Of a stretch of 64,000 nucleotides of DNA, positions 1 to 64,000 are shown piece after piece. Numbering within the stretch: position 1 is the first letter of the stretch; each line of letters opens with the position of its first letter. Location: NCBI RefSeq assembly GCF_001307765.1, contig NZ_LKBA01000004.1, forward strand, positions 434,001 through 498,000. The letters run 5' to 3'. The position numbers were made by a program, and so were the translations under genes. The DNA is from Aliiroseovarius crassostreae. GTDB lineage: Bacteria > Pseudomonadota > Alphaproteobacteria > Rhodobacterales > Rhodobacteraceae. Below the pieces are notes generated by a model. The model did no database searches. It saw only the letters and a list, made by a program, of their open reading frames with translations, and had not been told where the DNA came from.

Positions 1-376
1 GAAAGGCCGCCTGAGCAATGACGGACAGGGGCCGGTGGTTGTGACCGTGATGGATAAAACCCGTCTCGCGGATTATCAGGCGATGGTTGGAGAGCTGCGT
101 CAGGCTGGCATCCGTGCCGAGGTCTATCTGGGCAATCCGAAAAACTTCGGCAACCAGTTGAAATATGCCGACAAGCGCAACTCACCAGTCGCGATCATCG
201 CAGGTAGTGATGAATTTGATGCGGGCAAGATCCAGATCAAGGATCTGGTTCTGGGGGCCAAAATCGCCGAAAGCGCCACGCTTGAGGAATGGAAGGAACG
301 CCCGAGCCAGTTCGAATGCGCGCGCGCCGATATGGTTGCCAAAGTGCGCGAAATCCTTGAGGCCGACAATGGATAA
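1..376 (+). CDS. hisS: Histidyl-tRNA synthetase, C-terminal part (5' end outside window)
   Basis: The frame is open from base 2 to a TAA at 374-376, giving about 124 C-terminal residues. The stretch has the alpha/beta fold pattern of the class IIa anticodon-binding domain of HisRS (VVVTVMDK, then a strand-helix with GIRAEVYLG and [20 protein letters not shown]), which recognises tRNA-His. Its stop overlaps the start of hisZ by 8 bp, so the two are translationally coupled. The pairing of hisS with its paralogue hisZ and then hisG supports the call. The catalytic core is not visible here. Confidence 0.93.
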
Positions 377-1463
377 AGCTCTGATCAGAGCCGAAGCCGC
401 CCGCCTGCTGGAGCTATTTGAAGGCAAGGGCGCACAGGTGATTGAAGCAGACATCCTGCAGCCCGCCGAAATCCTGCTTGACCTTTATGGCGAAGACATC
501 CGCGCGCGCGCTTATGTGACCCATGATCCGGTCCGCGGCGAGGTGATGATGCGCCCGGACTTTACCGTGCCTGTGGTGCAGATGCATATGGCCGAGGGGG
601 CGGAACCGGCCCGCTACGCCTATATGGGGGAAGTGTTTCGCGCTCAGGATGACATCACCAACCGTACCTCCGAACAGTTCCAGGTCGGCTATGAGGTGTT
701 TGACCGCGAGGCCCCCGCTGAGGCGGATGCCGAAGTGTTTGCGATCATGCAGGACGTGCTGGCGCCGCTGAACCTGCGTGCGGCCACCGGGGATCTGGGG
801 TTGTTGCTGGCTGCGGTGCGGGGGTTGAAGACCACCGACCGGCGCAAGGCCGCCCTTGAACGTCACATCTGGCGTCCCCGCCGTTTCCGCGCGCTTCTGG
901 ATCGTTTCGCGGGCCGTGCCCCAATGCCCGAAGGCCGTGCGGCCCTTCTGGCCAGAGAGCATCCGATGGATGTGGACGCCCCTCAGATCGGGTTGCGCAC
1001 CCAGTCCGAGATCGCAGCGCGTGTCGATACTTTGCGCGAAGATGCTCAGGCGGCGCCGATTTCGGCAGGAGAGGTTGAGCTGCTGGATGATCTGCTGGCC
1101 CTTCGTGAAACCACATCCAACGTATTGGAGCATCTGCGGGACATTGCCGTCGACATGCCTGCCATCGCCCCCGCCGTTGACCGGATGGAACTGCGCTGTG
1201 AGGCGTTGGTAAAGCGCGGGGTGGATATTGATCGCCTCGATTTCGAAGGCAGCTATGGCCGCACCTCGATGGAATATTACGACGGGTTCGTCTTTGGCTT
1301 TTATGCCGAGGCCCGCCCCGACCTGCAGCCGGTGGTCACCGGGGGGCGCTATGATGCGTTGACCCGTGTGCTGGGGCATCAGAACGGGGAACGCCGCGAC
1401 ATTCCCGCCGTGGGTGGCGTGATCCGCCCGGAACTGTCCCTTTTGCTGGGAGCCGCATCATGA
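369..1463 (+). CDS. hisZ: ATP phosphoribosyltransferase regulatory subunit HisZ
   Basis: This 364-residue protein is a HisRS-like paralogue lacking aminoacylation activity. It forms the regulatory subunit of the hetero-octameric short-form ATP phosphoribosyltransferase, the first step of histidine synthesis. Class II synthetase-like motifs are visible (a motif-2-like [12 protein letters not shown], and [19 protein letters not shown] near the C-terminus). The ATG at 369 lies inside the end of hisS, and the stop overlaps hisG as ATGA. It is followed by a short HisG, as expected, because only the short form needs HisZ. A longer in-frame start at 165 would sit inside hisS and is rejected. Confidence 0.93.
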
Positions 1464-2158
1464 GTGTGAAACTGGGAGTGCCCTCAAAAGGGCGCTTGAT
1501 GGAAAAGACCTTTGACTGGTTCGGCAGCCGGGGCATCGAACTTGCCCGCACCGGGTCAGACCGCGAATATGCGGCCGCGGTGCGTGGTATTGACGGCATT
1601 GAATTGGTGCTGCTGTCCGCCGGTGAAATCCCCCGCGAACTGGCCGCCGGGCGCATTCATCTGGGCGTGACCGGGACCGATCTGGTGCGTGAAAAACTGC
1701 CCAGCTGGGCCGATAAGGTGACCGAGCTCGCTCCGATGGGGTTTGGCCATGCGGACCTGATCATCGCGGTACCCAAATGCTGGGTGGATGTGAACACGTT
1801 GGATGATCTGGATGCGGTGGCAGCGCAGTTTCGCGCCAATCACGGCTTCCGCCTGCGGATCGCCACGAAATATCACCGCCTGATCCGCGATCACCTGCGT
1901 GACCACGGCGTGGCGGATTATCAACTGGTCGACAGCCAGGGGGCAACCGAAGGCACGGTGAAAAACGAAACCTCCGAAGCGGTGGCCGACATCACCTCAA
2001 CCGGCGAAACCCTGCGCGCCAACCACCTGAAGATCCTCGGCGATGGTCCGGTGCACAAAAGCCAGGCCACGTTGTTCAAGTCGCGAAAAGCCCTCTGGGA
2101 CGAAGAGGATCGGGCCACGCTCAAGACCCTGACCAGCAAGCTGGGCATCAACGGCTAA
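1460..2158 (+). CDS. hisG: ATP phosphoribosyltransferase, catalytic subunit (short form)
   Basis: A 232-residue short-form HisG, which condenses ATP and PRPP to phosphoribosyl-ATP. The N-terminus LGVPSKGRL is the family signature, followed by a two-lobed periplasmic-binding-like fold and the DSQGATEGTVKNETSEA segment near residue 155, in the PRPP-binding region. It lacks the C-terminal allosteric ACT-like domain of long HisG, which matches the adjacent hisZ. The start overlaps the hisZ stop by 4 bp (ATGA). A strong hairpin terminator follows 47 bp after the stop, so this is the last gene of the hisS-hisZ-hisG operon. Confidence 0.95.
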   Translation: MSVKLGVPSKGRLMEKTFDWFGSRGIELARTGSDREYAAAVRGIDGIELVLLSAGEIPRELAAGRIHLGVTGTDLVREKLPSWADKVTELAPMGFGHADLIIAVPKCWVDVNTLDDLDAVAAQFRANHGFRLRIATKYHRLIRDHLRDHGVADYQLVDSQGATEGTVKNETSEAVADITSTGETLRANHLKILGDGPVHKSQATLFKSRKALWDEEDRATLKTLTSKLGING

Positions 2159-2204
2159 ACGGGCGACACACGCAAAACGTCCTTCCGAAGAGGACAGATC
2201 TTGG

Positions 2205-2235
2205 AAAGGCGGCCAGTCACCGGGCCGCCTTTTTT
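2205..2235 (+). terminator. Rho-independent terminator after hisG
   Basis: A perfect 10-bp stem (AAAGGCGGCC with GGCCGCCTTT) spans 2205-2214 and 2223-2232 with an 8-nt loop and a run of T through 2235. It lies just downstream of hisG in the direction of transcription. Confidence 0.85.
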
Positions 2236-2360
2236 ACGACCACCTGTTTCCCGAGCACCGCTTTGCCAAAGCCGCCTTGCCCCAGACTGCGCCACTCGGG
2301 GCGCACGGATTACCACCAGACGACACCACCCCCACATGTGAAAAGGACGCGGAAATCCCG

Positions 2361-2418
2361 CGCCCTCTTCCTCTTGCCAAAAATATCCCGGGGGTCCGGG
2401 GGCCGCGCCCCCGGCCTG
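2361..2418 (+). repeat. Intergenic palindromic repeat element, copy 1
   Basis: One of six related copies in the host part of the window. The pattern is CCTCTTCCTCTTGCCAAAAATATCCC, a G-rich arm, then a GC palindrome (here GGGGGCCGCGCCCCC). It lies between the convergent hisG and trpS genes. The AT core AAATATCCC followed by a GC-rich hairpin is the shared feature. A role as a bidirectional terminator or transcript stabiliser is inference. Confidence 0.6.
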
Positions 2419-2423
2419 ACCAT

Positions 2424-3449
2424 TTACCGTTTGCGTGAGCGCAGGAACCCGGTGATGTCATAGGCTTTCTCAAGGATCGGCTGGGCAATCGCCTCGGCCT
2501 TATCCGCACCATCGCCAAGAATGCGGTCGATCTCCCCCTTGTCATTCATCAGCCGCGCCATTTCAGCCGAAATCGGCGCAAGCTTTTCGACCGCCAGATC
2601 GGCCAATGCAGGTTTGAACCGGCCCCAACCAGCCCCGGTGAACTCTGAAATCACCGCTTCCGGGCTCGCATCCGACAGGCTCGCATAAATCTCGACCAGG
2701 TTGCGGGCCTCTGGACGGTCCTTCAACCCTTCCAGCGTATCGGGCAGCGGCTCCGGATCGGTCTTGGCCTTCTTGAACTTCTTCGCAATCGTGTCCGCAT
2801 CATCGGTCATGTTGATGCGCTCCATGTCACTTTCGCCGGATTTCGACATTTTCTTCGATCCGTCCCGCAGGTTCATCACCCGCGTGGCTGGGCCATCAAT
2901 GATCGGCTCGGGCGAGGGGAAGAACTCCCCGGCCTTGAAGTCATGGTTGAATTTCTGCGCAATATCGCGTGTCAGCTCCACATGCTGCTTCTGATCCTCA
3001 CCCACCGGCACATGGGTGGCGTGATAAAGCAGAATATCCGCCGCCATCAGCGACGGGTAGGCGTAAAGGCCAAGTGAGACCTTCTCGGCATTCTTGCCCG
3101 CCTTGTCCTTGAACTGGGTCATCCGGTTCATCCAGCCAACCCGCGCCACGCAGTTGAAAAGCCAGGCCAGCTCTGCATGGGCCGAAACCTGCGACTGGTT
3201 GAACAGGATCGACTGGGTCGGATCAATGCCCGCCGCCAGATAGCCCGCGGCCACCTCGCGGGTGGCATCGGTCAGTTCTGCCGGATCCTGCCAGACGGTG
3301 ATCGCATGCAAATCCACCACGCAATAGATGGTTTCATATGCCTGCCCCTGCATGTCGACGAACCGTTTGATCGCGCCAAGGTAATTGCCCAGCGTCAGAC
3401 CGCCCGATGGTTTGATGCCCGAGAAAACGCGCGGCGTATGTGTGGTCAT
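2424..3449 (-). CDS. trpS: Tryptophanyl-tRNA synthetase
   Basis: A 341-residue class I aminoacyl-tRNA synthetase that charges tRNA-Trp. The HIGH-equivalent motif appears as [12 protein letters not shown] (residues 14-25) and the KMSKS loop is intact at residues 200-204. Length is typical for bacterial TrpRS. The ATG at 3449 is preceded by GGAG. It lies on the same strand as glnD and murJ but is separated from murJ by the oppositely oriented rhomboid-like gene. In related genomes these genes are also close together. Confidence 0.96.
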
Positions 3450-3554
3450 GAGGGTGCTCCGTTTGAAGGATCTGGATTTTCCGTGCCCCCTCGCTTACCC
3501 ATGCTCCAGGGCCACGTCAAGAAGCCCCCCTTTGTGTAGCACCGATCAAGGCAG

Positions 3555-4289
3555 ATGAGCATGAATGCGACCCCGAAGAGAACCGACGAGACGCGCGATC
3601 CCCCCCACGATACCCCTCCTGGCCCCGCAGTAAATCCGCTGCCCCCCGTGGTGATTGCCCTGACCGTCTTCATGATCGGGATCGAAATCCTGTTTGCCGC
3701 AGGCAGTTCCGGTCTTATCGGCGGTCCCGAGGCACTTGGCTGGCGTATTTCTGCAATCGAAGACTGGGGCTTTCGCGCGCCCCTGTTCAGCTGGATGCTT
3801 GAGCGCGGCGATTTCCCACTGCGCGATCTCGCCCGCTTCGTGACCTATCCGTTCCTGCATCTCAGCTTTCAGCACCTCCTGTTTGTGCTGGTCTTCCTGC
3901 TGGCGCTTGGGAAAATGGTGGGTGAGGTCTTCTCGGCCCCCGCCTTCCTTGCGGTTTTCTTTGGATCCTCCATCGCGGGCGCACTTGCCTATTGGGCGGT
4001 GTGGGACAGCGCCATTGTGCTTTATGGCGGCTACCCCGCAGTCTATGGCCTGATCGGGGCCTATACTTTCCTGATCTGGACCAGGCTCGCCCTTACCGGC
4101 GGCAACCAGATACAGGCGTTCAGCCTGATTGGCTTTCTCCTGGGGATCCAGCTCATCTTTGGCCTTCTGTTTGGCGGTGGCATCGACTGGGTGGCTGAGC
4201 TTGGCGGCTTCTTTGCCGGTTTCGGCCTGTCGTTCCTTGTCAGCCCCGGTGGCTGGCGGCGCGTGTTGATGCGCCTGAGGCAGCGCTGA
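3555..4289 (+). CDS. Rhomboid-family membrane protein lacking catalytic residues (pseudo-rhomboid)
   Basis: A 244-residue polytopic membrane protein with about six hydrophobic segments. It aligns with rhomboid proteases: FLHLSFQHLLF matches the conserved TM2 block, GGYPAVYGLIG matches the GxSGxxxxLxG block, and AELGGFFAG matches the AHxxG block. However, the catalytic Ser position is Tyr160 (with Pro161 after it), the catalytic His position is Glu215 and the oxyanion Asn position is Val111. It is therefore predicted to be proteolytically inactive, like iRhom/derlin-type members. The first 25 residues are proline-rich and cytoplasmic. Automated pipelines would probably call it a serine protease; the residues argue against that. 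Confidence 0.8.
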   Translation: MSMNATPKRTDETRDPPHDTPPGPAVNPLPPVVIALTVFMIGIEILFAAGSSGLIGGPEALGWRISAIEDWGFRAPLFSWMLERGDFPLRDLARFVTYPFLHLSFQHLLFVLVFLLALGKMVGEVFSAPAFLAVFFGSSIAGALAYWAVWDSAIVLYGGYPAVYGLIGAYTFLIWTRLALTGGNQIQAFSLIGFLLGIQLIFGLLFGGGIDWVAELGGFFAGFGLSFLVSPGGWRRVLMRLRQR

Positions 4290-4298
4290 CCCGCCCGC

Positions 4299-4364
4299 CC
4301 CCCTTTTTTCTTGTTAAAAATATCCTGGGGTGAGGGCGAAGCCCGAGGGGCAACGCCCCTTACC
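4299..4364 (+). repeat. Intergenic palindromic repeat element, copy 2
   Basis: Forward-oriented copy: T-run, TTGTTAAAAATATCCTGGGGTGAG, an imperfect GGCGAAGCC arm, then AGGGGCAACGCCCCTT. It lies between the convergent rhomboid-like gene and murJ. The terminal palindrome AGGGGC/GCCCCT is shared with the other copies. Confidence 0.65.
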
Positions 4365-4396
4365 CGCATTGGGATCCCTGACCCTGCTTGAGCCTG

Positions 4397-5941
4397 TCAG
4401 CCGCCGCGCCGGAAGGCCGCTTTCAGCTCGTGTGGGTAAAACGCGCCCAGCATACGTCCGAAAAGGAAGTAGCTGACCATCCCAATCGCAATCAGCATAA
4501 GCAAGGCAAGATACCGCCAGCCGGGCGCAGCAAGGGCAGGGCCGAGCACAAGGCAGGACATCCAGAGCACACCCCCCATGGCAATCGCGGCAAAGCCAAT
4601 ACGCCAGATCCGGCGGCGAAAACGGGCGTCAAACCGGGCGACCTCGCCAAAACGCCGACCGCCCAGCATCAAAAGCACCGCCATGAACCAGCCGGCAATC
4701 GTGGTGGCAATCGCCGGGGCAACCCAGCCAAGCACCGGGGCCAGCCCGATGGCCAGCACCGCGTTTACCCCCATCGACCATAGCGCATAACGAAAGGGGG
4801 TTCGGGTGTCCTCGCGGGCATAAAACAGCGGTTGCAGGAATTTCTGCAAAACAAATGAGGGCAGGCCGAGCCCGTAGATCGCCACAGCCATCGCAATGGC
4901 CGCCGTGTCATCCGCACCGGTCTGTCCGCGCTCAAACAGGACGGAAACAAGCGGCAGGGGCATGACAATCAGCGCCACGGCGGCCGGGATGGTCAAGGCG
5001 AGAGAGATCTCACCTGCCCGCGAAAAGGCGGCCCGGGCCCCGTCCTGATCATCGGCTTTCAGGCGCCGGGCAAGATCCGGCAACAGCACGATACCGACCG
5101 CAATCCCCACCACGCCAAGGGGCAGCTGGTAAAGCCGGTCAGCGGCGTAAAGCCAGCCCACGGCCTTTTCGAAATTCGATGCCACCTGCTGCCCGACCAG
5201 AAGATTGATCTGCATCACCCCCCCGGAGAGCGCCGCAGGGATGGCCACCACAACCAGGTTTTTCATTTCCGGTGTCCAGCGCGGGCGGCCGGGCCTGATC
5301 GAGATCCCGGCGCGGGCTGTTGCCACCCAGACGATGGCCAGCTGCACGATGCCTGCCGCCGGCACCATCCAGACCACCAACCAGATCACCTCTCCGCCCA
5401 GAAGCGCCCCGGCAAGCATCGCCCCGATCACCAGGATGTTCAGAAAGACCGGCGCGGCGGCCGCGGCGGCAAAACGACCAGTGGCATTGAGCACACCGGA
5501 ACACAGCGCCGCGAGCGAGATGAACAGGATATAGGGGAACATCACCCGACCATAGCCAACCGTCAGGTCGAAACTTTCGGTTCCGGCAAACCCACCGGCA
5601 ACCGCCCAGACCAGCGCAGGCATGAACAACAGCGCAAGCCCGGTGAGCAGCATCAGCACAAACAAAAGCCCGCTCATCGCCTGCGAGGCAAATCCGCCCG
5701 GATCATCGTCCGCTTCGTAGCGTTTGGAAAACATCGGCACGAAGGCTGCGTTAAATGCGCCTTCGGCAAAGAAACGGCGAAACATGTTGGGCAGTCGAAA
5801 CGCGGCGACAAAAGCATCAAGCACCGGGCCGGGGCCGATATAAGCCAGCAGGAATACCTCGCGCACAAGGCCCAGAACGCGGCTCATCAGGGTCCAGAAC
5901 CCGACGGTCAGAACCCCGGAGATCAATCGGATCGGTTTCAT
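4397..5941 (-). CDS. murJ: Lipid II flippase MurJ
   Basis: A 514-residue MOP-superfamily integral membrane protein with about 14 hydrophobic segments. It flips the peptidoglycan precursor lipid II across the inner membrane. The N-terminus has the family pattern (TLMSRVLGLVREV, then LPNMFRRFFAEGAFNAAFVP), including the conserved Arg-rich loop and the AEGA motif. The ATG at 5941 is the third of three ATGs in an 11-bp tandem repeat, and only this one is in frame. It lies downstream of glnD on the same strand with a short repetitive spacer, so the two are probably cotranscribed. Confidence 0.95.
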   Translation of the reverse strand: MKPIRLISGVLTVGFWTLMSRVLGLVREVFLLAYIGPGPVLDAFVAAFRLPNMFRRFFAEGAFNAAFVPMFSKRYEADDDPGGFASQAMSGLLFVLMLLTGLALLFMPALVWAVAGGFAGTESFDLTVGYGRVMFPYILFISLAALCSGVLNATGRFAAAAAAPVFLNILVIGAMLAGALLGGEVIWLVVWMVPAAGIVQLAIVWVATARAGISIRPGRPRWTPEMKNLVVVAIPAALSGGVMQINLLVGQQVASNFEKAVGWLYAADRLYQLPLGVVGIAVGIVLLPDLARRLKADDQDGARAAFSRAGEISLALTIPAAVALIVMPLPLVSVLFERGQTGADDTAAIAMAVAIYGLGLPSFVLQKFLQPLFYAREDTRTPFRYALWSMGVNAVLAIGLAPVLGWVAPAIATTIAGWFMAVLLMLGGRRFGEVARFDARFRRRIWRIGFAAIAMGGVLWMSCLVLGPALAAPGWRYLALLMLIAIGMVSYFLFGRMLGAFYPHELKAAFRRGG

Positions 5942-5948
5942 TCCAGTT

Positions 5949-6011
5949 TCATTCCAGTTTCATGCCTGTCTTCATGCCCGCCTTGATGCCCACCTTCATG
6001 CCCGGTCTCAT
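5949..6011 (-). other. Repetitive 20-codon mini-ORF and tandem repeats between glnD and murJ
   Basis: The minus strand carries an ATG overlapping the glnD stop (ATGA), followed by four degenerate 12-bp units of the form GGCATGAAGNNN. These encode a GMKxG-type repeat and end in a TGA at 5951-5949. Two 11-bp ATGAAACTGGA units then lead into the murJ ATG. The reading frame is visible; whether it is translated is unknown. It could couple murJ translation to glnD, or simply be a microsatellite-like expansion. Confidence 0.35.
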
Positions 6012-8791
6012 GATTGTGCCCGCTCAGCCGCGCGTTCGATCGCCTCGCGCAGTCGTTTCTCCAGGGTTTGCTGCTTGCTTTCCGCGTGGAATTTCAGCCC
6101 GAACATGTCTTTGACATAGAAGCTGTCGACCACCTGTTCCCCATAGGTCGCGATCACGGCCGAGGCGATATAGACGTTGGAATTGGCGAGGGTCCGGGTG
6201 AGGTCGTACAGCAGTCCGGGCCGGTCGCGCGTATCCACTTCGATGATCGTGTAGATCTCGGACCCCTCATTGTCGAAGGTGATTGTCGTGGGCACCTTGA
6301 AGGCGCGTTCCCGTTTCTTGATCTTGTCGCGCCCGGCTATGGCTTCGGTTGCCACGACCTCGCCTTTCAGCACCTTGTCGACCATTTTGATCAGCCGCGC
6401 TTTTTTCGAGACGTCAAACGGGCCGCCATCGGTATCCTGCACCCAGAAACAGGCGGTGGCATAGCCATCGTTTGAGGTATAGGTGCGCGCATCCACGATA
6501 TTGGCGCCCACCAGCGTCAGGGCGCCGGCAAGGCGTGAAAAGATCCCCGGATGATCGGCCAGAACGTAATAGACCCGGGTCACATCCCGGTCGTGATCCG
6601 GCTCCAGCTCAACCCGCACCTCGTCATCGCCAATCCCCCGCAGCATCTGGGCAAACACCGTATGAGCGGTGACATGCAGCCCCTGCCAATAGGCGTCATA
6701 ATGGCGTTTGGTCTCGCGTTTGAGGTCCTTTGGATCCCAATCCGACAGCGCCTCGCGCAGGGCCCGTTTGGCTTCGGCGCCACGGTTCTCGCGGCTCAGC
6801 TCTTCCATCCCGCCTTCCAGCACCCGGTGGGTCTGGTTGTAAAGGGTGCGGATCAGCGTGGCTTTCCAGTTGTTCCAGGTGTCCGGGCCAACGCCGCGAA
6901 TGTCGCAGACGGTCAGGACGGTCAGCAGGTTCAGGCGCCGGACCGACCGCACCGCCTTGGCAAAGTCGCGCACCGTGCGTGGGTCGGCAATGTCGCGTTT
7001 CTGCGCCATATCGGACATGAGAAGGTGATAGCGCACCAGCCATTCCACCGTTTCGCATTCCTTGGCGGTCAGCCCCAGACGCGGGGCCACCTTGCGGGCA
7101 ATCTGAGCGCCCAGCACCGAATGGTCCTGCGGGCGCCCCTTGCCGATATCATGCAGCAGCATCGCCACCATCAGCGTCTTGCGGTTGACGCCTTTGTTGA
7201 TGATTTCCGAACTGATCGGCAGCTCGTTTTCCAGCTCGTGGCGTTCGATCCGGGCAAAGTTGGAGATCACCTGAATGGTGTGCTCGTCCACCGTATAGGA
7301 ATGATACATGTTGAACTGCATCATCGCCACGATCGGTTCAAACTCCGGGATGAATGCCGCCAGAACGCCCAGCTCGTTCATGCGTCGTAACGCGCGTTCA
7401 GGGTTTCCGTGTTTCAACAGCAGGTCGAGGAAAATCCGGGTCGCTTCCTTGTCGGCGCGCATCTCGTCGTCGATCAGGTGCAGGTTGGCTGACACCAGCC
7501 GCATCGCGTCCGGATGGATCAGCATACCGGTGCGCAGCCCCTCTTCGAACAGGCGCAACAGGTTCAGCTTGTCGGACAGGAAGCTGACGGGTTTGGCCAC
7601 ATCCAGCCGCCCCTGATTGACAACAAACCCGGATTTGACCTTTTTGCGCCGTTTCAGAAACCGCATCAGGGCGGGCTCCTGCTTCAGGTGCTGCGCCTCA
7701 AGCGCGGTCAGGAAGATGCGGGTCAGCTCCCCCACCTGGGTGGCATGGCGGAAATAGGTCTGCATGAAATGCTCAACCCCGCGCCGGCCATCCTTGTCCC
7801 GAAATCCAAGCCGCTCGGCAATCTCGACCTGCAGATCAAAGGTGATCTGTTCGGTGGGGCGTCCGGTCAGAAGGTGCAGCTGGCAGCGGGTGGCCCAAAG
7901 GAACTCATCCGCGCTGCGAAACGTGTCATATTCCTCTTCCGTGAAAACACCCAGCCCGACAAGATCGGACGTGTCCACAACCCGGTGCTGATATTTCGCA
8001 ACCCAGTAAAGCGTCTGCAGATCGCGCAGCCCGCCCTTGCCCTCTTTCACATTGGGTTCCACAACGTAACGCTGCCCGCCCTGTTTCTTGTGACGGGCGT
8101 CGCGCTCGGCAAGCTTGCCTTCGATGAATTCCGGCAAAGTGCCCTTGAAAAGCTCCGACCAGAGGCGGTCGGTCAATTCGCCCGCCAGCGCCGCGTCGCC
8201 ACAGATGGCGCGCTGTTCCAGCAGGGCGGTGCGGATGGTGATATCTTCGCGCCCCAGCCGCAGGCAGTCGTCGATGGTGCGCGCGGAATGGCCCACTTTC
8301 AGGCGCAGGTCCCACAGCATGTAAAGCATGCTTTCGATCACGCTTTCGGCCCAGGCGGTGATTTTGTAGGGCGTCAGGAACAACAGATCCACGTCGGATT
8401 GCGGCGCCATCTCGCCGCGCCCATAGCCGCCCACCGCGCAGACAGCCATACGTTCCGATGCGGTGGGGGTTTGCAGCCGGTGCAGCACTTCGGTGGCCAC
8501 GCGGAACACGGTGCGCACGATCCCGTCGGTCAGGTGGGCGTAAGAGGCGGTGGCGGCATAGGCGGCAAAGGGGTTTTTTTCCAACGCCGCCGCAATGGAT
8601 TTCCTGCCGTCCTTCATCGCGATACGCAGCGCGGCAACGGTCAGCTTGCGCCGCTCTGCATCGTCTTTTGCCTCCTTCAGCGCAGGAACAAGATCCCCCC
8701 ACAGCGCCGCCGCGTCAAAAATCGCGGCGGGCGGGCAGATCAACTGATCTGTCTGGGCATATGGCAGGGCAGCGGGCTCAGAAACCAGCAC
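6008..8791 (-). CDS. glnD: Bifunctional uridylyltransferase/uridylyl-removing enzyme (PII sensor)
   Basis: About 927 residues from the GTG at 8791. The enzyme senses glutamine and adds or removes UMP on PII proteins. Domains in order are a nucleotidyltransferase (GGYGRGEMAPQSDVDLLFL, residues about 121-139, with the catalytic GxGxxxxxSDxD pattern), a PII-uridylyltransferase helical domain, an HD hydrolase domain (AMLLHDIGKG) and two C-terminal ACT domains (VYYVLADHPGIFSRLAGAL and a second starting TIIEVDTRDRPGLLYDLT). The frame stays open to 8914, but that would overlap the upstream lipoprotein gene by 137 bp; the GTG gives a 14-bp overlap. TTG at 8743 is another possibility. The start is uncertain, the identity is not. 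Confidence 0.93.
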   Translation of the reverse strand: MLVSEPAALPYAQTDQLICPPAAIFDAAALWGDLVPALKEAKDDAERRKLTVAALRIAMKDGRKSIAAALEKNPFAAYAATASYAHLTDGIVRTVFRVATEVLHRLQTPTASERMAVCAVGGYGRGEMAPQSDVDLLFLTPYKITAWAESVIESMLYMLWDLRLKVGHSARTIDDCLRLGREDITIRTALLEQRAICGDAALAGELTDRLWSELFKGTLPEFIEGKLAERDARHKKQGGQRYVVEPNVKEGKGGLRDLQTLYWVAKYQHRVVDTSDLVGLGVFTEEEYDTFRSADEFLWATRCQLHLLTGRPTEQITFDLQVEIAERLGFRDKDGRRGVEHFMQTYFRHATQVGELTRIFLTALEAQHLKQEPALMRFLKRRKKVKSGFVVNQGRLDVAKPVSFLSDKLNLLRLFEEGLRTGMLIHPDAMRLVSANLHLIDDEMRADKEATRIFLDLLLKHGNPERALRRMNELGVLAAFIPEFEPIVAMMQFNMYHSYTVDEHTIQVISNFARIERHELENELPISSEIINKGVNRKTLMVAMLLHDIGKGRPQDHSVLGAQIARKVAPRLGLTAKECETVEWLVRYHLLMSDMAQKRDIADPRTVRDFAKAVRSVRRLNLLTVLTVCDIRGVGPDTWNNWKATLIRTLYNQTHRVLEGGMEELSRENRGAEAKRALREALSDWDPKDLKRETKRHYDAYWQGLHVTAHTVFAQMLRGIGDDEVRVELEPDHDRDVTRVYYVLADHPGIFSRLAGALTLVGANIVDARTYTSNDGYATACFWVQDTDGGPFDVSKKARLIKMVDKVLKGEVVATEAIAGRDKIKKRERAFKVPTTITFDNEGSEIYTIIEVDTRDRPGLLYDLTRTLANSNVYIASAVIATYGEQVVDSFYVKDMFGLKFHAESKQQTLEKRLREAIERAAERAQS

Positions 8792-9953
8792 CGGCAAAAC
8801 TTCTCGGCGCAGGGTCGATGACCACAACTTGGTTGTTTTGGATCTGGGCCACGGCCAGGCCCCGCTCATTGGTGCCATCGCCACGCAGGCGGAAGATGCC
8901 GTTGACCCCAGCAAACCCCTGTGCCTGTGTCAGTGCGGTTGAGGTGAGCGCGTTGGCTTTGCCTGATTTGGCCAGGGCACCAATGGCGGCAATCCCGTCA
9001 TAAGCCAGCCCGGCAATCGGGTGCGGGGGCGCGCCGTATTTGGCCTGATAGCGGGCGCGGAACTGATTGTTCAGGGCCGGGTCGGGAATGGCAAACCAGC
9101 CGCCCTGCAGGCCGGGCAGGCTGAGGGCATTGGCCGGAATGTCCCAACGCTGCAGCCCGATCAGCTGCACGCTGCCCGCCGCCACACCGTTTTCGGGCAG
9201 CAGGCCGGCAAGGAAAGGCAGGGCGCCAGAGGTGCCCGAGGTCAGGAACAGGGATTGCGCCCCCGAGGATTTCACCTCGCGGCTGATGCCCGGGATCGCG
9301 TTCACGATCCCATTCTGCGACAGCTCAAATCCGCGAACGCCAGCCAGTGTCGCCCCTTTTGCAGCGATGGCGTTCTGAATGGCGCGGCTGCCGTCAGTTT
9401 CGGCGCCATCATCGCCATGCACCACCATGATCCGGCCCTTGCCCTGCGTTTTGGCATAGCTCACCAGCCGGTTGGCGGTGTTGTTGAACGTATTGCCCAG
9501 CACAAAGACATTGCCGCCAGCAATGGACGGGTTGTTCGAGAAGCTCAGAACGTTCACGTTCCGTCTGGCCACGGCAAGCCCCGCCGCGTTGGCATTTTTC
9601 GCAAATACCGGCCCCAGCAGGATCTTGGCCCCGTCATTCACCGCCTGCATTGCCACGCGGGCAGCCTGTTCCGGGTTGCCAGCCGTGTTGTAGACGCGCA
9701 GATCAATGGTCACACCCGAAAGCTCCGACATCGCCAGACGGGCCGCATTCTCCAGCGAACTGGCCAATACCGTGTCCGTGGCCGATCCTGATCCCCCAGG
9801 CACCAGCAGAGCCACCGGCACAGGTTTCGACGGATTGATCCGCTGTCCCCCTCCGTTTGACGTATCAATGGTACATGCGGACAGAAAAATGGCTGAAGCA
9901 ATTGAAATCGCGACCCCGGCTGACTTGCGGGCGCGCTGGAAAACAGCGAACAT
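8778..9953 (-). CDS. Penicillin-binding-protein activator-like lipoprotein (LppC/LpoA type)
   Basis: A 391-residue exported lipoprotein with a lipobox LSAC at Cys27 after a hydrophobic signal. The rest is a type I periplasmic binding (Leu/Ile/Val-binding) fold: VALLVPGGSGSATDTVLASS at the start, LLGPVFAKNANAAGLAVARR mid-domain. In gammaproteobacteria the C-terminal domain of LpoA belongs to this family and activates PBP1A; alphaproteobacterial members are usually called penicillin-binding protein activators. The ATG at 9953 has GGGAGAGGA upstream, which beats the longer start at 10022. It is divergent from rsmI, a conserved arrangement. Confidence 0.82.
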   Translation of the reverse strand: MFAVFQRARKSAGVAISIASAIFLSACTIDTSNGGGQRINPSKPVPVALLVPGGSGSATDTVLASSLENAARLAMSELSGVTIDLRVYNTAGNPEQAARVAMQAVNDGAKILLGPVFAKNANAAGLAVARRNVNVLSFSNNPSIAGGNVFVLGNTFNNTANRLVSYAKTQGKGRIMVVHGDDGAETDGSRAIQNAIAAKGATLAGVRGFELSQNGIVNAIPGISREVKSSGAQSLFLTSGTSGALPFLAGLLPENGVAAGSVQLIGLQRWDIPANALSLPGLQGGWFAIPDPALNNQFRARYQAKYGAPPHPIAGLAYDGIAAIGALAKSGKANALTSTALTQAQGFAGVNGIFRLRGDGTNERGLAVAQIQNNQVVVIDPAPRSFAGAGF

Positions 9954-10041
9954 GAAACATCCTCTCCCGGATACAAGCTGGACGGTCCCGCCGCCCATTG
10001 CAGACGCCGACATAATAATCACCTTGCTCGATAGGTCCAGT

Positions 10042-10899
10042 GTGAAACCCGAAATCTCTCCCCTTGATGCAGGCCTTTACCTGGTGGCAACGCCCATTGG
10101 AAATGCCCGCGATATTACCCTGCGCGCCCTTGATATCCTGGCCTCTGCCGATGTGATCGCGGCAGAAGACACCCGCACTGCGCGTAAGCTCATGGATATT
10201 CACGGAATTCCGGTCAGGGGCCGCCCGATGATCCCCTATCACGATCATTCCGGGCAAAATGGCCGGGCCGGGATTCGCAAGCTGATCGCAGAGGGGCGCT
10301 CGGTCGCTTATGTCAGTGAGGCCGGTACGCCACTTGTTGCCGATCCGGGATATGCGCTGGCGCGTGATGTGGCCCAGCACGAAGGGCTGGTGACGGCTGC
10401 GCCCGGGGCGTCTGCCGTTTTGACGGCGCTTAGCCTTTCCTCGCTTCCCTCCGACAGGTTTCTTTTTGCGGGCTTTCCGCCAGCGGCCAAAGGGGCGCGT
10501 AAAACCTGGTTGTCCGACCTGCTGACCACCGAGGCCACGATTGTCCTTTACGAAAGCCCCAAACGGATCAACCGACTGTTAATGGATTTGTGTTCTCTTC
10601 AAGCGGGTCATCGCCCCGCCGCCATCTGCCGTGAGCTGACAAAACGATTTGAAGAGGTCTTGCGTGGCAACGTGCAGGAACTGTCCGAAACACTTGAGGA
10701 TCGCACATTGAAAGGTGAGATCGTTCTGGTCATCGGGCATGTCGCCGTGACACCGGGGGAAGAGACGCTGGAACAGGCTTTGAGAAGAGCAATGAAAGAC
10801 ATGTCGAAAAAAGATGCCGTCGCTTTTGTCACGGAAGCTTTGGGCCTTCCGCGGCGAAAAGTGTATCAGGCGGCGTTGGAACTGGAGCGTGAGGAATGA
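10042..10899 (+). CDS. rsmI: 16S rRNA (cytidine-1402-2'-O)-methyltransferase RsmI
   Basis: A 285-residue SAM-dependent tetrapyrrole-methylase-fold enzyme that 2'-O-methylates C1402 in the ribosomal decoding site. LYLVATPIGNARDITLRAL near residues 10-28 and AAEDTR are family signatures, with AGTPLVADPGY and APGASAVLTALSLSSLP after. It probably starts at the GTG at 10042, which gives the usual length; upstream in-frame codons run into the divergent lipoprotein gene. It overlaps yraN by ATGA, a widely conserved rsmI-yraN pair. Confidence 0.94.
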   Translation: MKPEISPLDAGLYLVATPIGNARDITLRALDILASADVIAAEDTRTARKLMDIHGIPVRGRPMIPYHDHSGQNGRAGIRKLIAEGRSVAYVSEAGTPLVADPGYALARDVAQHEGLVTAAPGASAVLTALSLSSLPSDRFLFAGFPPAAKGARKTWLSDLLTTEATIVLYESPKRINRLLMDLCSLQAGHRPAAICRELTKRFEEVLRGNVQELSETLEDRTLKGEIVLVIGHVAVTPGEETLEQALRRAMKDMSKKDAVAFVTEALGLPRRKVYQAALELEREE

Positions 10900-11249
10900 G
10901 CGGAAAAACCTCCTATCTGGCGGGGATTGCGGCGGAAAACGCCGTGAGTGTGGATTATGCGCAAAAGGGGCATGATATCGCTGCGCGCCGCTGGCGTGGA
11001 AAAGGGGGAGAGATTGATCTGGTTGCAAAGGATGGGGACGGTTTCATTTTCATCGAAGTGAAGAAGGCCCGGGATTTTGCCCGTGCCGCCGAAAGGCTGA
11101 CAAAACGGCAGCTGTTTCGGATTTACAATGCTGCAAGTGAATTTGTGGCCCAGCAGCCAAAAGGGATGCTGACACCAATTCGAATTGACGTGGCCTTGGT
11201 CAATCAATTCGGTGAGCGCAAGATTATCGAAAACGTCTCGGCCTATTAA
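10896..11249 (+). CDS. yraN: YraN family (UPF0102) predicted endonuclease-fold protein
   Basis: A 117-residue protein of the UPF0102 family, with a restriction-endonuclease-like (PD-(D/E)xK) fold. The hallmark GEIDLVAKDGDGFIFIEVKK segment supplies the D and ExK residues (about 41-60), preceded by the family's ARRWRGKGG. The biological role in bacteria is not settled. Overlap with rsmI (ATGA) implies coexpression. Confidence 0.9.
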   Translation: MSGKTSYLAGIAAENAVSVDYAQKGHDIAARRWRGKGGEIDLVAKDGDGFIFIEVKKARDFARAAERLTKRQLFRIYNAASEFVAQQPKGMLTPIRIDVALVNQFGERKIIENVSAY

Positions 11250-11344
11250 GCCGGGTCCAACGGGATGAAGGGAATTTGCAGGGCGCCCCATTGATCTCCT
11301 GCAGCGGCTGCTCCATTTAGGACAAAACGCATAAGGAGCCGCCC

Positions 11345-12286
11345 ATGTCATTGAAAGTTGCCCTTCAGATGGACCCGATTGATCGGGTGGATATTGACGC
11401 TGACAGCACGTTTCGCATTGCAGAAGAGGCGCAGAAGCGTGGGCATGAGTTGTTTTTCTATACCCCGGACCATCTGAGCTTCCGGGAAGGGCGGGTGATG
11501 GCCCGTGGCCATCGGATCACATTGCGCCGGGAATATGGCAATCACGTCACCATGGCGCCGGTCGAGGATGTCGATCTTGCCGATTGGGATGTGGTCTGGC
11601 TGCGCCAGGATCCTCCTTTCGACATGGGGTACATCACCTCCACCCATATCCTTGATATGATCCATCCGCAGACCTTGGTGGTCAATGATCCTTTCTGGGT
11701 GCGCAACTATCCGGAAAAACTGTTGGTTTTGCAGTTTCCTGACCTGACACCGCCCACGATGATTGCACGTGACTTCGAGACGTTGAAATCATTCAAGGAC
11801 AGGCATGGCGACATCATCCTGAAACCCCTTTACGGAAACGGCGGTGCCGGGGTTTTTCGTCTTGACCACAATGATCGCAACCTTGCGTCGTTGCATGAGC
11901 TGTTCACCGGTATCAATCGCGAACCGCTGATTGCGCAGAAATTCCTGCCGGATGTATCCAATGGTGACAAGCGTATTATCCTGGTGGATGGTGAGCCGGC
12001 TGGGGCTATCAACCGTGTGCCTGCCGAGGGGGAAACCCGCTCGAATATGCATGTCGGCGGCCGCCCCGAAAAGATCGGCCTGACCGAGCGCGACCGCGAA
12101 ATCTGTGCCGCGATCGGCCCGTTGTTGCGGGAAAAAGGCCAGATTTTCGTCGGCATCGACGTGATCGGCGATTACCTGACTGAAATCAACGTGACCTCCC
12201 CCACCGGCATTCAGGAACTGGAACGGTTCGACGGCACCAACACGGCTGAAAAGATCTGGCAAGCGATTGAGGCCAGGATCGGCTGA
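11345..12286 (+). CDS. gshB: Glutathione synthetase
   Basis: A 313-residue prokaryotic GshB that ligates glycine to gamma-glutamylcysteine using ATP. It begins with the family's [20 protein letters not shown] block, then a mid-region [14 protein letters not shown], then an ATP-grasp domain with [16 protein letters not shown] and a C-terminal [20 protein letters not shown] metal/ATP-binding strand. AAGGAG lies 6 nt before the ATG. It follows rsmI-yraN by 95 bp, the usual neighbourhood in Rhodobacteraceae. Confidence 0.96.
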
Positions 12287-12302
12287 TCGTCGGGGACATA
12301 AC

Positions 12303-13256
12303 ATGAGCCGCCGTCTCCTCTGGCTGAACCGCAGTCTGCGATGGACCGTCAAGCCTGTCCTGCGTCGGATGGGCCAGCCGACCCGCGTGCGCTGGGCACT
12401 GGATTTCGGAACAGAGCTTCTGTTTCGTCCGCCTCCGCAGACACAACGTTGGCCAGAGACGATTGCAGGCATCCCCTGCCTCTGGGTCACAAATCGTGCC
12501 CAGACCCACCCACCAGAACCCGAACGGGTGCTGCTCTATCTGCATGGTGGGGGGTATATTGCCGGCTCCCCCAAAGCCTATACCCACCTGCTTGCCCGCC
12601 TGGCCCGGTTGACCCGGCTGCAGGTTTGCGCCCCCAACTATCGCAAAGCCCCCGAAGCCCCCGGCCCGGCGGCGTTCGAGGATGCGGTGGCGGCGTTCAA
12701 CGGGCTGGTTGCAAAAGGATATGCCCCTGAAAACATCACCATAGGGGGCGACAGCGCAGGCGGCGGCCTTGCGCTTGCGCTTCTCGCACATATTAACGCG
12801 CAAGATATTGTTCCTGCGTCTGTTTTTGCATTTTCACCTTTTACGGATGCAAGCTTTTCGGGCGGTTCGATGCGTGAGAATGCCACCCGCGACCCGTTGC
12901 TGCCGCCCGCCCGCAAGGATCAGGTGGCGGACTGGATCCTTGCAGGTATGTCCCCGCAAGATCCGCGCATTTCCCCACTTTTTGCCAGCTTCAGCCCCCC
13001 CTTGCCGCCCGTGTTCCTACAGGTTTCCGACACGGAAATCCTGCGCGATGACACATTGCGGATGGCGGAAAAATTGAGGGCCGCCGGGGGGCGTGTCACC
13101 GTGGATCTCTGGCCTGATCCGCCCCATGTCTGGGTGTTCTTTTCCCGGCTCCTGCCGGAAGCGCGAGAGGCCCTGCGCCGGGTGGAAGCTTTTATCTCGG
13201 CTCAGGAGGGCCCTGTGCGGGCTGATCAGGAGGTTGAGGCAATCGACAACCGATAG
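12303..13256 (+). CDS. Alpha/beta hydrolase, hormone-sensitive-lipase-like esterase
   Basis: A 317-residue HSL-family (type IV) carboxylesterase-like hydrolase. The oxyanion motif HGGG is at residues 81-84, and the nucleophile elbow GDSAGG at 149-154 gives Ser151. The acid is likely in SDTEILRDD and the His in PPHVW near the C-terminus. The natural substrate cannot be told from sequence. It starts 16 bp after gshB and probably shares its transcript. Its last 31 bp overlap the end of the convergent yifB gene. Confidence 0.85.
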   Translation: MSRRLLWLNRSLRWTVKPVLRRMGQPTRVRWALDFGTELLFRPPPQTQRWPETIAGIPCLWVTNRAQTHPPEPERVLLYLHGGGYIAGSPKAYTHLLARLARLTRLQVCAPNYRKAPEAPGPAAFEDAVAAFNGLVAKGYAPENITIGGDSAGGGLALALLAHINAQDIVPASVFAFSPFTDASFSGGSMRENATRDPLLPPARKDQVADWILAGMSPQDPRISPLFASFSPPLPPVFLQVSDTEILRDDTLRMAEKLRAAGGRVTVDLWPDPPHVWVFFSRLLPEAREALRRVEAFISAQEGPVRADQEVEAIDNR

Positions 13257-14740
13257 CTTGCCGCTTCCGCCACATGGTGGCGGGCAACCTGGTCGCTCCC
13301 CTCAAGATCGGCAATGGTGCGTGCCACGCGCAGGATCCGATGATAGCCGCGTGCGGACAGGCCGAACCGGTCGGCGGCCCGGATCAGAAGCGCGCGCCCC
13401 TCTGCATCCGGTTGGGCAACCTGGTCGAGAAGATCTCCGCTGATATCTGCATTCACCCGCACCTGAGCGTGGTCGCGATACCTCTCCTCCTGCAGGGCGC
13501 GGGCACGTGTGACGCGCTCTGCAACATTGGCCGAGCCTTCCCCATCCGGGGGCAGATCCAGATGCTGCATCTCAACGCGTGGCACGTCCACACGCAGGTC
13601 AAACCGGTCCAGAAGCGGCCCTGATAGCCGCCCAAGATAATCATCTCCGCAGCCGGGCGCTCTTGGGCAGGCCAGATTGGCGTCGCCCAGTTGTCCGCAT
13701 TTGCAGGGGTTTGCGGCGGCGATCAGCAGGAATTTGCACGGGTAGGTAATATGGGCATTGGCGCGGGCAACCATGACCTCTCCGGTTTCGATCGGCTGGC
13801 GCAGGGTTTCCAGCGTCTGGCGGTTGAACTCGGGCAACTCATCCAGAAACAGGACGCCGTTATGGGCCAGGCTGACCTCTCCCGGACCCGCGCCGCGCCC
13901 GCCGCCGACAATGGCGGCCATTGATGCGGTGTGGTGGGGATCACGATAAGGGCGGGTGCGGGAAATACCCCCTTCCTGCAGCAGGCCCGCAAGCGAATGC
14001 ACCATTGAGGTTTCCAGGGCTTCGGTGGGGGAAAGCGGCGGCAGGATCGTGGGCAGGCGCGCAGCCAGCATGGACTTTCCTGAGCCGGGCGGGCCGACCA
14101 TCAGCATGTGGTGGCGCCCTGCAGCAGCAATCTCGAGCGCGCGTTTGGCACGGGCCTGCCCCCTGACATCGCGCAGATCCTTGCCGCCCTGCGGTGTCTG
14201 CAATGTGCCCGGGTCAGAGGGGGGCAGGGGGGATTGTCCGGTGAAGTGCTGGATCAGGGCGGTCAGCGTGGCGGGGGCCAGAACTTTGGCGGCACCAACC
14301 CAGGCCGCTTCCGGTCCGCACGGGCGGGGGCAGATCAGTGTCCGGTCCTCTTCGGCGGCGGCCATGGCCGCGGGGAGGGCGCCAATCACGGGCAGGAGTG
14401 CGCCGTCGAGCGACAATTCACCCAGTGAAATGGTGCCTGCCACCTCCTCTTTCGGCAAGATGTCGATGGCGGCAAGCAGGGCAAGGGCGATGGGCAGATC
14501 GAAATGCGAGCCGATCTTTGGCAGGTCGGCGGGAGAGAGGTTGATGGTGACGCGCTGGGCGGGCAGGGCGATGGACAGGGCCGACAGGGCGGCGCGCACC
14601 CGTTCCTTTGCTTCGGACACGGCCTTGTCGGGCAGGCCGACGATGGAAAAGCCGGGCAGGCCGGGGGTCAGGGCGCATTGCACCTCAACCGGGCGGGCGC
14701 GAATGCCTTCGAAGGCGACGGTATAGGCGTGGGCGACCAT
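13226..14740 (-). CDS. YifB/ComM family Mg-chelatase-like AAA+ ATPase
   Basis: A 504-residue protein with an N-terminal Lon-protease-like ChlI domain, a central AAA+ module with Walker A GPPGSGKS at 216-223 and Walker B ending LFLDELPEF, and a C-terminal ChlI-like domain. ComM members are hexameric helicases that promote branch migration during natural transformation in some gammaproteobacteria. The role here is presumed similar, but no competence genes are nearby. A four-Cys insert (CKCGQ, then LACPRAPGCG) is typical of the family. The 3' end overlaps the hydrolase gene. Confidence 0.9.
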   Translation of the reverse strand: MVAHAYTVAFEGIRARPVEVQCALTPGLPGFSIVGLPDKAVSEAKERVRAALSALSIALPAQRVTINLSPADLPKIGSHFDLPIALALLAAIDILPKEEVAGTISLGELSLDGALLPVIGALPAAMAAAEEDRTLICPRPCGPEAAWVGAAKVLAPATLTALIQHFTGQSPLPPSDPGTLQTPQGGKDLRDVRGQARAKRALEIAAAGRHHMLMVGPPGSGKSMLAARLPTILPPLSPTEALETSMVHSLAGLLQEGGISRTRPYRDPHHTASMAAIVGGGRGAGPGEVSLAHNGVLFLDELPEFNRQTLETLRQPIETGEVMVARANAHITYPCKFLLIAAANPCKCGQLGDANLACPRAPGCGDDYLGRLSGPLLDRFDLRVDVPRVEMQHLDLPPDGEGSANVAERVTRARALQEERYRDHAQVRVNADISGDLLDQVAQPDAEGRALLIRAADRFGLSARGYHRILRVARTIADLEGSDQVARHHVAEAASYRLSIASTS

Positions 14741-14831
14741 GATGTTTCCAACCCTGAGAAGATTGGAATGACGCTATCGTAATCATGGTGAAGAAAAGGT
14801 TAACGTGCCCCTGTTTCACGGCAATTGAGCG

Positions 14832-14897
14832 GGCAAGGGGCGCTGCCCCTCGCCTCTTCGAGGCTCACCCCGAGGTATTTTCAGCAAGCAAAAGATA
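14832..14897 (-). repeat. Intergenic palindromic repeat element, copy 3 (reverse orientation)
   Basis: GCAAGGGGCGCTGCCCCTCG, a GCCTCTTCGAGGC hairpin, then CACCCCGAGGTATTTTCAGC. It is the reverse complement of copies 2 and 6. It sits immediately downstream of the minus-strand GST-like gene, where it could terminate that transcript. Confidence 0.7.
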
Positions 14898-14898
14898 G

Positions 14899-15783
14899 TC
14901 AGGTGGTTTCCGCCACCATGGTCATGAAAGCGGGCCAGGCTTCGGGATCGTTCAGGGTTTTGTCCCGGCAGGTCGGATTGCAAAAGCCCCAGATCCTGCC
15001 TTCCATCTCCAGAAAATCAGTGACCGGATCGCCCGAGTAGGGGCAGTGGTGGTTGAGCGACGGGCCTTTGCTTGGGCAGGCGGCGCGGGGGGCTGGGCCA
15101 GGCCAGTCTGCCAGTGGGCGTCCGTCGATATAAGGCACCGGGTCATAGGAGATGGTCAATCCGAGGGCCCGCCAGCGGCGGAAGGACAGATCGGTGAGGT
15201 GGAGATCCACATAGGTCTGTGCCTCGTCACCGACCGACAGGCCAAACCCGGCAATCCGTGCGGCCACCGGGGCAAAGAACACGTCCGCCAGAGAATACGT
15301 GCCGAACAGCCAGGGCCCGTCCGCGCCGTGGCGGTTGCGCGTCAGTGACCAGAGCTGTTCGAGCCGGTCAAGATCAGCCATGACAGTCTCTGACGCGGTG
15401 AAATCCGTGATCAATCCCAACAGTTGCATCGGGCAGTCGGTTCTGAGGGCGCCAAAGCCGGAATGCATTTCGGCCACCATCCAGCGGGCAAGCGCCCGTG
15501 CCGTGGGGTCTTCTGGCCACAGGCCGGCCTCGGGGTGGCGCTCATGCAGGGTCTCCGCCATTGCCAGCGTATCGCCCACCACAACCCCATCGGGGCAACG
15601 CATGGCAGGCACAAACCGGGCAGGGGCAAGTGGGGCCAGGTCATCTTGCAACGTCCCGGAATAAAGCCCTACCCGTGTTGTGTTCACGGGAAGGTCGAAT
15701 TTATCAAACATCAGCCAGCCCCGCAGGGACCAGCTGGAAAAGCTGCGATCGCCAATGAAAAGGTCGTAAGTCATATTGTCCAT
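14899..15783 (-). CDS. Glutathione S-transferase family protein with C-terminal Cys-rich module
   Basis: 294 residues. The N-terminal thioredoxin-like part (LFIGDRSFSSWSLRGWLMFDKF, with FVPAMRCPDGVVVGDTLAMAE giving the GSH-binding cis-Pro and DT region) and a helical domain to about residue 215 are GST-like. The last 60 residues add a Cys/His-rich module (C-P-S near 235, HHC at 245-247, CNPTC at 268-272) resembling a small metal-binding domain. The combination suggests a thiol or metal-related enzyme, with unknown substrate. The repeat element begins directly after its stop. Confidence 0.75.
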   Translation of the reverse strand: MDNMTYDLFIGDRSFSSWSLRGWLMFDKFDLPVNTTRVGLYSGTLQDDLAPLAPARFVPAMRCPDGVVVGDTLAMAETLHERHPEAGLWPEDPTARALARWMVAEMHSGFGALRTDCPMQLLGLITDFTASETVMADLDRLEQLWSLTRNRHGADGPWLFGTYSLADVFFAPVAARIAGFGLSVGDEAQTYVDLHLTDLSFRRWRALGLTISYDPVPYIDGRPLADWPGPAPRAACPSKGPSLNHHCPYSGDPVTDFLEMEGRIWGFCNPTCRDKTLNDPEAWPAFMTMVAETT

Positions 15784-15841
15784 GCGGGCAGCATGGCGGC
15801 GTCGGGTGGCGTGCGCAAATGGAGATTTGTGACGGGCCCCA

Positions 15842-16420
15842 TCAGGGCAGGTGATTGATGGCGCTCACAGACCAGCCGCCTCCGTCCCAGTCGAGCCGTG
15901 TGGCGGACAGGTTGTCAATCTTATGGCTAAGCGCCTGATAGGGGGTCATCCGGCCTGCCATGGCGATCTGGGTCAGGATCACGCCGAAATGGGCCACCGC
16001 GATGATATGGCGATGCTGACCGTTCAGTTGCGCGACCACGCCACTGACCCGTGTCGCCAATTGGTTCCAGCTTTCGCCTTCGGGGGCGGCCACGTCACCG
16101 GGCTCTTCCCAGAAGCGACGGGCCAGTTCTGGGTCCCGGGCTGACATATCGCTCCAGTGCATCCCGTCCCACAGGCCGAAATCAAATTCGCGCAGGTTGC
16201 GATCATGTGGCAGGCGTGGTCGCTGCCCCTGCAGGGCGGTTGCCGTATCAACCGCCCGGATCAGGTCGGATGAGATCACCGCGGCATCGGATGGAAGGTG
16301 GTCGGACAGGCGCCGGATCGCTGCGGTGTCGGATAGGTCCGCGGGCAGATCGCGCCATCCCACCATGTTCCTGGCATGGGTTGGTCCATGGCGCACCCAC
16401 CACCAGCTTGTCACCGGCAT
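15842..16420 (-). CDS. Histidine phosphatase family protein, possible alpha-ribazole phosphatase
   Basis: 192 residues with the phosphoglycerate-mutase-like VRHGPTHAR motif at the N-terminus (catalytic His10), REFDFGLWDG in the middle and AHFGVI for the second His. It starts inside the end of cobU (10-bp overlap), so the two are translated together. That context suggests the CobC-type step (dephosphorylation of alpha-ribazole phosphate) in nucleotide-loop assembly of cobalamin. This assignment is inference, since the family is broad. The ATG at 16420 is chosen because the longer frame runs through cobU. Confidence 0.75.
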   Translation of the reverse strand: MPVTSWWWVRHGPTHARNMVGWRDLPADLSDTAAIRRLSDHLPSDAAVISSDLIRAVDTATALQGQRPRLPHDRNLREFDFGLWDGMHWSDMSARDPELARRFWEEPGDVAAPEGESWNQLATRVSGVVAQLNGQHRHIIAVAHFGVILTQIAMAGRMTPYQALSHKIDNLSATRLDWDGGGWSVSAINHLP

Positions 16421-16974
16421 TGGGGCACCTCGGGCAAGCTCCCTTTGAGGGCAAAGGGGAGGCCGGCCATTACCCCCACCACCAGATCGGACCTTGCGGC
16501 AAGGCGCTGGTTTAGCTCTCCCTGGGCCTGGCGAAACTGGCGGGCAAGCCTGTTTTCGGGCACAATCCCCGCGCCCACCTCGTTCGAGACCACCACCACG
16601 GGGGCGGCGCAGCTGGTCAGGGCGGAAAACAGTGTCGCCTCGGCCGGGGACAGGTCGGGATGATCCGGATCGGGCTGGGCAAACAGCTGGTTTGACAGCC
16701 ACATGGTGGCGCAATCGAACAGCACCACCTCGTTGTGGTTCGCATCGGCGAGGGCCAGCGACACGTCGCCCGGCGCTTCGATCGTGCGCCAGCCCGCCCC
16801 GCGCCGGTCCTGATGGCGGGCAATCTTCGCCTCCATCTCGCCATCAAAGGCCTGGGCGGTGGCAATATAGACCATTGGTCGTGCGGTTGCCGTGACAAGA
16901 TGCTCTGCATAGTGTGACTTGCCCGAGGCCGCGCCACCCAATACCAAGGTCAGAGGGGGAAGTGTGATGCTCAT
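16411..16974 (-). CDS. cobU: Adenosylcobinamide kinase / cobinamide-phosphate guanylyltransferase
   Basis: 187 residues. The P-loop LVLGGAASGKSHYAE is close to the start, then RTIEAPGDV and VVLFDCATMWLSN, ending with VVVVSNEVGAGIVPENRLAR, which is diagnostic of CobU/CobP. It phosphorylates adenosylcobinamide and attaches GMP late in cobalamin synthesis and salvage. It is followed by a coupled histidine phosphatase. The ATG at 16974 gives the normal family length. Confidence 0.94.
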   Translation of the reverse strand: MSITLPPLTLVLGGAASGKSHYAEHLVTATARPMVYIATAQAFDGEMEAKIARHQDRRGAGWRTIEAPGDVSLALADANHNEVVLFDCATMWLSNQLFAQPDPDHPDLSPAEATLFSALTSCAAPVVVVSNEVGAGIVPENRLARQFRQAQGELNQRLAARSDLVVGVMAGLPFALKGSLPEVPQCR

Positions 16975-17059
16975 GCCTCCAGATATCAAACCCGACGGCC
17001 CGGGGCCAGCCGAGATGCGACGCTTTCCCAATGGGCCGCGATCAGCCGGAGCGGAATTC

Positions 17060-17839
17060 ATGCGGTTTCTAATCTTGTTTGCTTTTCTGTGGCCGCAATT
17101 GGCCCTGGCGCAGGCGGGGGGCAAGGTGATGCAGGCCTCGGATGTGGTGATCCTGGGCGAGGTGCATGATAATCCCACCCATCACGAGGCGCAGGCGCGA
17201 TTTGTGCGGGCGATCTCGCCCTCGGCGCTTGTGGTTGAGATGCTGACCCCGGAACAGGCGGAAGAGCTGATGGCGGATCCCGAGGGGTATCGGGACCGCT
17301 GGAACGCGTCCGGCTGGCCGGATTACGACCTGTATCTGCCGGTGTTTACGGCGGCGGATGTGCCGCTCTTTGGGGCGGCCGTGCCGCGGGATGTGGCGCG
17401 GCAGGTTTACACGGATGGGGGTGCTGCGCATTTCAGCGGGGATGCGGGCGCCTATGGGTTGACCGCCCCCCTGCCGGATGATCAGCAGGCCGCACGGCTG
17501 GATCTGCAGTTTGCCGCCCATTGCGAAGCGATGCCGCGGGCCGCCCTGGGCGGCATGATCGAGATGCAGCGTCTGCGGGATGCAACGCTGGCCAAGGCCG
17601 TCATCGACGCGTTTGAGGCCCATGGCGGTCCGGTGGTGGTGATCACCGGCAATGGTCATGCGCGTAAGGATTGGGGGGTGCCCAGCTATCTGGCACGCCT
17701 GCGCCCGGATCTGACGGTGTTCAGCCTTGGGCAGGGTGAGGATGGCGGCACGCCGGAAGGGGGATTTGACCTCGTACTGGATGCGCCCGCTGCGCAACGG
17801 CCGGACCCGTGCCTGCAATTTGGCAAAAGCGCGCAATGA
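17060..17839 (+). CDS. ChaN-like haem-binding/TIKI-type lipoprotein-family protein
   Basis: 259 residues starting with a hydrophobic export signal (RFLILFAFLWPQLALAQA). The mature part has the ChaN/DUF399 motifs VVILGEVHDNPTHH (GExHxxxxHH) and a C-terminal VVVITGNGHARKDWGV. The family includes Campylobacter ChaN, which binds haem, and is related to TIKI metalloproteases. The substrate here is unknown. It is divergent from cobU; the frame is open further 5' inside cobU, but the signal peptide favours the start at 17060. Confidence 0.8.
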   Translation: MRFLILFAFLWPQLALAQAGGKVMQASDVVILGEVHDNPTHHEAQARFVRAISPSALVVEMLTPEQAEELMADPEGYRDRWNASGWPDYDLYLPVFTAADVPLFGAAVPRDVARQVYTDGGAAHFSGDAGAYGLTAPLPDDQQAARLDLQFAAHCEAMPRAALGGMIEMQRLRDATLAKAVIDAFEAHGGPVVVITGNGHARKDWGVPSYLARLRPDLTVFSLGQGEDGGTPEGGFDLVLDAPAAQRPDPCLQFGKSAQ

Positions 17840-17977
17840 TCCCGTGTATGGAAGCGGAGAACTGAGCCGAGCCACCGACCCGTCCATTAAAGCGGACCAT
17901 TGAACCCGGGGGCGCAACCGCTTAACACTTTGGGGAAATCACCTGAAAGGTGAAAGATCGACCGAAAGGGTGACGCC

Positions 17978-19177
17978 ATGCTGGCAGGCAAACATATCCT
18001 CCTGATCATTGGTGGCGGTATCGCGGCCTTCAAATCGCTGGACCTGATCCGCCGGCTGCGCGAACGCGGTGCGGAGGTGACACCGGTGATCACGCGGGCG
18101 GGACAGGAATTTGTAACCTCGCTGTCGGCCTCGGGCCTGGCCGCGCGCAAGGTCTATACCGAGCTTTTTGACCTGACGGACGAGGCCGAAATGGGCCATA
18201 TCGAACTGTCGCGGGCGGCGGACCTGGTGGTGGTGGCCCCGGCGACGGCGGACCTGCTGGGCAAGATGGCGGGGGGGCTGGCCAATGACCTCGCGTCGAC
18301 GCTTCTGATGGCGACTGACAAGCCCGTTCTGGTGGCCCCCGCGATGAATGTGCGGATGTGGGAACATCCCGCCTGTCAGCGCAATGTAGCGACACTGATC
18401 GGGGATGGGGTGCGGTTTGTCGGCCCCAATGAGGGGCCGATGGCCTGCGGTGAGTTTGGCCCTGGTCGCATGGCGGAACCGCTGGAGATTGTCGCCGCGA
18501 TCGAGGCGGTTCTGAAAGATGGTCCCCTCAAAGGGAAACATGTGCTGGTGACATCCGGCCCCACCCATGAGCCAATTGATCCGGTGCGCTATATCGCCAA
18601 CCGTTCCTCCGGGGCGCAGGGCACCGCCATTGCCAAAGCCCTGTCGGCACTGGGGGCAGAGGTGACCTTTGTCACCGGGCCCGCCGATGTGCCGCCGCCC
18701 GATGGGGTGCGTGTGGTCAGAGTGCAATCTGCGCAGGAGATGCTGGCGGCGGTTGAGGCGGGCCTGCCTGCGGATGCTGCCGTGTTTGCAGCTGCGGTTG
18801 CGGACTGGCGCGTGGCTTCGGCCAGTGACAGCAAGATTAAGAAGGATGGCAAAGGGTCGCTTCCGGTTTTGGAATTTGCGGAAAACCCGGATATCCTCAA
18901 GACGGTGAGCCGGATGGAAACAGGGCGCCCGTCGCTGGTGGTGGGGTTTGCCGCCGAGACGGATGATGTGATTTCCAATGCCACCGCGAAGCATGTGCGC
19001 AAAGGCTGTGACTGGATTGTGGCCAATGATGTCAGCCCGGAGACGGGTATAATGGGCGGGGCGGAAAACGCCGTGACGCTGATTTCCGATACGGGAGCCG
19101 AGGCCTGGCCGCGCATGGGTAAGGATGAGGTTGCCCGCCAGCTGGCACTGCGGATTGCCGAGGCGTTGGCGCAATAG
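17978..19177 (+). CDS. coaBC: Phosphopantothenoylcysteine decarboxylase / phosphopantothenate-cysteine ligase
   Basis: 399 residues, a bifunctional coenzyme A biosynthesis enzyme. The CoaC flavoprotein half starts with ILLIIGGGIAAFKSLDLIRRL and contains the catalytic-His neighbourhood MGHIELSRAAD, the PAMNVRMW motif and the ACGEFGPGRMAEP clamp. The CoaB half begins at about residue 190 with HVLVTSGPTHEPIDPVRYIANRSSG, the CTP-binding region. It is followed by dut, the usual coaBC-dut gene pair in bacteria. Confidence 0.96.
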   Translation: MLAGKHILLIIGGGIAAFKSLDLIRRLRERGAEVTPVITRAGQEFVTSLSASGLAARKVYTELFDLTDEAEMGHIELSRAADLVVVAPATADLLGKMAGGLANDLASTLLMATDKPVLVAPAMNVRMWEHPACQRNVATLIGDGVRFVGPNEGPMACGEFGPGRMAEPLEIVAAIEAVLKDGPLKGKHVLVTSGPTHEPIDPVRYIANRSSGAQGTAIAKALSALGAEVTFVTGPADVPPPDGVRVVRVQSAQEMLAAVEAGLPADAAVFAAAVADWRVASASDSKIKKDGKGSLPVLEFAENPDILKTVSRMETGRPSLVVGFAAETDDVISNATAKHVRKGCDWIVANDVSPETGIMGGAENAVTLISDTGAEAWPRMGKDEVARQLALRIAEALAQ

Positions 19178-19180
19178 AAT

Positions 19181-19220
19181 TCTGGCCTCCGGCGGGGATA
19201 TTTTTGGCAAGAGGAAAAGG
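19181..19220 (-). repeat. Intergenic palindromic repeat, short degenerate copy 4
   Basis: TCTGGCCTCCGGCGGGGATATTTTTGGCAAGAGG carries the (reverse) GGGATATTT-GGCAAGAGG core of the repeat family between coaBC and dut. The large GC palindrome is reduced to GGCCTCCGGC. Confidence 0.5.
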
Positions 19221-19228
19221 GCGCGGAG

Positions 19229-19699
19229 ATGGATCAACCTGTGGTCAGGGTGCTGTGGGAAGACTGGGCGGATCGCACGATTGCGCTTCCCTTTTATGAA
19301 ACCGCTGGGGCGGCGGGGGCAGATATTCGTGCCAATCTGCAACCCGAAGATCGCGCGGAGGGGCTGGTGCTGGCGCCGATGGGGCGGGCCATCATCCCTA
19401 CCGGGGTCCGGGTGGAAATCCCAGTGGGGTATGAGTTGCAGCTGCGCCCGCGTTCGGGGTTGGCCATCAAGCATGGGATTTCCCTGCCCAATACGCCGGG
19501 CACCATTGATTGTGATTATCGCGGCCCGCTTGGGGTGATCTTGATCAATTACGGCGATGTCCCCTTTGTGGTAGCGCATGGCGAACGGATTGCTCAGGCG
19601 GTGATCGCCCCGGTTCTTCAGGCACGCTATCAGGTGGTTGAGGTGCTGAGCGAAACCGACCGTGGTGACGGTGGGTTTGGGTCGACGGGGCGGCATTGA
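19229..19699 (+). CDS. dut: dUTP diphosphatase
   Basis: 156 residues. A trimeric dUTPase that hydrolyses dUTP to dUMP, preventing uracil incorporation and feeding dTMP synthesis. The five motifs are present, including AAGADIRAN (I), [10 protein letters not shown] (II), [20 protein letters not shown] (III), [11 protein letters not shown] (IV) and the C-terminal [10 protein letters not shown] (V) that closes over the active site. Length is normal. It lies 51 bp after coaBC. Confidence 0.97.
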
Positions 19700-19748
19700 C
19701 GAAAGCCGGGGTCTGGCGGGCCAGCCAGGCGGAGCAAATGAGGGCAAG

Positions 19749-20777
19749 ATGAGCTGGGTTCTATTCATAGCGGCGCTGATTTGGCTGGGCGGGGCCTATG
19801 GGGGTCTGTCTGTTGCGCGGCGCTGGGTCATGACGGCGCTATTGGCGCTGGTGGTTCTGCTCACCTTTCTGGTTTTGCCGGAGGGCAATATGCTGGTGCG
19901 CGCGCTGGGGGGCAGTTTTACCAGCTGGGCCGTCGGGTTTGGTCTGGTGGCGGTGATCGGTCTTTATGGGGCCGGGGTAAAGTGGTTGAAATCCCGCGCG
20001 CCCGCCGCCCCGGTGGCCGCGCAGGATGGTCCGTTTTCGGATACGGAACTGGACCGCTATGCCCGCCATATTGTGCTGCGCGAAATCGGTGGCCCCGGCC
20101 AGGTTGCGCTGAAAAACGCGCGGGTTCTGGTGGTTGGGGCAGGGGGGCTTGGCTCTCCGATCCTGATGTATCTGGCCGCCGCCGGTGTGGGCACGATCGG
20201 AGTGATCGACGATGACGTGGTGGACAATTCCAACCTGCAGCGACAGGTGGTGCATCGTGATGCGGATATCGGCACGCCCAAGGTCTTTTCAGCTGAACGG
20301 TTCATGCGGGCGCAGAACCCAGCCATTGACGTGTTGCCCTATAATCGCCGCCTGACCGAGGACATCGCCGAAGAGCTGATTGCCGATTTTGATCTGGTGC
20401 TTGAAGGGTCCGATAATTTTGCCACCCGCTACCTTGTCAACAGCACCTGCGCCAAGCTGGGCAAGCCGATGATCGGGGGGGCGCTCAGCCAGTGGGAAGG
20501 GCAGATTTCCCTTTTTGATCCGGCCCGGGAGGCCCCCTGTTATCAATGTATTTTCCCCGAAGCCCCGGCCCCCGGTTTGGCGCCGAACTGTTCGGAAGCG
20601 GGGGTGGTCGGCCCCTTGCCCGGTGTGATCGGGGCGATGATGGCGCTGGAGGCGATCAAGGAAATTGCCGGTGCGGGGGGCGGGCTACGCGGCAAGATGT
20701 TCATCTATGATGCCATGTATGCCGAAACCCGGGTGATCCGCCTGTCGAGGCGCAAGGGCTGTGCGACCTGTGGCTGA
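19749..20777 (+). CDS. ThiF/MoeB-family E1-like adenylyltransferase with N-terminal membrane segments
   Basis: 342 residues. The first 85 residues contain about three hydrophobic segments, unusual for the family. The rest is a MoeB/ThiF/HesA domain: RYARHIVLREIGGPGQ, the nucleotide-binding GAGGLGSPILMYLAAAGVGTIGVID, zinc Cys pairs CYQC and CATC, and the catalytic Cys in APNCSEAGVVGPLPG. Such enzymes adenylate the C-terminal Gly of small sulfur carriers (MoaD, ThiS). Membrane anchoring is seen in the sequence; which carrier it serves is unknown. Its end overlaps the next gene. Confidence 0.85.
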   Translation: MSWVLFIAALIWLGGAYGGLSVARRWVMTALLALVVLLTFLVLPEGNMLVRALGGSFTSWAVGFGLVAVIGLYGAGVKWLKSRAPAAPVAAQDGPFSDTELDRYARHIVLREIGGPGQVALKNARVLVVGAGGLGSPILMYLAAAGVGTIGVIDDDVVDNSNLQRQVVHRDADIGTPKVFSAERFMRAQNPAIDVLPYNRRLTEDIAEELIADFDLVLEGSDNFATRYLVNSTCAKLGKPMIGGALSQWEGQISLFDPAREAPCYQCIFPEAPAPGLAPNCSEAGVVGPLPGVIGAMMALEAIKEIAGAGGGLRGKMFIYDAMYAETRVIRLSRRKGCATCG

Positions 20778-21246
20778 GCTGTCCCTTGCCCCCCTGACCG
20801 AGGAGGATGCGCCAGCCCTGTTCGCCTTCGAGGTGGAAAACCGCGCCTGGTTTGAAGCATGGGTTGGACCGCGCCCGCACACATATTGGGAAGTCACCTC
20901 GCTGGCGCAGGTGATCCGCGCCCAGCTGGTCGGGGATGATGCGATGTTCCTGATCCGGCGCGACGACGAGATCCTTGGCCGGTTGAACCTGACCGCGCGG
21001 GAGGGCGGCGTGGCCCAGCTGGGATACCGGGTCGGAGAACGCCATGTGGGACGGGGTGTGGCCAGCACCGCCGTGGCCCAGGCCCTTGAATGCGCGCGCA
21101 AACTTGGTCTCTGGGCGCTGGAGGCACGTGTGGCGAACGACAATCCTGCCTCTCGTGGTGTTCTGGAGAAAAACGGTTTTCTCGAAACCGGCCAGGCTGA
21201 GTTTGCCGGGCATCAGATGACGCTGTTTCGCCGGGACCTTGATTAA
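20761..21246 (+). CDS. GNAT family N-acetyltransferase (RimJ/RimL-like)
   Basis: 161 residues from a GTG that overlaps the moeB-like stop by 17 bp (a second GTG lies at 20770). The pattern LAPLTEEDAPALFAFEVENRAWFEAWVG, then LGRLNLTAREGGVAQLGYRVGERHVGRGVASTA with the acetyl-CoA-binding RxxGxA loop, and NDNPASRGVLEKNGF, is that of RimJ-like GNATs acting on protein N-termini or small molecules. The substrate is unknown. It is the last gene of the coaBC-dut-moeB cluster. Confidence 0.85.
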   Translation: MRPVAELSLAPLTEEDAPALFAFEVENRAWFEAWVGPRPHTYWEVTSLAQVIRAQLVGDDAMFLIRRDDEILGRLNLTAREGGVAQLGYRVGERHVGRGVASTAVAQALECARKLGLWALEARVANDNPASRGVLEKNGFLETGQAEFAGHQMTLFRRDLD

Positions 21247-21461
21247 AGCGTTTCAGGATAAGCCTGTGACACATGGTTGTTCCCCAACGCTTTGACCCCA
21301 ACATAAGCAGGCCTGCCCGCTTCCATGGGCCTGAGGGGGAAACAGGGGGGCAGGTTGATTCGGGCAAGATAGAAGGCGGGGCATGCCCCCCACTTGCCAA
21401 ACTCATCCGCTTCGCCCTAGGGTCCTTGGGTTACTTTCTTTTACGATCCCGGGGGGATATC

Positions 21462-22253
21462 ATGAAACGTCTTGCAACTGTTGGTGCCATTGCCATGGCG
21501 CTGTTTTCGACCGTATCGATGGCTGCGGACCTGCCTGATCTTGGCGGGAAGACCGTGGTGGTGGTGACCGAAAACGCCTATCCTCCGCTTCAATTTGTGG
21601 ATCCGAATTCCGGCAATGCGATTGGGTGGGAATATGACGCGATGGCGGATATTGCCGAGCGGATCAATATCTCGGTGGAATATGAAAATATCTCGTGGGA
21701 TGCGATGATCCCCGCCGTGTCCGAGGGGCAGTTCGACATGGGCATGACCGGCATCACCATTCGCGAAGACCGCGCCGAGAAGGTGGATTTCTCAGCCCCG
21801 TACCTGCGGTCTGAAATGATGATGATCGTGCGCGCCGATGAAGATCGGTTTACCGATGCCAAGAGCTTTGCCGCAGAGGACGATTTCCTGATGGCCGCCC
21901 AGCCTGGCACCACGCCGTTTTACGTGGGGGTCTATGATGTTCTTGATGGCAACGAGGCCAATCCGCGGATCAAGCTGTTTGAGACCTTCGGGGCAACGGT
22001 TCAGGCGCTGAAGACCGGGGATGTGGATCTGGTCCTGTCCGACAGCACCGCCGCCAATGGGTATGTGGAGGCGTCGAACGGGGGGCTGAAGATCATTGGC
22101 GAGACGCTTGGCACCGAAGATTTCGGTTTCATCTTCCCGAAAGGCTCGGAACTGGTTGCGCCGATGAATGCGGCGATTGCGGCGATGCGTGCGGATGGCA
22201 CGCTTGATGCATTGAATAAGAAGTGGTTCCTCGACTACAAGATCGGCCAATAA
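21462..22253 (+). CDS. Amino-acid ABC transporter, periplasmic substrate-binding protein
   Basis: 263 residues with a cleavable signal ending SMA-AD at about residue 21. The mature protein is a family 3 polar-amino-acid binding protein: [50 protein letters not shown] and the [12 protein letters not shown] hinge. The ligand cannot be told. A terminator-like hairpin separates it from the permease, typical for transporters where the binding protein is made in excess. Confidence 0.9.
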
Positions 22254-22265
22254 ACATGTTTGCGG

Positions 22266-22288
22266 TGGGGGCTTTGGCCCCCATTTTT
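22266..22288 (+). terminator. Intercistronic hairpin between binding protein and permease
   Basis: TGGGGGC (22266-22272) pairs with GCCCCCA (22277-22283) across a TTTG loop and is followed by TTTTT. It sits 12 bp after the binding-protein stop and 17 bp before the permease ATG. Partial termination would raise binding-protein over permease expression. Confidence 0.7.
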
Positions 22289-22304
22289 CCTGAGGTCGAT
22301 CCCC

Positions 22305-23108
22305 ATGGTCCCACCCCCCAAGCCGGATGAAGACTTTCCCTGGTGGCTGGTCTTTGCCGTCGGGCTGGCTGGTCTGTTCCTTTTTTATATCGTCAATGAC
22401 GGGATCTACCTGCAGGTGCTGCGCACCCTCGGCAAAGGGGTGGGGATCACGGTATTCGTCACGCTGGTTGGCTTTGTCTGCGCCAGTGTGATTGGCCTCG
22501 GGCTTGCCGTGGCCAGCATGTCGCGCTTTCAGGTCCTGCGCCAGATCGCCCGGTTTTATATCGAGATCATCCGCGGCATCCCGATCATCGTGCTGCTGCT
22601 TTACGTCGCCTTTGTCTTTGCGCCCGCGCTGGTGGCGCTGCGAAACGGGCTGGGGGACCTGGTGGGGATGGATCCGATCCGCACCCGCGAATTTTCCCTG
22701 CTGTGGCGCGCCATCGTGGCGCTGACCATCGGGTATTCGGCATTTATCGCCGAAGTGTTCCGGGCTGGGCTTCAGGCGGTGGAAATCGGCCAGATCGAAG
22801 CGGCCAAGGCGCTGGGCCTGAATGGCTGGCAAAGGTTTCGCCATATCATCTGGCCTCAGGCCTTTCGCATGATCCTGCCGCCGCTGGGCAATGATTTTGT
22901 GGCCATGGTCAAAGACAGCTCGCTTGTCTCCGTGCTTGGTGTGGCTGACATCACCCAGCTGGGCAAGGTGACGGCGGCCGGAAATTTCCGGTACTTCGAG
23001 ACCTATAACGTGGTGGCCTTTGTCTATCTCCTGATGACGGTAAGCCTGTCGCTGGTGCTGCGCCGGCTGGAAAAGCGGTTGCGGGCGAAGGGCGAGGTGG
23101 ACGCCTAG
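22305..23108 (+). CDS. Amino-acid ABC transporter permease (HisM/GlnP type)
   Basis: 267 residues with about five transmembrane segments. The EAA loop is visible as QIEAAKALGLNGWQRFRHIIWPQAFRMILPP, and the N-terminal half carries the family RGIPIIVLLLYV. It forms the membrane channel for the preceding binding protein. No ATP-binding subunit gene follows; the next gene is a peptidase on the far side of a repeat element. The ATPase must therefore be encoded elsewhere or shared. Confidence 0.9.
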   Translation: MVPPPKPDEDFPWWLVFAVGLAGLFLFYIVNDGIYLQVLRTLGKGVGITVFVTLVGFVCASVIGLGLAVASMSRFQVLRQIARFYIEIIRGIPIIVLLLYVAFVFAPALVALRNGLGDLVGMDPIRTREFSLLWRAIVALTIGYSAFIAEVFRAGLQAVEIGQIEAAKALGLNGWQRFRHIIWPQAFRMILPPLGNDFVAMVKDSSLVSVLGVADITQLGKVTAAGNFRYFETYNVVAFVYLLMTVSLSLVLRRLEKRLRAKGEVDA

Positions 23109-23162
23109 GTCCGACCGTCCAGACCGCCCAGACTGGCCAGACGGGGTCTGGCAAAAAGGGCC

Positions 23163-23226
23163 TGGCAAAAGGGGCGCTGCCCCTCGCCGCCTTGCGGCTC
23201 ACCCCGGGATATTTGTGGCAGGGGAA
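23163..23226 (-). repeat. Intergenic palindromic repeat element, copy 5 (reverse orientation)
   Basis: TGGCAAAAGGGGCGCTGCCCCTCG, then a GCCGCCTTGCGGC hairpin, then CACCCCGGGATATTTGTGGCAGG. It is nearly the exact reverse complement of copy 6, two kilobases away, so copies 5 and 6 flank the M3 peptidase gene as inverted repeats. Confidence 0.75.
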
Positions 23227-23292
23227 TGAGACGGGTGTTTGGGCTGGAAGTTTTGGTCGGCGAGGCATAGCTTTCGGGCAAAGGAGATCCGC

Positions 23293-25311
23293 ATGACCAA
23301 TCCGTTGCTTGAAACCTGGAAAACCCCGCATGGGCTGCCCCCGTTTGATCTGATCGAGGATGCAGATTTTGAGCCCGCCTTTGAGGTCGCCCTCGCTCAG
23401 GCGCGCGCAAATATTGAGGCGATTTCCCAATCCGCGAACCCGCCCAGTTTCGTCAATACGATCGAGGCTCTGGAACGCGCGGAGGAGAAGTTGAACCGGG
23501 TTTTGGGTGTTTTTTATTCCGTGGCCGGGGCGGACAGCACGGACAAGCGCGAGGAACTGATGCGGGTGTTCGGACCGCAGCTTGCGGCTTTCGGCTCGGA
23601 AGTGTCCTCCAACAAGGCGTTGTTTGGCCGCATTGAAGACCTGTGGGCGCGGCGCGAGAGCCTTGGCCTGAACGCCGAACAGATGCGAGTTCTCACATTG
23701 ACCCGGCGTGGTTTCGTCCGGTCCGGTGCGCAGCTTGTGGGGAAAAAGGCAGAGCGGCTCAAGGAAATCATGCAGCGCCTGTCGGTGCTTGGCACCGAAT
23801 TTACCCAAAACCTGTTGGCTGCTGAACGAAGCTGGTTCATGGAACTGGAAGAAGAGGATCTGGTCGGCCTGCCGGATTTCGTTGTGGCGGCGGCGCGGGC
23901 AGCCGGGCAAGAGAAGGGCTGTCAGGGGCCGGTCATCACCACCTCCCGCTCGCTGATCACACCCTTTCTGGCCTTTTCCCCGCGCCGGGACCTGCGAGAA
24001 AAGGCATTTGCCGCCTGGGTGTCGCGCGGCGAAGGAGACGGGTCCGCGGACAATCGGCTGATTGCGCGTGAAACGCTTGCCCTGCGTGAAGAGCGCGCCA
24101 GGCTGCTGGGCTATGACAGTTTTGCCGCGTTCAAGCTGGAAACCGAAATGGCCGGTGGCCCGGTGGCGGTGCGGGACATGCTGATGGCGGTCTGGGAGCC
24201 GGCCCGGGCGGCCGCACTCGAAGATCAGGACGTCTTGACTGAACGCTTGCGGGCGGATGGGATCAATGGGCCGCTTGAAGCGTGGGACTGGCATTATTAT
24301 TCCGAGGCCCGCCGCCGTGAAGAGCATGATCTGGACGAGGCAGAGCTGAAATCCTATTTCCAGCTCGAGCGTATGATCGAGGCGACATTTGACTGTGCCA
24401 ACCGGCTGTTCGGACTTGAATTTGCCGCAATGGACGCGCCGCTTTACCACCCAGATGCCCGCGCGTGGGAGGTGACGCGGGATGGGCGCCTGATGGCGGT
24501 GTTCGTCGCGGATTACTTCGCGCGCGGATCAAAGCGTTCGGGCGCGTGGTGTGGCGCGATGCGCAGTCAGCAGAAGCTTGCCGGGGATATTCGCCCGATC
24601 GTGACCAATGTCTGCAATTTCGCAAAACCCGCCGAAGGGCAGCCCGCGCTGCTTAGCTGGGATGATGCGCGCACCCTGTTTCATGAATTTGGCCATGCGC
24701 TGCATCATATCCTGTCGGATGTGACCTATGAAAGCGTGTCGGGCACCTCGGTGGCGCGCGATTTCGTGGAACTGCCCAGCCAGCTTTTTGAACACTGGCT
24801 GGAGGTGCCCGAGGTGCTGGAACGCTTTGCGACCCACGCGCAAACAGGTGAGGTGATGCCCGCCGACCTGCTCAAACGTCTGTTGGCTGCCAGCAGTTAT
24901 AATACCGGTTTCCAGACGGTCGAATATACGGCATCCGCATTGGTGGATCTCGATTTCCATGATGGGGCTGCTCCCGAGGATCCGATGGCCGCCCAGGCCG
25001 CGACGCTGGCCCGGATCGGCATGCCTGAAGCGATCCGAATGCGCCACGCGACCCCCCATTTTGCCCATGTCTTCGCCGGGGACGGCTACAGCTCGGGCTA
25101 TTACAGCTATATGTGGTCCGAGGTGATGGATGCGGATGCGTTTGCAGCGTTCAAGGAGGCAGGTGGCGCGTTTGATGCCGCGACCGCTGAAAGGCTCGAG
25201 ACCCATATCCTGTCCCGAGGAGGGGCTGTTGATGCCAAGGAACTCTACCTTGCTTTCCGGGGAAAAATGCCGGGGGTCGAGGCGCTGTTGAAAGGGCGCG
25301 GCCTGGTTTGA
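23293..25311 (+). CDS. M3 family oligopeptidase (OpdA/Dcp-like zinc metallopeptidase)
   Basis: 672 residues. The zinc site HEFGH is at 464-468, within TLFHEFGHALHHILSD, and the substrate-binding Tyr/Gly region appears later as GDGYSSGYYSYMWSEVMDAD. The N-terminal half is the helical lid. No signal peptide is seen, so it is a cytoplasmic oligopeptidase that degrades short peptides. AAGGAG precedes the ATG at 23293; an in-frame start at 23239 lacks one. Inverted repeat elements lie on both sides of the gene. Confidence 0.92.
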   Translation: MTNPLLETWKTPHGLPPFDLIEDADFEPAFEVALAQARANIEAISQSANPPSFVNTIEALERAEEKLNRVLGVFYSVAGADSTDKREELMRVFGPQLAAFGSEVSSNKALFGRIEDLWARRESLGLNAEQMRVLTLTRRGFVRSGAQLVGKKAERLKEIMQRLSVLGTEFTQNLLAAERSWFMELEEEDLVGLPDFVVAAARAAGQEKGCQGPVITTSRSLITPFLAFSPRRDLREKAFAAWVSRGEGDGSADNRLIARETLALREERARLLGYDSFAAFKLETEMAGGPVAVRDMLMAVWEPARAAALEDQDVLTERLRADGINGPLEAWDWHYYSEARRREEHDLDEAELKSYFQLERMIEATFDCANRLFGLEFAAMDAPLYHPDARAWEVTRDGRLMAVFVADYFARGSKRSGAWCGAMRSQQKLAGDIRPIVTNVCNFAKPAEGQPALLSWDDARTLFHEFGHALHHILSDVTYESVSGTSVARDFVELPSQLFEHWLEVPEVLERFATHAQTGEVMPADLLKRLLAASSYNTGFQTVEYTASALVDLDFHDGAAPEDPMAAQAATLARIGMPEAIRMRHATPHFAHVFAGDGYSSGYYSYMWSEVMDADAFAAFKEAGGAFDAATAERLETHILSRGGAVDAKELYLAFRGKMPGVEALLKGRGLV

Positions 25312-25365
25312 GACGGATTTGAGGCCAGATTGAAACGCACCTGAATTTGCGTGTCGACCGCTCAT

Positions 25366-25423
25366 TTTCTGGTCATAAATATCCCGGGGTGAGCCGCAAG
25401 GCGGCGAGGGGCAGCGCCCCTGC
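25366..25423 (+). repeat. Intergenic palindromic repeat element, copy 6
   Basis: TGGTCATAAATATCCCGGGGTGAG, then a GCCGCAAGGCGGC hairpin, then GAGGGGCAGCGCCCCTG. It is forward-oriented, after the M3 peptidase and before the convergent CDF gene. The remaining 150 bp to the CDF stop hold nothing recognisable. Confidence 0.75.
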
Positions 25424-25570
25424 CGAGCGGTGCGAGGCTTCATCCGTTTCGCGACAAACCTGTCTCAGGTTCAAACCGAAATTCTGGAGCCCAAGCCAGT
25501 TGGGGCGGGGCGTTCAGTTGGACGCAAGGCGTAAGGACACGGAAACCCGCCGCTACGCCCCCTTTTCCGG

Positions 25571-26488
25571 TCAGCGGTGGGGACCGCGAGACGGATCCTC
25601 CGGGTGTGGTTGCACCCCCACCGGGTCTTTGTGCAGCATCACGTCGCTCATCGGATAGGCGCGCAGGATCGCGCGGCGCAGGCTGGCACCAATTGCATGG
25701 GCCTCGTCCAGCGACTGCGCCCCGTCCAGTTCGATATGCATATTGACGAAAACCACCGATCCGGAGCGGCGTGTTTTCAGGTCGTGATAGCCGTGAATGC
25801 CGGGATGCGTGCGGGCAATCTCTTCAATCCCGCGCACCATGTCATCAGGCGCTGCCCGGTCCATCAACCCGTCCCAGGCGGTTTTGAAAATACGAACTGC
25901 CCCCACGGCCAGCAACAGGGCTGCGCCGATTGCGACCACGCTGTCGATGCTTTCCATGCCGAACAGCTGGGCCGCCCAAAGCGACAGGATCGCACCGATA
26001 TTGGGGATAAGGTCGCCAAGGTAATGCAGGCTGTCGGCCTTGACCACGGCAGAGCCCGTGCGCGCCGCCACATGTCGTTGCCACAGGACCAGGGCGAGGG
26101 TCAGCGCAATTGAAATCCCCATCACCACCATGCCTTTGTGAAAGGCAAGGATCGGCGCAGGTTCATTTGAAATCAACCGGGCCACCGCTGCCCAGGCAAT
26201 CACCCCGGCTGAGACGAGAATGAACAGGGATTGACCAAGGGCCGCCAGATCCTCGGCCGCCGTATGGCCAAATGTGTGATCTTCATCCGCCGGGCGGGCC
26301 GCATACCAGATCGCGGCCAATGCCCCCAGTGACACCATCAGATCCATCGCCGAATCCGCCAGTGATGCGGCCACGGACAGGGCGTTGGTCTCTCCCAGCG
26401 CCCAGAGTTTCAGCGCCACCAGGGTGATGGCGACCGTGCTCGATGCGAGCCCTGCGGAAAGGTTCATGCGGGTGCTGTGCGTGTCCAT
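25571..26488 (-). CDS. Cation diffusion facilitator transporter (FieF/ZitB-like)
   Basis: 305 residues. Six transmembrane segments come first; TM2 carries SLADSAMD (the DxxxD metal site) and TM5 SIDSVVAIGAA. The loop DEDHTFGHTAAEDLAALGQ is the family HPYGH-like region. A cytoplasmic C-terminal domain follows, with HPGIHGYHDLKTRRSG and VFVNMHIELD. It exports divalent metals (Zn, Fe, Mn or Cd) against protons. The particular metal cannot be assigned. There is no adjacent regulator. Confidence 0.9.
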   Translation of the reverse strand: MDTHSTRMNLSAGLASSTVAITLVALKLWALGETNALSVAASLADSAMDLMVSLGALAAIWYAARPADEDHTFGHTAAEDLAALGQSLFILVSAGVIAWAAVARLISNEPAPILAFHKGMVVMGISIALTLALVLWQRHVAARTGSAVVKADSLHYLGDLIPNIGAILSLWAAQLFGMESIDSVVAIGAALLLAVGAVRIFKTAWDGLMDRAAPDDMVRGIEEIARTHPGIHGYHDLKTRRSGSVVFVNMHIELDGAQSLDEAHAIGASLRRAILRAYPMSDVMLHKDPVGVQPHPEDPSRGPHR

Positions 26489-26547
26489 GCCTTTGGGCTA
26501 CCGCGTCAGTTAAATGGTTGCAACCTTGTGCTGAGCGGCAGGCGGGA

Positions 26548-27537
26548 TCAGCGCCACATCACCTTGTCGTAAAACCGGGCCATGAACCGTTTCACAAAGA
26601 CCTCTTTGGCGGGTTCCAGCCCGTGTCGCACCAGCGCCCAGTAGAAATATTTCTCATAGGGAAAGTCGAACATGCCCAGCGTGCCGAATTCCAGCGCCTC
26701 GCGCAGGTCCCCCGCGGTTTTCGCCGTGAGCGCCGCCTGCCAGTAGGGGGATTTGGCGCAATAGATCACCGGGCATTTCTGCACCAATGCCTCAAACCCC
26801 TGTGTCGCGTTCTGGGTCACGGCCAGATCAGAGGCCTCAACCAGATCATGCACGGAGGCATCGGTCAGGCGCACGTTCTGGTAATCTTGGGTGATTGCCA
26901 TGATGCGCCGCCGTTGATCCTTGCCAATGGCTGGGTCCAGCTTGACATAGACCAGCGCCTTCGGGTCGAACTCGGCCGTGATCCGGATCATGTTTTCGCT
27001 CGACAGGTAACAGCTCTGCGCGTCGTCGTCCCGGCTGGCCTGACAGAACACCGTGGCCTTGGCGCCCTGCAGGCTGCCATGCATCCGCTCTTCCTGCACC
27101 GACAGTGACACGTTCTCGCGCAGCATATAGCCGGTGACCCCGTTGAAGAAATAGGTGGCGCGCTCTTCGTCGATGCTGCTGGCGTCGAATTCGCTCAGCC
27201 GCAGCGCCGACTGCCACCCCGCGCCCAGTTCGTCCAGATGCCAGAACCCCCAGACAGGGGTGCGCCAAAGATGCAGGATCCTCGGACCAAACCGGGCATG
27301 GTCCCCCAGCATGATATGGGCGGCATCGGGATCGTCCAGCACCTTGGCCGCGGCCGGACTGTCCAGCCTGACCCGCTGCACCGGGATCGAGCGCCGTGCG
27401 AACGCCTTTTGGATCTGGTCGAAAATCGGGTGTTCCTGCGCCTCAATCGAATTCATCCAGGCGGTGTCTGCATGAAACACGACACGGCGGGATCCGGTGG
27501 CGCGGGCCTTGTTGGGATGGGTCAGGAGCTCAATCAT
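26548..27537 (-). CDS. Capsule-polysaccharide-biosynthesis-like (KpsC/KpsS-type) protein
   Basis: 329 residues, no signal peptide. The C-terminal part (VHDLVEASDLAVTQNATQG, followed by FEALVQKCPVIYCAKSPYW) resembles the acceptor-loop signature of KpsC/KpsS-type Kdo transferases and related capsule enzymes, where a Ser/Thr-rich segment precedes GFEAL. The N-terminal MIELLTHPNKARATGSRRVVF is compatible with a GT-B fold. No other capsule genes are nearby. It is coupled by ATGA to the SH3b gene upstream. The functional call is tentative. Confidence 0.45.
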   Translation of the reverse strand: MIELLTHPNKARATGSRRVVFHADTAWMNSIEAQEHPIFDQIQKAFARRSIPVQRVRLDSPAAAKVLDDPDAAHIMLGDHARFGPRILHLWRTPVWGFWHLDELGAGWQSALRLSEFDASSIDEERATYFFNGVTGYMLRENVSLSVQEERMHGSLQGAKATVFCQASRDDDAQSCYLSSENMIRITAEFDPKALVYVKLDPAIGKDQRRRIMAITQDYQNVRLTDASVHDLVEASDLAVTQNATQGFEALVQKCPVIYCAKSPYWQAALTAKTAGDLREALEFGTLGMFDFPYEKYFYWALVRHGLEPAKEVFVKRFMARFYDKVMWR

Positions 27538-28034
27538 TCGATCACCTCGTCGGGATTGACGCCCCAGATATTGGGTTTGGTGGTCCAGCCGCGAATGCCA
27601 TCCGCCTGCAACCTGCACCAGACCGGCCCACATTTCTCGAGCCGCGCGATGACGCCAGCTTCCAGATAGGCATTGATCTGTGCGCTTTCATCCGCACGGG
27701 AATAAAGCGGGGTCAGGTCGGTGTCGATAATCACATACCGCACCCCGGACAGAAGCGAGTAGTGCACCCAGCCGCCCACCCCGTCCCGGTCGCGCACCTG
27801 ACGCCAATTGCCGAATTCTCCCACCACTTCCAGCGGCAGGCCGCGATGTTTGAATACCCAGTCAATCCGGTGGCGCAGGGACGGGCCGCGCCGCACATTC
27901 CCTTCGCTCGCCTTGAGCGACACATAGCGTGGGATCGGGAGATTGGTGACTTTGCCACGCGGGATTTCATCTGCCAGCGTACCCAAGGGCATGACGCTTA
28001 TGAATGCCGAAAGCAAACCTGCAAAAAATCGCAT
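27534..28034 (-). CDS. Exported bacterial SH3-domain protein
   Basis: 166 residues. A signal peptide (FFAGLLSAFISVMPLGTLA-DE) is followed by two SH3b-like units: NVRRGPSLRHRIDWVFKHRG with LPLEVVGEFGNWRQVRDRDG and GWVHYSLLSG, then LYSRADESAQINAYLEAGVIARLEKCG with WCRLQADGIRGW. These domains bind peptidoglycan or peptides in the periplasm. The family is common in Alphaproteobacteria as a single-copy protein of unknown role. Its stop overlaps the next gene (ATGA). Confidence 0.8.
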   Translation of the reverse strand: MRFFAGLLSAFISVMPLGTLADEIPRGKVTNLPIPRYVSLKASEGNVRRGPSLRHRIDWVFKHRGLPLEVVGEFGNWRQVRDRDGVGGWVHYSLLSGVRYVIIDTDLTPLYSRADESAQINAYLEAGVIARLEKCGPVWCRLQADGIRGWTTKPNIWGVNPDEVIE

Positions 28035-28173
28035 CAGAGTTCTTTTTGTCTATTGCAGCCCCTGTGTTGCGCAATATTATTGCGCATGCGTCATCGTTGC
28101 TGCTTGTGCCTCACCTCATTTGCGGGCAGTTTGGCAGGGAGACGCGAAAAAGGGAAGTAAAGGGAGTGCCATA

Positions 28174-29160
28174 ATGGCTGCGGAACGTCTGAGTGTTGTT
28201 GTCACGCGACGGTTGCCCGAGGTTGTCGAGACCCGGATGAAAGAACTTTTTGACGTCACGCTGCGCGACAGCGAGACCCCGATGACGCGTGCAGAGCTGG
28301 TCGGGGCCATGAAAAACTGCGACGTGCTGGTCTCCACGGTCAATGACCAGATTGACGCCAATATGCTGGCCGGAGCCGGAGAACGCCTGCGCTTGATCGC
28401 CAATTATGGTGCCGGTGTGGATCATATTGATGTGGGCACCGCGCGTCAGCGTGGCGTTCTGGTGTCCAATACCCCCGGTGTGTCGGCGGATGACACGGCG
28501 GATATGGCGATTGCGCTGATCCTTGCGGTCACACGCCGCATCCCTGAGGGCATTCGCGAAATGGATAGCGGAAAGTGGAAGGGCTGGTCTCCGACCGCGC
28601 TTCTGGGCAACCGCATTCAGGGGCGTCGGGTGGGGATCATCGGCATGGGCCGTGTCGGTCAGGCTGTGGCGGAACGCGCCCGCGCCTTTGGCATGCAGAT
28701 CCACTATCACAACCGCAGACGCCTGCATAAGGATATCGAAGCGCGATACGAGGCGACCTATTGGGAAAGCCTTGATCAGATGGTGTCGCGTATGGACGTG
28801 ATTTCGGTCAACTGCCCGCACACCCCTTCGACCTTCCACCTGATGAATGCCCGCCGTCTGAAGCTGCTGAAGCCCGAAGCGGTGATCGTGAACACCTCGC
28901 GCGGCGAAGTGATCGACGAAAACGCGCTGACGCGGATGCTGCAGGCGGGTGAAATCGCGGGGGCCGGGCTCGACGTTTACGAAAATGGCGAAGAGATCAA
29001 TCCGGGGCTGCGGGATCTGCCGAATGTCGTGTCTTTGCCGCATATGGCATCGGCCACGGTTGAGGGCCGGCTGGAGATGGGGGAGAAGGTGCTGTTGAAC
29101 ATCAAGACCTTCGAAGATGGCCACCGCCCGCCGGACCAGGTTGTTCCGGGGATGCTGTAA
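28174..29160 (+). CDS. D-2-hydroxyacid dehydrogenase (glyoxylate/hydroxypyruvate reductase type)
   Basis: 328 residues. The D-isomer-specific 2-hydroxyacid dehydrogenase family is clear: the NAD-binding GRRVGIIGMGRVGQAVAERA at about 147-166, the catalytic Arg in NTSRGEVIDE, Glu in the AGLDVYENGEEI segment and His in LPHMASAT. It reduces glyoxylate or hydroxypyruvate, or oxidises D-glycerate. AAGGGAG lies before the ATG at 28174, and the open frame further upstream is non-coding leader. Divergent from the SH3b gene. Confidence 0.88.
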   Translation: MAAERLSVVVTRRLPEVVETRMKELFDVTLRDSETPMTRAELVGAMKNCDVLVSTVNDQIDANMLAGAGERLRLIANYGAGVDHIDVGTARQRGVLVSNTPGVSADDTADMAIALILAVTRRIPEGIREMDSGKWKGWSPTALLGNRIQGRRVGIIGMGRVGQAVAERARAFGMQIHYHNRRRLHKDIEARYEATYWESLDQMVSRMDVISVNCPHTPSTFHLMNARRLKLLKPEAVIVNTSRGEVIDENALTRMLQAGEIAGAGLDVYENGEEINPGLRDLPNVVSLPHMASATVEGRLEMGEKVLLNIKTFEDGHRPPDQVVPGML

Positions 29161-29263
29161 GACGGGCCATGCCCCAGGCAGGTCCTGCGATCTGCGGACA
29201 AAACCCAGGGGAAAGGGGGGCGTGCCTCTTTCCCTCCCCGATTGGGGTTGCTAGGCTTTCACC

Positions 29264-29773
29264 ATGTTTCGAGTGCTTCAACTGATCCTGATGGTCGGGT
29301 TGGCCTGCCTGTTGGCGGGCCTTTATGGCATGGTGCATAATCAGGTCAGCTACAGTGTTGGCCCGGATTATTTCCACGCGTTCAAATTCATCCAGTTCCG
29401 TATCTCGCCTGAGCTGCCCCCCCGGATGGGCGCCGCCTGGGTGGGCTGGCAGGCCAGCTGGTGGATGGGGGTGGTGATCGGACTGCCGATTGCGCTTTTG
29501 TCACTGGCCATCCCGGATGGGCGCGCCGCCTGGCGGGCCTTTGCGGGCATTGCAGTGCTGGTGGTGGTGCTGACCTTTGCGCTGGGGATGCTCAGCCTGC
29601 TGGCGGACCCGCCGATGGAGCATATTCCCCTGCCGCGCGGTGCCATTGATGCGATTGGATTTGGCCGGGCCGCGATGTTGCATGACACCTCCTATCTTGC
29701 GGGAGGGTTTGGCCTTCTGGTGGGGGTGGTGCTGATGGGGCGGAAAGTCAGACATGCGCGCCGCTCTTTCTAA
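29264..29773 (+). CDS. Small polytopic membrane protein of unknown function
   Basis: 169 residues with four hydrophobic segments (about 7-27, 63-83, 91-112 and 140-160). The loop between TM1 and TM2 holds a Tyr/Phe-rich stretch (SYSVGPDYFHAFKF). I do not recognise a named family. The 3' end overlaps the following lipoprotein gene by 20 bp, so the two are likely to be made together. Confidence 0.7.
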   Translation: MFRVLQLILMVGLACLLAGLYGMVHNQVSYSVGPDYFHAFKFIQFRISPELPPRMGAAWVGWQASWWMGVVIGLPIALLSLAIPDGRAAWRAFAGIAVLVVVLTFALGMLSLLADPPMEHIPLPRGAIDAIGFGRAAMLHDTSYLAGGFGLLVGVVLMGRKVRHARRSF

Positions 29774-30464
29774 GACACTGCTGTTCGGGCTGGGGCTGAT
29801 CGCCGTGGTAGCGGGCTGTGCCCGTCCGCTGACCCCGAATGAGCGTGCCTTGGCGCAGGAGGTTTTTGGCGACAGTTTCGACCCGGATCCGGTGCGGGTG
29901 CGCATCGGGATCGGCTTGGCGACCCTGCCAACACAGGCGCCCTCTGATGGGCGCGCGGCGCGTCTGGCGGAAAAGAAGGGGCAAGATGGCGGGCGCCCTG
30001 CGCCTGTCTCGGGCAACGATATTCCCAAGGATGCCTGCGACCGGGTGGCTACCCCTGATGCGGTGGGCTGGCGATTCCCGGCAGGGTTTGTGCTGGGCAA
30101 TCAGGTGTTTTTGGTGCGCGCGGCCTATCGCCCCGATATGTTTGCGGGCTGGCCGGCGGCGCTGCCCATGGCGCAGTCGCTTCTGATGGCACATGAGCTG
30201 GTCCATGTGTGGCAGTATCAGAACCGCGCGCGGACCGGGTTCACCACGCTGAAATCTGGCGCCGAATCTTTCCGCGAAGGTGACCCGTATTACTGGCCCG
30301 ACAAAGGCCACAAGACGCTGCTGGCCTTCAATTTCGAAGCGCAGGCCACGATTGTCGAAGATTACCTGTGTTACAGCCTGCTGTTGCCGGACCATCCAAA
30401 ACGTGCCGAGCTGGCTGCGCTCATTGGGGAGACCCTGCCCGTGACCCGAAATTTCGGCCCCTGA
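29754..30464 (+). CDS. Lipoprotein with HELVH putative zinc-binding motif
   Basis: 236 residues. A lipobox VVAGC puts the lipidated Cys at 22. A metallopeptidase-like HELVHVWQYQ motif begins at His147, reminiscent of DUF4157-type and related HExxH proteins. The rest has no obvious domain. A third zinc ligand is not evident, so activity is uncertain. It overlaps the preceding membrane-protein gene, which suggests they work as a pair in the envelope. Confidence 0.65.
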   Translation: MRAALSKTLLFGLGLIAVVAGCARPLTPNERALAQEVFGDSFDPDPVRVRIGIGLATLPTQAPSDGRAARLAEKKGQDGGRPAPVSGNDIPKDACDRVATPDAVGWRFPAGFVLGNQVFLVRAAYRPDMFAGWPAALPMAQSLLMAHELVHVWQYQNRARTGFTTLKSGAESFREGDPYYWPDKGHKTLLAFNFEAQATIVEDYLCYSLLLPDHPKRAELAALIGETLPVTRNFGP

Positions 30465-30680
30465 AACCCGCCTTCATCTGCTGGACCTGTGGTGTTTTAC
30501 CCGCGGCGCGGCAAGGGCAGGGGGGGCATTTGGCAGGGCGCGGAGCATCGGATGGGCGACTTATCTGGCGGACGGATTGCGTCTATGTCGCTTTTTCCCT
30601 GTTTTCGGTCGGCCAGACTTTGAGATGTAACCGGATTTGCGGCACAAATACGCAAACAGTTTTCCCAAAGGGAGTCGTCC

Positions 30681-33194
30681 ATGAAAACTCAAGTCAAAGC
30701 GCTTGTCGTCGGCGGTGGTGCCGTTGGCACGTCGATCGCCTATCATCTGGCCAAAGCGGGCTGGGATGATGTCATGCTGATCGAGCGTGACGAGCTGACC
30801 TCCGGGTCGACCTGGCACGCAGCAGGCCTGCTGCCGCTCTTCAACATGAGCTATGCCACCACCCACATCCACGACTATTCGGTCAAGTTCTATAAGGAAC
30901 TGGAAGCGGAAACCGGGCTGAATGCCGGTTTTGCCGTGGTGGGCAACCTGCGGATGGCGCAGACTGATGAGCGGATGGACGAATACCAGCTCTACGCCTC
31001 GACCGCGGACACCGTGGGCATCAACTATGAGTTCCTGACCCCGGACCAGATCAAGGAACGCTGGCCGCTGATCGAGACCTCGGACCTGAAGGGTGCGCTT
31101 TATCACACCGAAGACGGTTATATTAACCCCGCCGACGTGACCCAGGCCATGGCCAAAGGCGCCCGTCAGCGCGGTGTTGAGATCGTGCGCAAGATGCAGG
31201 CCGATGACTTCCACTGGAACGGCACCCACTGGGAAGTGACCTGCACCAAGATGGTGGAAAAAGGCGGCAACCTGATCGAGAGCGACGATAAGGTTGTGAT
31301 CACCGCTGAACACGTCGTGACCGCCTCGGGCAACCACGCCCAACGCACCGCCAAGATGCTGGGCATCAAGATGCCTGCCATCCCGGTGGAACACACCTTC
31401 ATCGTGATGGACCAGGATCCCGAACTGGTGAAATGGCGCGAAGCGGGCAACCCGGAGCACCCGGTTGTGCGTGACGCCGACAACGAATCTTATGCCCGCG
31501 AAGAGCGCGGCGGCTGGATCCTCGGCATTTATGAGCGCGGCGCACCGGCCCGTTTCGAACATGGCGTGCCCGACAGCTTCCGCGCCGACCTGTTCCCGCT
31601 CGATCTGGACCGGATTGCGGATCAGTATATGGCAATGGCGGAACGCGTGCCGTCCTGTGCTGAATCGGGTCTGAAAGACGATTTCAACGGTCCGATCTGC
31701 TACACCCCCGACGGCAACCCGCTGGTGGGTCCCGCGCCGGGTCTGCGCAACATGTGGCTGGCCGAGGGCTTCTCCTTCGGGATCACCGCGGCTGGCGGCA
31801 CCGGTTACTACCTCGCCCAGATGATGGTCGATGGTGAGGCCGAGATCGACATGGCGTCGCTTGACCCGAAACGTTATTCGTCCAACTGGTTGACCACCGA
31901 GTTTGCAGCGCGCAAGAACGAAGAATGCTACGAACACGTCTACATTCTGCACCACCCGGACGAAGAGCGCCCGGCCTGTCGCCCGCTGCGTTGTTCGCCC
32001 GCCTATGACCGGCAAAAAGAGCGCGGCGCGCAATTTGGCTGGGTCAACGGTTGGGAACGCCCGAACTACTACGGCCCGCTGAACGCGCCCGAGAACTTCG
32101 ACGAAGAAAGCCGTTCGTTCCGCCGGGGGGAGTGGTGGAAATACGCCGTGGAAGAAGCCAAGGCAATCCGCGAAGGCGTTGGCCTCATCGACGCCACCGC
32201 CTTCACCAAACACGTGGTCAAAGGCCCGGGTGCCACCCAGTTCCTCGACTGGTTCACCTGTAACAAGCTGCCGAAGGTTGGCCGTATCAACCTGACCTAC
32301 GCCCTGACCGAGGCCGGCACCACCCGCACCGAATACACCATCGTGCGCAATGGCGAGAACAACTACTACCTCGTTTCCGCCGGTGCCTGGACCGAATATG
32401 ACGCCGACTTCCTGCGCAAAGCCGCAGAAGATAAAATGGAAGAGTTCGGTTACATCGAGATCCAGGACGTGACCACGCAGTGGGGCGTTTTTGCCATCGC
32501 AGGACCGAAGTCGCGTGACGTGCTGAACGAGATCATCGTGGACGCTGATCCGGCCACCGCGCTGACCAACAAACGCTTCCCGTGGCTCTCGGCCAAACAG
32601 ATTGAACTGGGCATGTGCCCGGTCAATGCGATCCGTGTGGCTTACACGGGTGAGCTGGGTTGGGAACTTCACCACCCGATCGAGATGCAGAACTATCTGT
32701 TTGATCTGCTTGAAAAAGCCGGTGAGAAACACGGTATGAAGCTGGTTGGCGCCCGTGCGCAGAACTGGCTGCGTCAGGAGAAATCCTACCGTGCGTTCGG
32801 CACCGAACTGGGCCGCGACGCGACCCCGGCCGAGGCCGACCTGCCGCGCTTCATCGACCTGGAAAAAGACTTCCACGGCAAAGAAGCGATGATCGAAAAA
32901 GGCGTGCGTTTCAAATGCTGCACCCTCTTGATCGACGGGCCGGATGACGCCGATCCGTGGGGCCGAGAGGCGCTGTTCCTCGATGGCAAGAAAGTGGGTC
33001 GTCTCACCTCGGGCGGCTACTCGGTAGCCTTCGAGAAGTCGATCGGCATGGGCTACCTGCCGCCGGAGCTTGCCGTTCCGGGCCAGAAGCTCAAGGTCAA
33101 GATCATGGGCAACCTGTGGGATGCGGAAGTGACCGTCGACAGCCCCTATGACCCGAAAAACGAAACCATCCGTAAAAACGCAGAAGGTGCGTAA
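30681..33194 (+). CDS. Dimethylglycine/sarcosine dehydrogenase-like FAD- and folate-dependent enzyme
   Basis: 837 residues. An N-terminal DAO-type FAD domain (VVGGGAVGTSIAYHLAKAG; STWHAAGL with His46 at the covalent-flavin position) is followed by a central linker and a C-terminal GcvT-like tetrahydrofolate domain (from about residue 440). This architecture oxidatively demethylates dimethylglycine or a similar N-methyl amine, passing the one-carbon unit to folate. Cytoplasmic. Codon use is visibly more C-ending and uniform than in its neighbours, suggesting high expression. GGGAG precedes the ATG and a strong terminator follows. The exact substrate is inferred. Confidence 0.82.
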   Translation: MKTQVKALVVGGGAVGTSIAYHLAKAGWDDVMLIERDELTSGSTWHAAGLLPLFNMSYATTHIHDYSVKFYKELEAETGLNAGFAVVGNLRMAQTDERMDEYQLYASTADTVGINYEFLTPDQIKERWPLIETSDLKGALYHTEDGYINPADVTQAMAKGARQRGVEIVRKMQADDFHWNGTHWEVTCTKMVEKGGNLIESDDKVVITAEHVVTASGNHAQRTAKMLGIKMPAIPVEHTFIVMDQDPELVKWREAGNPEHPVVRDADNESYAREERGGWILGIYERGAPARFEHGVPDSFRADLFPLDLDRIADQYMAMAERVPSCAESGLKDDFNGPICYTPDGNPLVGPAPGLRNMWLAEGFSFGITAAGGTGYYLAQMMVDGEAEIDMASLDPKRYSSNWLTTEFAARKNEECYEHVYILHHPDEERPACRPLRCSPAYDRQKERGAQFGWVNGWERPNYYGPLNAPENFDEESRSFRRGEWWKYAVEEAKAIREGVGLIDATAFTKHVVKGPGATQFLDWFTCNKLPKVGRINLTYALTEAGTTRTEYTIVRNGENNYYLVSAGAWTEYDADFLRKAAEDKMEEFGYIEIQDVTTQWGVFAIAGPKSRDVLNEIIVDADPATALTNKRFPWLSAKQIELGMCPVNAIRVAYTGELGWELHHPIEMQNYLFDLLEKAGEKHGMKLVGARAQNWLRQEKSYRAFGTELGRDATPAEADLPRFIDLEKDFHGKEAMIEKGVRFKCCTLLIDGPDDADPWGREALFLDGKKVGRLTSGGYSVAFEKSIGMGYLPPELAVPGQKLKVKIMGNLWDAEVTVDSPYDPKNETIRKNAEGA

Positions 33195-33216
33195 CCGCGA
33201 TCTGGTTTGAAATTGG

Positions 33217-33247
33217 AAAAGCCCCGGACATGTGCCGGGGCTTTTTC
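33217..33247 (+). terminator. Rho-independent terminator after the dimethylglycine-dehydrogenase-like gene
   Basis: AAAAGCCCCGG (33217-33227) pairs perfectly with CCGGGGCTTTT (33235-33245) across a 7-nt loop, followed by more T. It lies 22 bp after the stop codon. Confidence 0.9.
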
Positions 33248-33329
33248 TTTATGTGGCCACGGGGGCAATCAGGGGGCGATCAGGGTGCCGGTGAAAGCAG
33301 GCGCAGGGTGGTCTGTTGTCCGGATGTCT

Positions 33330-33776
33330 TTACCAGGCGTCCAGCTCGTGGGCGGTGATGCTGCCATCAAGATCAGTGTCCACCCGCTTGAACCAGAGGG
33401 CAGAATTGCCCTGATATTCTGCCTTGCTGACCAGGCCATCCCCATCAAGGTCGCTTTCCTCCCAGCTCAGGCTGGCAAGGATACGGTGCGGTTTGTCGCC
33501 AAGGGCGCTGATCTCTGGCGTGGCCTCTTGCGCGGCATGGGCAAGGGTCAGGCGGGCAAACTCGTCTGCTGCCAGAACCCGGTCACCATCCATATCAAAT
33601 TTCAGGAAATCCGCCGTGCGCACCGAGGCAAGCTCGTTAAGGCTCACCGACTGGCTGCCATCCGTGTCATACTGGTCAAAGAAATGACGCACCATGGCCG
33701 AAGGTTCCGCCATGGCGGCCCCGGTTGTAAGGCTGATGATGGCAAGGGTCGGGGGGAGAAGCAAGAAGTGGCGCAT
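33330..33776 (-). CDS. Exported EF-hand calcium-binding protein
   Basis: 148 residues with a signal peptide (FLLLPPTLAIISLTTGAAMA). Four EF-hand-like loops follow: DTDGSQSVSLNE, DMDGDRVLAADE, DLDGDGLVSKAE and DTDLDGSITAHE. These bind Ca2+ through D-x-D-x-S/G loops. Likely a periplasmic calmodulin-like or calcium-buffering protein, with no known partner here. The longer open frame to 33926 lacks a signal at its start and is rejected. Confidence 0.85.
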   Translation of the reverse strand: MRHFLLLPPTLAIISLTTGAAMAEPSAMVRHFFDQYDTDGSQSVSLNELASVRTADFLKFDMDGDRVLAADEFARLTLAHAAQEATPEISALGDKPHRILASLSWEESDLDGDGLVSKAEYQGNSALWFKRVDTDLDGSITAHELDAW

Positions 33777-33897
33777 GGGGTCCTCTGCGGTGGGGTGTCC
33801 TGTTGCCTGCCTGTCATTCCCGCCCCGGTTTCGCAAGCAAACACCTCGGTTATGCGGCGCTTTGTCACCGCATAACCCCTCAATATGTATAGGGAAA

Positions 33898-34500
33898 TCA
33901 GCCCTGAATCTTCCCCAGAATGTCATCCATCACCGATCCGTCGCCATCTGCGTCAAGAAAAGAAGTCAACAGATCCAGAGCCGGGCCGGATTTGGGGGCA
34001 TCGTTCGTCGACTTGCCCAGAACCCCGCTGACCAGTGACATCAATCCAGCTGCGCCGTTCCGGTCAGGCAGCATGGTGGAGAGCGCCTCGTCCGGCATGG
34101 ATTTCTGCAACCCGCCCTGAGCCATCGCCGCGAGCGCCGGCAGGAATGCGGCGATCTGGTCAAGCTCGATCCCGGTGCTGCGCGCCGCTTGTTTGGCAAG
34201 GCTTTGGGTGCCTTTGTCGCCCAGAATGCCGGTCAGGAACTGTGCGCCCTGCGCCTGGCCCTGCGCGCTTGCGGCAAGGCTTGCATCCTCATACAGCGCG
34301 GCCTGTTCTTGTCCCTGCAAAGCGCCGATCACACCGGACAGACCGCCGTTCTCAACCTGTGCTTTGGTGGCCTGACCAAGCTGTGGGGCCAGCATCTCGG
34401 TCAGTTGGGTGGCCTGTGCCGGATCCAGACCGATCTGTTCGGCCAGCACCGACAGGCCCTGACCGTTCTGGGCCTGTTGCAAAAGATGTAAAAGGGACAT
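33898..34500 (-). CDS. DUF937 family protein
   Basis: 200 residues, Gln/Ala/Gly-rich. The repeating pattern GLDPAQATQLTEMLAPQLGQA, GGLSGVIGALQGQ, GAQFLTGILGDKGTQSLAKQAARSTGIE and IAAFLPALAAMAQGGLQ is that of DUF937 (YidB-like) proteins. The C-terminus ends in a single EF-hand-like LDADGDGSVMDDILGKIQG. Function unknown. It has its own promoter region and no obvious operon partner. Confidence 0.8.
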   Translation of the reverse strand: MSLLHLLQQAQNGQGLSVLAEQIGLDPAQATQLTEMLAPQLGQATKAQVENGGLSGVIGALQGQEQAALYEDASLAASAQGQAQGAQFLTGILGDKGTQSLAKQAARSTGIELDQIAAFLPALAAMAQGGLQKSMPDEALSTMLPDRNGAAGLMSLVSGVLGKSTNDAPKSGPALDLLTSFLDADGDGSVMDDILGKIQG

Positions 34501-34630
34501 GGGGGCCTCCGCCTGAAATGATTACATTCTGCCTTTCTTTAGGGATCCCTGGCTGGGCAAAAGGGGAAAGCTTGCGAAACCCTCCCCGGTTTGAAACTGT
34601 GGCAGCAGTGAAATGCGAAAGGGTTTCAGG

Positions 34631-34996
34631 ATGAGTGACATGATCCAGGGACGCTGCCATTGCGGCATGGTCACCTTCGAAGTGAGCCGACCGGAATTTG
34701 CGGTGCGGTGCAATTGTTCGATCTGCCGCAGATATGCCGCCACATGGGCGCATTGCCCCCCGAATGAAGGGCGTATCCTGACCGGGGAAGATCACGTGAC
34801 CAGCTATTCCTGGGGCGACCACCTGATTGATTTCCATGCCTGCAAAACCTGTGGTTGCGTGACCCATTGGGGGCCGGGATCCGCCGCGGATCAGGACCGG
34901 TTTGCCGTCAATCTGAACATGGCAGACCCCGCCGCATTGCACGGGCTGCGCATCCGCCGTTTTGATGGGGCAGAGAGCTGGGAGTTCCTCGACTGA
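34631..34996 (+). CDS. GFA (glutathione-dependent formaldehyde-activating-like) zinc protein
   Basis: 121 residues. Seven Cys in the GFA pattern (RCHCG near residue 8, CNCSICRR near 27, HACKTCGC near 70) coordinate two zinc ions in the Mss4-like fold. The family includes Gfa of Paracoccus, which accelerates glutathione-formaldehyde adduct formation, but most members have unassigned roles. The ATG at 34631 follows AGGATG-type sequence; an earlier in-frame start (34613) is possible. Confidence 0.85.
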   Translation: MSDMIQGRCHCGMVTFEVSRPEFAVRCNCSICRRYAATWAHCPPNEGRILTGEDHVTSYSWGDHLIDFHACKTCGCVTHWGPGSAADQDRFAVNLNMADPAALHGLRIRRFDGAESWEFLD

Positions 34997-35017
34997 TCAG
35001 GACCCTCAGTGCCGGGA

Positions 35018-36085
35018 TCACACCGCGATCAGGTGGTTGTCCCAGGCCCACTCGCCCGCCACCGGGGTAAAGTGATCGCCCAAGGGGCCATGGTGAAACA
35101 GCCCCCCGTCACAGGAAATGATCAGCCCGCCCGCGCGGCTGCGTGCCACGCCAGAGGCCGTCCCGAGGGAGCGTGCCCCGGCAGGCTGTCCTTCGGCGTC
35201 AAAGTAAATCACCACGCTGCCTTTCGGGCCGGTGACGGCAAATCCCCCATCATGCGGCGCATAGGCGATCGATCCGGCATAGTTTTTCAACTGTCCCTGC
35301 TCGGGATGGGTCAGCAGGGTGATCTCTTCGCCCCGCTTATGGCGCGCCACTAACGGCACATCATCCAGCGGGTTGCCCTGCCATTGCAGCGCCATCAGCA
35401 CCGCACCATCGGCGGCTATGTCGATATGGCGGATCGAGTTTTTCTGCATATTTTCAGGTAGAAACACCTGTTCTTCCAACATCCCTTTCGCATCCAGATA
35501 GACCAGAGAGGAGCGCATGCTAGGGATGTTCAACCGGGCGCGGGGCATATCGGGATGGGTCTGAATTCCCCCATTGGCAACCACAAACCCTCCACCCTCA
35601 CGGCGCAGGATTTCATGGGGACCAATGCCGCCGGATGGCAGTTCGCCCACCCGTTGATAGGCCTTGTTGGCATCGTAAATCCCGATTGTCCCGGTCAGGT
35701 CATCATAGTTGTTTTCGGTGGCAAACAGGAGGTTGCCATCAGAGGAAAACGCGCCATGCCCATAGAAATGGCGCCCGGGCGGGCTAATGATCCGCGTGCG
35801 TTCCCGTCCCGTCACGCAGTCCAGCACAACCGCAAACCTGCCCGGGCGGCGGGCAAACCCGACCACCTCTGCGCGGGTTGGATGAGGCGTGGCGCCATGG
35901 CCGCGACCGGGCAGCGGCAGTTGGAAACACAATGTGCCGTCTGCCTGCAGCCCGACCAGCCAGGTGGATTTGTCAGGCCGGTTGGCGGCGGTGATGACAT
36001 CCGGTGCGCCCGCTGCGGCCCACCCGGTCAGGCCGGGGGCGGTGGCAAGGGCGGCGGCAGAGGCCAGAAAGTGGCGTCGTTTCAT
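35018..36085 (-). CDS. DUF1513 family exported protein
   Basis: 355 residues with a Tat-like signal (MKRRHFLASAAALA, then an Ala-rich h-region). The mature part looks like a beta-propeller (repeated FSSDGNLLFATENNYDD, SIRHIDIAADGAVLMALQWQG). DUF1513 genes are regularly found in the same operon as imelysin and DUF1111 di-haem proteins, as here, pointing to periplasmic iron handling. It starts just after the imelysin stop. Function otherwise unknown. Confidence 0.85.
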   Translation of the reverse strand: MKRRHFLASAAALATAPGLTGWAAAGAPDVITAANRPDKSTWLVGLQADGTLCFQLPLPGRGHGATPHPTRAEVVGFARRPGRFAVVLDCVTGRERTRIISPPGRHFYGHGAFSSDGNLLFATENNYDDLTGTIGIYDANKAYQRVGELPSGGIGPHEILRREGGGFVVANGGIQTHPDMPRARLNIPSMRSSLVYLDAKGMLEEQVFLPENMQKNSIRHIDIAADGAVLMALQWQGNPLDDVPLVARHKRGEEITLLTHPEQGQLKNYAGSIAYAPHDGGFAVTGPKGSVVIYFDAEGQPAGARSLGTASGVARSRAGGLIISCDGGLFHHGPLGDHFTPVAGEWAWDNHLIAV

Positions 36086-36089
36086 CTGA

Positions 36090-37118
36090 TCAATCCCCAT
36101 CCCCCGCGCTGAACCCGGCCTGCAGGCCAAGTGCCGGGCCCACCGTGTCCTCAAGATAGATCTGAAGGGTCTGAAACCGGCTGATCACCCCTTCGATCCG
36201 AACCCGCAAAAGCGGATCTTCCACCGCATTCTGCAACGGTTGATCAATCTTTTCCAGTCGTTGTGCGAGGTCGGAAAGCCTCCGGGTCAGCTCTGCACGG
36301 ATTTGCTCCGGGAGGGCCGGGCCAAACCCATTGAGGATCACCGCATCCATCCCGTTCAGCTGGGCGGCGATGATCCGGGTGCTGAGCCCCGCGCGCCAGG
36401 CTTCGGCACGTTTCGGAAAGGCGCGTTGATAACTGCCAAGCGGGCGTTTCAGGCGATGGTCGCGCATCCGCAGGATGGAAAACCCAAGCGCGGTGAACAT
36501 CTGGCGCGAAAACTCCTGATTGCTCAGATAGGTCGGGTTGTCCGGCCCGGCGCTGCGCACCAGATCCGCCCAACCCGGCTGGCCGAACCACTGATCGTAA
36601 AGGGCGTTGGATGTGGCGGCCAGCTGGCCGGTGATGCCAATCAGGACCGGGCATTGGGCGGGGGCATCCAGCGGGGCATCAAACAAAAGCCGTTCAATTG
36701 CCGGCAATCCCTGCGCCGCGACCGAATAGCGTGCGATGACCGCCGGATTGGACTGCTCCTCCGCCGAGAGCCGTCCTAGCTGTGTCAATGCCCGCCCGAC
36801 AAACCCTTTCTTGTCCGGGAAAAAGTTCACACGCAACGCCGCGCCGAGGGTCTCCATCGGTCCGAACTGATACGGGTCGAGGGGGGCCCAGGCAAGCCAG
36901 GTGGCGCGAAAGGCCGAAGTGACCTCTTCTTCCGTTCTGCGCCCCGCGCAAAACCCCTCGGCCTCCTTGGCCAGCTGGGTTGCTTGGGTCTGGAACGCGG
37001 CGAATTGGTTCTGCAACACGCCTAACAGCCGCTCGCCCATGGCGCCGTGATCGGGATTTCCGGCCCAGCCGGTTAAGGGAAGCATGCAGGCTGCTGCGAT
37101 GACAAGGAAGGGTTTCAT
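36090..37118 (-). CDS. Imelysin family protein (peptidase M75 superfamily)
   Basis: 342 residues with a signal peptide (FLVIAAACMLPLTGWA). The family fold is a pair of helical bundles related to EfeO and IrpA. An imelysin GxHxxE motif, variable in iron-uptake members, is not obvious here. Family members are periplasmic and act in iron uptake rather than proteolysis. It is translationally coupled to the upstream DUF1111 gene (ATGA) and followed 4 bp later by DUF1513. Confidence 0.85.
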   Translation of the reverse strand: MKPFLVIAAACMLPLTGWAGNPDHGAMGERLLGVLQNQFAAFQTQATQLAKEAEGFCAGRRTEEEVTSAFRATWLAWAPLDPYQFGPMETLGAALRVNFFPDKKGFVGRALTQLGRLSAEEQSNPAVIARYSVAAQGLPAIERLLFDAPLDAPAQCPVLIGITGQLAATSNALYDQWFGQPGWADLVRSAGPDNPTYLSNQEFSRQMFTALGFSILRMRDHRLKRPLGSYQRAFPKRAEAWRAGLSTRIIAAQLNGMDAVILNGFGPALPEQIRAELTRRLSDLAQRLEKIDQPLQNAVEDPLLRVRIEGVISRFQTLQIYLEDTVGPALGLQAGFSAGDGD

Positions 37119-38626
37119 AGAGAACTCACAAAAGAAATCAGATCGTTGCGGTCAGAACGCGTCATTTGCTGCACCCGGTTACGGGCGGCCTCTGCCTCGC
37201 CCCCATGCCACAGGATCGCCTCAAGCAGGCTGCGCGCGCGCCCGTCATGGAGATAGGCCTCGCGCCCCGAGACCTGCCGGGTCAGGCCAATGCCCCAAAG
37301 CGGCGGGGTGCGCCATTCGCGTCCGGTTGCCTGCCCCTCCGGGCGGTGATCCGCCAGCCCCTCGCCCATGTCATGCAACAACAGGTCGCTATAGGGCCAG
37401 ATCAGTTGGAACGAGCGGGTGGGGTCCCCGTCCAGCGGGTGGGTGACAAATTTGGGGCTATGACAGGCGGCGCAGCCGGTGTTGTAAAAAAGGGCTTTGC
37501 CGCGCAGCACTTCGGGGGCGTCAGGGGCGCGGCGGGCGGGCACCGCCAGATTGGCCGTATAATGGGTCAGCAGATCCAGCGCCTGTGCCCCCAATTCGAC
37601 ATTGCCCTGGCTGGGCGAGTTGCCATCCCGTTCAGTGCGGCACGCTGCCTGCGCGTCGGTGCAATCGCCCCAGGCTGCGGGAAATAAGGGGCTGGAAAGG
37701 CCGATATCCCCGTTTGCCGCATCTGCCGATTGCTGGCGCAGGGTCGGATTGCCGGCCTTGTGACCAAACCGGCCCAGCATCCATTGGCCATATTCGCGCG
37801 ACCAGACCTTTTGCGCCTTTCCGGAAATTCCATCACCATCCCTGTCCTCGGGGTCCGCGAGGGCAAGGATATCGGCCTCGGGGATGGCCTCAAGCAGCCC
37901 CAGCCCGATCATCTGCGGAGCAATCCGGGGGGAGGTCATCAGCGCCTCTCCTGGGGCACCATGGGCGAGCTGGGTGATCTCATATTCGGGCCTGCGCAGC
38001 TCTACCACTTCACCCTCCGCCAGCAGGATCGGCGTGGTTGTGTAGCGCAGCTGCATTTTGCCCTCTGCCGCGTGGCCAGTGATGGCGCGGTCCTGCAATT
38101 GCGCGCCATAGATCGGGTGTGGCCTGAACGGGGCGTTTCCTTCCGCTCCGGGCACTGATAGCCGCAGCACCAGCCCCGGCGTTGGATCCATGGCATCCTT
38201 GGGCGGCATCCCGCGCCCATCCTGCCGGTGACAGGCGGAACAGGTGCGTGCATTGTAAAGCGGGCCCAACCCGTCGGAAGATATGGTGGAGGAAGGGCCC
38301 ACCACCCATAGCTTTTCAAACAGTGCCTCGCCGAGGCTGAAATCCAACCGTGCCTCTGCGCTCAGCATCGGTGCAGGGGTGGAAAAGGGGGGGCGGTCAG
38401 AAGGGGCCAGCTGTGTGCTGATCCCACCGGGAAGGGCTTCGAATGTCTCGGGGGTGGTGAAGTCCTCGGTCCATCGCAGCGCAGCCGCCCGTTTTGCCTT
38501 TTGCGCAGCCGTCAGCGGAAGTTGTTTCAGGTGGGGCTCTCCGAACGCCGTTGACACATATGCCGAAGCGGCGAAGGGGGAAAGGGCAAGACACAGTGCG
38601 GCGAGGCGCAGGGGGCGGCAGAGCAT
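37115..38626 (-). CDS. Di-haem oxidoreductase, DUF1111 family (thiol oxidoreductase-like)
   Basis: 503 residues with a signal peptide (LAALCLALSPFAASA). Two CxxCH haem sites are visible, CSACH at 129-133 and CAACH near residue 400, giving a periplasmic di-haem cytochrome c peroxidase-like protein. DUF1111 proteins in imelysin operons probably act as an iron or electron-transfer component. It is the first gene of the operon that survives here; the prophage begins about 115 bp upstream. An iron-box-like palindrome lies 58 bp before the ATG. Confidence 0.87.
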   Translation of the reverse strand: MLCRPLRLAALCLALSPFAASAYVSTAFGEPHLKQLPLTAAQKAKRAAALRWTEDFTTPETFEALPGGISTQLAPSDRPPFSTPAPMLSAEARLDFSLGEALFEKLWVVGPSSTISSDGLGPLYNARTCSACHRQDGRGMPPKDAMDPTPGLVLRLSVPGAEGNAPFRPHPIYGAQLQDRAITGHAAEGKMQLRYTTTPILLAEGEVVELRRPEYEITQLAHGAPGEALMTSPRIAPQMIGLGLLEAIPEADILALADPEDRDGDGISGKAQKVWSREYGQWMLGRFGHKAGNPTLRQQSADAANGDIGLSSPLFPAAWGDCTDAQAACRTERDGNSPSQGNVELGAQALDLLTHYTANLAVPARRAPDAPEVLRGKALFYNTGCAACHSPKFVTHPLDGDPTRSFQLIWPYSDLLLHDMGEGLADHRPEGQATGREWRTPPLWGIGLTRQVSGREAYLHDGRARSLLEAILWHGGEAEAARNRVQQMTRSDRNDLISFVSSL

Positions 38627-38680
38627 GGTAACATTCCGTTTTCCGTGCTCTACGCCGGATTGACCGAGAGGTAAAGAGTA

Positions 38681-38701
38681 ATCTGACAGAAATACTCAGA
38701 T
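38681..38701 (-). promoter_or_regulatory. Iron-Rhodo-box-like operator upstream of the DUF1111-imelysin operon
   Basis: ATCTGA-N9-TCAGAT is a perfect 6-bp-arm palindrome containing TGA-N9-TCA, the consensus described for the Iron-Rhodo-box (RirA/IscR-type Rrf2 regulators of alphaproteobacteria). It lies in front of an iron-uptake-type operon. The match is seen; binding by such a regulator is inferred. Confidence 0.5.
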
Positions 38702-38769
38702 AATACCCTTTCAAACGTGACGCGGTGAAGGGCGCGTGCGTGTTTCAGGTTGGGATATTGGCGTTTTTC

Positions 38770-38817
38770 CGAACAAATTGCTCAATCGCCGGGGCGGGTG
38801 TAGCGGAAAATTTGCTC
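38770..38817 (+). repeat. Direct repeats near prophage end (possible transposase-binding sites)
   Basis: CGAACAAATTGCTC (38770-38783) and CGGAAAATTTGCTC (38804-38817) match at 11 of 14 positions, 34 bp apart, between the presumed terminus and gpD. Mu-type ends carry two or three such transposase sites. The match is short, so this is a candidate only. Confidence 0.3.
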
Positions 38818-38861
38818 TGGCAAAATGGAACACATGATTTGTCAGGAAAATAGGCGCGGGG

Positions 38862-39944
38862 TTAGCGGTCCAGGATCGATACATAGTTGCCATTTTTGGT
38901 GGAGCTGCTCTTGCCCGCATTTTTCTTCTTTTTCCCTTTGTCCTCCATTCCGAAATCTGCGTCAACTGTGGTGCTTGTTCCCCCGTCTTCCGCAAAGTCC
39001 CAAACATGGGTGACAGACTTCGCAATCCAGGTCTGGTCGGCGTCAGGATCGACGCCAGAGGGCTGGATCGGGCTTTCAGCCCTGATCAGAGGGTTCCCGA
39101 TCATATTCAGCGTCAATTCACCCTCACCGGCGCGCAGTTCCTTCACCTTGGCCTCACCATTTGAACGGGCTTCGGCCTCACTTTGAAAGACCTCTCGAAG
39201 GGTCATCGAAGGCCCTTCACCGCCCGTTTCAAGAGTGAGCTTTTGAATGGTGCCAGCCGCCCGATCTTGCCAGCGGGAAATCACCTTTGAGAATTTCGCG
39301 CGCGGTTTGAGCCGAACCGTAAAACCCTCGTCTGCATTCAGGTGTTGTGGAAGGATGATAACAGGCGGTAAATCCTTGCCCGATGCCGTCTTGCCCGATC
39401 CCCTTTCTGTGATGAGAAGGAAGCCATCCTTGAAGGTAGTGACGGCCCCAACCTTGCGCCCCAACCTGGTCAAAAAGTTCTGGTCGCTTTCTTCGGTCTG
39501 GGCCACATAACCGATCGGATGATTTTTCAACGTCTCGGCCATCGAAAGCTTGAGCCCGTGATCTTTGGCGACCTGATCTGCAATACCACCAAAGGTGCCC
39601 TCCCAGGCGCGCGTCTTCGGCTCTTTCAGCGTCTTGCTGTGATCCGCAGCTTTGGCCGTGAATGTCACCTCTCGATCAAACCCGATCCGCTCGCTTTCTT
39701 CATAGAAAAACGTGCCGATATAGAAGGGTGCGCCCCACTCCAGATAGCCGAGGGAAAGCTGAAACTCATCGCTCTGGGCCGGGGCATTGATGCGGGGGGC
39801 ATCCATGCACTTAATGACCAGCTCATCGCTCTCAAATCCTGCCCCATCGGTGACCTCAATCGAGAGGACTTTGGTGGGGTGGAATGGAAGCCCATTCAGC
39901 AGCAGTTCGAAGATTGGTGTCCTGGCGTTGGAGAGATCAGTCAT
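38862..39944 (-). CDS. D: P2 gpD-like tail protein (late control/hub)
   Basis: 360 residues. The protein resembles gpD of P2 and the gp27/VgrG-hub family: an N-terminal FELLLNGLPFHPTKVLSIEVTDG, then EWEGTFGG-like IADQVAKDHGLKLSMAETL and QTEESDQNFLTRLGRKVGAV, a very typical hub signature. It forms the baseplate hub through which the spike passes. It overlaps gpX by 8 bp and is the last late gene before the prophage end. A Lys-rich tail near residue 340 precedes the end. Confidence 0.88.
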   Translation of the reverse strand: MTDLSNARTPIFELLLNGLPFHPTKVLSIEVTDGAGFESDELVIKCMDAPRINAPAQSDEFQLSLGYLEWGAPFYIGTFFYEESERIGFDREVTFTAKAADHSKTLKEPKTRAWEGTFGGIADQVAKDHGLKLSMAETLKNHPIGYVAQTEESDQNFLTRLGRKVGAVTTFKDGFLLITERGSGKTASGKDLPPVIILPQHLNADEGFTVRLKPRAKFSKVISRWQDRAAGTIQKLTLETGGEGPSMTLREVFQSEAEARSNGEAKVKELRAGEGELTLNMIGNPLIRAESPIQPSGVDPDADQTWIAKSVTHVWDFAEDGGTSTTVDADFGMEDKGKKKKNAGKSSSTKNGNYVSILDR

Positions 39945-40155
39945 AGAGCGCAACTCCGCGCACAGGCTCATTGACCTGTGTTTCATCCAGATCCGGAAGC
40001 GTGATCTTCAGTCCGGCAGGCAGAACGAGCGGATGGACTGCAAGGCCGCGATTGGCCTCATAGATCGCCTCGGTTGTTCCGCGATGACGGCCATAATGCT
40101 CGAAGGCAATTGCATCGACCATATCGCCCTCTTTGGTGGTGTAGGTTTTGGGCAT
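39937..40155 (-). CDS. X: P2 gpX-like tail protein (LysM-like)
   Basis: 72 residues. YTTKEGDMVDAIAFEHYGR, then TEAIYEANRGLA and LPAGLKITLPDL, is the gpX/LysM-like pattern of a small tail protein that joins the tube to the hub. The translation of D begins inside its end. Upstream lies the oppositely oriented membrane gene, so X-D expression must read through from the main tail operon or use a local promoter. Confidence 0.88.
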   Translation of the reverse strand: MPKTYTTKEGDMVDAIAFEHYGRHRGTTEAIYEANRGLAVHPLVLPAGLKITLPDLDETQVNEPVRGVALYD

Positions 40156-40252
40156 GTTGTTACCCTCCTTTCGTTCGGCTCATGCGGATGGACTTCACTT
40201 TGTCGACTGTGTAAGGCTCGGCGCCAGAAATCAGCTATTTGAGACAAAGACT

Positions 40253-40549
40253 ATGATCACTGGAAACCTCATTATCGCTTCCTTTCTGACCAGCATTGTT
40301 TTGGCCGCAATCGGGGCCCGTCTTGCTGGAGCGGAACCATGGAAGGGTGCGGCGTTGGGCGTTGCCTATGTCGCCGCGACCCTGTTAATCAGCCTTTTCA
40401 CAACCAGCTTCCTTTTGGCGATGATCGCCGGGCTTGTCGCCGTTGGTATCGTCGCCGGGCCGCTGGGTGTCTTGAGCAAGCAGTCCATGAACATTGCGCT
40501 TGGATGTATTATCGGTCAGTGGGCTCCTATTTTGTTTGTTGCAGGGTGA
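40253..40549 (+). CDS. Plus-strand small membrane protein (moron candidate)
   Basis: 98 residues with three hydrophobic segments (about 5-22, 30-57, 60-95), running ITGNLIIASFLTSIVLAAIG and ending CIIGQWAPILFVAG. It is the only convincing gene on the plus strand inside the prophage and converges on the cytosine methyltransferase gene. Such reversed single genes in a late operon are typically morons expressed from the lysogen. No family recognised; a holin is possible but the position and strand argue against it. Confidence 0.55.
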   Translation: MITGNLIIASFLTSIVLAAIGARLAGAEPWKGAALGVAYVAATLLISLFTTSFLLAMIAGLVAVGIVAGPLGVLSKQSMNIALGCIIGQWAPILFVAG

Positions 40550-40575
40550 TGCGCGAGCCAGCATCGCCGCGTGTT

Positions 40576-41475
40576 TCAGCCGCCCAGTTCAGCTCGTAGA
40601 ATGCGGTACGCATGCGCCGCAGCCAGAGAGACCACTCCGTTACCGGCTGCTGCGGATCGGTCCAACCCGAAGGCCAGCCCATCATCCAGTCCGTGAAGGC
40701 AGGGTTTAAGCTCAGGGGATCGGTTGAGTACTTCTCCCCATTCAGCAAGATCACCCGGAACCGGTGGGAAGAGCGGAACGGTTGCGGCTGCCAGCCCGCG
40801 GCCGCCATCAGTTCCCACATCAGCGTCCAGGCGCTCGCTGCATTCTTGATCCCCACTTGAGTGCCCGTTTGGTTCTGATCCGTCTTGAACTGGATCCCCA
40901 CAGGGCTGCCCACGATGCAGGCCCGATTGCCCGATCCCTTGAAGGTCGGCGTGGGCCAGAATGAAGAGCCTCTCGCGGGTATGCGACCCGCCGACTTCCG
41001 CCGCTGATACGACGCGCGCTGCAACCCGATAGCCCATTCCCTGAAGATCTCGGCAGACGTCTTGGAGGCCAAGGGTGAGATGGCCGGGGACATTTTCAAA
41101 GAAAAGCCATTCCGGGCGGATCTCATCCGCGATCCGCGCGACTTCCGGCCATAGGTGGCGCGGGTCGTCTTCGCCCTTGCGCAACCCTGAGAGCGTGAAC
41201 GGTTGGCAGGGATAACCGGCAGTGAGGATATGAATTCGGCCGCGCCACGGTCGGCCATCGAAGGTTTTGAGATCGTCCCATAGAAGTGCTGGTGCCAGGG
41301 ACGTGTCCGCCATCCGCGCCACGAGAGTGGCCGCGGCGAAACTGTTTCGCTCGACATAACACACAGTTCGATATCCGGGTTCTGCAATGTGCAATCCAAG
41401 ATCAAGTCCTGCGACACCGGCACAAAGGCTGATGCCGCGAATTTCGTCATGTCGGTTGGTGGGATGAACAGCCAC
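40576..41475 (-). CDS. Phage DNA (cytosine-5-)-methyltransferase
   Basis: About 299 residues from a GTG at 41475 with AAAGGAG 7 nt upstream (the frame is open to 41496). Motif I is ISLCAGVAGLDLG, motif IV GYPCQPF with the catalytic Cys90, motif VI FFENVPGHL, motif VIII GGSHTRERLFI and motif X AAGNGVVSLAAAHAYRIL. The variable recognition region between VIII and IX is short and Gly/His-rich. It modifies phage or host DNA at unknown sites, probably to evade restriction. Its start lies within the com-like gene, resembling Mu's com-mom organisation. Confidence 0.85.
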   Translation of the reverse strand: MAVHPTNRHDEIRGISLCAGVAGLDLGLHIAEPGYRTVCYVERNSFAAATLVARMADTSLAPALLWDDLKTFDGRPWRGRIHILTAGYPCQPFTLSGLRKGEDDPRHLWPEVARIADEIRPEWLFFENVPGHLTLGLQDVCRDLQGMGYRVAARVVSAAEVGGSHTRERLFILAHADLQGIGQSGLHRGQPCGDPVQDGSEPNGHSSGDQECSERLDADVGTDGGRGLAAATVPLFPPVPGDLAEWGEVLNRSPELKPCLHGLDDGLAFGLDRSAAAGNGVVSLAAAHAYRILRAELGG

Positions 41476-41653
41476 ATTGGGGCTCCTTTCCTGCACGCTC
41501 GCGGCGTTCTGGATTGGGGCTCTGTGATGGCCTCAGAATGTTGATGGAACGGCATCGGGGGCACTTGATTGACAGGGTGCCCGAAAGCCCGCCGATTTCC
41601 ATCTTGAATAACAGTCTCGCACAGTTTGTGCATCGGATTTCCTCTTGCCTCAT
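41447..41653 (-). CDS. com: Mu Com-like zinc-finger translational regulator
   Basis: 68 residues. IRCTNCARLLFKMEIGG followed by IKCPRCRSINIL gives the four-Cys finger of Mu Com (C8, C11, C31, C34) and its characteristic C-x2-C-x-LL-x-K pattern. In Mu, Com binds the mom mRNA and exposes its start codon. Here the C-terminal end overlaps the start of a cytosine methyltransferase by 29 bp, so Com probably controls that gene. Homologues are usually annotated Com family DNA-binding transcriptional regulator. Confidence 0.8.
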   Translation of the reverse strand: MRQEEIRCTNCARLLFKMEIGGLSGTLSIKCPRCRSINILRPSQSPNPERRERAGKEPQCGCSSHQPT

Positions 41654-41780
41654 TTAGGCGACTCACCTCATGTTGCCGCGGCCCTGATCAGGGTGGGAGC
41701 GACCATAAGGTTATGCTGGTCGGTGGGGGCTAGTTTGGCGACTTTCCCCATGTTGCAAGGCGCGCCAACGCCCTGTGACC

Positions 41781-41810
41781 TCCCCGCGCCAGGTATCACC
41801 AGCGCGGGGA
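41781..41810. repeat. Inverted repeat after dam
   Basis: TCCCCGCGC (41781-41789) and GCGCGGGGA (41802-41810) form a perfect 9-bp stem with a 12-nt loop, 6 bp after the dam stop in transcription direction. No T-run follows. It may be a weak terminator or an RNA structure upstream of com. Confidence 0.5.
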
Positions 41811-41816
41811 ATTCTC

Positions 41817-42515
41817 TTATTCCTGCGATAGCAACGCATCCATGATCGCCAGACGCTCCAAGCGGTCCATTTTCCGGAACTTCTCAGACCAACGTGCCTT
41901 CTTTCGTCTGATGCGCTCGCGGTCGCGATAGTTCTCTCCAAGGTGGCTGTAATCGTGCAACTCAGCTGGCGGTCTAAAGTTCATCCAAAGGCATTCTGTG
42001 ACCTGCCCACGGCGCGTATTGGCCTGGTAGTCAACTCGATGGAAATGGCCCAAGGCGTCGTCATAGAGAGGTGAGCGATAGCCGGAGATCATCACCATGC
42101 ATCGGGCTTCGGTTAGGATGCTCAATAGTTGCTGATGATCCTCATCTGACATTTCGAAGTCATAGAGTTCACCGCCTTTTCGGGTACCCATCACATAGGG
42201 CGGATCGGCATAGATCAGGGTGTCGGGTTGGTCGATCAAAACCGATTCTGCCAACACCCGTTTCATCGAGGGCAGCAGCTCCAGTGCATCATCTTGAAAT
42301 AGGCGATATTCACAGCTCTTCGATCCAGCCAGATCCAAGCAAAGGCTGATAGCAGCCTCGCTACGATCAATGCCGATATTGGTTTCAGCCGGGCGCTTGT
42401 TGCGCAGAACCGCACCGGATCCAAGGAAGGCTTCGATATAAGCCTTGTGCGGAGGCATGTGGTTGATGATCCGTTGATAGATGCCCATGCCATTTTTGCC
42501 GCCGGGATAGGTCAT
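41817..42515 (-). CDS. DNA adenine methyltransferase (D12 class)
   Basis: 232 residues. N-terminal YPGGKNGMG and EAFLGSGAVL form the AdoMet site, and YADPPYVMG carries the catalytic DPPY at about residues 103-106. The spacing fits the alpha-class Dam/DpnIIA family. It methylates adenine N6 at unknown sites. The C-terminal RRKKARWSEKFRKMDRLERLAIM is a basic helix. It begins 4 bp inside a small unknown gene (ATGA) and is followed by com and dcm, giving a three-gene modification block inside the tail operon. Confidence 0.88.
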   Translation of the reverse strand: MTYPGGKNGMGIYQRIINHMPPHKAYIEAFLGSGAVLRNKRPAETNIGIDRSEAAISLCLDLAGSKSCEYRLFQDDALELLPSMKRVLAESVLIDQPDTLIYADPPYVMGTRKGGELYDFEMSDEDHQQLLSILTEARCMVMISGYRSPLYDDALGHFHRVDYQANTRRGQVTECLWMNFRPPAELHDYSHLGENYRDRERIRRKKARWSEKFRKMDRLERLAIMDALLSQE

Positions 42516-42679
42516 CGCGGATCCCCCACCGCCAGTCCTGACGATTTCGGCCGACCGGCACCACCCGTCCGCGTGATGGGTGATTCAAGCATCGTCAAAC
42601 CCGACATTACCGATCGAGCAACGCCAGGACAGACGCTGCCCGAATCTGATATCGCCATATGAGGAGGTGCTGCAGCCAT
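42512..42679 (-). CDS. Small protein of unknown function between gpU and dam
   Basis: 55 residues (starting MAAAPPHMAISDSG, ending LAVGDPR). It begins 4 bp after the gpU stop and overlaps dam by ATGA, the tight spacing expected of a real phage gene. It is Gly/Ser-rich with one Cys and has no recognised domain; too short for any function to be inferred. Confidence 0.45.
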   Translation of the reverse strand: MAAAPPHMAISDSGSVCPGVARSVMSGLTMLESPITRTGGAGRPKSSGLAVGDPR

Positions 42680-42683
42680 CACA

Positions 42684-43097
42684 TCACCCCAACGATATTC
42701 CAAAGATGGAAAGACGGCTGGGCACACGGGCCAGAACGATTTGGGTGGTGATCTTCTGAAAGGTGCCATTTGGCAGCATGTGGGTCTTCGTCGCTTTCAG
42801 ATCTTCGATCTCATAGAACCCATAGAAATGCAGCGATCGCGAGACAAGCGGCATGCGCCAATGCCACCTCATTGCCCGGCGCATCAACTCGATCTGTGCG
42901 GGGCCACCGGGTGACAACACCTCTTTGTAGATCACGGCATCTAGTGTGATGGTGCGTTGTCCAGGACCAAGGTGCTGGCGGATTGGCGCAGAATACGCCG
43001 GCTCTTTCACCGCGACACGTGGTGCCTCTTGATCGTCAAGTTGTTCGATCGCCTGTGTGTCCAGGGCAATACGGAAAGGGCCAAGTCGAAAGCTCAT
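42684..43097 (-). CDS. U: P2 gpU-like tail protein
   Basis: 137 residues. FRLGPFRIALDTQAIEQLD at the start, then RQHLGPGQRTITLDAVIYKE with GGPAQIELMRRA, and HFYGFYEIEDLKATKT are typical of the gpU family, which terminates the tail tube or sheath at the capsid-proximal end. It follows the tape measure gene by 4 bp, as in P2. Confidence 0.9.
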   Translation of the reverse strand: MSFRLGPFRIALDTQAIEQLDDQEAPRVAVKEPAYSAPIRQHLGPGQRTITLDAVIYKEVLSPGGPAQIELMRRAMRWHWRMPLVSRSLHFYGFYEIEDLKATKTHMLPNGTFQKITTQIVLARVPSRLSIFGISLG

Positions 43098-43101
43098 GAG
43101 A

Positions 43102-45525
43102 TCACTCCGTTATCGCGCCGTCATCGAGGCGGCGGCGAATGGCTCGTTCGGCTTGAGCCCCGATTTCTTTCCCGGCATCAGCCGCGATCCGTTTGTTACT
43201 GGCCTGCTGTTCACGGGTGATGTGGATCGGCATCGCGACCTGCACTTTAACGTCCAGATTGGATTGACTTTCGAAAGTGCTTTCGACGGTCACATTGGGC
43301 TGGGAGCTGTCATAGCCGCGCAGTGGTGGTCGGGGTGAAGCAGTTGGTGCGGCTCTCCCTTGGTTCACAGCTTTTGGGATCGGATTGAGAAGCCCTTTTA
43401 ATTCTTCACGCAGCCCCGCCAGTTCTACTTTCAATGGCTGACGTAGTGTTTCTGAAAGCGGGCCGTTGTTGATATTTGAAATCTGTGTCTCAAGACGGTT
43501 GATTTCAGATAGGAGCTCATTTTCATATTGTAGCTTTTCGTGAGCCGATAATGGCGTGGGCGCCTTAGTCGGTTCGGGAGTTGATTTCATGTCACCGACC
43601 CGCGCCATAGGATCAAGGCCCAGCTTCCCTCGTAGCCAGTTTTGCCCATTAATCAGATGAGAAATGCCGGGCATCTTGAGGAAGAAATCTTCCATCGACT
43701 GTGCATTTTTCGCCTGCCAATCCGAACGTTCCTCCGGGTCTTTGGGGATGAGAGAAAGGTTTGTATAGGCCATGAATGAAGCCCCAGCGGCACTCCATTT
43801 CAGACCCGACAAGCGACGTTGCATCGCTGTAGATTTCAGGCTGACATGTCGCTCCAGCCCTGTGATCTCTTTTGATGCACCAATCCTAAAGGCTTTGAAC
43901 CGTGCGAGCGGCAAAGCGAACGATGGCAATAGTGCAGCGGTCCATTTTAATGGTAGAACCATGGACGAAAGCGCCAGCTTTTTACCCGCCAATGCCGCCC
44001 AAGGAATGACTGGGATCAGCTTAGCGGTCCATTTCAGTGGCGTGATTGCCCATTTCAGCGGAGAACCGACCAGCACCTTTGCAGCGCGACCGGATTTCAG
44101 AAAACCACTCAATGCCCATTTTGCAGCGCGTGTCCCTCGGGCGAAGATCGCCATGTTCTTTCCGGCTTTGTCGAACTTGAAAAACAGCCCAGCCGTGCGC
44201 AGCACTCCGCCGCTCAGAACGGCATAGCCTAACCCCACAGCACGGGTGGCAATGCTGAAGGCCAAAAGTGCTGCTGTGCCCTGGACGATTGTCGCCGTCA
44301 GCTCCGGATTGGCGTTTGTCCAGGTAATCAGCCCCTCAACGCCAAAGCGCGCTTCCCGCATGAGATCGGTCACAACGGGCAGAAGAGAACCGGATGCGCC
44401 GGTCAAGGAAGAGAGGCTATTTGCCAGTTGCCGGGCTTCCTCTTTGAAGCCCTTCATCACCTTCTCATAATCCTTGTCGATCACGCCGTCGGCGCCGAGG
44501 GCTTCACCTTTGATCCGCTGATATTCCTTCATGTTCGGGATCAGCGCGCGCAGGAAGTCGAGCACTTGTTTATCGGCAAAGAGCTGCCCCATTTTGAAGG
44601 CATCGCCGCCGGTCATTTTCTCAATGACAAAGAGCATGTGTTCCAGGGGATCAGAGCCGCGCTTGATCGCGATCTGCATCTCCTTTTCCACATCCACACC
44701 AAATTTCCGGAATTTCTTCACGGTATCAGGCGCGGTGATCTTGCCCAGGAAGTTGGTCATATTGGTAGCGGCCTGATCTTCAGAGCCCGCCGATTTCATG
44801 GCGATCTGAAGCGCGGCTGCAAGCGAGGCCACGGCATCGATGCCTTCCATCTGCAAGGATTTTGCGCCGGCTGTGATCTCAGGGAACTTGCGGGCCATGG
44901 CGCCAAGTTCAAATGAGCCCTCTTTGCCGGATTTCGCCATCACATCAAAGGCTTTGCCAAGAAGCCCCGGAACCACGCCGAGGTTGTCCATCACAGAGAA
45001 ACCAGAGTTTGCCATCTCATCCATGGCAGATTTGGTCGCCTTTGCAGATCTGCCAGTGGAGCGCATGCCGGCAAGGGCGTCATCCAGCGCCATACCTTTG
45101 CCGACATAGGCTTCCAGCCCATCGAGGAGCTGAAGCTTGGATTGCCCGGTTTCCTTGCGCAGCGCGTTGAGCTCGACACGCAATTGGGCAATCCGCTCTT
45201 CACCGATTTCGGCAAGGTTGGCGAAATCAATGAGACGCTCTTGGAAATTGCCCTCCTGGATGACCGGCGCACCGATCATCACGGCCATGCCGGCAGCGCC
45301 GATCATGCGTTGGCGGGCTTGGGTGATCCGGGTCTCGCTGCGCGACAGAGCCTTTTCCAGCTCATCACTGGTGAACCCAGTTCGGATTTTCTTGCCTAGA
45401 TCCCGGCGCAGATCTTGTGCCGATCGCGACACTTTGCGCATCGCAGCGCGCACTTTGTCAGACGGTCCGGTCCAACCGTCCATGAGACGGAAGAGCATCG
45501 AAAATGTGAGATCATTCCCGCCCAT
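43102..45525 (-). CDS. T: Phage tail tape measure protein (P2 gpT-like)
   Basis: 807 residues, relatively short for the family. Begins with NDLTFSMLFRLMDGWTGPSDKV, followed by coiled-coil helices, the TP901-type tape-measure block (about residues 90-330: DFANLAEIGEERIAQLRVELNALRKETG shortened here), two or more hydrophobic helical hairpins at 420-520 and a Lys-rich C-terminal region. It sets tail length and probably joins in DNA delivery. The ATG overlaps the end of the E' frame by 14 bp. Confidence 0.9.
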   Translation of the reverse strand: MGGNDLTFSMLFRLMDGWTGPSDKVRAAMRKVSRSAQDLRRDLGKKIRTGFTSDELEKALSRSETRITQARQRMIGAAGMAVMIGAPVIQEGNFQERLIDFANLAEIGEERIAQLRVELNALRKETGQSKLQLLDGLEAYVGKGMALDDALAGMRSTGRSAKATKSAMDEMANSGFSVMDNLGVVPGLLGKAFDVMAKSGKEGSFELGAMARKFPEITAGAKSLQMEGIDAVASLAAALQIAMKSAGSEDQAATNMTNFLGKITAPDTVKKFRKFGVDVEKEMQIAIKRGSDPLEHMLFVIEKMTGGDAFKMGQLFADKQVLDFLRALIPNMKEYQRIKGEALGADGVIDKDYEKVMKGFKEEARQLANSLSSLTGASGSLLPVVTDLMREARFGVEGLITWTNANPELTATIVQGTAALLAFSIATRAVGLGYAVLSGGVLRTAGLFFKFDKAGKNMAIFARGTRAAKWALSGFLKSGRAAKVLVGSPLKWAITPLKWTAKLIPVIPWAALAGKKLALSSMVLPLKWTAALLPSFALPLARFKAFRIGASKEITGLERHVSLKSTAMQRRLSGLKWSAAGASFMAYTNLSLIPKDPEERSDWQAKNAQSMEDFFLKMPGISHLINGQNWLRGKLGLDPMARVGDMKSTPEPTKAPTPLSAHEKLQYENELLSEINRLETQISNINNGPLSETLRQPLKVELAGLREELKGLLNPIPKAVNQGRAAPTASPRPPLRGYDSSQPNVTVESTFESQSNLDVKVQVAMPIHITREQQASNKRIAADAGKEIGAQAERAIRRRLDDGAITE

Positions 45526-46059
45526 ATTTCCTCTCGATCTGCGCCTCGTTCCACTCGACCTCAGCGTGCCAGGCTAATAGGTCATCCCAGTATGAGTTCA
45601 GAAGCTCTTCCTTGCCCCATTTGAACGCATAAGCGATCCGCCCAATCAGTCGTCGCCAGGGGAAGATTTGTCTTGGGCTTGCTCCTCGGCTGCCGCTTCC
45701 ATCCGCGCCTGAAGCATCGCTTCCATATCCGCGCGAATGCTCTCCAGAGCGTTGCGCATCTTCACCGGCAAAAAATCGAGGACCGTTGCCTCCAGCTTGT
45801 CGTGATCGTCCTGGTCGAGGTGGTCGATCACCTCCTGTGGCTGGTCGGTAAATGCTTCCATGAGTGGCCCAAACTGGAACCCATGCTCTTCAAGCTTTGC
45901 CTGCACCTCAGCAACCTCGCCGCCCGTGAGGCGGCGCACAGTAATTGCCACCAGAGGCTCCCCATCGATCTGAAGCGGGTAGTCCAGATCAATGGACTTG
46001 AAGCGGGGTTTGTCGCTCTCGGCAAATTCAATCTTGGGGGTGCTGGTTTTCTCAGTCAT
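45512..46059 (-). CDS. E': gpE+E' frameshift fusion product (-1 at T-TTT-TTG)
   Basis: A -1 slip at 45775-45769 joins the first 97 residues of gpE to an 85-codon frame that stays open to TGA 45514-45512, about 182 residues in total. The last 45 residues (IGRIAYAFKWGKEEL, then LAWHAEVEWNEAQIERKYG) look like the GpE'-type domain and have no ATG, GTG or TTG start of their own, so they need the frameshift. P2 uses the same heptamer for E+E'. A downstream RNA structure was not checked. In lambda, the equivalent product is gpGT. Confidence 0.8.
45646..46059 (-). CDS. E: Tail assembly chaperone gpE
   Basis: 137 residues from ATG 46059, with AAGGA 9 nt upstream (ATG 46068 is too close to it). YPLQIDGEPLVAITVRRLTGGEV and DFLPVKMRNALESIR are the pattern of the P2 gpE/Mu gp41-type chaperones. 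The gene contains the slippery heptamer T-TTT-TTG at 45775-45769 in the zero frame (D-F-L at about 95-97). It binds the tape measure protein during tail assembly. The zero-frame product ends 121 bp before the tape measure gene. Confidence 0.85.
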   Translation of the reverse strand: MTEKTSTPKIEFAESDKPRFKSIDLDYPLQIDGEPLVAITVRRLTGGEVAEVQAKLEEHGFQFGPLMEAFTDQPQEVIDHLDQDDHDKLEATVLDFLPVKMRNALESIRADMEAMLQARMEAAAEEQAQDKSSPGDD

Positions 46060-46107
46060 GTTTCGCATTCCTTCATCAAAAAGCGCCCATGACAGGCGCT
46101 TGGAAAC

Positions 46108-46182
46108 TGGTTGCGGGGGCAGGACTTGAACCTGCGACCTCCAGCTTATGAGGCTGACGAGCTACCGCTGCTCTACCCCGCA
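46108..46182 (-). tRNA. tRNA-Met (CAU) embedded in the tail operon
   Basis: 75 nt including an encoded CCA. Acceptor TGCGGGG/CCCCGCA, D arm GAGC-AGCGGTA-GCTC, anticodon stem TCAGC/GCTGG with loop CTCATAA (anticodon CAT), and T arm GCAGG-TTCAAGT-CCTGC all pair (one G-T). It is initiator-like in sequence and has the A11-U24 pair, but it has a U1-A72 pair and lacks the three G-C pairs in the anticodon stem. It lies 8 bp after the FII stop and 39 bp before E. Confidence 0.9.
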
Positions 46183-46190
46183 AGGATCAA

Positions 46191-46694
46191 TCAGAGGCCG
46201 AGGCCGCTGCGGATTGAGCCCCACACATCAACCCCATCGACGATGCCAACGAAGTTCTGGATATCGACGTGGTGGATCACTTCGCCGTTGATCGTGTGCT
46301 TGTAGTAGGGGATTGAGTTGATCTTATAGTCATCCTTGGGGATCGACTGTGCCTCCCAACCGCCATTATTGGCATTCAACCGGCCCGTGATGTTGATCAC
46401 CTCATCATCCTGATCGCCGTTAAATTCATCGATATTGACTGACCGAAACGTGATGCGACTGAATACGCCCGGCACCAGCCCCGTGCGCTTCATCAAGACT
46501 TTCTGCCGGGAGTTCAGCTTGATCCCGGCTTCCATCTTCTGGAAGCCCAGCGGGACTTCGAACCCCATGATCAGGCCGCCGGCCTTGGTTTCTTCAAGCA
46601 CGTCCTGAATGTTCGGAACCGTGACACCTTCGCATTCGGTGTGTGTCGAGTACCCATCGACGAAGGCATTAAACTTGCGCTGAATATGCGGCAT
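46191..46694 (-). CDS. FII: Major tail tube protein FII
   Basis: 167 residues. The N-terminus IQRKFNAFVDGYSTHTECEGVTVPNI and the TFRSVNIDEFNGDQDDEVINITGRL and IDGVDVWGSIR segments fit the P2 FII tail tube family. It polymerises into the inner tube of the contractile tail. It follows the sheath gene by 35 bp and is followed directly by the tRNA. Confidence 0.92.
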   Translation of the reverse strand: MPHIQRKFNAFVDGYSTHTECEGVTVPNIQDVLEETKAGGLIMGFEVPLGFQKMEAGIKLNSRQKVLMKRTGLVPGVFSRITFRSVNIDEFNGDQDDEVINITGRLNANNGGWEAQSIPKDDYKINSIPYYKHTINGEVIHHVDIQNFVGIVDGVDVWGSIRSGLGL

Positions 46695-46729
46695 TGGTTG
46701 CTCCTGAGATTTCTCGTTGGGCCTGCGGA

Positions 46730-47926
46730 TCAGGACAGGCGGGCGACTTCGGCGACGGCCTCTTTCGCGAGTTCGGCGTAGTAGCCGGTGTTGCGGTTGA
46801 ACTGGAAGATCAGGCGTTGCAGCGGTGCCGGTGCTTCAGCGTCATAAGAGACAAAAAGATCACCGTTCAGCCATGTCTCTTTCGTGTTCAGCTTGGGATC
46901 AATCCAAACGTCACCACCAAGGGTCCAGCCCCGGCCACGCAGGATGCGTTGGAACCCGTTTACGGTTTCGGCGATATCGACCAAAAGCTGGGTTGAGAAC
47001 GGTTTGTCACGGAACGTTTTATGCGCACGTTCGATGCTGTCCATGGTGATGTCGTGGGTGCGCATCACCGGGAAGAACTTGTTCAGCGGTTCGGTCCAGC
47101 AGGTCTCGTTACCCCACAGGCGGTAGCCACCGTCATTGATGATCGTCGCAATTTGATTGCGGGTCAGGTAGTCGGCTTCGGTGTCAGGATCGCCATCATA
47201 GTATTCAATTGGGCGCGCCGTTCCGGTGATACCATAAAATGCATGATTGGACGGCGAGTGGTTCACGCCGAATTCCTTGTCCACGCGCAGAGTGATACCT
47301 GCAACCGAAGCCGAAGCTGGCTTAACCAGCGTCTGGCCGTTCACATAGACCTTCACGCCTGGGTCAATCATGTAGATCCGACTTGACCCCCAATCCTCGC
47401 GATACTCAAACGCGGCTTCCTTGGTGGTATTGGGGCCATCGGCCAAGATCATACCGCGCCGCTTTTCTGCGATACCACGGAACTCAGCCACGGTCGGATT
47501 GGCGCTGCCATCGACGCGCTGCGAGGTGAAGCCCGGTGCCAAATACAGACGCGGGGTAAGACCCAATTCAGATTGGCCGTGCTTCAGGGCGTGAATGCCG
47601 GTCATGGCACCAGCCGAACCGATCACATTTGCCAGGGTGGCGTTGAAGTCCACACCTTCTTCGACACGAACAGCTACCGCCTTCATACCGGTGCCTTCTT
47701 TGGTGACCTGGCGAATGATATCCGGACCCGTACCGGTTTCGCCCATGCCTTCCAGCAACTCACTGCCTCCGATCAGGGCCAGCGGCTCATCCATGGGAAA
47801 CTTGGCGTTATCGGCATCGGGTGCCGTGAAAACAAAACCGAGGGTGGACGTTTCGGAAATATCAACCGGGCGTCCACCCTTCAGGTTTTCAATCGTCGTG
47901 ATGCCCTTGTGGATAGACACGGTCAT
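46730..47926 (-). CDS. FI: Tail sheath protein FI
   Basis: 398 residues from the ATG at 47926, with GGAG 6 nt upstream (in-frame ATGs at 47938 and 47965 are less likely). TVSIHKGITTIENLKGGRPVDISETS and GFVFTAPDADNAKFPMDEPLAL at the start, LAPGFTSQR in the middle, and GGYRLWGNETCW, NKFFPVMRTHDITMDSIERAHKTF and DVWIDPKLNT at the C-terminus are classic P2-type sheath motifs. It makes the contractile outer layer. A 19-bp palindrome lies 58 bp upstream of the start. Confidence 0.95.
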   Translation of the reverse strand: MTVSIHKGITTIENLKGGRPVDISETSTLGFVFTAPDADNAKFPMDEPLALIGGSELLEGMGETGTGPDIIRQVTKEGTGMKAVAVRVEEGVDFNATLANVIGSAGAMTGIHALKHGQSELGLTPRLYLAPGFTSQRVDGSANPTVAEFRGIAEKRRGMILADGPNTTKEAAFEYREDWGSSRIYMIDPGVKVYVNGQTLVKPASASVAGITLRVDKEFGVNHSPSNHAFYGITGTARPIEYYDGDPDTEADYLTRNQIATIINDGGYRLWGNETCWTEPLNKFFPVMRTHDITMDSIERAHKTFRDKPFSTQLLVDIAETVNGFQRILRGRGWTLGGDVWIDPKLNTKETWLNGDLFVSYDAEAPAPLQRLIFQFNRNTGYYAELAKEAVAEVARLS

Positions 47927-47983
47927 GCGGAACTCCATAGCTCTTGTTGGAGCCATGGATCGCATGCCCGCCCGGCGTGGGCA

Positions 47984-48002
47984 TTGGTAGCAATGCTACC
48001 AA
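47984..48002 (-). promoter_or_regulatory. 19-bp palindromic operator-like site upstream of sheath FI
   Basis: TTGGTAGCAATGCTACCAA is a perfect palindrome (9-bp arms around a central A) in the gap before FI. A near-identical site lies before the protease gene at 56849-56867. The placement matches where Mu C activates late promoters PI and PP. Confidence 0.6.
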
Positions 48003-48070
48003 AGGTGGATTTAGATCTTGGGAGAGTGCTTTATCCCTACACCGGCACAGATGTAAGCAGCAAGACTTCT

Positions 48071-48460
48071 CTAGTGCGGAACCGAGAGAACCTCATCCAG
48101 GGAAGCATATTGCTCTCGGTATTTGAAAGAACCAAACTGCCCGCCGATGCGTACGGCGAGATAAAAGATGATGGCTACCACAATGGCTGGATAGCACTTC
48201 AATAGCCATAGATCGCCCACTTGCGTAACGGCATCCTTCAGCATGGCCAGCAGGAACTTGTCGTCACAGCGGCGGCGGTCATAGCGATCACCGCCCACCG
48301 CATAGCCGAAATCATGGTGACGCCAGCTTGCGGTTTGAAAGAACCAGGACGCGGCCCCGGTGATGAGCTGGCGCATCCAGTCCGGCATCCAGTAGGGGCC
48401 AACGCCATTGCCGAACTGGGCCTGTTCTTCCGGGGTCAGGGAGTGAAACGAAGGGCGCAT
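48071..48460 (-). CDS. Phospholipase A2-like phage protein with C-terminal membrane segment
   Basis: 129 residues. SWRHHDFGYAVGGDRYDRRRCDDKFL (residues 45-70, given by parts) has the PLA2 catalytic pattern: His49-Asp50 (HDxxY), Tyr53, then DDKFL with Asp66/67, resembling the HD-x2-Y ... D-x-F/L of parvovirus VP1 and bacterial PLA2. A single hydrophobic segment follows at about 88-105. It sits between the tail-fibre cassette and the sheath. It might attack host membranes during entry or lysis. The assignment rests on short motifs. Confidence 0.5.
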   Translation of the reverse strand: MRPSFHSLTPEEQAQFGNGVGPYWMPDWMRQLITGAASWFFQTASWRHHDFGYAVGGDRYDRRRCDDKFLLAMLKDAVTQVGDLWLLKCYPAIVVAIIFYLAVRIGGQFGSFKYREQYASLDEVLSVPH

Positions 48461-48461
48461 G

Positions 48462-48932
48462 TTATCCTGCTATCACCGGCCAGTGAGCATCGTCGGCAAA
48501 ATTGGCGGGGATCGGATCGCGGGCGGTCAGAACGTTTGACGCCGCGCGGATCGATTCAATCAGCGCATAGCCTGCAATGATGGCCTCGCGCTTTTGCTGG
48601 TCCGCGTCGCTCAGTTTGCCCCCCGCGTCCAGCGTGATCTGGGCGTTGATCATGAAGCTGGTGTAATTTTGCTGCCTCACCATTGCATCTTCCTGCGCGC
48701 TGACGCCCAGAACCAGCCAGATCCGGCGGCGGGCCTCGTTGTTCACGTCGGTGATCGTTGGCGGCGCAGACGCAATAATATCGGCCGCCGCAACATCCGT
48801 GACCACCCGCCAGCTCGCGCCTTCTGGCGTTATTGCGGCGGCCACATCCTCAAGGGTTTGATCCGCCCCGAGGACAACATCCGCAACAGATATCGATCCG
48901 TCAGCACGTTCGATCAAAATTCGTTTGCCCAT
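48462..48932 (-). CDS. Tail fibre-associated protein, unknown function
   Basis: 156 residues. It starts GKRILIERADGSISVADVVLGADQT and ends with NFADDAHWPVIAG. It is predicted mostly alpha-helical after residue 60. Position immediately after the tail fibre gene suggests a fibre-assembly chaperone, the usual occupant, but no chaperone motif is recognised. It is separated by only 1 bp from the next gene. Confidence 0.6.
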   Translation of the reverse strand: MGKRILIERADGSISVADVVLGADQTLEDVAAAITPEGASWRVVTDVAAADIIASAPPTITDVNNEARRRIWLVLGVSAQEDAMVRQQNYTSFMINAQITLDAGGKLSDADQQKREAIIAGYALIESIRAASNVLTARDPIPANFADDAHWPVIAG

Positions 48933-49987
48933 TAGCCAAATACTCCTATGTTAATGACCCCAGCGTCTTCCTTGCTCCCATCGCGATCGTTGGTGACGAT
49001 AACGCGAAAAGAGCTGGTTGTGAAAAGACGCGCCGCAGCAAAACAGGCAGTACTATTCGAGTCATTGTCATGCCGCGCACCTGCCAGCGCCATGTAATTG
49101 CTATTCGGCAGCTCAGTGGCAAATCTCACATCATAGATGCCCGCTGCGACCCGTACGATAGACGACACGTTGGATGAAGCGTTGATTGTCACGCCGTTCA
49201 TGCCATTCCAGCGCGCCCACGCCATGAGCTGGCCATGCGGAGCGGTCAAAGCCGTTACCTCAGCCTCAGATGTCACCAGGGGATACCAAGCACCCCAAAC
49301 ACCGCCATTCTTTTCCCGGCGCATCGCCTTGGTGTCGGCGCTGCTATCACCCGTAAACTGGTGTGCAGTGACCGTAATCCATTTGTCATCATGGGCTACA
49401 GCAGTTCCCAACCACCAATCAGTTCCTGGTGAATTGGCGGCGTTATACCCCTTAAAGCCACCACATTCAGAAATGTCATCCCAATCAGTGATCAGCTGAG
49501 CGTAAGGCCCCAACCGGGCAGGCAAGCGCGCGTCAGGCACCGTGCCGGCGTTCAGATTGGATGCGTCGCGATAATAGGAGCCATGCTGGCCGCTCAATTT
49601 GTCGGCATTCGCCGCCGTTTCAGTGACCCCCAGCTTGCCCGCAATCTGGGCCACCAGCGCCGCCAGTTCGTTGTCGTTGTCACCAATGGCCACCGCCAGC
49701 TCGTTCAGCGTATCCAGCGCCGCCGGTGCCCCGTCGATCAATTGGTTGATCCGCGTGTCGATGTCACCCGTGATATCCAGATTTGCTATGTTGGCCTCAA
49801 CACTCTCAACGCGTTGCTTCAGATAGTTGGTCCGAGCAAGCAGGTATAGCGCATGAAGGTTCCACAACCCTTGTTTGGTCGTGGGATCCCAGAGCCCACC
49901 GGATTGAGGCCAGCCGTCCATAATCATTGGAATTCCAGGCCACGTCTCATCGACAGTTTCGGGCAAAAGCTCAAAGTTTTCAGGCAT
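48932..49987 (-). CDS. H: Tail fibre protein
   Basis: 351 residues. The N-terminal stretch (MPENFELLPETVDETWPGIPM) probably attaches to the baseplate. A collagen-free phage_fiber segment (ITGDIDTRINQLIDGAPAALD, TLNELAVAIGDNDNELAAL) is followed by NADKLSGQHGSYYRDASNLNAGT and a C-terminal receptor-binding region rich in Gly, Asn and Thr. Short for a fibre, so the phage may use a small tip. It overlaps gpI by 8 bp. Confidence 0.85.
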   Translation of the reverse strand: MPENFELLPETVDETWPGIPMIMDGWPQSGGLWDPTTKQGLWNLHALYLLARTNYLKQRVESVEANIANLDITGDIDTRINQLIDGAPAALDTLNELAVAIGDNDNELAALVAQIAGKLGVTETAANADKLSGQHGSYYRDASNLNAGTVPDARLPARLGPYAQLITDWDDISECGGFKGYNAANSPGTDWWLGTAVAHDDKWITVTAHQFTGDSSADTKAMRREKNGGVWGAWYPLVTSEAEVTALTAPHGQLMAWARWNGMNGVTINASSNVSSIVRVAAGIYDVRFATELPNSNYMALAGARHDNDSNSTACFAAARLFTTSSFRVIVTNDRDGSKEDAGVINIGVFG

Positions 49988-50576
49988 TCAGATCTCCAAT
50001 ATTAAAGGTTGAACCAACCCAGACTGTTTCAGTCCCGACAGACCACGGTTCGCCTACTGCATAGTTGACACGATCAACCATGACCCGAGTGAGGTCACAA
50101 AAAAGAGGAGCGACCGCTTCGATTATGCCAGCCAGATATCTTAACTGGTCAGGCGTGATTTCTTGTCGAACGATTACCCAAAACTCATTCCAGCTCTGAG
50201 GGCCGCCAACACTCTGTTCGGGACCAGCAACAACCCAATCCGCGCCAACCAGTGCAGATTTTCCTTCAACAACGACTGCATCACCGTAACCTGCATATTT
50301 CAGAGCAAGTTTGAGACCCTTTCGAGTGCCCATCCAAAGATGCAGTTCACGTGAATTGCGCAGCATGGCACGTTGAAGATCTTCGGGCCATTGTGGATCA
50401 AAGAAGTTGGCCGAATAGGCATGCGCCAGGAACGGCAGCGCTTCGACCGGACAAGTGTCCGCATTCCAGAGTGTTTCCAGGACCGTGGGGAAATCAAACA
50501 CAGCCCGAACGCAGCGCTCCATTGCGCGCTCAAAGCGGGTACTGGATTTGGAGATGGCGGACTGATCAAAGGGCAT
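49980..50576 (-). CDS. I: P2 gpI-like baseplate/tail protein
   Basis: 198 residues from ATG 50576 (a second in-frame ATG, 50585, lies inside the J gene end). ERAMERCVRAVFDFPTVLETLWNADTCPVEALPFLAHAYSA at the start is the family pattern with Trp-Pro-rich elements, and YAVGEPW near the end. It bridges the baseplate and fibres in P2. It overlaps gpJ by 11 bp and the fibre gene by 8 bp. Confidence 0.88.
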   Translation of the reverse strand: MPFDQSAISKSSTRFERAMERCVRAVFDFPTVLETLWNADTCPVEALPFLAHAYSANFFDPQWPEDLQRAMLRNSRELHLWMGTRKGLKLALKYAGYGDAVVVEGKSALVGADWVVAGPEQSVGGPQSWNEFWVIVRQEITPDQLRYLAGIIEAVAPLFCDLTRVMVDRVNYAVGEPWSVGTETVWVGSTFNIGDLNA

Positions 50577-51423
50577 AACCACCATCCGTCAACGTAATAC
50601 CCGAGCAATAGGCCGCCTGGTGATCCGAACAGACGATATCAGCAACCGGTGCTGCAATGATTGCGTTCTGGACGCGCGGATCCGCGAGTGCACCCTGGAT
50701 ACCGTGAAGGGTGATATCACGGCCAAGGGCATGCTGTTTTACCGTGAAGGTTTCAAGGCTTGCCCGGCAATCGGCAAGAGCGGTGGCCCGATCCGTGCCA
50801 GGATAAAAGCGCAGCTCGGCCTCGATTGTGTATTCCGGCACCTCGGCTGAAACAGTTTCCAAAGACGAGCACAGCGGAATGCGCTCTTCGACATAGGCGT
50901 GGATTTGCGCCAGGAGCTCGCCCGTAGGAATGCCGCTGCCCGTCTGGGCAAGAATGTAGATCCGGCACAGCCCGTCATTATTGACTTTGATTGGCTTCAC
51001 GCCCTTTACATCATTTGGGGCCGCATCGATAGCATGGGCGACATACATGCCTTCCGGCCCAGCCGTGGACAGTTTCTCCTGTGCGAGAATGGCCCGGCCT
51101 TTCAGATTGTCGTCGCTTTCTCCATCAACTCTGACGACCCCAAGGTTAAATGCAAAGTTATCTGTCCCCGTCCCCCAGGAATGCGCCAAAGTGTTCTGCC
51201 GCGCGTCGTCATTGGCTTTGGCCTTTGCGCGAACACTTTCCGACGCAAGAAGCCGAAATTGGTTGTAGAGCGGTTCGGTTTTGATTTCGAGCTCTTCAGC
51301 CGCTTCGGGAAACTCTTCTAGAAAGATGCTTTTCAGCCGTTCAAATTCATCATCAATTGACAGGATCTCGACGGTCTCTGGAAAGTGAAACTTGCTGATA
51401 TCAACTGCGGAATACTCGCTCAT
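50566..51423 (-). CDS. J: P2 gpJ-like baseplate assembly protein (baseplate wedge)
   Basis: 285 residues. EILSIDDEFERLKSIFLEEFPE, DDARQNTLAHSWGTGTDNFAFNLGVVR, STAGPEGMYVAHAIDAAPNDVKGV and the C-terminal VCSDHQAAYCSGITLTDGGY motifs fit the baseplate_J family, which forms the wedge ring of contractile tails. It overlaps gpW by 4 bp (ATGA). Confidence 0.92.
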   Translation of the reverse strand: MSEYSAVDISKFHFPETVEILSIDDEFERLKSIFLEEFPEAAEELEIKTEPLYNQFRLLASESVRAKAKANDDARQNTLAHSWGTGTDNFAFNLGVVRVDGESDDNLKGRAILAQEKLSTAGPEGMYVAHAIDAAPNDVKGVKPIKVNNDGLCRIYILAQTGSGIPTGELLAQIHAYVEERIPLCSSLETVSAEVPEYTIEAELRFYPGTDRATALADCRASLETFTVKQHALGRDITLHGIQGALADPRVQNAIIAAPVADIVCSDHQAAYCSGITLTDGGYAL

Positions 51424-51755
51424 ATCACAGCCCCATAAATTCGTTGCTGGCCGGTTTTGACCTCGACTAGGTTAAGCGAGATCTCGGCATGTCCGTTTTC
51501 GTCAAAATGCGCAGTCTCGATACCCGTAAGCTCGACGCGCGGTTCGTATTTGTCGATCGCGGTTGCCAGCGACACGCAGTAATCCAGGAGTGTGTCGGCA
51601 TCGGACGGACGGTCCTGAAGGTCCGGAATATCCGTTCCATCATCCCGCTCCTCGATGCGGGTTTTCCGGCGCATCTTCACAAGAGCGTCCAGAGACTGGA
51701 CGATATGATCCCACCCCGAAAGCCGCCGCCCCGTATGCCGACACATCCCAGCCAT
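51420..51755 (-). CDS. W: gpW-like baseplate protein (T4 gp25 family)
   Basis: 111 residues. GRRLSGWDHIVQSLDALVKMRRKTRIEERDDGTDIPDLQDRPS gives the GPW_gp25 pattern, then ATAIDKYEPRVELTGIETAHFDENG and a C-terminal strand. It anchors sheath to baseplate. It is coupled to J by ATGA and follows the 51759 gene closely. Confidence 0.9.
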   Translation of the reverse strand: MAGMCRHTGRRLSGWDHIVQSLDALVKMRRKTRIEERDDGTDIPDLQDRPSDADTLLDYCVSLATAIDKYEPRVELTGIETAHFDENGHAEISLNLVEVKTGQQRIYGAVI

Positions 51756-51758
51756 GGC

Positions 51759-51968
51759 TTATGCCTTGGCAGGCTTTGCCGATGCCGGTTTGGCGTCAGT
51801 CTTTTTCTTTTTCAGAGTGTGGGGCTCGTAATACTTGGCCTCATCTTGGGTCAGGTCGATTTCGTCACCTTCTTCTTTCAGGTGCGGTCCCCACCAGGTT
51901 TGCACTTGGAACACGTATGTGTGCTTCACCAGTTTGGGATCGGTTTTGGTTTTCGCCTTATCCGCCAT
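51759..51968 (-). CDS. Small Lys-rich phage protein of unknown function
   Basis: 69 residues. The N-terminus is Lys-rich (MADKAKTKTDPKLVKHTYVF), followed by VQTWWGPHLKEEGDEIDLTQDE and a Lys/Ala/Pro-rich tail. Very small basic ORF between V and W with a good AGGAG ribosome site. Comparable small genes occur at this position in Mu-like phages. No function can be given. Confidence 0.6.
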   Translation of the reverse strand: MADKAKTKTDPKLVKHTYVFQVQTWWGPHLKEEGDEIDLTQDEAKYYEPHTLKKKKTDAKPASAKPAKA

Positions 51969-51979
51969 TTGAGTTCTCC

Positions 51980-52516
51980 TTAAACAGGCGTTCCGGTTTG
52001 GACGGGGCCAGACAAGACCCCGGAATGTTTGTGTGTGTCGCCAATGTCAGTACCGTTATGGGCGACCTTACCGCCATTGATGGCAAGCCCGGCTCCGGTG
52101 ATCGAAAGTGTGACGCCCCCCACAGTGAGCGTGACACCACCGCCGATCACTTCCACCGCAACGTCGCCGAGACTGAAGGCCAGAGCATCGCCATTGGCTG
52201 ACGGCGGGGCATTCTCATCTGTAAAGCCACCATGCACGGCCAGAGAGTTGCCGTTGATTTCACCGCCAGGCGAAAGCACGGTCATGAGTTCACCCACGCT
52301 GGGTGGGTTCCATGTCTTGCGGGCACCGGCGCGCTCGGTCCAGGGGATCCATGGCGTAGAGAACGAGCTGCCATTGTCACCCAAATCAACTTTCACCCGC
52401 TGATTAGCGGCATCAACCTCAATCACCTTGCCAGAGCGAACCACATTCGCCTGTTTGCGCTGAAGCTCAGCGATAGATCCCACGATCCGGGCGATCTGTG
52501 TTGCAAGATCCGCCAT
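51980..52516 (-). CDS. V: P2 gpV-like baseplate spike protein
   Basis: 178 residues from ATG 52516, overlapping the previous stop as TGATG. An N-terminal OB-like domain (VRSGKVIEVDAANQRVKVDLGDN, TPWIPWTERAGARKTWNPPSVGE) is followed by a beta-helical SANGDALAFSLGD region and a C-terminal DTHKHSGVLSGPVQTGTPV with the HxH iron-binding tip typical of gpV. It is the membrane-piercing spike of the contractile tail. Confidence 0.9.
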   Translation of the reverse strand: MADLATQIARIVGSIAELQRKQANVVRSGKVIEVDAANQRVKVDLGDNGSSFSTPWIPWTERAGARKTWNPPSVGELMTVLSPGGEINGNSLAVHGGFTDENAPPSANGDALAFSLGDVAVEVIGGGVTLTVGGVTLSITGAGLAINGGKVAHNGTDIGDTHKHSGVLSGPVQTGTPV

Positions 52517-53052
52517 CACATACCCTCCGGAAGCTGGGTGATATCAATGTCAGTGTTGAGCACGGTTCCTTCAGAGATCACCGCTGCAGGATCGTCAAAA
52601 TCAGCGAGGCCCTGACTTTTCCCAAGGCGCATGGTCTGCGTCCAGGACACTGAAAAGAGTGCAAGCCCGGTATCATCCACCTCGCCGGTATAAAGCACAT
52701 CGATGCGCTGGTTTGTGGGGTCCCCAACGGGCATGTCATCCACGAAGCGGTTCATCTCGATCCGCTCGGCCACAGCTTGTACAAGATCGATGCCTTCCAG
52801 ATCCCGATCGCGCCCCTCGGTCATAATAAATACTGCAAATGCACCATTAAACTGCCGGGTGCTGTCTGCTTTTGCCTGTGTCTTCGGTGCACCAAGGAAG
52901 GCAACGCGAAGCGCAGGGGTTTTGAAACTCTGCCGCGCGATCTCCGACGCATTGAACTTGCCCGGGGTAATCTCAAGATCACGGACCGCATCGAGCTCGG
53001 GTGCCTTGGCAAGATCCGCCTTGATGGCCTTTAGAAAATCCGAGATCTTCAT
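52516..53052 (-). CDS. Mu gp37-like phage protein
   Basis: 178 residues. DFLKAIKADLAKAPELDAVRDLE, NGAFAVFIMTEGRDRDLEG and NQRIDVLYTGEVDDTGLALFSVSWTQTM are the pattern of the Mu gp37 family (DUF1834), of unknown tail-head-joining role. It overlaps gpG by ATGA and the gpV start by one base (TGATG). Confidence 0.75.
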   Translation of the reverse strand: MKISDFLKAIKADLAKAPELDAVRDLEITPGKFNASEIARQSFKTPALRVAFLGAPKTQAKADSTRQFNGAFAVFIMTEGRDRDLEGIDLVQAVAERIEMNRFVDDMPVGDPTNQRIDVLYTGEVDDTGLALFSVSWTQTMRLGKSQGLADFDDPAAVISEGTVLNTDIDITQLPEGM

Positions 53053-53528
53053 TGCAGGAGCTCCTGGACAAAGTCCGTGACCACGCCTTCAATCTCCGCC
53101 GCGTTGTCGGGGCTGACCCCGATGTAAGGCCGGGCTGGAATGGTTACGCTCTTTGCATAGATCGCCTTATTACCTGCCATGAAGCGCAGAAACTTGGCCT
53201 TCTTCGGCTTGATGACCCCGCCAAAGTGATGGATGGCCGCGTAGATCAACGGTGATCCCACCTTGATCTCACCAGCCCCCACCACATAGTCGATGCTGTC
53301 ATGCAGTGCGCCGGTTTCATAAAGCGGGGCAGAAGCTTTGCGATTATGCGGCCACAACTCACCATTGGGCCCGATCTTTTCCGATCGCAGGCGGCGGCGG
53401 GTTTGAAGTTGCATGAGGCGACCAATGATCTCCAGGAGCTCAAAGCGATCCCAGCCGGCCACGCGTTCTACTGCGCGTGTGGCCGCACTCAGGCCATTGA
53501 GCTGCATATCCATGGCGAGATCAGCCAT
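53049..53528 (-). CDS. G: Phage virion morphogenesis protein (Mu gpG-like)
   Basis: 159 residues. The conserved QTRRRLRSEKIGPNGELWPHNRK, then GSPLIYAAIHHFGGVIKPKKAKFL and IPARPYIGVSPDNAAEI define the virion-morphogenesis (phage_tail_S/gpG) family, needed for head-tail completion. It is coupled at both ends (TGATG with gp36, ATGA with gp37). Confidence 0.9.
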   Translation of the reverse strand: MADLAMDMQLNGLSAATRAVERVAGWDRFELLEIIGRLMQLQTRRRLRSEKIGPNGELWPHNRKASAPLYETGALHDSIDYVVGAGEIKVGSPLIYAAIHHFGGVIKPKKAKFLRFMAGNKAIYAKSVTIPARPYIGVSPDNAAEIEGVVTDFVQELLQ

Positions 53529-53953
53529 CAGGAACGCCCCCGGCCAAATCGGCGCGGCCGCGCGATGAAATCCGCACCCGATGCAGCGCCACTGGTGGAC
53601 CCTTCCACCACCGCACGCGGTTCATCCACCCCAAGTCCAACAACGCCTTTACTGATCTTGGTCAAAAGTGAAATCGCCTGTTCATACCGGGTTTCAATGG
53701 CATTGGTCAGCCGGGCATGGGTGTTCGCCAGGATATAAGCAGCGATATCGATGCAGGGGCGGCGCAGGGCTTTGGGTGATCCAGCCAGCGGCAGGTCATA
53801 TTGCTTGGAGAGATAGCTATCAATCTCAGCCGAGGCATCTTCCAATGCCTGGTCAACAGTCTCTTCCGGGCTGTCAACATCCACGGGCGTGATATCCGAG
53901 AGAAACTCGGCGCCGTAGATTTTCACAATGTCAGCACGGGTCGCGTAGGGCAT
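53528..53953 (-). CDS. DUF1320 family protein (Mu gp36-like)
   Basis: 141 residues. YATRADIVKIYGAEFLSDITP, DQALEDASAEIDSYLSKQYDLPLAG and LRRPCIDIAAYILANTHARLT are the DUF1320 pattern, of neck/head-joining role in Mu-like phages. The C-terminus is Ala/Arg-rich and ends RPRRFGRGRS. It is followed by gpG. Confidence 0.9.
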   Translation of the reverse strand: MPYATRADIVKIYGAEFLSDITPVDVDSPEETVDQALEDASAEIDSYLSKQYDLPLAGSPKALRRPCIDIAAYILANTHARLTNAIETRYEQAISLLTKISKGVVGLGVDEPRAVVEGSTSGAASGADFIARPRRFGRGRS

Positions 53954-54035
53954 GGATCACCTGTGTGAAAAAGAAGGCCGCCCCGCCGCTGCAGCCTTCC
54001 TACTGATCGCGCCTGTCGGCGGGCGCGGCTGGTAT

Positions 54036-54299
54036 TCAGTCTTCGTCTGCGAGGGTCACGCGCAGAAAGCGATCTGCTTTGATGGCTTTCATCTGCTCTT
54101 CGCTCAGATCATCCTCGTAGACATTCTTGCCTTCAAACGGCCAACGAATATCGGCACGGCGGTGCCCGCCTTCATGCACACTCGAAATCGACAGGAGCAG
54201 ACCCTTTTTCTCGTTCTCGGGTGCGTCTTGGTCTTTCGGGGGCTCCGGAGCTTTCTTGTTCGCGTTGCCCTTGGATTGGGTTTGGGACTTCGTCGCCAT
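54036..54299 (-). CDS. Mu gp35-like (HI1506-related) phage protein
   Basis: 87 residues from the ATG at 54299, preceded by AGGAG. The first third is charged and low-complexity (Lys/Gln/Pro), then SVHEGGHRRADIRWPFEGKNV and a helix DLSEEQMKAIKADRFLRVTLADED fit the gp35/HI1506 group. In Mu, gp35 lies in the same place after the capsid gene. Role unknown. Confidence 0.75.
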   Translation of the reverse strand: MATKSQTQSKGNANKKAPEPPKDQDAPENEKKGLLLSISSVHEGGHRRADIRWPFEGKNVYEDDLSEEQMKAIKADRFLRVTLADED

Positions 54300-54373
54300 C
54301 TCAGTTCTCCTAGTGGTCGGTTGTTGAAGCGGGCCCCGAATGCGCAAGAGGCCCGCTCTGACAACCGGCCAGC

Positions 54374-55288
54374 TTACGCAGCAAGCCAGGGGGTCATCAT
54401 CACTTCGGCTTTGCCGTAGTTCTTGTTGTCTTTGCCGTTATCCAGGCGCTTGACCTTCACAATCTCGTCCGCGTCATCTTCCAGCTCCGGCGGAACCACC
54501 AGAAGGTTCGGAATGATATTCAGCGGACGCCCGGTATCATCCTTCAGGCTCGCCATGGCGGCACGCGCAGCCTTGAAGTTTTCAGCGGTCAGCGGTGCCT
54601 TGGACGCGAAGGCCAGTTGCCAGAAGGAATACCCAGCTTCACCACGCGATTTGGCACCGAACAGGATTTCATCATTCAAGAAGGTGTGTGCCGACTTTGA
54701 AGGGTCATCGTGTGACACCAGCTCGGGATCTTCCCGGTTCTGGTAGATGATCGGCAGGACCGCTTGGGACGTGCAAAGCAGATACCAAGCCGGGCCAGCA
54801 CCATCCTGGAAGTTGGAAACCGAGACCTCTTCACCATCCACCAAAACCGGGTGATCGGTGTCGAAGAAATTCTGACCATCGAAACACCGGGCGACAAAAC
54901 CCTTCTTCAGGGCAGAAAACACCAGTTCGTCAGGGTGGTTCGCGGCGTTTTTGCCGAGACCTTTGAAAGCGATCTTGTAGGTGCCAAGTTTTCCGTCGGC
55001 GATCGCGTCACGATCAACAGCGACAGTGCCTTCAAACTTGCGGTTCTTGATGGTGTAGGCGTTTTCGGTCAGGCGATGGATGAACCGTTCGCCGATCCAT
55101 TCGCGCATGCCAGGAATGGCACCCAACCATTCATAGGTTTCCATACTGGTGGTCGAAGTCACCTCTTCGGCGATCTTCTTCCAGGTGGGTTCAATGGCGT
55201 CAAAAGCGTTTTGGAAGGTCGCTTTGAAGCCGGTGGTGGCAGCGGCAATGGCCGCGTGGGAGACAGAGGTGTGACGTTTAACGGGCAT
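54374..55288 (-). CDS. T: Major capsid protein (Mu gpT-like)
   Basis: 304 residues. FKATFQNAFDAIEPTWKKIAEEVTSTTSMETYEWLGAIPGMREW, GTVAVDRDAIADGKLGTYKIAFK and KAAMASLKDDTGRPLNIIPNLLVVPPELE-like C-terminal segment fit the Mu gpT major-head family. It forms the icosahedral capsid. It is distinct from the tail tape measure (also T in P2 nomenclature). Confidence 0.95.
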   Translation of the reverse strand: MPVKRHTSVSHAAIAAATTGFKATFQNAFDAIEPTWKKIAEEVTSTTSMETYEWLGAIPGMREWIGERFIHRLTENAYTIKNRKFEGTVAVDRDAIADGKLGTYKIAFKGLGKNAANHPDELVFSALKKGFVARCFDGQNFFDTDHPVLVDGEEVSVSNFQDGAGPAWYLLCTSQAVLPIIYQNREDPELVSHDDPSKSAHTFLNDEILFGAKSRGEAGYSFWQLAFASKAPLTAENFKAARAAMASLKDDTGRPLNIIPNLLVVPPELEDDADEIVKVKRLDNGKDNKNYGKAEVMMTPWLAA

Positions 55289-55329
55289 AGTTGTGTCCTT
55301 GATTGGGAAGTTGGGTTAGGCGGTCAGGA

Positions 55330-55722
55330 TCAGAATTCGATCCAGACCTGTCCGCCTTCGACTTCGCGCAGCGTGCCGGCCACAGAGCGAGTGCCACCAC
55401 CATCGGTCTTTGCCACGGTTTCGTCGTCGACCAGATAGCAAGGCTTGCCAACATCTGCGTTGGTCAGCTCGTCAGCGCCGGCGGAATTCAGATAGCGGAA
55501 GTTGCCACGGCGGACCTTGACTTGGGTGTCACCTGCGGCTTCATCCACGCTGTGTTCTGCGCGACCAACCGTGACCAGGCCAACTGCCGCATGGCCTTTC
55601 TTTGCCAGCCCGGCATCCAGGCACGCGATTGCGCCTTTGTTGATTTTAGCGCCGGGAGCCAGCGCATAGCTGAGAAATTCGCCGGCGCGGTGGAGCGTGT
55701 TGCGTTCACCAGTGGTGGGCAT
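55330..55722 (-). CDS. Capsid cement/decoration-like phage protein
   Basis: 130 residues from ATG 55722 (GAAGGA, 7 nt spacing). Begins GERNTLHRAGEFLSYALAPGAKINKGAIACLDAGLAKKGH and ends TRSVAGTLREVEGGQVWIEF; the DUF2190-like fold pattern of small head proteins between the protease and the capsid gene fits best. Position supports a decoration role. Confidence 0.6.
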   Translation of the reverse strand: MPTTGERNTLHRAGEFLSYALAPGAKINKGAIACLDAGLAKKGHAAVGLVTVGRAEHSVDEAAGDTQVKVRRGNFRYLNSAGADELTNADVGKPCYLVDDETVAKTDGGGTRSVAGTLREVEGGQVWIEF

Positions 55723-55757
55723 ATTCAAATCCTTCCTTCAGATAAGGGAGCGCAGGG

Positions 55758-56270
55758 TTAGCTTGCCGCTTCGTCGGCGGCGCGCTGTTTCAGGTAATCC
55801 TCTTCGGAGATCCCGAGTTGGGCACAGGTTTCACGCTCAAGCTCGGTCAGCTTGCTGGTGCCTTTGCCAAGATCGCCATCATCGAGGTCAGACGGGGCCA
55901 CAACCTTCGGCAGGGTGGCGCAGAGGGCTTTGACCTCTTCGAATCCTTCATCGCCGGATTTGGCGATTTTGACATAGTGGGCCTTCGAGGCCGGGGCGAT
56001 CTTGCCCGCTTCGACCGCACCGTCGATCAGTGCTTCCACCTCTTCGTCGCGCTTTTCTGCCTGCGCCGAGGCCAGTTCACCTTCGGCCTTTTCTGCGCGG
56101 GCCATTGCCTGATCATAGTCAGCACGGGGCATGTAGTCTTTCGAAGACGGGACGGTTTGGGCGGCTTTGGCCGAGGCGAGCTCGGTGTCCTTTGTTTTGA
56201 TCGCGTCAAGGATCTGAGCCTCGGTCGCGTCATCATTCAGGCCAAGCGCGGCGGCAATGGCTTTCAGCAT
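55758..56270 (-). CDS. Z: Internal scaffold protein nested in I (Mu gpZ-like), predicted
   Basis: ATG at 56270 (Met182 of I) is preceded by GGAG 8 nt upstream and would yield about 170 residues beginning MLKAIAAALGLNDD. In Mu and lambda, protease genes carry such an internal start for the assembly scaffold. The C-terminal half here is purely helical, as expected. Not separately proven. Confidence 0.55.
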   Translation of the reverse strand: MLKAIAAALGLNDDATEAQILDAIKTKDTELASAKAAQTVPSSKDYMPRADYDQAMARAEKAEGELASAQAEKRDEEVEALIDGAVEAGKIAPASKAHYVKIAKSGDEGFEEVKALCATLPKVVAPSDLDDGDLGKGTSKLTELERETCAQLGISEEDYLKQRAADEAAS

Positions 56271-56813
56271 TTTGGGATCTCCATCTGGGGTTTGCGCCCG
56301 GGCAAGGGCTTTCATTTGAAACGCAGGGCGATTGACCAGAGCAACGGCATCCAGAATGCCCACTTCTTTGGTTTTCTTGTGGGCGCGGAATTCCGGGCTC
56401 ACAAAACGCCATTCACGTTCGGCAATCTGTTTGGCAGCACGGATCGTCCAGGCGACCTTTGCCCAAACCTGCCCATCACGCACTTCAAGCTCTTCGATCC
56501 AACCTGCCGCCGTCTGGTCCCCGTTATCATCGGGCGCGTAAGACGACAGATGGTCATAATCCACCATGATCGGCTTCGCCTTTGACACATCTTGGGCCGC
56601 AACGAAGGCATCCGGGTCGGACATTTTCCACGCCCGGCCATCCACTGCGTTCAGCTCCGGGCCTGACGGAAAAATCTGGATCCAGTCCGGAGCTTCCGGG
56701 GTGGCGGCATCGTCCAGCTCAAATGCCAGGGCACGTTCCAGAAAACAGGAGGCGCCCAGCTCGGCGCTGGCAAGATGCGAGATCAAATCGGGGGTTGCTT
56801 GGTGCGTATTCAT
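55758..56813 (-). CDS. I: Mu gpI-like prohead protease
   Basis: 351 residues. N-terminal region to about 175 is a herpes-type Mu protease domain: PDWIQIFPSG, PIMVDYDHLSSYAPDDNGDQTAAGW with the catalytic His, EREWRFVSPEFRAHKKTKEVG around the Ser, then VNRPAFQMKALARA. The C-terminal half is a helical coiled-coil scaffold rich in Glu/Ala/Lys. It processes the head during assembly. A second start at 56270 would make the scaffold alone, as in Mu I/Z. A 19-bp palindrome lies 36 bp upstream. Confidence 0.9.
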   Translation of the reverse strand: MNTHQATPDLISHLASAELGASCFLERALAFELDDAATPEAPDWIQIFPSGPELNAVDGRAWKMSDPDAFVAAQDVSKAKPIMVDYDHLSSYAPDDNGDQTAAGWIEELEVRDGQVWAKVAWTIRAAKQIAEREWRFVSPEFRAHKKTKEVGILDAVALVNRPAFQMKALARAQTPDGDPKMLKAIAAALGLNDDATEAQILDAIKTKDTELASAKAAQTVPSSKDYMPRADYDQAMARAEKAEGELASAQAEKRDEEVEALIDGAVEAGKIAPASKAHYVKIAKSGDEGFEEVKALCATLPKVVAPSDLDDGDLGKGTSKLTELERETCAQLGISEEDYLKQRAADEAAS

Positions 56814-56848
56814 GGATCATGAAATGACCCATCTCCCAAATCCGCACA

Positions 56849-56867
56849 TTGGTAGCGTTGCTACCAA
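56849..56867 (-). promoter_or_regulatory. 19-bp palindromic operator-like site upstream of gpI protease
   Basis: TTGGTAGCGTTGCTACCAA differs from the sheath-operon site by two bases and is flanked by CATTGGTAGC and CTACCAAA on both copies. It lies 36 bp before the I start, in a 347-bp gene-free gap. Candidate binding site for a Mu C/Mor-like late activator. Confidence 0.6.
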
Positions 56868-57160
56868 AAGCGAGGTTTTCACGGCGGCGTCGATGATTGT
56901 GGATTTTCTACCTTCATCAAACATAAAAGGATCGTTTTTGAAAGCCTTTTGAAAGCGTTTGAAGGGGGGGAAAGGGGTTTTCGGTATGGTGGGGCCACTT
57001 TGAAGGCTCAGAGCGCCCAGCGGCTATATTTTGAAATGGCCCCCAATTTGCTGGAGTGATTGAATTCTGCCCTCTGAATTGCTATCTGTGTCTTGAGGCT
57101 GACCAATCGCGTGAGCGGGTATATTCCCGAGGAGGAGTTCGCGTCCTCCCAGCCTCTATC
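56868..57160. other. Gene-free region between gpF and protease I
   Basis: No gene is seen here. On the minus strand, directly after the gpF stop, two small hairpins occur (GGAGGA/TCCTCC at 57131-57149 with a 7-nt loop, and CGGG/CCCG at 57116-57129), without a U-run. Further toward I, AT-rich sequence leads to the palindrome. It probably holds the terminator of the gp27-gpF operon and a late promoter. Confidence 0.5.
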
Positions 57161-58402
57161 TCACATCTCAATCAAACGATCCCCACCCATCCGCTCAATT
57201 GCGATGCGGCGAAAGCTTTTCAGAAAGATCGCCTCACCCGACGTGGTCTTGCGGATCACGATGTGCCACCCTTTGCCTTCAATCACACCCTGAATGACCA
57301 CATCCCGCTCGGCAGTCTGTTCCTGGTAAAGTGTGCCCTCTTCGATGAGCTGTTGCACCAGGTGGTAATCGGGGGCGTCAAACTGCTGGGCACCCGATTT
57401 GCTCACCCGTTTCTTGATCTGCTTATGGGCATCGGCGTTTGAGAACATCACAATGCGTGTCTTGGCGCCCAGATCTTTGACCAGGTTCTCAGGCAGAACC
57501 GCCACTGGCAACGCCATTCGCCCACGCTCTAAATTTGCCGGGGATCGATCGGCGGCACCGGCATACGGAAGATCACCACCTGCAAGAGCGCGAAACGGAC
57601 GAGCCCCCACCAGATCCTTCACCGCCACATTGCGCGATACTGAAGGAAGCGCATCAAGCCGATCAGTGAGAAATTGGTGTACATTGGCAGCCCGCGTGAC
57701 ACCCGGATTGGTGTGCCAACCGGGATCAATCCCTTTTGGCACGTCGATCCGTTCCCCGGTGCGCTTGTTTGTCCAGGGCCGTGTGACAATCTGGGGACCA
57801 CTAGCGGCAGGATCATAGCCAAGTCGCTCCGCTTCGCGGCGCGAGACCTGACGAACCCGGCATTTGCACAGCCAGCCATTGGGCGGGTAATGCGTCTGCC
57901 AAAACGGATCATCAACTGGCAGGATTATTCCAACCCATGCCATGTGCTCGGGGCGCTTCTTCTCAGCCACTGACAATTCATAGACCAGGAATGGAAGGCC
58001 ACGTTTGGTGCGTTGGATCCGTTCCCATTCACCCGCTGCGCGCGCTGTATTCACATTGGCCCAATAGATAGTGCGCAGCCGGCGCAGCGATCCGAGCTGC
58101 GCATAGGTGATCGTGCTGGTGATCGGATCCTTGACGGCATGTCTGCCCCACCATCCCTTTTTTCGTAGGATCGGCTCCAGCTCGTCAATGAAGTCACCAT
58201 AGGACTTATAGTTCCGGATCGCATCTTGGGTCGCACCCCGAATATCATCCAGGATATCGAAACCGGCGGACTTCGCGACCGTAAACGAAACGGCATGTTC
58301 ATGTGGGGCGGTGTCGCGCCAGTCAAAGCTCGGGTGCTGGCCCTTTGCATCGAAATAGCGCGTAACCTCTTCAGGGGCTTCGGTGAAGACGGGATCAGGC
58401 AT
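57161..58402 (-). CDS. F: Phage head morphogenesis protein (Mu gpF/gp30-like) with C-terminal extension
   Basis: 413 residues from ATG 58402, with GAAGGGGA upstream (GTG at 58417 is the alternative). FDILDDIRGATQDAIRNYKSYGDFI, NVNTARAAGEWERI, NGWLCKCRVRQVSRREAERLGY are the SPP1 gp7/Mu gpF minor head pattern. About 100 C-terminal residues (from TRIVMFSNADAHKQIKKRVSKSG to WHIVIRKTTSGEAIFLKSFRR) form an extra domain resembling the PBECR nuclease-like folds seen in similar phage proteins. The start overlaps the portal end. Confidence 0.87.
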   Translation of the reverse strand: MPDPVFTEAPEEVTRYFDAKGQHPSFDWRDTAPHEHAVSFTVAKSAGFDILDDIRGATQDAIRNYKSYGDFIDELEPILRKKGWWGRHAVKDPITSTITYAQLGSLRRLRTIYWANVNTARAAGEWERIQRTKRGLPFLVYELSVAEKKRPEHMAWVGIILPVDDPFWQTHYPPNGWLCKCRVRQVSRREAERLGYDPAASGPQIVTRPWTNKRTGERIDVPKGIDPGWHTNPGVTRAANVHQFLTDRLDALPSVSRNVAVKDLVGARPFRALAGGDLPYAGAADRSPANLERGRMALPVAVLPENLVKDLGAKTRIVMFSNADAHKQIKKRVSKSGAQQFDAPDYHLVQQLIEEGTLYQEQTAERDVVIQGVIEGKGWHIVIRKTTSGEAIFLKSFRRIAIERMGGDRLIEM

Positions 58403-59969
58403 CCAGATCCCCTTCACCCCGCGCGATCATCAGAAGTGGTGCCAGGCGCTCTGCCATGGCCGACATGTCGGGGTTGATCTGGTCAAGAGCTTCTTGGAAC
58501 TCTTCATAGCTGGACGCGGCGTGGGCCGCTGTCATGATCGAGGCCAGCACAGGTCCAACATCTGCTTCCCAACTCCCGATCGCGTCTGAGATTAACTCGT
58601 CTTCATCCGAATGTGCCGATGCTCGATGTGTACCACCGCAGGACGGGCAATTCACGGCATGGGCTCGGGCTGGATCTTGAAGGCTGGTCCCCGGATCTGA
58701 TTGTGCAGCGGAGGCAATGCGCAAGATCTCTTCACCATCATCTGGCACCCGAAAGCCCAGGCGCTTGCTGACGTCCGCCATGGCTACCCGCAACCCAAGT
58801 GGCACCAAGTTTACAACCGCATTGGTAAGTGCTTCAACGTCTTCAGCATCTTCAACGGGGAATGAGAGATCGGGCACAGCCGCACCCCATCCCCAATTGA
58901 AGCCCACGAAGGGTTCAATAATATCTCGCTTAATCGTGGCAGCCAATTGTTTCGCATCGGCCTTTTTGATATCGCCGCGCACTTCATCGTGAGTTTCTGA
59001 TTGTGATTTGCTCGATCCTTCATCTGTTGTCATGGTCTGGCCGATCACAGCCTTGGACGTTTGTTTGTCCAAATAATCTGCCATGGCGCCGAAAGCGGCG
59101 TTCCCTGTTCCACCCTTTGCTTCGATGAATTCGACTTCCATTCCCTTCGGAATGATGGCTGCAGCATCAGAGCCGAGATCGCGCACCGCGCGCAGCAACA
59201 CCCGCTTTTCTTCTGCGCTAGAGCTGTCGTCATATCGCCCCAGGCGAAGCGGCATCCCAAAGACTTCGAGAAAGGCAGCCCAATCCTGAAGCGTAAACGT
59301 TTTGAGCATGAAGACCCAAGCCACGACACGGGCAAGACCACCCCTAACCGGAAGGCCGGATTTCAGTTTGGGGCGATGCACGACCCAGCAATGCGGGCGC
59401 AGTTCCAACCCGTCTTCATTGTCATCGTCTCGGATCCGCAATTCTTTGCCAGTCTTCTTGTCAAACTGAAAATGGCGCGGATCGCGATGCTCGTACTTGG
59501 CTGGTGTCCACAGATCTGCCGTTGTATTCCACAGGATCTGTGCAGCGGAATAACCCTTTGCGATCCCATCTAGGAGATCGTCAACCAGTTCGGAAAACTC
59601 CGGGGTCGCCACCAGATCTTCAACCGCATCTGCGATTTCCTGATCTTGTGCGCTTTTGCTGGCCGGAGTGACAATAGCGTCGATACCCGAAACCGCCCGC
59701 TTACGCTGCCCTAGAACAGACGCATAATGCGGATCCCGCTCTTCCATTTCTTCAGCCAGCGCAAGAAACTCTTGGTTTTCACCTTCATTGGCAGACTTCA
59801 AAAGGCGGGCGAGCTTCACCGGATCGAGACCAGGTGCAACTGCATCCGCCCATGGCGAGCGCACCCCTGTAATGGTCGGCGGAGCCTGCTCCTGCGATAG
59901 GGTCGAGACTTTAATCGGGTTGCCCTGGCTGTCCAGGACAGACGAATTCCGCGTGGGTGCCTTAGCCAT
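58395..59969 (-). CDS. Portal protein, DUF935 family (Mu gp29-like)
   Basis: 524 residues. RDPHYASVLGQRKRAVSGID, GYSAAQILWNTTADLWTPAKYEHRDPRHF, FGMPLRLGRYDDSSSAEEKRVLLRAV and AFGAMADYLDKQTSKAVIGQTMTTDEG are definitive for the DUF935/Mu gp29 portal. It forms the ring at the DNA entry vertex. A CxxC-like CPSCGG at about residue 444 precedes the C-terminal helices. Overlaps the upstream small gene by 8 bp. Confidence 0.95.
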   Translation of the reverse strand: MAKAPTRNSSVLDSQGNPIKVSTLSQEQAPPTITGVRSPWADAVAPGLDPVKLARLLKSANEGENQEFLALAEEMEERDPHYASVLGQRKRAVSGIDAIVTPASKSAQDQEIADAVEDLVATPEFSELVDDLLDGIAKGYSAAQILWNTTADLWTPAKYEHRDPRHFQFDKKTGKELRIRDDDNEDGLELRPHCWVVHRPKLKSGLPVRGGLARVVAWVFMLKTFTLQDWAAFLEVFGMPLRLGRYDDSSSAEEKRVLLRAVRDLGSDAAAIIPKGMEVEFIEAKGGTGNAAFGAMADYLDKQTSKAVIGQTMTTDEGSSKSQSETHDEVRGDIKKADAKQLAATIKRDIIEPFVGFNWGWGAAVPDLSFPVEDAEDVEALTNAVVNLVPLGLRVAMADVSKRLGFRVPDDGEEILRIASAAQSDPGTSLQDPARAHAVNCPSCGGTHRASAHSDEDELISDAIGSWEADVGPVLASIMTAAHAASSYEEFQEALDQINPDMSAMAERLAPLLMIARGEGDLDA

Positions 59970-60270
59970 TGTCTTCGCCTTTCATATATCCGGGCTTCGC
60001 TCGGTAACGGCCTTCACCTTCCGGCTCTGCATCCAATTCAGGGCAAACCTGTTGCAATGCGCTATGCACATGTTCGACCGGAAAGAAGCTCTCCTGATCC
60101 CCAATTTTGACGACAAGAACAGACAGGGGATCCCGTCCATCATGAATGATTGACCGCACAAACATTGTGGCATCCAAGCGCCCCATTGAGGCCGCAACCT
60201 TGGCCTCAATGAACATTGCTCCGAAATCGCCGTGCTCGCTGCCCTTGTCCATTCCAACTTTCATGTTCAT
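59962..60270 (-). CDS. Small phage protein of unknown function
   Basis: 102 residues (start MNMKVGMDKGSEHGDFGAMF, end YMKGEDNG). It lies between the terminase-side small gene and portal, with tight spacing: it starts 4 bp after the previous stop and overlaps the portal gene by 8 bp. MFVRSIIHDGRDPLSVLVVKIGD looks like a beta-strand core. No family recognised. Confidence 0.6.
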   Translation of the reverse strand: MNMKVGMDKGSEHGDFGAMFIEAKVAASMGRLDATMFVRSIIHDGRDPLSVLVVKIGDQESFFPVEHVHSALQQVCPELDAEPEGEGRYRAKPGYMKGEDNG

Positions 60271-60274
60271 CACC

Positions 60275-60493
60275 TCAATGCAGATCGGGAGAGATTGGTG
60301 GACGGCATTCGGCCCAATGGCTGACATCTTGCAGCAAAGCAAAGCCACGGTCCTCATCGTCCCAAATTCGGGGCCCATCATCTCTGGGTGCCTCCCAGAT
60401 CTCTCCGTAAGCGGCATAACCGCCAAATGCATCTGTGCACCAAAACAGCGCCTTGCCCCCCGGATAGGTATCCATTGATTGCCACTTGACCAT
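60275..60493 (-). CDS. Small DUF551-like phage protein
   Basis: 72 residues. VKWQSMDTYPGGKALFWCTD, GGYAAYGEIWEAPRDD and a final VSHWAECRPPIS resemble the Trp-rich DUF551-type small phage proteins. The ATG overlaps the terminase stop as TGATG. Function unknown. Confidence 0.55.
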   Translation of the reverse strand: MVKWQSMDTYPGGKALFWCTDAFGGYAAYGEIWEAPRDDGPRIWDDEDRGFALLQDVSHWAECRPPISPDLH

Positions 60494-62166
60494 CACCAAA
60501 GCCCTCCACCGCGCCTGAAATTGTCCTGGTCATCGATCTCGGCGCTCCAGTGACCGTCCCAACTATCGTCATCGTTGCCATTCACGGTGGCGGCCGTCGC
60601 TTTTTGATACTCGTATGTGCTGACCGGCTGGCGGCTGGCAAAGAATGCCAGGGAAGCGGCAACCGCGCTGTCGCCGTGGCGATCAAACCCATCCGATCCT
60701 TTGAACCGGAAATCTGCCGGAACCCGGATGATCCCGCCCACAAATTGCAGCGCCTGGTGATCCTGAAGAACATCGTCATGCTTCGGCAGAACAATGGAAC
60801 CGTCACTAAAAGCGGTGATGAAGGGCGGCATCTCAACCCGATACCATTCCTGGCTAAAGCTGACCTCGACGATCTTTTCGCCATATTTCTGCGCGGTCAC
60901 TTCAGCCAGGTAAGCGCCGTTGCCGGTGCGGTCCATGGCGCCCTTGGCAAATCGTGGAAGCCGATCACAGACATAAAAGAGGATCTGTCGCTGTTGATCG
61001 AAAGGCACGTTTCGCAGCTCGACAATCAGCTTGGTGCGGCGCACCAGATCATGCCCGACCTCAAAAATCACAATATCGGTGGCGTCGCCGCTACGCGCAA
61101 AGTCCTCTCCCATCACGTGCCGTTTGGTGGGATCTAGTGCCTTCAGGACCGGCAACAGCTCTTTCTTGCACCAATCCATCGCAGCCGACTTTCGAACGCC
61201 CTTCAAAGCGTTTTTGAAATCATCTTCACAAGCCCAGCGTTTGAACGGAATGCTCGCTTCCATGCAGGCTTCGATCTGCACGCGGGTGAGAGCTGCGCCC
61301 TCGGCCTCCGCCGGGATCGCGTCAAGCTCCTGACGCATGGCAGCGGTGCGGGGCCCATAAGATCCACGGATAAGGGCTTCCCATTCATCCTGGGCTTCCT
61401 GTGTCCATTCCCGACCCTTGGTATAGCACACGCGCTTATAGAGACCGTTTTCAACAGCCTTTGAAAATGGGATGTGGTGAACGGAGAACGGGTTCTTTCC
61501 CGCCTTCGCTTCCAGGATCAACTCGTTAAAGGCGTTCAGAACGCCGTTATGGGTCGAGATCACCCGAACCTTGCCCCCCCAGATCAGAAGCGCGTTCACG
61601 GCATCAATGACGGCCCGCACATCTTTGTGGAACGCCGCCTCATCAATCACCACCACACCTTGAAGGCCGCGAATGTTAGCCGGGTTGGATGACAGGGCCT
61701 CAACGCGATAGCCACTGGCAAACTTCACCCGAAAGGCGGAAATGTGCTTTGTGCTGCCGTCCGGTTGTTCGTCCTCAAAAAGGAACTCTTCGATTTCAAC
61801 GAGCTCTTCCTGGATGACCTTCGCAAAATGCGCCACGTAGCCGATAAATTCGCGGCCTTTGTCCTTGGTGTCGCCGATGTAGAAGACGTTGTCACCACCT
61901 GCCGATCGCGCCGATGCAGCGATCAAGGTATCATCCAGTGCCTCGGCAAAAGTGATCCCGGTGCGGCGCCCCTTTTCGGCCAGCTTCAAGTCGCTGTCAT
62001 CTTCCAGCCACTCAGTCTGGTGGGCCATAAGGATACCTTCGGCCAGCGGGTCCAGATCCTCGGGGATCTCACCGCCACGCACAAAGCTATCAGGAAGCTT
62101 GGCCGGATCTCGATCGAGCACCGGCGGCCCTGCGATGACATTGGGATCGTTAGCCGGCTCACTCAT
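60493..62166 (-). CDS. Terminase large subunit (Mu gp28-like)
   Basis: 557 residues from ATG 62166, overlapping the preceding gene by ATGA. A Walker-A-like segment (LKLAEKGRRTGITFAEA), Walker B VVVIDEAAF, motif SSNPANIRGLQG and C-terminal nuclease Asp residues (MGEDFARSGDATDIVIFEVG) give the terminase/packaging ATPase-nuclease layout. It packages phage DNA from the host-joined left end by a headful mechanism. A coupled small protein follows. Confidence 0.93.
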   Translation of the reverse strand: MSEPANDPNVIAGPPVLDRDPAKLPDSFVRGGEIPEDLDPLAEGILMAHQTEWLEDDSDLKLAEKGRRTGITFAEALDDTLIAASARSAGGDNVFYIGDTKDKGREFIGYVAHFAKVIQEELVEIEEFLFEDEQPDGSTKHISAFRVKFASGYRVEALSSNPANIRGLQGVVVIDEAAFHKDVRAVIDAVNALLIWGGKVRVISTHNGVLNAFNELILEAKAGKNPFSVHHIPFSKAVENGLYKRVCYTKGREWTQEAQDEWEALIRGSYGPRTAAMRQELDAIPAEAEGAALTRVQIEACMEASIPFKRWACEDDFKNALKGVRKSAAMDWCKKELLPVLKALDPTKRHVMGEDFARSGDATDIVIFEVGHDLVRRTKLIVELRNVPFDQQRQILFYVCDRLPRFAKGAMDRTGNGAYLAEVTAQKYGEKIVEVSFSQEWYRVEMPPFITAFSDGSIVLPKHDDVLQDHQALQFVGGIIRVPADFRFKGSDGFDRHGDSAVAASLAFFASRQPVSTYEYQKATAATVNGNDDDSWDGHWSAEIDDQDNFRRGGGLW

Positions 62167-62399
62167 GAAAACACCGCCTTTGGCCGGCATATCTTCCAGC
62201 CTTGCCGCTGAAGGCCCCGCCAGATCAGCACCCGCTCATCTTCGCTCATCCGTGCAAAAGCTTCTGTCCGACCGGTCTGACGCTTCACCGCAGCGGACAC
62301 GGCATCATCGCGCGCCTCGCCCTCGGTCCCAAAGACCATGGACTTTCTGCCCTTCGGATCTTTCCAGAGCCAACCGATCGGAAATTCGCCCTTCATCAC
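62163..62399 (-). CDS. Small phage protein between gp27- and gp28-like genes
   Basis: 78 residues (a second start at 62396 gives 77). KGEFPIGWLWKDPKGRKSMVF, then EGEARDDAVSAAVKRQTGRTEAFARMSEDERVLIWRGLQRQGWKI. It overlaps both neighbours by about 4 bp (ATGA type), so it is in the operon. No family recognised. Confidence 0.55.
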   Translation of the reverse strand: MMKGEFPIGWLWKDPKGRKSMVFGTEGEARDDAVSAAVKRQTGRTEAFARMSEDERVLIWRGLQRQGWKICRPKAVFS

Positions 62400-62959
62400 T
62401 TCTTCACCCCCAGCACGTTGCGGCGGATCTCGGCGGCGCGGTCTGCGCTCATACCTTTCTCGGCAGTTACGGCATCAATGGCGCTTTCCACGCCATCTTC
62501 AAACTTGGCTTGCATCTCGCGGCGGCGATCGACGGAAATCTTCTGCGAGTTCACCGCGGCCTGAAGCGCGCGGGCCAGTTCCATTGCACCTTTGGGCGTA
62601 ATCTCAGCGTCACCTTCCATCAATTCGAATATCAGCGTTTTGATGGTCTCGGCGGCGATGATGGTCAGATCATCAGTTTGCCCAGGATCCAGGCGCTCAG
62701 TCAGCGCTGCGGTGATCGCCCGCACTTCTTCATGACGGCGCGCCATCGAGGCCAGCCGGATTGAGTGGCGATTGAAGGCCGAAAGAGAAATGGGGCCCAG
62801 CTCGAGTTCGGCCAGGCGCGCGTTGAAGTCCTCGTGGATCTCTTTCTGAGTGCGCTCCCGCTCTTTCAGCTCCTGAAATGCCCAGGCAACAATCCCGTCC
62901 GCCTCGGGTGGCAGAAGATCAATTGAGGAAAGTCGGCCCCGTCCCGTGCGCCGCGCCAT
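62396..62959 (-). CDS. DUF3486 family protein (Mu gp27-like, terminase small subunit candidate)
   Basis: 187 residues from ATG 62959. RRTGRGRLSSIDLLPPEADGIVAWAFQELKERERTQKEIHEDF and LELGPISLSAFNRHSI are the DUF3486/gp27 pattern, then helices to the C-terminus. Its position directly before the large terminase and a predicted N-terminal HTH-like region suggest the small terminase subunit. The ATG is 4 bp from the previous stop. Confidence 0.85.
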   Translation of the reverse strand: MARRTGRGRLSSIDLLPPEADGIVAWAFQELKERERTQKEIHEDFNARLAELELGPISLSAFNRHSIRLASMARRHEEVRAITAALTERLDPGQTDDLTIIAAETIKTLIFELMEGDAEITPKGAMELARALQAAVNSQKISVDRRREMQAKFEDGVESAIDAVTAEKGMSADRAAEIRRNVLGVKK

Positions 62960-62963
62960 GACG

Positions 62964-63281
62964 TCAAGCCCTCCGGCGTGAAGGGCTACTGATCCCCTCA
63001 ATCTTGGCGCGCCGCTCCAGGTGATCTTCGCCTTGCTGGGTGAGCTCAGCCACCAGAACCGAACCCGCCTCAGTCAAGATCACGGCCTGCGCTTCGGTTT
63101 CGAGCCAGCGCAGTTGAGTGTGGACATACTCGCGTGACCGGTTGATCGCGAAGCTTTCCAGAACTTTGGTGATCATGGTGGAATTCAACCGACCGGCTTT
63201 TTCCTCCGACAATGCGCGCAGGATGATCAGCCGGGCTTCGGCGTTGAAATGGTCGGAATACCCGTCAAAAAGCTGGCTCAT
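62964..63281 (-). CDS. VpaChn25_0724-like winged-helix phage protein (Mu gp26-like)
   Basis: 105 residues. AEARLIILRALSEEKAGRLNSTMITKVLESFAINRSREYVHTQLRWLETEAQ reads as a winged-helix segment like those in Mu-like gp26-position genes. The rest, with LTEAGSVLVAELTQQGEDHLERRAK, continues as a wing helix. It probably acts in regulating phage late functions or in structure; no role is proven. Overlaps the DUF2730 gene by 4 bp. Confidence 0.75.
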   Translation of the reverse strand: MSQLFDGYSDHFNAEARLIILRALSEEKAGRLNSTMITKVLESFAINRSREYVHTQLRWLETEAQAVILTEAGSVLVAELTQQGEDHLERRAKIEGISSPSRRRA

Positions 63282-63649
63282 TTTGCGGCCCCTTGTGAGA
63301 GATTGATCAGATAGGTTTCGATGCGGATCACACCCGCTTGGGTGGCTTTGCCCGTTTCTTCGAGAAGGTTGATCTTCCCAAACATCTCGGCGTGTGCCAG
63401 TTCCAGCTTGTGCAGATCATCACGGCTTGGCAGTTTCAGCACGTCTTCTTCGACTTGGCCGACGCGGGCCTTCAATGCCTGCACTTCCGTTGTCAGCTCT
63501 CCCAACTGGGTGCTGGACACGACATTCTTGCGCTCGGAAAACAGCCAGCCTTTGTAGCGAAGAACAAAGCCCACCGCCAACACGGCGAAGACAACGAGGG
63601 CGCCGACAAGACCACCGTCTTCTAAAATTGCGAGGAGGTGCTTTTCCAT
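63278..63649 (-). CDS. DUF2730-like membrane/coiled-coil protein (Mu gp25-like)
   Basis: 123 residues from ATG 63649 with GGAGG-type sequence on the coding strand a little upstream absent, so the start rests on length. A TM segment (GLVGALVVFAVLAVGFVLRYKG) is followed by a coiled coil (STQLGELTTEVQALKARVGQVEEDVLKLP). The DUF2730 pattern fits Mu gp25-position proteins, probably spanin- or membrane-linked. The last residues overlap the next gene. Confidence 0.7.
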   Translation of the reverse strand: MEKHLLAILEDGGLVGALVVFAVLAVGFVLRYKGWLFSERKNVVSSTQLGELTTEVQALKARVGQVEEDVLKLPSRDDLHKLELAHAEMFGKINLLEETGKATQAGVIRIETYLINLSQGAAK

Positions 63650-63990
63650 GCGAGATACGACCCTGATACTGCACACGCGAGAGCGAGAATTGTGTAATTG
63701 AGATTGGCGGTGGTTGAGAGAGAAGTGGCCCAGAAGTTCCAAGCGATGACGCTCCAGGATCCGGCAGCCAGGGCCATAGCAACAAAGCGCAGCTCCATCC
63801 GATACCGGCGACGGTTCAGCATTGCGATGATCTGAAGCATCGCAACACCGCCAAAGAAATAGGCCCAGAGCACAGCAGCCACGGCGTCAAATCCGCGATA
63901 GGCTTCATTGTGCAAAAGCTCGGGTTGCAGCAAAAGCACCTTTGCCCAGGCAAACAGGTTAAGCATCGAGAAGATCTCAAACAGGCGCAC
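63622..63990 (-). CDS. Small polytopic membrane protein, possible lysis-related; may extend past window
   Basis: 122 residues from GTG 63990 (upstream in-frame codons remain open at the edge, so the start may lie outside). Four hydrophobic segments (about 7-22, 36-57, 66-88, 97-115), no known motif. Its place upstream of the DUF2730 gene in a Mu-like late region fits a holin-type protein, but the sequence alone does not show it. It overlaps the DUF2730 gene by 28 bp. Confidence 0.5.
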   Translation of the reverse strand: MRLFEIFSMLNLFAWAKVLLLQPELLHNEAYRGFDAVAAVLWAYFFGGVAMLQIIAMLNRRRYRMELRFVAMALAAGSWSVIAWNFWATSLSTTANLNYTILALACAVSGSYLAWKSTSSQF

Positions 63991-64000
63991 CTCGTCATAA

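Follow-up and report, generated by a model that had tools for sequence, protein, structure and literature searches.

The window, as we call the whole 64-kb stretch of Aliiroseovarius crassostreae DNA that was analyzed, carries genes of a Mu-like prophage, among them those for a tail sheath and a head maturation protease. A pattern search of it found two exact 19-bp palindromes, TTGGTAGCAATGCTACCAA at 47984-48002 and TTGGTAGCGTTGCTACCAA at 56849-56867, standing before the sheath and protease operons just where the first-pass annotation had reported them. That annotation had noticed no other full copy, and within the window this holds, as a search at up to three mismatches gave no match besides these two, but a third copy, TTGGTAGCGCCGCTACCAA, lies past the right edge at window position 65892-65910 and escaped the first reading because it is outside the window. 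It turned up, before an endolysin gene, in a search of the whole genome. The features are listed below; those outside the window are given in L004 coordinates (window position = L004 position + 62000).

46730..47926, minus strand: gene for the tail sheath (PHROG 23), probably starting at ATG 47926
47956..47961, minus strand: putative weak -10 element, GATCCA, for the sheath promoter, with the A at -11 but no T at -7
47984..48002, minus strand: dyad 3, TTGGTAGC-N3-GCTACCAA, ahead of the genes from sheath to tape measure (pattern search)
55758..56813, minus strand: head maturation protease gene (PHROG 328), ATG at +2 of the putative transcription start
56821..56826, minus strand: putative -10 element, CATTTC, for the protease promoter, with the A at -11 but no T at -7
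56849..56867, minus strand: dyad 2, ahead of the head protease gene and the head genes that follow it (pattern search)
L004:3227-3838, minus strand, outside the window: endolysin gene
L004:3864-3869, minus strand, outside the window: putative -10 element at dyad 1, TAATTT
L004:3892-3910, minus strand, outside the window: dyad 1
L004:3912-4322, minus strand, outside the window: activator gene

A gap of 35 nt separates dyad 2 from the protease ATG (56813), and one of 57 nt separates dyad 3 from the probable sheath ATG (47926). For the sheath gene, the longest open reading frame starts at 47965, upstream of the predicted transcription start, which makes ATG 47926 the likelier start. By chance, 0.14 palindrome matches are expected in the window, and at least two were reached in 1/100 shuffles. 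All 27 contigs of the genome (3.72 Mb) together contain three copies of the 19-bp pattern and none of its reversed control, and the looser core GGTAGC-N2..5-GCTACC is found at the same three places only, although this core alone is not rare, because its reversed control has six occurrences. What goes beyond chance is that all three copies fall within one 18-kb stretch, each immediately before an operon.

A C/Mor-like gene had been expected beyond the right edge, and one is found there, between gemA and the first operator, ending one base from dyad 1. Its 136-residue product matches the profile of PHROG 836 ("late transcriptional activator") over residues 5 to 135 (E 8.8e-18), and the same profile also matches Mu C (2.1e-11). 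Against Pfam PF08765 (Mor) the protein scores 13.7 bits, below the curated cutoff of 24.9, and is therefore not filed as a member; 17 of the 30 aligned proteins reach PF08765 at an E value of 0.01 or better, and our protein is outside these 17. Profile-profile comparison with Mu C and Mor would nevertheless place the activator in the Mor/C superfamily, since a 13-protein alignment that includes it matches the two Mu proteins in hhalign with a probability of 96.6 and an E value of 4.9e-10. When solved structures were searched with a profile, unrelated helical and helix-turn-helix proteins ranked above Mu C (E 0.0049) and Mor (E 0.0087), and searching the PDB with the sequence of the activator alone gave nothing useful. 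The structure model (pLDDT 86.4) had no significant Foldseek match to Mor (1RR7, E 2.6), a second fold comparison to 1RR7 covered mainly residues 79 to 131, the helix-turn-helix part, and fold searches for a full-length match to the model yielded none.

The annotation had made it a touchstone of its reading that related prophages have the motif at corresponding positions, and within the prophage's own clade they do. L158, L159, L072/L160, and L069/L162 have one site behind the activator and one ahead of the protease (with 13 to 14 of 16 bases in the L158 and L159 dyads), an additional site before the sheath is present in L072 and L069, and the L161 sequence extends to the first site only. In IMG/VR the exact motif occurs in 14 stretches: L013 and L016 represent a contig near-identical to our prophage (activator 99%; L005 is the same contig), while L007 and L014 (IMG 2597490355) presumably stem from one related phage, with sites before the protease (L007) and the sheath (L014) on contigs without the activator region. 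Six AT-rich contigs (L006, L008, L011, L012, L015, and L018) have the motif in one common sequence context; in L011 and L012, the two inspected, it lies within a 674-residue open reading frame, and L009, L010, L017, and L019 had no match to any query protein. By itself, therefore, the motif has no diagnostic value.

Other Alphaproteobacteria keep the layout, and their palindrome sequences differ. PHROG 836 has matches in 70 of 295 genomes at an E value of 0.001; 54 regions were taken from such matches, leaving out weak matches to the helix-turn-helix only and further tandem copies, and 20/36 rows of a further listing were taken as regions. By a hand-curated motif table, 21 of the 35 Mu-like loci (defined as having portal and gpF and a length of 10 kb or more) carry a cognate dyad immediately behind the activator gene, with a second copy where the head protease begins its block. 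This table, of 27 loci, includes two with a single site (L059 and L161) as well as L007 and L014, and leaves out L083, L139, and L154 despite their high scores in the random-anchor test; half-sites were hand-chosen, and four lower-scoring extra matches (L055, L061, L074, and L138) were dropped. Among these curated two-site loci, the arms agree at 16/16 positions in 17/23, and no random anchor out of 40 reached the score in 19/23; the four loci that did not clear this null are L055 (5/40), L057 (3/40), L061 (11/40), and L158 (2/40). Isolates with cognate dyads at these positions are POA1180 (three sites), RR1-B (four sites; null 1/60), RcapMu (two), and RcWaterboi (two), whereas RC1/RS1 and ThpS-P1 have imperfect repeated dyads only, and StopSmel, Aussie, and Mwe-Yong1, checked for a repeated dyad, have none. 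For the remaining 14/35 Mu-like loci, the curation gave no cognate dyad. Four of these 14 share a less symmetric 24-mer (19 to 23 of 24 bases, counted without a null).

The idea of one DNA signature for the whole phage group has therefore to be given up, as each clade has its own dyad sequence. Half-sites are about 5 to 10 bp long and spacers 1 to 6 bp, and the dyad sequence follows the activator's putative recognition helix, with, for example, HRTTVFRR going with GGTAGC, RHVRR with GGAC, and RT[VI] with GACA. The Mantel correlation between dyad and helix is 0.67, or 0.40 when the N-terminal part is partialled out; for 13 nonredundant loci the values are 0.51 and 0.39 (p 0.0006 and 0.0022), kinship being controlled for by this nonredundant set and the partial test only. 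Because the palindromes at matching places differ between relatives, it has become possible to test which protein is paired with which DNA word.

A further regularity lies on one side of the dyads. An A at +33 and a T at +37 from the dyad centre occur together at 30 of 54 sites, against a mean of 1.87 at other offsets and a mirror-side maximum of 7, and at 17 of 27 sites in the 13 nonredundant loci (other-offset mean, 0.96), the offset having been discovered and counted on the same sites. Among isolate sites examined afterwards, 10 of 14 show the signal, the RC1 and ThpS-P1 sites having been picked by eye. We read the pair as the -10 element of a putative sigma70 promoter, which would put the dyad centre near -44, although in our own prophage the T at -7 is present at one of three sites. 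The element bound by Mor is centered at -43.5 (PMC4390567), and a dyad predicted at about this distance with a -10 element is the arrangement of a Mor/C-type promoter. On this geometry, an ATG falls 43.5 to 46 from the dyad centre, on +1 or +2 of the putative start, at 14 of 24 protease-position sites versus 1 of 30 others (Fisher p 7e-6), and leaderless mRNA is therefore predicted; our own protease message, with its ATG at +2, is predicted to be near-leaderless.

Taken as sequence evidence, the activator gene, the recurrence in relatives, and the -10-like signal at a Mor-like distance support the earlier proposal that the palindromes are operators of a C/Mor-type activator. We consider it very probable that all three are operators of the prophage's own Mor/C-type late activator at about -44, with leaderless protease mRNA in several clades and codivergence of helix and operator. 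That the dyads are intrinsic terminators, RNA hairpins ending the upstream operon, would fit hairpin-forming repeats placed directly after a stop codon and a run such as GTTTT behind the dyad in the CCCGCA clade and in some members of the GGAC clade, where the dyad may have a double role as terminator and operator. None of our three dyads has a T run behind it, however, and a terminator needs complementary arms, not arms that are identical within one phage and others in the next, nor would it predict a one-sided -10-like signal at a fixed distance, so that we regard this explanation as very improbable. Silencing of the late genes by a phage repressor or other phage regulator, for which helix-turn-helix repressor-like genes further along the prophage (L004:10846-11571 and 11836-12636) could be candidates, is very unlikely, as the dyad tracks the PHROG 836 helix and adjoins the PHROG 836 gene in many phages, and the next best copy in the 82 kb searched, these repressor-like genes included, has 12/16 arm bases. 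Sites of a host regulator, for which we found no supporting point, are scarcely conceivable, as all three copies in the host genome are inside the prophage and the exact motif is present in 2/295 one-per-genus genomes of the family, the second (G096, L072) having it in a related prophage, after the activator and before the protease.

Operation of the dyads by the prophage's own activator would resemble late control in Mu, where C works with Plys, PI, PP, and Pmom, with differences. The first-pass annotation had held that Mu PI and PP drive exactly these two gene groups, which is wrong: the third Mu promoter, PP, is named for baseplate gene P and lies before it, and Mu has its sheath gene, L, between I and P, so our sheath site does not match PP. 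The lys site matches Plys and the protease site PI, Mu promoters at lys and at protease gene I being described in PMC4461284. As with Mu C, the endolysin gene directly follows the activator gene, which precedes the lysis genes, and sites lie before lys and the protease gene. The Mu C gene has a dyad at its end. In Mu the work is divided between two activators, with Mor acting on middle genes and C on late ones (PMC4390567); one was found in our prophage, whose third site precedes the sheath gene, not P. The 4-base overlap with gemA recalls mor in Mu, as does the predicted dyad position, but our dyads are at late genes while Pm is a middle promoter, with 5-bp repeats and a 6-bp spacer (same source) in place of the clade-specific half-sites and spacers described above. 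Closer at hand is Rhodobacter phage RcapMu, whose RcapMu27 (PHROG 836 type, annotated as similar to Mu gp21) is a related activator in a like gene order, with one cognate dyad behind the activator and another ahead of the protease; its half-site is CCCCGGAC, and its protease gene would be leadered, the ATG being 61.5 from the dyad centre. The 59 features listed in the RcapMu record include no such sites, and our literature searches gave no title or abstract start describing these dyads, although the RcapMu paper (Virology 2011) may mention them.

We propose that the early operon would supply the activator, a dimer of which would bind each dyad near -44, as a substitute for a -35 box, and recruit or activate sigma70 RNA polymerase at three late promoters, for lysis and packaging, for the head, and for the sheath to tape-measure genes. 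One activator would then do the job of Mor plus C, two steps in Mu. In several clades, transcription of the head-protease gene would begin on the ATG or one base before it and give a leaderless mRNA, and operator and recognition helix would have codiverged, hence the clade-specific code words.

For the transposable phages of Alphaproteobacteria at large, we lean toward a picture in which one Mor/C-type activator replaces the two-tier cascade of Mu, with private operators readable from the helix and many protease messages starting exactly at the ATG. The leaderless head-protease mRNA is a sharp prediction that is cheap to test. For vB_ThpS-P1, reported to lack Mor (PMC5488378), a Mor-like gene and imperfect sites can now be pointed to. 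The many natural activator/operator pairs may yield a recognition code and candidate orthogonal switches, and their DNA signature would allow late promoters and their activator to be located from sequence alone across a broad phage group.

The palindromes that the first-pass annotation placed at 47984-48002 and 56849-56867 are both exact at these coordinates; its statement that there is no other full copy holds inside the window only, as a third copy, TTGGTAGCGCCGCTACCAA, lies just outside, at window position 65892, 1.9 kb past the right edge. Genome-wide (3.72 Mb) there are three copies, all within one 18-kb stretch, and the looser core GGTAGC-N2..5-GCTACC finds the same three places only. 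Its reversed control occurs six times, so the core is not rare by itself, and the weight of the finding rests on the clustering and placement of the copies. The exact motif is present in 2 of 295 family genomes (one per genus), this one and G096. The prophage genes run as follows.

ParB-like, transposase (DDE_2), MuB-like and DnaA-C-like genes: the genes past gemA
gemA, minus strand
Activator gene (PHROG 836), minus strand
Dyad 1, 65892: one base past the activator stop codon
GH108 endolysin, terminase, portal and F-like head genes, minus strand
Dyad 2, 56849-56867
Protease, major head protein, neck, baseplate and fibre genes, minus strand
Dyad 3, 47984-48002
Sheath, annotated head closure (PHROG 55) and tape-measure genes, minus strand
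DNA methyltransferase-like gene (PHROG 56), 41817-42515: beyond the tape-measure gene

A C/Mor-like activator gene had been proposed past the right edge, and the gene found there matches PHROG 836 (E 8.8e-18). The protein alone scores under the Pfam Mor cut-off, and a Pfam Mor search of its genome gave zero matches above cut-off; 17 of 30 aligned activator proteins match Pfam Mor, and the alignment of its relatives matches Mu C and Mor (hhalign E 4.9e-10), for both of which solved structures are among the matches in a structure search. The genome's three remaining PHROG 836 matches are weak (4.6e-4) and all contain an internal stop. One locus, L071 (G126:C55:12743-14288), carries three tandem PHROG 836 matches, unusual for a single-activator system.

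The GGTAGC dyad recurs in related prophages at the same positions, behind the activator gene and ahead of the protease, in L158 (UBA2553), L159 (Paenihalocynthiibacter; 13-14/16 bases), L160/L072 and L162/L069 (Cognatishimia), with a sheath-side dyad as well in L072 (15/16) and L069; in IMG 2597490355 it precedes the protease (L007) and the sheath (L014). The distance from dyad centre to protease ATG is 44-45.5 in all six phages of this clade that reach the protease. The spacer is 4 bp at all three L069 sites and at the first site, the only one to which the L161 sequence extends, versus 3 bp in our prophage, L158 and L072: a coordinated 1-bp change, with an identical half-site and a nearly identical recognition helix. 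In L019, a 4.3-kb viral contig, the motif lies near both ends (44-62 and 4235-4253) with near flanks alike, perhaps the terminal overlap of a circular genome.

The proposal of one DNA signature for the phage group survives as a layout, which recurs, but not as a sequence, which differs between clades. Elsewhere, PHROG 836 genes have a dyad about 50 bp or less from the activator stop, repeated at the protease position (including places where the protease query detected no gene), of the types CCCGGAC, GCGGAC, CCCGCA, CCCACCG, CCTACA, CCCGAAA, TGACA and GCGGAAC. The arms agree 16/16 in 17 of 23 curated two-site loci; no random anchor of 40 attained the locus score in 19 of the 23, and the null was not cleared in L055 (5 anchors), L057 (3), L061 (11) and L158 (2). 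Cognate dyads are present in 21 of 35 Mu-like loci and missing from 14; four of the latter (L063, L076, L093, L148) have a common, less symmetric 24-mer (21, 20, 19 and 23/24, raw identity counts without a null). Among isolates, POA1180 has one dyad sequence at three places: behind the activator gene, ahead of the protease and ahead of the sheath. In RR1-B four sites precede, respectively, the gene next to the activator on its downstream side, the protease, the tape-measure gene and a baseplate gene; RcapMu and RcWaterboi carry two apiece; RC1/RS1 and ThpS-P1 have imperfect dyads; and none was found in StopSmel, Aussie and Mwe-Yong1. In Mantel tests, loci with similar recognition helices also tend to have similar half-sites (r 0.67, and 0.40 as a partial value that controls for the N-terminal part; r 0.51 and partial 0.39 over 13 non-redundant loci, p 0.0006 and 0.0022), with half-sites entered by hand and relatedness still a confounder.

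When 54 sites from 27 loci were aligned on the dyad centre, the downstream side showed an A in 67% and, four bases on, a T in 61%; the mirror side lacks a comparable peak. Both bases occur at +33/+37 in 30/54 sites (next best offset 6; mirror-side maximum 7) and in 17/27 of the non-redundant set (next best 3). Our prophage has the A at all three sites and the T only at the endolysin site (TAATTT); isolate sites have both in 10/14. The pair fits a sigma70 -10 element, as its -11A and -7T, which would place the dyad centre near -44; for the Mor element in Mu Pm the centre is at -43.5 (PMC4390567). With +1 thus put at 44-44.5, an ATG (ORF of at least 60 aa) falls on +1/+2 at 14 of 24 protease-position sites and 1 of 30 others, and the protease starts of POA1180, RC1 and ThpS-P1 follow the pattern of the 14. 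This geometry suggests that the head-protease mRNA may be leaderless at the 14 sites; GGAC-type loci and L138, L140, L141, L142, L152 and L155, with no ATG at +1/+2, would have leaders or other starts.

A literature search at the level of titles and abstract openings found no description of the group's dyads, of how they diverge along with the activator, of a layout with a single activator or of the leaderless protease start. Two phages, including vB_ThpS-P1, are stated in PMC5488378 to be without a Mor activator; vBThpSP1_033 of vB_ThpS-P1, whose product is related to the L055 activator (45.7%), stands immediately ahead of the amidase gene. In the vB_ThpS-P1 record KT381864 (L166:12949-13338), this relative of the PHROG 836 activators is annotated as a hypothetical protein.

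It is a known principle that in Mu C acts at late promoters and Mor at middle ones (PMC4461284; PMC4390567). A long dyad in Mu, AAATAACCGGCA-tcc-TGCCGGTTATTT (L156:1181-1207), shares bases with the end of the C gene and could be a terminator or belong to Plys; a CATAAT lies about 22 nt from its centre, unlike the -44 geometry. In Mu, the Mor gene overlaps and follows gemA while the C gene sits before the endolysin gene, whereas in our prophage a single activator gene occupies both positions, which suggests a cascade without a middle phase.
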